Below are positions 1 to 13,013 of a stretch of 13,013 nucleotides of DNA, one piece after another. Both the position numbers and the translations under genes were made by a program. Below the pieces are notes generated by a model that had not been told where the DNA came from, did no database searches, and saw only the letters and a list, made by a program, of their open reading frames with translations. Source of the stretch: Thermoplasmata archaeon (GTDB taxonomy: Archaea; Thermoplasmatota; Thermoplasmata; GCA-020350865); the NCBI GenBank assembly GCA_020351895.1, contig CP070672.1, positions 3,088,823 through 3,101,835 on the forward strand, in the 5' to 3' direction. Every line of letters starts with the position of its first letter. The first letter of the stretch is position 1.

Positions 1-2
1 AT

Positions 3-620
3 GGAATGCTGCTCATTCAATCCAGTGTCAGCAATTCAGGATCCTATGTCTGGGATATCTCGAGTCTGGATGAAGGTAATTATTATGTCTATGTAACTGC
101 AAGTGATGGCGATCTAGAAACAGGTTCCTACAGCGGAAGGCTGACCATCGATCATCCTGATGAGACCCCTATAGATACAGATAACGATGGCAAACCAGAT
201 TCCGTTGATACGGATGACGATAATGACGGTATTCCGGATGATGAAGAAGATCTGGACGGTGATGGGAAACTGGATCCCGGTGAGACAGATCCTCTGAATC
301 CTGACACAGACGGTGATGGCTACGATGATGATATCGACGAGTTCCCCCGCGATAAAACTAAATGGACATCGGATGTTTCTGATCCTGGTACAGAAAAAGA
401 GGAAGATTCCCTCCCCTTGATCTTACTTGGTATCATTATCGCCATAATAGTTGTCCTGGTTGCGGTGGTAGCATTGGTTTTGAGTTCAGGCAAAAAGACC
501 ACTCCACTTCCTGCCGCCTTAACAAACTGTCCAAATTGCGGCCAGCAATTCCAACCCGATCCGACAATGGCGCCTTATGTCCAATGTCCACACTGCGGAA
601 CCTCGGGCATGTTAAGATAG
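3..620 (+). CDS. C-terminal part of a surface protein: TSP3-type acidic repeats, one TM helix, cytosolic zinc ribbon (5' partial)
   Basis: The frame is open to the left edge, so only the C-terminal part is present; residues are numbered here from the first ATG at 6. Residues 1-50 resemble the end of an Ig/PKD-like beta-sandwich (WDISSLDEGNYYVYVTASDG). Residues 56-112 are thrombospondin type 3-like calcium-binding repeats (DTDNDGKPD, DTDDDNDGIPD, DLDGDGKLD, DTDGDGYDD). A hydrophobic helix spans about 136-159 and is followed by KK, which places the tail inside the cell. The tail has CPNCG (Cys175/178) and CPHCG (Cys194/197), a four-cysteine zinc ribbon. The inferred topology is acidic calcium-binding stalk outside and zinc ribbon inside. 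Secreted proteins ending in TM plus zinc ribbon are, to my knowledge, common in Thermoplasmata. The N-terminal ligand or adhesion domain is missing, so the role is unknown. Confidence 0.85.
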   Translation, partial: GMLLIQSSVSNSGSYVWDISSLDEGNYYVYVTASDGDLETGSYSGRLTIDHPDETPIDTDNDGKPDSVDTDDDNDGIPDDEEDLDGDGKLDPGETDPLNPDTDGDGYDDDIDEFPRDKTKWTSDVSDPGTEKEEDSLPLILLGIIIAIIVVLVAVVALVLSSGKKTTPLPAALTNCPNCGQQFQPDPTMAPYVQCPHCGTSGMLR

Positions 621-697
621 ATCTGATTACGGTCTCTTGGATCATGACTTTGTTCTATCTTCTAATTCTCAATCTAATGAGCTTTCGGTATCACATG

Positions 698-703
698 TTT
701 TTT
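698..703 (+). terminator. T-tract, possible archaeal terminator
   Basis: Six consecutive T lie about 80 bases after the stop of the zinc-ribbon gene and before the next promoter-like element. Archaeal RNA polymerase can terminate on T-runs without a hairpin. No stable stem precedes it, so the call is weak. Confidence 0.25.
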
Positions 704-756
704 AGCACGACAATTAATAAAGGATTTCAAGGAAATCAGATACCTATTGGGATAAG

Positions 757-765
757 TTTATAAAA
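757..765 (+). promoter_or_regulatory. TATA box of the six-gene operon
   Basis: The sequence tttataaaa matches the archaeal TATA consensus and is preceded by a purine-rich stretch (gataag) where a BRE would sit. A start about 25 bases downstream would fall near 785-790, giving a leader of roughly 25-30 bases before the ATG at 815. It is the best promoter-like element between 621 and 814 and is well placed to drive the genes up to 8251. Confidence 0.5.
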
Positions 766-814
766 CAAATCAATAATATCATCTGAAATAATCCCTTGGG
801 ATGAGGCAAAGAAG

Positions 815-2482
815 ATGAGAAAATTATCTGTTGTATTTATCATTCTCTCGATTTTCTTCGGAATTTTTACTTGTGTTCAAAACGAAGAGGCTAATGCATA
901 TAAGTTCAGGGGTAATTTGCACCACATTGGGGTTTACGAATCCACTGTACCTGATAATAATTCTCTTCTGTGGAGCTTTGATACCGGCTCTCCCATGGAA
1001 TCGTCCCCTGTTATCGTGGATGATAGGGTGTATTTTGGCAGTGACAATGATTTGGTGTATTGCCTTGATTCGTATACTGGAAAAGAAATCTGGAATTTTA
1101 CAACAAAAAATTCTGTGAAATCCACACCAGCGGTTGTGGATGGGGTTGTTTATGTTGGCTCCACCGATGGTAACCTGTATGCGCTTGATGCCGAAACAGG
1201 GGATAAATTATGGAATTATTCCATCCCTTTCGCTCAGATAAAATCATCTCCTGCAGTATCCCATGATAAAGTATTCTTCGGTGCTTCGGATGGAAATATT
1301 TACGCCCTGAATCAATCAACCCATGAATTGGAATGGTCATTTCCAACTGGGATGGAAATTCAGTCGAGTCCTGCCGTTGATTGGCCATATATATATATCG
1401 GCTCGATTAACGGGAATGTTTACTGCATCTGGGCCAACAATGGAACCGAGAAATGGACTTACGAATCTGGAGGCTCCTATGAAATTTACTCGTCACCTGC
1501 CATTTCCAAAGGAGCCTTATTCATAGCGGCTGGATGGACAGGTGAAAACGGCGCTGTCTTCTGTCTTGATGCCCAAACAGGTCAAGAAATATGGATATTC
1601 CACCCCCCTGGTTGGGGACGGTACTCGGAAGTGTACTCATCCCCTGCAGTGCACAATGAAACAGTGTTTATTCATGCTTGGTATATTCTCCAGTGGGGCA
1701 TGCGTAAAGGGACATTGTATGCACTTCCAGAGCAGGATCCAAACGGCGACGGCAATATCTCACTAGACGAGGTAAAATGGAGTTTTACAACATGGGATTA
1801 TGATGGAGGATCATCACCAGCCGTAGCTGATGGAAAGGTGCTTGTAGGTTGCACCGAACGTAAATTGCACTGTGTGAATGAAACAACAGGTGAAGAGATC
1901 TGGAACTTCACAACCGGTGCAAAGATACATTCTTCACCTTCTGTTGCCAACGGTATCGTATACGTCACTTCCTTGGATGGCTCTATATACGCCATAGGAG
2001 GAGGTGGACCAGCAATCCTTGATATCGAAATCCTCCCTGAATTTTCATCAATAAAGGCGAACAGGGTTATGGGTATCTCCTTCTCGGTGACATATAGGGG
2101 TAAACCCATTGAGGGGGCTTTTATCAATTTTGCGGTAAGTGATGGCAACCTTTCCCAGCAAGGAGCAAGCACATTTCCAGATGGATCTCAGAGAGTAAAA
2201 TACACATCCCCCAAAACCGATGAAAATATCACAATAACTGTGCATGCCACCGTCACGAAGTTCGGATATCCGGAGGGGGAATCCTCGGTCCAATTCATTG
2301 TAGAGCCTGCGTCCTCTTACGGCAAGGTAAGCACTGGCAGCACCATCTCTCTATCGAGATATTGGTTTTATATAGTCCTGATTGTGGCACTCATTGCAAT
2401 AAACGTGATCATAGTTATCGTGAACGCCAAAAGAAAAGGCAGAATAATAGATGATAAAGAGACATTGAGTGAAGAAGCATAG
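815..2482 (+). CDS. Exported PQQ/BamB-like beta-propeller protein with EF-hand insertion, Ig-like domain and C-terminal anchor
   Basis: The 555-residue protein has a signal peptide (residues 1-28, probable cleavage after ANA). Residues 50-396 form a PQQ-type propeller with eight SSPAV-like strand motifs (63, 103, 144, 184, 226, 275, 333, 373) and tryptophan-docking ends of the TGxxxW type (TGKEIW, TGDKLW, TGQEIW, TGEEIW). Residues 400-497 look like an Ig/invasin-type sandwich, and a membrane helix spans 517-538 with a basic then acidic tail. Blade 6 carries an EF-hand-like loop, DPNGDGNISLDE (308-319). About ten N-x-S/T sequons fit an extracytoplasmic location. I see no residues showing that PQQ itself is bound; such folds more often act as scaffolds, as BamB does. 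The start is supported by gagg at 803-806 and by the signal peptide. It is the first gene of the operon, with 8 bases to the next gene. Cys20 does not sit in a convincing lipobox. Confidence 0.9.
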   Translation: MRKLSVVFIILSIFFGIFTCVQNEEANAYKFRGNLHHIGVYESTVPDNNSLLWSFDTGSPMESSPVIVDDRVYFGSDNDLVYCLDSYTGKEIWNFTTKNSVKSTPAVVDGVVYVGSTDGNLYALDAETGDKLWNYSIPFAQIKSSPAVSHDKVFFGASDGNIYALNQSTHELEWSFPTGMEIQSSPAVDWPYIYIGSINGNVYCIWANNGTEKWTYESGGSYEIYSSPAISKGALFIAAGWTGENGAVFCLDAQTGQEIWIFHPPGWGRYSEVYSSPAVHNETVFIHAWYILQWGMRKGTLYALPEQDPNGDGNISLDEVKWSFTTWDYDGGSSPAVADGKVLVGCTERKLHCVNETTGEEIWNFTTGAKIHSSPSVANGIVYVTSLDGSIYAIGGGGPAILDIEILPEFSSIKANRVMGISFSVTYRGKPIEGAFINFAVSDGNLSQQGASTFPDGSQRVKYTSPKTDENITITVHATVTKFGYPEGESSVQFIVEPASSYGKVSTGSTISLSRYWFYIVLIVALIAINVIIVIVNAKRKGRIIDDKETLSEEA

Positions 2483-2490
2483 GGATCAAT

Positions 2491-3708
2491 ATGGGTACAT
2501 TTACAAATAAAGCATCCGCATTTCTGACCTTTCTGATGATATCCTGTGCAATACCGTTTTCTGTGGAGGGTGATGAAGCAATAGACATAACCTCCTTAAA
2601 CCTTCTTTGGGAGAATAAAGAAGGACATAACGCAACGTTGTGGTCCGTAAGATGGTCCCCTGATGACAGCATGATATCTGGAACTTATTTTGATAACACC
2701 ACCACCATATTCAATGCCATTAATGGTAGCATAATTGTGAAGTTGGGCTCACATCCCCAAGGACGGGGAACACGATGTGATGGAATCCAAGATTGCTCAG
2801 GCGCCAATCATTTACCAACAAGAACCAGCGCATGGTCTCCCGATGGAAGGTATTTGGCAACAGGTGGAGATAATAGATTAATAATCGTATACGATACAAC
2901 CGATTGGTCAATTGCAAAGATTTTCGAAGGGCATGAAGGGAGCGTGCTCACCCTAGAATGGTCACGTGGAGGATCCATGATAGCTTCAGGTTCAGGCACC
3001 GACAAGGTGGCCATGCACAACTTACCTGAGAACTTGATTAAAATCTGGGATTTCTCTTCCGGGGAAGTACTGGCAAATCTAAAAGGACATCAGGACGGTG
3101 TTATGAACATCAGATGGTCTCCCAACGGTTCACAGATTGCTTCCGCATCCGATGACAAGACCATAATGCTCTGGGAAACCACAAACTGGACAAGAACGAG
3201 GACTTTAATTGGACATACTCTCGGAGTATTGGATGTGGATTGGTCCCCCAATGGAACCTTACTTGTTTCCGGCAGTAGAGATTATAAGATCAGGACTTGG
3301 GATGCCGTAAACGGTGAGGCCCTTCAAAGGTGGACTGAACCCAACTGTATTCGTTCTGTTCATTGGCATCCTTCTGGAGAGCTTGTGGCAAATTCAGGTG
3401 TTGATGAGGTGATGTTAAAGATTCGTAATGCAACAACTGGTACGATAATGAAAACTTATACCGAGTCCGCAGATACAAAGAGTGTAGTCATGTCCTCGAG
3501 GTGGTCTTCGGATGGAAGAAAGCTGGCAGCCGGTGCGGGAAAGGAGCATACACTAAGGGTTTATTCTTTTGGTGTATCCGCTCCTGAAGAGGAAGAGGTT
3601 ATTCCTTCATGGTTGCCCGGAACGATATTATTTGTGGTAATAGCTGCCATTGGTGTATCCTTATTACTGATACCCATCAGACCCAAGTTGAGAGAGAGCG
3701 GGAGGTGA
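2491..3708 (+). CDS. Exported WD40-repeat beta-propeller protein with C-terminal anchor
   Basis: The 405-residue protein has an N-terminal hydrophobic signal (about 8-26) and seven WD40-type blades at about 36-75, 106-137, 143-187, 196-229, 238-271, 280-312 and 325-359. Classic GH...WD spacing is clear in blades 3-5 (GHEG to KIWDF, GHQDG to IMLWET, GHTLG to IRTWDA), with repeated RWSPDG/WSPNG turns. A loop before blade 2 contains Cys96 and Cys102, which could form a disulfide outside the cell. A membrane helix spans about 374-395 and is followed by a short basic tail (RPKLRESGR). Seven N-glycosylation sequons (Asn47, 69, 78, 212, 232, 254, 313) support export, whereas most studied WD40 proteins are intracellular. 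The start follows the previous stop by 8 bases with only a weak SD (aggga), suggesting translational coupling. WD40 propellers are protein-interaction platforms; no enzymatic residues are visible. Confidence 0.88.
   Translation: MGTFTNKASAFLTFLMISCAIPFSVEGDEAIDITSLNLLWENKEGHNATLWSVRWSPDDSMISGTYFDNTTTIFNAINGSIIVKLGSHPQGRGTRCDGIQDCSGANHLPTRTSAWSPDGRYLATGGDNRLIIVYDTTDWSIAKIFEGHEGSVLTLEWSRGGSMIASGSGTDKVAMHNLPENLIKIWDFSSGEVLANLKGHQDGVMNIRWSPNGSQIASASDDKTIMLWETTNWTRTRTLIGHTLGVLDVDWSPNGTLLVSGSRDYKIRTWDAVNGEALQRWTEPNCIRSVHWHPSGELVANSGVDEVMLKIRNATTGTIMKTYTESADTKSVVMSSRWSSDGRKLAAGAGKEHTLRVYSFGVSAPEEEEVIPSWLPGTILFVVIAAIGVSLLLIPIRPKLRESGR
3701..3708 (+). promoter_or_regulatory. Shine-Dalgarno that contains the upstream stop codon
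   Basis: GGAGGTGA is a near-perfect SD lying five bases before TTG at 3714. Its last three bases are the TGA stop of the WD40 gene. It decides the start of the next gene: TTG 3714 is well spaced, while in-frame GTG 3705 lies inside the SD itself. Confidence 0.7.
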
Positions 3709-3713
3709 AAAAG

Positions 3714-5132
3714 TTGCCTAATAGTTTTATTAAGATATCTTCTCTGACCCTTTCTTTTCTTTTAATCACCTCCTTATATTTAATATCCTCTCCTGCCAGA
3801 GCTGATATCGATTCAGACTACCTGGGCAGCAGCCCCGGGAGATTCAACTCAATAAAAGCCTTGGATATTGATGGGGATGATAATATAGAGGTGGTCATGG
3901 GAAATTACGATGGCTACCTAAACATAATCGAAAGCAGGGACGGAAGTTATTTTGAAGAATGGCGCTCTAAAAACCTGGGCCATAGGTTATGGGGACTCGA
4001 GATTGCGGATTGCGATTCCGATGGCACATTGGAAATAATCACAGGCAATGGTGAGGGGATAGTGTACATCTTTGATGCGATATCTCATAAGCAGGAGTGG
4101 AAAAGTGAGGGGGAGGATTTGAGGATAGACGATTCTATTATCGGAAAAATTGAGGATCTGGGGGACACTCTAGGCCGAGATGCCCATGGTATTGCTGTTG
4201 GGAATGTAGATGATGATGAAAATCTGGAAATTGTCATTGGCACCGGCTATAAAACCGATACTCCATGGGGGAGAATCTATATTGTGGATGGAAAGACCCA
4301 CAAAATAGAAGGCTTAATAGGGCCAATATCCTCAAGGCATCGAGGAGTGGTAATCGATGATATAGATTTGGACGGGGAAAATGAAATCATCTTCGGAAGC
4401 GGGGTTTCTTTGGGTGAGACCGCAGGAGAGGGTTACATCTACATCTACGGTCATGAGGAAGGGGATTATATCAGGGAATGGAAAAGTGAGGATTTGGACG
4501 GTGATGTTATAGGTCTAAAAACTTATGATCTGGATGGGGATGGGAACCTTGAGATAATTGCTGGTAATGGATACAGGTACAATCAAGGCTACTGCTTTAT
4601 TTTCAAATTTGTTGGAGAGGGAAGTTCTCAAGGAACCGGTAATCCGCCCATCTACCAGCAGGTTTGGGAAAGCGAGGACATCGGTCCCAAGGCTTATGGA
4701 TTGGATGTGGGGGATATTGATGGAGATGGGATAGTGGAAATTGTGATCGGAAATCAACCGGGATACATTTGGATCTTTGACTCATCCACACACGAAATTG
4801 AGTGGAAAAGCCAGCTCTTGGGAACAGATATCTTGGGCATCGAAATAGCAGATGTGGATTATGATGGGGAGCAGGAGATCATAGCGTGTCAGGGTGGCTA
4901 CGTAGGCAAGTCCGACTGGACCTCAGCCTATACCACCCCGCATATATATATTATAAATGGAAAGACTCATGAGATTGAGTTTAAATTGGGGGAGCCAGAT
5001 TACATGGGAATCGTGCTGCAAGCGGTAGTAATTCTGCTTGTTGTCGTAACCCTGATCAATATCAACCTTGCTCTTAGAGCCAAAAAACCAAGGCGAAAAA
5101 TGAAGATGGGTTCCCGTAGGGGAATAACATGA
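3714..5132 (+). CDS. Exported FG-GAP/VCBS (integrin-alpha-like) beta-propeller protein with C-terminal anchor
   Basis: Read from TTG at 3714 the product is 472 residues; an ATG at 3609 in the same frame would overlap the WD40 gene by 100 bases and put the signal peptide inside the protein. GTG 3705 is an alternative that adds three residues. A signal peptide covers 1-30 (cleavage after ARA). Seven FG-GAP-like repeats each carry a calcium-loop motif followed by an E-I-V/I strand: DIDGDDNIEV (51), DCDSDGTLEI (99), NVDDDENLEI (164), DIDLDGENEI (216), DLDGDGNLEI (272), DIDGDGIVEI (334) and DVDYDGEQEI (380). Several repeats share an extra xEWKSxxLG strand. A membrane helix covers about 431-452, followed by a strongly basic tail (RAKKPRRKMKMGSRRG). 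The fold is that of integrin alpha heads, calcium-stabilised and used for binding; no ligand is evident. It ends 10 bases before the next gene. Confidence 0.87.
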   Translation: MPNSFIKISSLTLSFLLITSLYLISSPARADIDSDYLGSSPGRFNSIKALDIDGDDNIEVVMGNYDGYLNIIESRDGSYFEEWRSKNLGHRLWGLEIADCDSDGTLEIITGNGEGIVYIFDAISHKQEWKSEGEDLRIDDSIIGKIEDLGDTLGRDAHGIAVGNVDDDENLEIVIGTGYKTDTPWGRIYIVDGKTHKIEGLIGPISSRHRGVVIDDIDLDGENEIIFGSGVSLGETAGEGYIYIYGHEEGDYIREWKSEDLDGDVIGLKTYDLDGDGNLEIIAGNGYRYNQGYCFIFKFVGEGSSQGTGNPPIYQQVWESEDIGPKAYGLDVGDIDGDGIVEIVIGNQPGYIWIFDSSTHEIEWKSQLLGTDILGIEIADVDYDGEQEIIACQGGYVGKSDWTSAYTTPHIYIINGKTHEIEFKLGEPDYMGIVLQAVVILLVVVTLININLALRAKKPRRKMKMGSRRGIT

Positions 5133-5142
5133 GGGAAGAAAA

Positions 5143-5916
5143 ATGCTTCTTGAATTGATAGTTGCAGCCACAATCGGAATTTCCTTTGGCAATGTATGGA
5201 CCTGTATATTCATGGGTTTCGGCACGTCAACTAAAAACAGAAGTGTCGGCAAATGGTTCATAGCAGGTAGGTTCTTGGGATTGATGATACTGGGCTCTGT
5301 GATCTCCTTGTTGAGGTTCGCAGCCCAGGATGCCATACCCATCGTACTTTTAGTATTTGGAATTTCCACCATCACATTCGGATTGTTCATGCTAATTGGG
5401 CACCTCATTAAAACCCGATTTTCCAAGGAGGATTCCCATCCTTCTACAAATAGAAGTATCAGCGACAATTTCATATCTTCGCTTCTTTCGTATTTCATGG
5501 TGGTTCCGGGAAATCAAAAATGCAAGGGAAAGAAACACGAAATTCACGGGCGGGGTTTTAAAGGACGTCATCACGATCACAAAAGGAAAGAAGAATGTAA
5601 AAAACATGGGAACTTCGACAAAAGATACGGTTTTACGCTGGGAGTTTTAAGGGGTGCAACCCCATGCCTGAAGATTGTGGTTTTAACACCTCTTTTAGTT
5701 GCTTTCGGATTCCCACAATCATTGCTTCTCATAATAGTTTATGCTTCTGTCTCAACCATCTATCCGATAATCGGATATCTGTCCGCAGACATTCTTTCGA
5801 AATTCGAAAGGTATCAATGGGCATTCAAGATTCTCGGTGCCCTGATTCTCATAACAATAGGGATATACACGATCATCAAGGTATTGATGTGGGACACAGC
5901 CCATATCGGAATGTGA
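5143..5916 (+). CDS. Six-helix CcdA/DsbD-like (LysE-superfamily) membrane protein with a His/Cys-rich loop
   Basis: The 257-residue integral membrane protein has helices at about 3-25, 39-59, 64-90, 163-188, 190-214 and 225-249. The two halves look like a pseudo-repeat, each with a glycine-rich first helix carrying one cysteine: NVWTC (Cys21) and GATPC (Cys175). Paired membrane cysteines of this type are used by CcdA/DsbD proteins to pass thiol electrons across the membrane; UreH/TauE-like transporters share the fold, so transport is an alternative. The linker between helices 3 and 4 (126-161) is very basic and contains six histidines and two cysteines (Cys127, Cys152, HHDH at 143-146), suggesting cytosolic metal binding. 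The positive-inside rule places it in the cytosol. gaggga (5131-5136) is the SD. Its place directly before a membrane polyferredoxin supports an electron-transfer role, but this is not proven. Confidence 0.72.
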   Translation: MLLELIVAATIGISFGNVWTCIFMGFGTSTKNRSVGKWFIAGRFLGLMILGSVISLLRFAAQDAIPIVLLVFGISTITFGLFMLIGHLIKTRFSKEDSHPSTNRSISDNFISSLLSYFMVVPGNQKCKGKKHEIHGRGFKGRHHDHKRKEECKKHGNFDKRYGFTLGVLRGATPCLKIVVLTPLLVAFGFPQSLLLIIVYASVSTIYPIIGYLSADILSKFERYQWAFKILGALILITIGIYTIIKVLMWDTAHIGM

Positions 5917-5921
5917 AGAAA

Positions 5922-6869
5922 ATGAGAAAACCCAATATAAACGAGTGGCGACTTATTAGTCAAGTCGCTTGGCTTGTGGTGATAAGCAGTGTGCTTATTG
6001 GAGTGCCCTATTTCAGCACCCTTTCCTTGACAAAAAACATCTTCTGGCCGAATCTATCAACACGGTTTTTGGTCAACAATCCAACCACCAGTTTCATGTA
6101 CCAGATCCAATCGCGCTTAGCCAGCGGCTATGAGACCTTTTATGTGAATTTAATTATCCCGTTCTTTGTCTTTTTATTGCTGGTAATGATTCTTGGTCGG
6201 GTCTGGTGCGGTTGGTTGTGTCCAATAGGCTTTTTGCAGAACTTTCTTTTACGAATCAGAAAAAGATTGAACATATGCTATTGGGAGGTTCCACCAAAAG
6301 CCACCCTCATGCTCAATCAGATGGGATACGTCATTCTCTTTCTGATAATCCTAATTTCATTGTCTGTTGGCGTCACGTTTTTGGGAATCAACAATTTCTT
6401 CACCAGATCCGAGCTCCCCTTCGAATCAGTGGCACCACCCCGTCCAATCACAATATTTTTACAGCAGTTGTTGGGCCTTGAATCCTGGGATGCTACGATT
6501 CCTTTGGTGGGAATAATCGTTGCCTTGGTTGTTATAGTTTTATCCTTTAAAGTCAGGCATTTTTGGTGCAGAATATGCCCTGCAGGGGCGCTTATGTCCC
6601 TCTTCAATCGCAGGGCCTTAATCAACATCAAGAAGGATGGAACAAAATGCACAAAATGTAGGGTATGCATCCGCTCCTGTCCCATGGACATCGAAGAGAT
6701 TTATGAGGAGAAGGATCAGGATAATGTGACAAACGGAGCCTGTATACATTGTTATAGATGTATTGAGTTATGTCCAGAGGATGGGTGCCTCAGTGTTACA
6801 TTCCTAAATAAAACCATTGTAAAATCAAAATATCCTTATTCACCTTCAAAAAAGGAAGTGGTAGGATGA
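5922..6869 (+). CDS. NapH-type membrane polyferredoxin (4Fe-4S binding)
   Basis: From ATG 5922 the product has 315 residues. The in-frame ATG at 5664 would give a long overlap with the preceding gene and a non-membrane leader, so it is rejected; GTG 5913 remains possible. Four helices lie at about 12-32, 73-93, 134-155 and 190-210. The NapH/CcoG/NosR-family motifs are present: GRVWCGWLCPIG (Cys96, Cys100) after helix 2 and FWCRICPAGA (Cys216, Cys219) after helix 4. Two complete ferredoxin motifs follow, CTKCRVCIRSCP (Cys243/246/249/253) and CIHCYRCIELCP (Cys274/277/280/284), enough for two [4Fe-4S] clusters on the cytosolic side. Such proteins relay electrons between quinone or membrane donors and a partner oxidoreductase. 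No nitrate or nitrous-oxide reductase gene is nearby. The gene ends in an ATGA overlap with the next gene, which makes that protein the likely electron acceptor. Confidence 0.88.
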   Translation: MRKPNINEWRLISQVAWLVVISSVLIGVPYFSTLSLTKNIFWPNLSTRFLVNNPTTSFMYQIQSRLASGYETFYVNLIIPFFVFLLLVMILGRVWCGWLCPIGFLQNFLLRIRKRLNICYWEVPPKATLMLNQMGYVILFLIILISLSVGVTFLGINNFFTRSELPFESVAPPRPITIFLQQLLGLESWDATIPLVGIIVALVVIVLSFKVRHFWCRICPAGALMSLFNRRALINIKKDGTKCTKCRVCIRSCPMDIEEIYEEKDQDNVTNGACIHCYRCIELCPEDGCLSVTFLNKTIVKSKYPYSPSKKEVVG

Positions 6870-8251
6870 GGTTGCGTGGCGGAAAAAGAAGCAAACTGAA
6901 TGGGCAGGATGGCCAAAAAGAGAATCCAGATGGGATATCAAACCTGAAGGCTATTGAAAAAAGGTATGTAAGTTCAAGGGTGACCGAAGATATCGAGGGC
7001 AAGAGGGAACAGATTATTTCCGGTATGAAAGCAATGTTGGATGCGGAAATTAAAAAACTTCAGATTATGCCCAATAGGGCAAAGTCGATGGGTTATTTCG
7101 ACAGCATTGCACAATTTTTTGGCAGGCGGGCTGAGGAATTGCAAGAATTCAAAAATAATGGAGGAAAGGTGGTTGGCTCATTATGCATGTTCGCTCCCAC
7201 CGAGATCATAGCAGCCTCAGGTGCGTTACCGATAAGGTTTTGCAGTGGATTTCATGAGCCCACCGGCCCTGCAAATGTGATTTTGGGTGATGCCGGTCTC
7301 TGCCCCCTTGTGAAATCCACTTTGGGTCTGAAAATGGCCTCAGCTTCCCCTTACCTTAACATGTGCGATCTATTGATTGCACCAACACCCTGTGATGCAA
7401 AACTCAAGTTGGGGGAGATTTTGCAGGATTACCTCCCTGTTCTTCTGATAAATGTTCCCAAGGTTAAGGCAGGGGCAGTGAATCGAAAGCAGTGGATCGA
7501 AGAGATAGGAATAATAATGGACAAACTCGAACTTTTAACAGGTAAAAAAATCAAGAAAGCGGACCTTAAAAAGAGCATAAATATGTATCAGCGTGCATAC
7601 TCTGCATATAGGGAACTCATTTCATTGAGAAAGGAGGCTGACGTTCTCTGGGGTAGGGACACTTTAATGATAGCTCAATTGAGCTACTATGACGATATCG
7701 AAAGGTGGACAGATAATTTACTGAAGTTGATTGAAGAGCTTAAGATTATGAAGCAAGAAGGAAAGCGTGTTGCTGAGCCTGATGCCCCAAGAATTTTGCT
7801 GGCCGGCTCCCCGATAATATGGCCCAATTGGAAGATACCTGATATAATCGAAGAGAGTGGAGGATTGATAGTTGCCGATGAACTGTGCTCTGCAACGAGG
7901 GCCCTTTCAAATCCTGTGGTAGTGGATGAATATACTCAATCCGGAATGATAGATGCAGTGGCCGATCGATACCTCTACCCATGCACATGTCCCTGCTTTT
8001 CCCCGAACATAGAAAGGGATGACGATTTGAAGAATCGAATTAAAGATTACAAGGTTGATGGTGTAATCTTCCATGTGCTTAAGGGATGTCATCTCAATGC
8101 ATTGGATGCCACGAGGATCAAAAGAATATTGGAGGAGGCAAACATTCCCATGTTCACCATCGAGAGTGAATATGTAATGGGAGATTATCAGCAGATAAAA
8201 CTGAGGCTAGAAGCATTTATGGAGATGGTGAGAGCCCAGGATGTGTTTTAG
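6866..8251 (+). CDS. 2-hydroxyacyl-CoA dehydratase subunit D / HgdB-BcrB/C-double-cubane family FeS protein
   Basis: The 461-residue cytosolic protein (no signal, hydrophilic start) belongs to the HGD-D family. The family start motif is seen at Cys107 (GSLCMFAPTEIIAASGALP), the second ligand region at Cys146 (DAGLCPLVKS) and the C-terminal one at Cys408 (HVLKGCHLNALD). There are ten cysteines in total: 107, 126, 146, 167, 176, 341, 373, 375, 377 and 408, with a striking CTCPC at 373-377. Known members use one [4Fe-4S] cluster per subunit for radical dehydration or benzoyl-CoA reduction, or an [8Fe-9S] double cubane (DCCP/YjiM type) that reduces small molecules. All known systems need an ATP-dependent activase (HgdC/BadF type), and none is encoded in this window. 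It stands alone rather than as an A/B pair, which favours a DCCP-like homodimer. The start overlaps the previous stop by ATGA, with ggaagtgg as SD. The substrate cannot be assigned. Confidence 0.85.
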   Translation: MRLRGGKRSKLNGQDGQKENPDGISNLKAIEKRYVSSRVTEDIEGKREQIISGMKAMLDAEIKKLQIMPNRAKSMGYFDSIAQFFGRRAEELQEFKNNGGKVVGSLCMFAPTEIIAASGALPIRFCSGFHEPTGPANVILGDAGLCPLVKSTLGLKMASASPYLNMCDLLIAPTPCDAKLKLGEILQDYLPVLLINVPKVKAGAVNRKQWIEEIGIIMDKLELLTGKKIKKADLKKSINMYQRAYSAYRELISLRKEADVLWGRDTLMIAQLSYYDDIERWTDNLLKLIEELKIMKQEGKRVAEPDAPRILLAGSPIIWPNWKIPDIIEESGGLIVADELCSATRALSNPVVVDEYTQSGMIDAVADRYLYPCTCPCFSPNIERDDDLKNRIKDYKVDGVIFHVLKGCHLNALDATRIKRILEEANIPMFTIESEYVMGDYQQIKLRLEAFMEMVRAQDVF

Positions 8252-8334
8252 ATACGGAGCAGTACAATTTTGGTATACAGCTGCAAAATAGAATAAATTC
8301 AACAAAAAATATAGGAAAGAAAATCAATCAGGAA

Positions 8335-8340
8335 GGAGGT
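8335..8340 (+). promoter_or_regulatory. Strong SD of the Kelch gene
   Basis: ggaggt stands ten bases before ATG 8351 and fixes the start. The 99-base gap before this gene shows no clear terminator and only weak TATA-like stretches (around 8270-8312), so the gene may be read through from the operon or have its own weak promoter. Confidence 0.5.
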
Positions 8341-8350
8341 AGGGCGAAAA

Positions 8351-9421
8351 ATGAGAAAGGCAATTGTTTTTTTAGTGGCAGGTCTGATGATTCTGCTTCC
8401 CTCATTTATCATCAACTTCAATTCAAATGCAGATAATGGAAAAATAACAGAGCTGGAGAGCCTGCCTTTACCAATCTATAGAGCATCGGCTATTTGGGAT
8501 GGTGAGGAAGTTTACATTTTCGGGGGAAAAGACGGCACTTCAGGTCTGGATACGATAGTTCACTATTCACCATCCACAAAAAAAGCCGTTGTTCTCGATA
8601 CAACATTACCCAAATCAAAGGACGGCGCCACGGCCATATGGAGCGGTCAGCACGCTTACATATTCGGGGGAAATTTTGAAGGAATAAGCACGAAGGATGT
8701 CTTAAGATTCGATCCATCAACAAGTGAAATAATAAAAATGGAGAGCGAGCTTCCTTGGGGACTGCAGGGCTCCTCTGCATTTTGGGACGGACAATATGCA
8801 TACATATTCGGGGGCCATGATGAAGATAAAATCTTTCATCCCGAGATAATCAGGTACGATCCAATCGAGGATAACATCAGCATTACAAACTTTCTTCTTC
8901 CTGCGGTAAGGGCAGGTACTTCTGTAGTCTGGGATGGAGAAAAAGCTTACATCTTTGGAGGGAGAAACAAGACCATTATATATAATGAAATTCTGGAATT
9001 TGATCCTGATGAAGGAACTGTTACAATATTAAATGTGGTCCTACCAGGACCTAGATACCACACATCGGCGGTATGGACCGGAACCCATGCCTATATCTTT
9101 GGTGGAAGAAACGATACATCGGTTGTCGATGATATCATAATCTACGAGCCTTCTTCCGATTCAGTTTCAGTGGAGGATGTGAAGCTACCTTCCGCAAGGG
9201 AGCGGACTTCGGCTGTTTGGGTAGGGGATTATGCCATCGTTTTTGGGGGGCAATCAGGAGCCGAGTATTCAGATCAGATACTGAAGTTCGATCCCGAAGG
9301 CAAGGGTGGGGTTCAACCCGATGAGCCGTTTCTGGTTTATCAACTAATGGGGCTGGTGGGTATCATGGTTATCGTTGTCTGGTTGGTGGGGAGGAGGAAA
9401 AGAGGAAGTAGATATAACTGA
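8351..9421 (+). CDS. Exported Kelch-repeat beta-propeller protein with C-terminal anchor
   Basis: The 356-residue protein has a signal peptide (residues 1-27) and six Kelch repeats, each with a near-identical SAxWDGxxAYIFGG core; the IFGG/VFGG motifs lie at 56, 104, 152, 201, 249 and 297. This gives a complete six-bladed propeller. One membrane helix spans about 327-346 (QLMGLVGIMVIVVWLVG) and is followed by a basic stop-transfer tail, RRKRGSRYN. Sequons at Asn175, 206 and 254 fit export. Kelch domains bind proteins or sugars, or form the galactose-oxidase fold, but I see no copper-oxidase signature. It has the same topology as the three propeller genes at 815-5132 although it belongs to a different sequence family and lies 99 bases after the operon. 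A detached copy of its C-terminal anchor occurs at 12396-12446. Confidence 0.88.
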   Translation: MRKAIVFLVAGLMILLPSFIINFNSNADNGKITELESLPLPIYRASAIWDGEEVYIFGGKDGTSGLDTIVHYSPSTKKAVVLDTTLPKSKDGATAIWSGQHAYIFGGNFEGISTKDVLRFDPSTSEIIKMESELPWGLQGSSAFWDGQYAYIFGGHDEDKIFHPEIIRYDPIEDNISITNFLLPAVRAGTSVVWDGEKAYIFGGRNKTIIYNEILEFDPDEGTVTILNVVLPGPRYHTSAVWTGTHAYIFGGRNDTSVVDDIIIYEPSSDSVSVEDVKLPSARERTSAVWVGDYAIVFGGQSGAEYSDQILKFDPEGKGGVQPDEPFLVYQLMGLVGIMVIVVWLVGRRKRGSRYN

Positions 9422-9506
9422 ATTTGTCTTGATTATTGAATTGTTGTCATTGATATAACTTTAATTTTGAGAATAAATAATCATTTCTGCGTAAAAGCCT
9501 AAATAG

Positions 9507-9524
9507 TATAAAAAACATATAAAA
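9507..9524 (+). promoter_or_regulatory. Putative TATA region of the lamin-tail gene
   Basis: Two overlapping candidates, tataaaaaa (9507-9515) and catataaaa (9516-9524), lie in a very AT-rich gap. Either would give a leader of about 100 bases that includes the palindrome at 9608. A further TATA-like stretch, gtataattt, is near 9553-9561, so the exact start is uncertain. Confidence 0.35.
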
Positions 9525-9607
9525 TTCGGAGTGAAAATAATAAGTAAATTTATGTATAATTTCGAATAAAAATTTGGACTTTAGCATATCAAGATCATTT
9601 ATCATAA

Positions 9608-9621
9608 ACTTGATATCAAGT
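9608..9621 (+). repeat. Perfect 14-base palindrome in the leader of the lamin-tail gene
   Basis: ACTTGATATCAAGT is its own reverse complement and ends nine bases before the SD at 9631-9637. It could be a dimeric regulator site or, less likely, a weak hairpin. Function is inferred only from position. Confidence 0.4.
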
Positions 9622-9644
9622 CAGAGATTAGAGGAGGAAATAAA

Positions 9645-12314
9645 ATGTCAAGAGGAAGAGGAGAATCAAAATGTGGAAGAGTCTTTTCAATGAGTATTTG
9701 TGTAATGTTTGTTTTGAGCTCTTTGTTGGTTAGTATTTTCATACAAATACCCAATGCAAGTGCTGGTTCTGTCAGCCATAATAATGGAAATCTAGATATC
9801 AATTGGCTCTCGGATTATGGGAGGATTCTTACGCCCCTTATCTGGAACCTACCACAAACAGCAACTGACCCTTTGACTGGTCTTGCGTTTATTGGTTTGG
9901 TTGTAGATCAGGACAATTATGATCATACACCAGGATCTGAAGATATAGCTGATTGTTTTGCTCCACCTGCTCCTTACATGTTCTTCGATGACTTTGAAAT
10001 GATCGATATAAACATGGTAGTGGATGATGGAATACTCAAAAAAAGTAAGGCATATTTCCAGAATGTAGGATTGGGAACCGGTGATCCCAACGATATCTAT
10101 TTTGAACAAACTTGTTGGACAGTTACCAACAAAGATTGGGCTATCCTTCAATGGAAATTGAGTAACCTGAAAAACGTACCAATTACAGGTGTTCATATTG
10201 GTCTAGAATTGTCAATCTCCCAAGTTGGAGCCTATTTTGGTTTAGGCGGTTCTAATCCGGACGGTGGTGATGATATAGACGGTTTTGATATAGCAAATGG
10301 AGTCTACTGGGCTCAGGATGCTACTGGAAGTGGCGCCGGCACCACTCTAGGATTCGGCTCCGCAATCATTTCAGACCCAATTACCCATTACTATGCAGAA
10401 GATTATCATGTCGAGTTTGAAAATACCAGCGATCCTAAAGATCCGGATCCAAAATATCATAGAAATTTTTATGCAGATGATACTTGGTTGTACGAGAGGC
10501 TTCATTCATCAAATTCAACAGCAGGGGGACCAGGAAATATCACAGCCACCATTGGATGGAATGGCTTAATGATTCCAGCTGAATCCTCTAGAACCGTAAC
10601 AATAGCAATAGCAGTGAATGATACATTTGACAATATGTTATCAACCATGGAGGACGCACGATATTATTATCACAACATAGCAACCGGTTTTCTCATCACT
10701 GAGTTTTCTGATGCTGACTCCACAACCCAGCAAATCGAGATATATAATTTTGGTCGTCCGGAGACAGATTTATCTGAATTTTACTTTTCCACAAAAAGTG
10801 GGCTTTTAACCGGGGCCTGGAATCCATCTATCATTCAAACCAATGAACATGCCGTTTTTACTGTTACTGGGGGAACCATAGGACCTGAGGGCGATACCAT
10901 TAGGCTATACCATGATCTGGGAGCACCCCCTATTCTTGAGGATGAAGTGGCATTTGGACAAGAAGGTGTGGCTCCCGACCCATTGGCCGGTGAATCTGTC
11001 GGAAGGCGATATGGTGTTGAATATACCAATGAATGGGTTCGCAGTACATCCACTGGTCCAACATGGGGTGCCCAAAACGATGTTGGGAGCGTTGCTACTT
11101 CCCATCAATTGGTCCTCAACCAGGTAATGTTTAATCCAATAAATCCGGCTGATGGCTATCTAGACCTGATGTATATAGATTCATCATCCCTTGATATATC
11201 AGGTTATAAAATCGTCTGCGATGATGAATTCATAGTTCCAGCTGGTACTATTCTTGACTCAAACAACAGGTTTTATACCCTCACTCAATCGATTTTTCCG
11301 ATATTCTTCGCAAATATGGATTCTTCTGGGGATAACATATATCTATACGATCATAACACCAATCTCCTGGATATGGTGGGATGGAATACCGCACATACAC
11401 CAGGATTGAGTGTACGAAGGATCCCTGATGGAAAAGGTACATATCAAGGTTATAATGATACAACATCAGAAGCAGCAGGTTGGGTCTTTGACTACGGTCA
11501 ACCGCCTTTATTAACCCCTCCACCTCCTACAGGACTGCAGGCTAGACTTACAGGGAGCAATGTCAATGTTACACTTACCTGGAACGCTTCTTCCGACGAT
11601 GGAGGCGGTGAAAACGATGTGGCAGGTTATACAGTTTACAAATCAAGCACGGGAGTGAACGGAAGCTATGAATTCACTGCCTGGATACCTGCAAGTGGTT
11701 CTGCTAATTATAATTGGACAGATGTGGGAGCTGGGGATGGAGATTGGAATAATTATTTCTATCTGGTTAGAGCAAATGACACTTTGAATGTTGAGGAGCA
11801 GAACATAAATAAGGTAGGCAAATTCGTTAATTATCTTATAGAGGGTTGGAACCTATTTTCTAAACCATTCATTCAATCCGATACCTCAAGGGATAATGTC
11901 CTCGATACTCTAAAAGGCAATTATGTGGTATTACAAGGATACCATGCAGGCAAGTCTAGACCTTGGCTGCACTGGCATAGGGATAAACCGAAAAAATTCA
12001 ACGATGAAATAGAAATCAATCATGAAGGAGGTTATTACATCGATATGGTAAATCTGGACTACCTCATTGTGGCAGGAGTGGTTCCAACAAACACACAAAC
12101 ATCACTTAAAGCGGGATGGAATCTAGTGGGCTATCCATGCCTGATTGAAAAAACAAGGGATGTTGCACTTTCCTCAATTGCCGGAAAATACAACAAGGTA
12201 GAGTACTATGATACTTCCCTAGATAAAGAGGTCAGACTAGAGCCTGACGAGCTTATGCAAACAGGCTTGGGATATTGGATTCATGCAACCGAGGATTGTG
12301 TTCTCATCCTTTAA
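9645..12314 (+). CDS. Large secreted protein: lamin-tail-like domains, fibronectin III domain, duplicated GWNL module
   Basis: The 889-residue protein starts after an excellent SD (gaggagg, 9631-9637). The signal peptide spans 1-40 (hydrophobic core 17-34, cleavage after ASA). Residues 45-345 are an unrecognised beta-rich domain with a DQDNYDHTPGSEDIADC segment and aspartate/glycine loops. Residues about 346-478 resemble a lamin-tail domain (LITEFSDADSTTQQIEIYNF), and 487-618 look like a second one (LVLNQVMFNP...GYLDLMYIDSS). Residues 626-728 are fibronectin type III (PPPPTGLQARL...VTLTWNAS...YFYLVRAND). The tail contains two related modules beginning GWNLFSKPF (734) and GWNLVGYPC (824). No C-terminal TM helix is seen, so it is either free or bound non-covalently, unlike the four propeller proteins. 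A cell-surface or envelope role is likely; the ligand is unknown. A diverged second copy starts at 12685. Confidence 0.82.
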   Translation: MSRGRGESKCGRVFSMSICVMFVLSSLLVSIFIQIPNASAGSVSHNNGNLDINWLSDYGRILTPLIWNLPQTATDPLTGLAFIGLVVDQDNYDHTPGSEDIADCFAPPAPYMFFDDFEMIDINMVVDDGILKKSKAYFQNVGLGTGDPNDIYFEQTCWTVTNKDWAILQWKLSNLKNVPITGVHIGLELSISQVGAYFGLGGSNPDGGDDIDGFDIANGVYWAQDATGSGAGTTLGFGSAIISDPITHYYAEDYHVEFENTSDPKDPDPKYHRNFYADDTWLYERLHSSNSTAGGPGNITATIGWNGLMIPAESSRTVTIAIAVNDTFDNMLSTMEDARYYYHNIATGFLITEFSDADSTTQQIEIYNFGRPETDLSEFYFSTKSGLLTGAWNPSIIQTNEHAVFTVTGGTIGPEGDTIRLYHDLGAPPILEDEVAFGQEGVAPDPLAGESVGRRYGVEYTNEWVRSTSTGPTWGAQNDVGSVATSHQLVLNQVMFNPINPADGYLDLMYIDSSSLDISGYKIVCDDEFIVPAGTILDSNNRFYTLTQSIFPIFFANMDSSGDNIYLYDHNTNLLDMVGWNTAHTPGLSVRRIPDGKGTYQGYNDTTSEAAGWVFDYGQPPLLTPPPPTGLQARLTGSNVNVTLTWNASSDDGGGENDVAGYTVYKSSTGVNGSYEFTAWIPASGSANYNWTDVGAGDGDWNNYFYLVRANDTLNVEEQNINKVGKFVNYLIEGWNLFSKPFIQSDTSRDNVLDTLKGNYVVLQGYHAGKSRPWLHWHRDKPKKFNDEIEINHEGGYYIDMVNLDYLIVAGVVPTNTQTSLKAGWNLVGYPCLIEKTRDVALSSIAGKYNKVEYYDTSLDKEVRLEPDELMQTGLGYWIHATEDCVLIL

Positions 12315-12332
12315 TACAAACTTTAACAGACC

Positions 12333-12338
12333 TTTTTT
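12333..12338 (+). terminator. T-tract after the lamin-tail gene
   Basis: Six T follow the stop codon at 12314 by 18 bases, a suitable place for archaeal T-tract termination. No hairpin precedes it. Confidence 0.35.
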
Positions 12339-12395
12339 AGATTGATAGCCACTCGACAAATTATTATTACAATCCAAATTAATTCATTATGCATC

Positions 12396-12446
12396 ATGGT
12401 AACCTTAGCTTGGATGGTGGGGAGAAGGAAGAAAGGGAAGGACTAG
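12396..12446 (+). pseudogene. Relic of a Kelch-type C-terminal membrane anchor
   Basis: This stretch encodes MVTLAWMVGRRKKGKD and a stop, matching MVIVVWLVGRRKRG at the end of the Kelch protein (9365-9406). The reading frame stays open back to 12327, where QTFFRLI...IQINSLC gives a partial match to YQLMGLVGI, but it has no SD, signal peptide or Kelch repeat. Many differences are synonymous or conservative (agg/aga, aaa/aag, gga/ggg), so it evolved as coding DNA for some time before or after being cut off. I read it as the leftover 3' end of a gene captured in a tandem duplication. Confidence 0.65.
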
Positions 12447-12477
12447 AAATCTTTTTCTTGAACCTATTACATAAAAC

Positions 12478-12496
12478 AAAGGATCGTTAATCCTTT
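12478..12496 (+). terminator. Hairpin with T-rich 3' flank
   Basis: A seven-base-pair stem (aaaggat / atccttt) encloses the loop cgtta and is followed by T-rich sequence (ttcatttttcactttt). It may end transcripts from upstream or insulate the next gene. It is one of three elements in the 370-base gene-free stretch 12315-12684, along with the anchor relic and the inverted repeat at 12625. Confidence 0.4.
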
Positions 12497-12624
12497 TCAT
12501 TTTTCACTTTTAAGAAATGGTGATATTGAGGAAAAATTCTAAATACAATGAAAGGTATAGTCATTATGTGCATTAATATAGTAAACATATCTATCAAAGC
12601 TTTCCAATAATAATCTGAAAATTG

Positions 12625-12644
12625 GCAATGCCATAATTCATTGC
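12625..12644 (+). repeat. Inverted repeat upstream of the second lamin-tail paralog
   Basis: GCAATG and CATTGC flank the eight-base loop ccataatt, ending 26 bases before the SD at 12671. It occupies a place similar to the palindrome at 9608 in the paralogous leader but has a different sequence. A weak TATA-like stretch (ttaatatag, near 12573) lies upstream. Confidence 0.3.
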
Positions 12645-12684
12645 ATGTATTGACATAGAGTTGGATAATAGAGGAGGAAATAAA

Positions 12685-13013
12685 ATGTTGAGAGGAAGAG
12701 GAGAATTCAACCGAAAAAAGTTCTTTTCATCGAACGTTTGTGTAACACTTGTGATAAGTTCTTTATTGGTTGGAATTCCCATACAAATACCTAATGTAAA
12801 CGCAGGTGCTGTCAACCATAATGTGGGTAATATCGATATCTTGTGGCTCACCGATTATGGGAGGATCATGGGGCCTATATCAAGGAACAAAACCCAGACA
12901 GCTTCTGACCCTTCGACAGATCTTGCGTTTATTGGCCTCGTGATAGATCAGGACAACTATAATCATACTCCTGGATCTGAGAATATCGCAGATTGTTACA
13001 GTCCACCTCCTCC
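12685..13013 (+). CDS. Paralog of the lamin-tail/fibronectin secreted protein (3' partial)
   Basis: The ATG follows gaggaggaaataaaatg, identical to the leader of the gene at 9645. The frame is open for 109 codons to the window edge. The product starts MLRGRGEFNRKKFFSS, has a signal peptide ending near PNVNAG, and continues with NIDILWLTDYGRI and LAFIGLVIDQDNYNHTPGSE. A hand alignment gives about 71 identities over 110 positions with the N-terminus of the 9645 product, including the shared Cys in IADC. It is therefore a tandem paralog with the same unrecognised N-terminal domain. Whether the lamin-tail, fibronectin and GWNL parts are retained lies outside the window. Confidence 0.85.
   Translation, partial: MLRGRGEFNRKKFFSSNVCVTLVISSLLVGIPIQIPNVNAGAVNHNVGNIDILWLTDYGRIMGPISRNKTQTASDPSTDLAFIGLVIDQDNYNHTPGSENIADCYSPPP

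Follow-up and report, generated by a model that had tools for sequence, protein, structure and literature searches.

Three predicted exported beta-propeller proteins of different families (PQQ-type, WD40 and FG-GAP), a NapH-like membrane ferredoxin and a DCCP-type protein of the HGD-D family form a conserved system in archaea of the phylum Thermoplasmatota, and the three propellers remain together over deep divergence. One version of this system lies in the window, that is, the whole stretch of 13,013 nucleotides analysed here. We put at roughly 0.5 the probability that the locus represents one form of a conserved redox machine in the membranes of these archaea; its electron flow and substrate are inferred. 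The individual parts all fall within or close to known families, but no described system joining exported propellers to DCCP was found among titles and the opening parts of abstracts, with most of the subscription literature outside this coverage.

Gene order and protein families in the window

The genes from the PQQ propeller to DCCP lie on a single strand, with spacings of 8, -4, 10, 5 and -4 bp in the order PQQ/WD40/FG-GAP/CcdA-like/NapH/DCCP (Table 1). The FG-GAP start is taken as the GTG at 3705, which overlaps the WD40 stop. The Kelch gene follows on the same strand, 99 bp past the DCCP gene. The first-pass annotation of this DNA had described four propeller families in one locus, three of them in one gene run with redox genes; the Pfam matches bear out the former, and the tight spacing and shared strand of the CcdA-like, NapH and DCCP genes the latter.

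Table 1. Genes of the window locus, with positions counted from the first nucleotide of the window
Feature	Position	Strand	Evidence
PQQ-type (BamB-like) propeller, predicted exported, 8-bladed; core gene 1	815..2482	+	PF13360 7.7e-48 (Pfam)
WD40 propeller, predicted exported, 7-bladed, C-terminal TM anchor; core gene 2	2491..3708	+	PF00400 1.8e-45
FG-GAP propeller, predicted exported, 7-bladed, C-terminal TM anchor; core gene 3	3705..5132	+	PF13517 (FG-GAP_3) 5e-17
CcdA-like six-helix membrane protein	5143..5916	+	alignment, Cys counts, AF2 model, presence at loci
NapH-like membrane ferredoxin; core gene 4	5922..6869	+	PF12801 1.6e-15, PF13237 6.8e-10
DCCP-type HGD-D protein, predicted cytoplasmic; core gene 5	6866..8251	+	PF06050 3.6e-91
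Kelch propeller, predicted exported, 6-bladed, C-terminal TM anchor	8351..9421	+	Kelch_1 (PF01344) 9.1e-23, Kelch_6 5.6e-25

The blade counts proposed earlier (8/7/7/6) agree with an AlphaFold2 model for WD40 (mean pLDDT 89.5) and, for PQQ, FG-GAP and Kelch, with counts made by eye on the translations. In a hydropathy scan all four propellers have a hydrophobic N-terminus and a single C-terminal hydrophobic helix. The basic tail said to follow that helix is clear for FG-GAP (9 K/R, 0 D/E), Kelch (5/0) and WD40 (4/1), but the PQQ tail is basic at its start and balanced as a whole (5 K/R, 5 D/E). The PQQ protein also has a putative C-terminal Ig-like (Big_1-like) domain before its TM anchor (PF02369 at 5.6e-4, under the Pfam cut-off).

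The NapH-like protein has four TM helices, CxxxCP and CxxCP motifs and two 4Fe-4S ferredoxin motifs (Fer4_5, Fer4_10). Cys96, Cys100, Cys216, Cys219 and the eight ferredoxin cysteines are invariant in its alignment, and it scores under the curated cut-off of TIGR02163 (83.1 vs 213.05 bits; E 2.3e-23). The DCCP homologue aligns with the solved DCCP (PDB 6eno/7yyl) at an E of about 1e-91 when a 9-row alignment is the query, and its Cys107, 146, 176, 341, 375, 377 and 408, invariant in the nine rows, align to cysteines of 6eno as putative ligands. With NF040772 it reaches 336.3 bits against a curated cut-off of 350 (E 2.3e-100). No partner ATPase (PF01869) stands beside it among the window proteins searched with Pfam. 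The solved DCCP and the reductase that serves it with ATP (PDB 6eno, 7yyl) are the work of Jeoung and Dobbek, as cited in PMC11971306, where the physiological role of DCCP is described as not clear; PMC7306483 lists a known pair as DCCP and DCCP reductase.

The CcdA-like protein has a variable loop and two halves, each half with one conserved cysteine near a helix break (Cys21 in 35/35 and Cys175 in 39/39 aligned rows with a residue there). One cysteine per pseudo-repeat is also the pattern of the CcdA/DsbD membrane domain and of RnfA/RnfE. The protein matched no Pfam or NCBIfam family at E<=0.01, its alignment found no match in a PDB sequence search, and its AF2 model has a pLDDT of 69.6.

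Conservation of the core across Thermoplasmatota

Propeller genes are abundant in the relatives: in six of their genomes PQQ_2 (E<=1e-15) matches 1 to 17 stretches per genome and FG-GAP_3 (E<=1e-5) 42 to 105. Clustering in one genome therefore proves little, and the weight lies on gene order in other genomes. As a set chosen independently of neighbours, the WD40 query alone was run against 389 Thermoplasmatota genomes and gave 17 matches in 16 of them. Where the contig is long enough, PQQ lies directly upstream (16/16) and FG-GAP directly downstream (16/16, counting L034 and L035, where FG-GAP is seen as contig-end fragments only, at 38-39 bits). These counts come from a frame-wise profile scan, which replaced a blastp search that had found PQQ in 14 of the 17 loci and FG-GAP in 15. 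In a wider set of 23 WD40 loci, each adjoins on its own side in 22/22 loci that reach so far. In the WD40-query set the order holds even where the WD40 protein shares as little as 34% identity with that of the window. Outside the phylum, relatives of the WD40 protein are named in Thorarchaeota and Altiarchaeales.

Sixteen loci, 10 of them from the WD40-query set, continue far enough past FG-GAP to be judged, and in all 16 NapH and DCCP follow; the core order PQQ-WD40-FG-GAP-NapH-DCCP is found wherever a contig spans the whole run. The exceptions seen are G044 and G050, where NapH-DCCP is carried by a separate contig and preceded there by a different gene, which speaks against a strict link. 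Specific NapH (E<1e-60) and DCCP (E<1e-140) matches, at thresholds chosen after a gap in the scores was seen, occur in the same 15 genomes, all within the 16 WD40 genomes, and in 0/373 others; the hypergeometric value for co-occurrence with WD40 is 4e-26, uncorrected for kinship. L003, at first sight propeller-free, was set aside as a counterexample because its FG-GAP fragment begins at a 100-N assembly gap.

Several features of the sample bear on these counts. Seven of the 23 loci (L001, L002, L004-L008) were first found by a CcdA query, which biases the wider set toward CcdA, and two of these (L001, L007) are also in the WD40-query set of 17. The scan profiles took as input the core genes of the window and L001-L010, eight permeases, and the L029 and L055 activases, all of which match by construction. 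Some loci are close relatives, with WD40 at least 90% identical (L005/L007, L008/L013, L015/L017/L018, L023/L024).

The grouping of PQQ, WD40 and FG-GAP is thus beyond chance, as the first-pass annotation had argued, because their order is conserved across relatives, where the propellers are neither scattered nor unlinked from the redox genes. The same annotation had grouped four propellers, and here three form the fixed core. As a member of the unit, Kelch is confined to the window and two further loci, L001 (60% identical) and L002 (66%); among scanned loci it otherwise occurs only as a remote copy in the G010 genome. Since it is missing from most core loci, it is ruled out as a core member and is a lineage-specific addition, an extra ectodomain module.

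Two editions and the extra genes of relatives

The system occurs in two main editions, one with an activase pair after DCCP and one, that of the window, with the CcdA-like gene before NapH; G010 has both. The CcdA-like gene is present in the window's kin and absent at eight loci where activases follow DCCP. Activases adjoin DCCP in 8/8 CcdA-less loci reaching past DCCP, against 1/11 loci with the CcdA-like gene (G010). The WD40 cysteines partly follow this division: Cys96 and Cys286 are conserved throughout the family, while Cys102 is found in 9/11 CcdA-bearing members vs 0/12 others, seven of which span the position and demonstrably have no CcdA at the locus. In G002 and G007 the activase pairs were not adopted as partners of the window-type DCCP, since they adjoin two other HGD-D-like genes, a layout reminiscent of benzoyl-CoA reductase. 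The genome of CP070751 carries a second NapH-DCCP-activase locus (L042), whose DCCP scores 422 bits with NF040772, over the cut-off, and which includes an exported right-handed beta-helix protein with similarity to NosD.

Directly upstream of the core, 13 of the 16 loci that reach so far have a double permease of FtsX/MacB_PCD type, a family named on two copies (L004 and L029). An initial guess that this 1,100-1,230 aa protein was an RND pump was dropped, given that both copies match FtsX and MacB_PCD. In the window no such permease adjoins the core.

A NifB homologue stands beside system genes in 6/11 genomes of the window's kin. It directly follows DCCP in G006, G008 and G302 and shares a run of genes with it in G010; in G001 and G002 it is accompanied by the FtsX permease, by a PQQ propeller and by a small Cys-containing membrane protein. 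It was not found in the fragmented genome G009, where the permease, three propellers and a CcdA-like gene are present. NifB is found in 62/389 genomes, 56 of them cassette-free, so presence alone gives no link and only adjacency counts. The relatives' proteins share the family match and conserved Cys positions with PDB 7bi7, 7jma, 7jmb and 6y1x (L094 represents the G008 genome in this alignment). The G001-type clade is without one K1-cluster cysteine, and its product may therefore differ from NifB-co. Nitrogenase families gave no match over cut-off in 23 genomes. In one rather unlikely reading, the machine of the window's kin carries a non-canonical 8-iron cluster that a radical SAM enzyme of NifB type builds or remodels in the absence of nitrogenase. 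No paper with both NifB and 2-hydroxyacyl-CoA dehydratase was found in a search that took in little of the subscription literature.

Possible functions and likeness to known systems

The association with NapH and DCCP, joined in relatives by the permease, activases and NifB, is the stronger signal and indicates a redox machine; the 'surface platform' proposed earlier describes the anchors only. In such a machine, PQQ, WD40 and FG-GAP would assemble into a single ectodomain complex at the outer face of the membrane, NapH would carry electrons across the membrane, and DCCP on the cytoplasmic side would store or activate low-potential electrons. In the activase edition, DCCP could be charged by ATP via the activases. 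Electrons would exit through NapH, and in the CcdA edition might additionally pass as thiol or in-membrane electrons via Cys21/Cys175; their target would be a propeller-bound substrate, possibly at the conserved WD40-ring cysteines.

The Nos apparatus offers another model, in which a NapH-like ferredoxin (NosR), an exported solenoid (NosD) and an ABC transporter (NosFY) serve an exported propeller enzyme. By analogy, the permease together with the propellers would install or mature a surface metal site, with NapH and DCCP as reductant, in a machine for cofactor assembly or export. The upstream permease and the NosD-like protein of L042 favour this reading, but we consider it rather unlikely: the window proteins include no NosZ, NosL or copper-site family (Pfam, NCBIfam), no permease adjoins the window's core, and the one trace of an ATPase for it is an ATPase-like fragment at the end of L029. 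The invariant cysteines of the CcdA-like protein and those of WD40 (Cys102 mostly with CcdA) would also suit a relay for extracellular disulfides or persulfides, supplied with electrons by NapH and DCCP. The eight activase-edition loci without the CcdA-like gene leave such a relay a variant role at most, and with no thioredoxin-fold family among the window proteins (Pfam, NCBIfam) we regard it as decidedly improbable.

A purely adhesive or sensing platform, with the redox genes merely co-transcribed, would fit four predicted exported and anchored propellers, a fold that often binds other proteins, and the separation of the redox genes from the cassette in G044 and G050. It is very improbable given that NapH and DCCP accompany the propellers in every reaching locus and share nearly the same genome distribution. 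Chance clustering, for which the sheer number of propeller genes could be cited, is scarcely credible; the order fixed in every reaching relative refutes it for PQQ-WD40-FG-GAP and leaves it for Kelch recruitment only.

Set against known systems, the redox machine that we prefer has likenesses to several. Like the Nos apparatus it combines a NapH-type ferredoxin with a permease and with exported proteins of beta-solenoid or propeller type, but it has no copper enzyme, its permease is of FtsX/MacB type, and it has DCCP and, in relatives, activases; no NosZ, NosL or NosD accompanies the ferredoxin in the window, the NosD-like beta-helix being confined to L042. The NapH/MauN and NosR ferredoxins have the same four TM helices, CxxxCP/CxxCP motifs and two ferredoxin motifs, yet the window protein falls below curated cut-offs, and Nap, Mau and Nos partners are absent from the window. 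The CcdA-like protein resembles CcdA/DsbD or RnfA/RnfE in its two halves with a conserved cysteine each and differs in having no sequence-family match. The DCCP/reductase system shares the HGD-D family, the aligned cysteines and, in the activase edition, two adjoining activases. Here, in contrast, a membrane ferredoxin and three exported propellers accompany DCCP, and in the window adjacent activases are absent. An operon that conserves this coupling of DCCP with its ferredoxin and a fixed surface set is a testable setting for the role of DCCP. NifB, in the relatives only, keeps the family match and cysteine positions of its known homologues but differs in the missing nitrogenase match (23 genomes) and, in the G001-type clade, in the lost cysteine. 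If its link is functional, NifB would be used outside nitrogen fixation, and if the cluster reading is true, both known 8Fe-cluster families, DCCP and nitrogenase, would be joined in one surface-facing redox machine.

Gene order and its conservation

The genes from the PQQ-type to the Kelch propeller follow one another along the window, with further features of the window and its relatives collected in the table below. The first-pass annotation had described four exported propellers of one membrane topology with eight PQQ, seven WD40, seven FG-GAP and six Kelch blades, and this description agrees with what is seen here. The PQQ, FG-GAP and Kelch counts match a reading of the window translations, the predicted WD40 structure (mean pLDDT 89.5) has seven blades followed by a C-terminal helix, and each of the four proteins is hydrophobic at its N-terminus and has a single C-terminal helix.

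Coordinates of the features (L, loci fetched from relatives; G, relatives' genomes)
Feature	Position	Remark
PQQ-type propeller	window 815-2482	one strand with the six genes that follow
WD40 propeller	window 2491-3708	same strand
FG-GAP propeller	window 3705-5132	same strand
Six-helix membrane protein (CcdA-like)	window 5143-5916	same strand
NapH-like ferredoxin	window 5922-6869	same strand
DCCP-type HGD-D protein	window 6866-8251	same strand
Kelch propeller	window 8351-9421	same strand, 99 bp after the DCCP-type gene
End of Asp-rich protein	window 3-620	membrane helix, then zinc-ribbon-like CxxC pair, below family cut-offs
Lamin-tail-domain (LTD) protein	window 9645-12314	LTD-like proteins again in L001, L042 and L043
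Start of similar LTD protein	window 12661-13011	
Second NapH-DCCP locus	L042:7171-18715	two activases, exported NosD-like beta-helix protein, NapH-like protein, DCCP, further exported protein
TetR-type regulator (PF00440) and start of ABC ATPase-like ORF	L029:1-1075	downstream of the activases; ATPase likeness judged by sequence; the ORF is a possible partner of the FtsX/MacB permease
N-anchored propeller-like protein, 629 aa	L052:4063-5952	G044; immediately before NapH and DCCP, on another contig than the cassette
NifB, then small Cys-motif membrane protein	L104:3516-4924, L054:3388-4773, L043:10722-12134, L057:301-1667	
NifB clade without K1 Cys63 equivalent	L043:11295-12134, L057:780-1667, L056:5927-6760, L099:8675-9505	His two residues past that position

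The propellers, the NapH-like ferredoxin and the double-cubane cluster protein (DCCP) form a conserved system. A search with an alignment of the CcdA-like protein (which may be a CcdA or an Rnf-like carrier) gave ten loci in named genomes, whose titles read Thermoplasmata, Methanomassiliicoccales or Euryarchaeota archaeon. The order PQQ-WD40-FG-GAP-CcdA-NapH-DCCP is kept in seven of them (L001, L002, L004-L008), and the other three are interrupted, L009 and L010 by contig ends and L003 by an assembly gap. As this 100-N gap (L003:9305-9404, in a chromosome-level record) cuts the FG-GAP gene, the apparent gene loss at L003 is no evidence of loss.

A query independent of CcdA, the WD40 alignment alone, gave 17 matches in 16 of the 389 genomes of the phylum; longer stretches were fetched around the matches and all frames scanned with profiles. 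PQQ is the immediate upstream neighbour in 16/16 matches whose contig reaches that far (all but L038, which is cut), and FG-GAP the immediate downstream neighbour in 16/16 (all but L032, likewise cut), counting contig-end fragments of 38-39 bits at L034 and L035. Adding the window and the CcdA-derived loci gives 22/22 reaching loci for each neighbour, among 23 WD40 loci, and WD40 identity to the window runs from 72 to 34% across relatives. All 16 loci extending far enough (10 from the WD40-only search) continue with NapH and DCCP on the same strand; seven of the 23 stop too early to show them, and many relatives are fragmented metagenome assemblies. The contig of G009, added later (L105), ends inside the CcdA-like gene, after permease, PQQ, WD40 and FG-GAP. 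Thus the earlier proposal of a four-propeller grouping linked to redox genes stands for three propellers, NapH and DCCP, but not for Kelch, which the profile scan of the loci found in the window, L001 and L002, with one remote copy in G010. Outside the phylum, names among the best 120 of 509 and of 494 matches include a WD40 relative from Thorarchaeota SMTZ-45, with a locus tag next to that of an FG-GAP relative, and a WD40 relative from Altiarchaeales.

Specific NapH (E<1e-60) and specific DCCP (E<1e-140), at thresholds chosen after a score gap was seen, occur in an identical 15 genomes of the 389, all within the 16 WD40 genomes, and in none of the remaining 373. The exception is G051, with the cassette (the three propellers) on a short contig and a weak NapH match only. 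Looser homologues are wider (NapH in 27 genomes at 1e-25, DCCP in 20 at 1e-60). In G044 and G050, NapH, DCCP and activases lie on contigs other than the cassette's. These contigs lack FG-GAP, and another gene stands immediately before NapH; here co-occurrence with the cassette holds, but adjacency does not.

Two editions of the core and the cysteines

Without the CcdA-like gene, two activases, putative ATP-dependent partners of DCCP, follow it in 8/8 reaching loci (L029, L030, L031, L033, L037, L038, L039, L055; those of L031 and L038 run off the contig), and the L029 pair established the family (PF01869, TIGR00241). With it, activases are found in one of 11 loci, that of G010 (window, L001-L007, L040, L054 and L056, leaving out L008 and L009, which end less than ~0.9 kb past DCCP). 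A double FtsX/MacB_PCD permease, assigned on the L004 and L029 copies, lies directly upstream of the core in 13/16 reaching loci; it is not directly upstream in the window, L001 or L002, and the genomes of the latter two carry a homologue elsewhere. Between permease and core, L029, L030, L031, L033, L036 and L039 have a second PQQ propeller.

In the WD40 family, Cys286 is present in 143/143 rows and Cys96 in 134/143, the remaining nine being gaps. Cys102 occurs in 9/11 CcdA-bearing loci vs 0/12 others, these comprising eight without the CcdA-like gene at the locus, one of them truncated before the position, and four uninformative contigs; Fisher's test on 9/11 against 0/7 gives p = 0.002, without correction for kinship. 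The model places Cys96 and Cys102 in a loop between residues 86 and 109 (89-101 below pLDDT 50), and Cys286 immediately before a strand beginning at 287. The alignment of the CcdA-like protein shows one conserved Cys per half, near which its model (pLDDT 69.6) has helix breaks.

NifB in cassette genomes

Of the 11 genomes with three propellers and the CcdA-like gene, 10 have a NifB homologue (G001, G002, G004-G008, G010, G089, G302) and none was found in G009; G003 has one too. In the sample's eleven remaining cassette genomes it occurs in G038 alone. The identification rests on TIGR01290, whose cut-off G006 exceeds while G001 and G002 fall short of it, and on four PDB entries for NifB that the G001 protein matches at 1e-79 to 1e-84. 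NifB adjoins system genes in six of the 11, after DCCP in G006, G008 and G302, within the same run in G010, and next to the permease and PQQ genes in G001 and G002; no such adjacency is seen in G004, G005, G007 and G089. In G006, G302, G001 and G002, genomes with no nitrogenase-family match over cut-off, NifB is followed by a small membrane protein that carries Cys motifs and matches no family. The NifB-DCCP neighbourhood is notable because, according to PMC12491067, DCCP and nitrogenase-type proteins are the only ones in which FeS assemblies of larger size are known from structures. PF00148 gave no nitrogenase-family match over cut-off in 23 genomes (one weak, 22.7 bits, in G038) and matched 4/14 control genomes.

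The ligands of MaNifB, according to PMC6053413, are Cys50/54/57 for SAM, Cys30/63/129 for K1 and Cys264/274/277 for K2. At the position of Cys63, G001, G002, G010 and G089 have Tyr or Phe and the 34 other rows have Cys, the gapped L088 and the faulty G008 row being left out. In the NifB tree the linked proteins form two groups, G001/G002/G010 with G089 and G006/G302/G008, and a third group holds the unlinked NifBs of G003, G004, G005 and G007.

A second set and a proposed electron path

The L001 genome (CP070751) has a second NapH-DCCP set, L042, ~6 to 17 kb upstream of the cassette (related ARRANGEMENTS). Its DCCP is above the NF040772 cut-off, and its exported beta-helix protein has NosD similarity and a C-terminal TM. 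Because this genome carries a second such set, the pairing of NapH and DCCP with exported proteins of solenoid or propeller type may be a more general pattern.

We propose that a single electron path would join cytoplasmic DCCP, membrane NapH and the three-propeller ectodomain. Taking DCCP reductase as the analogue of the activases, charging by ATP is likely in loci of the activase edition.
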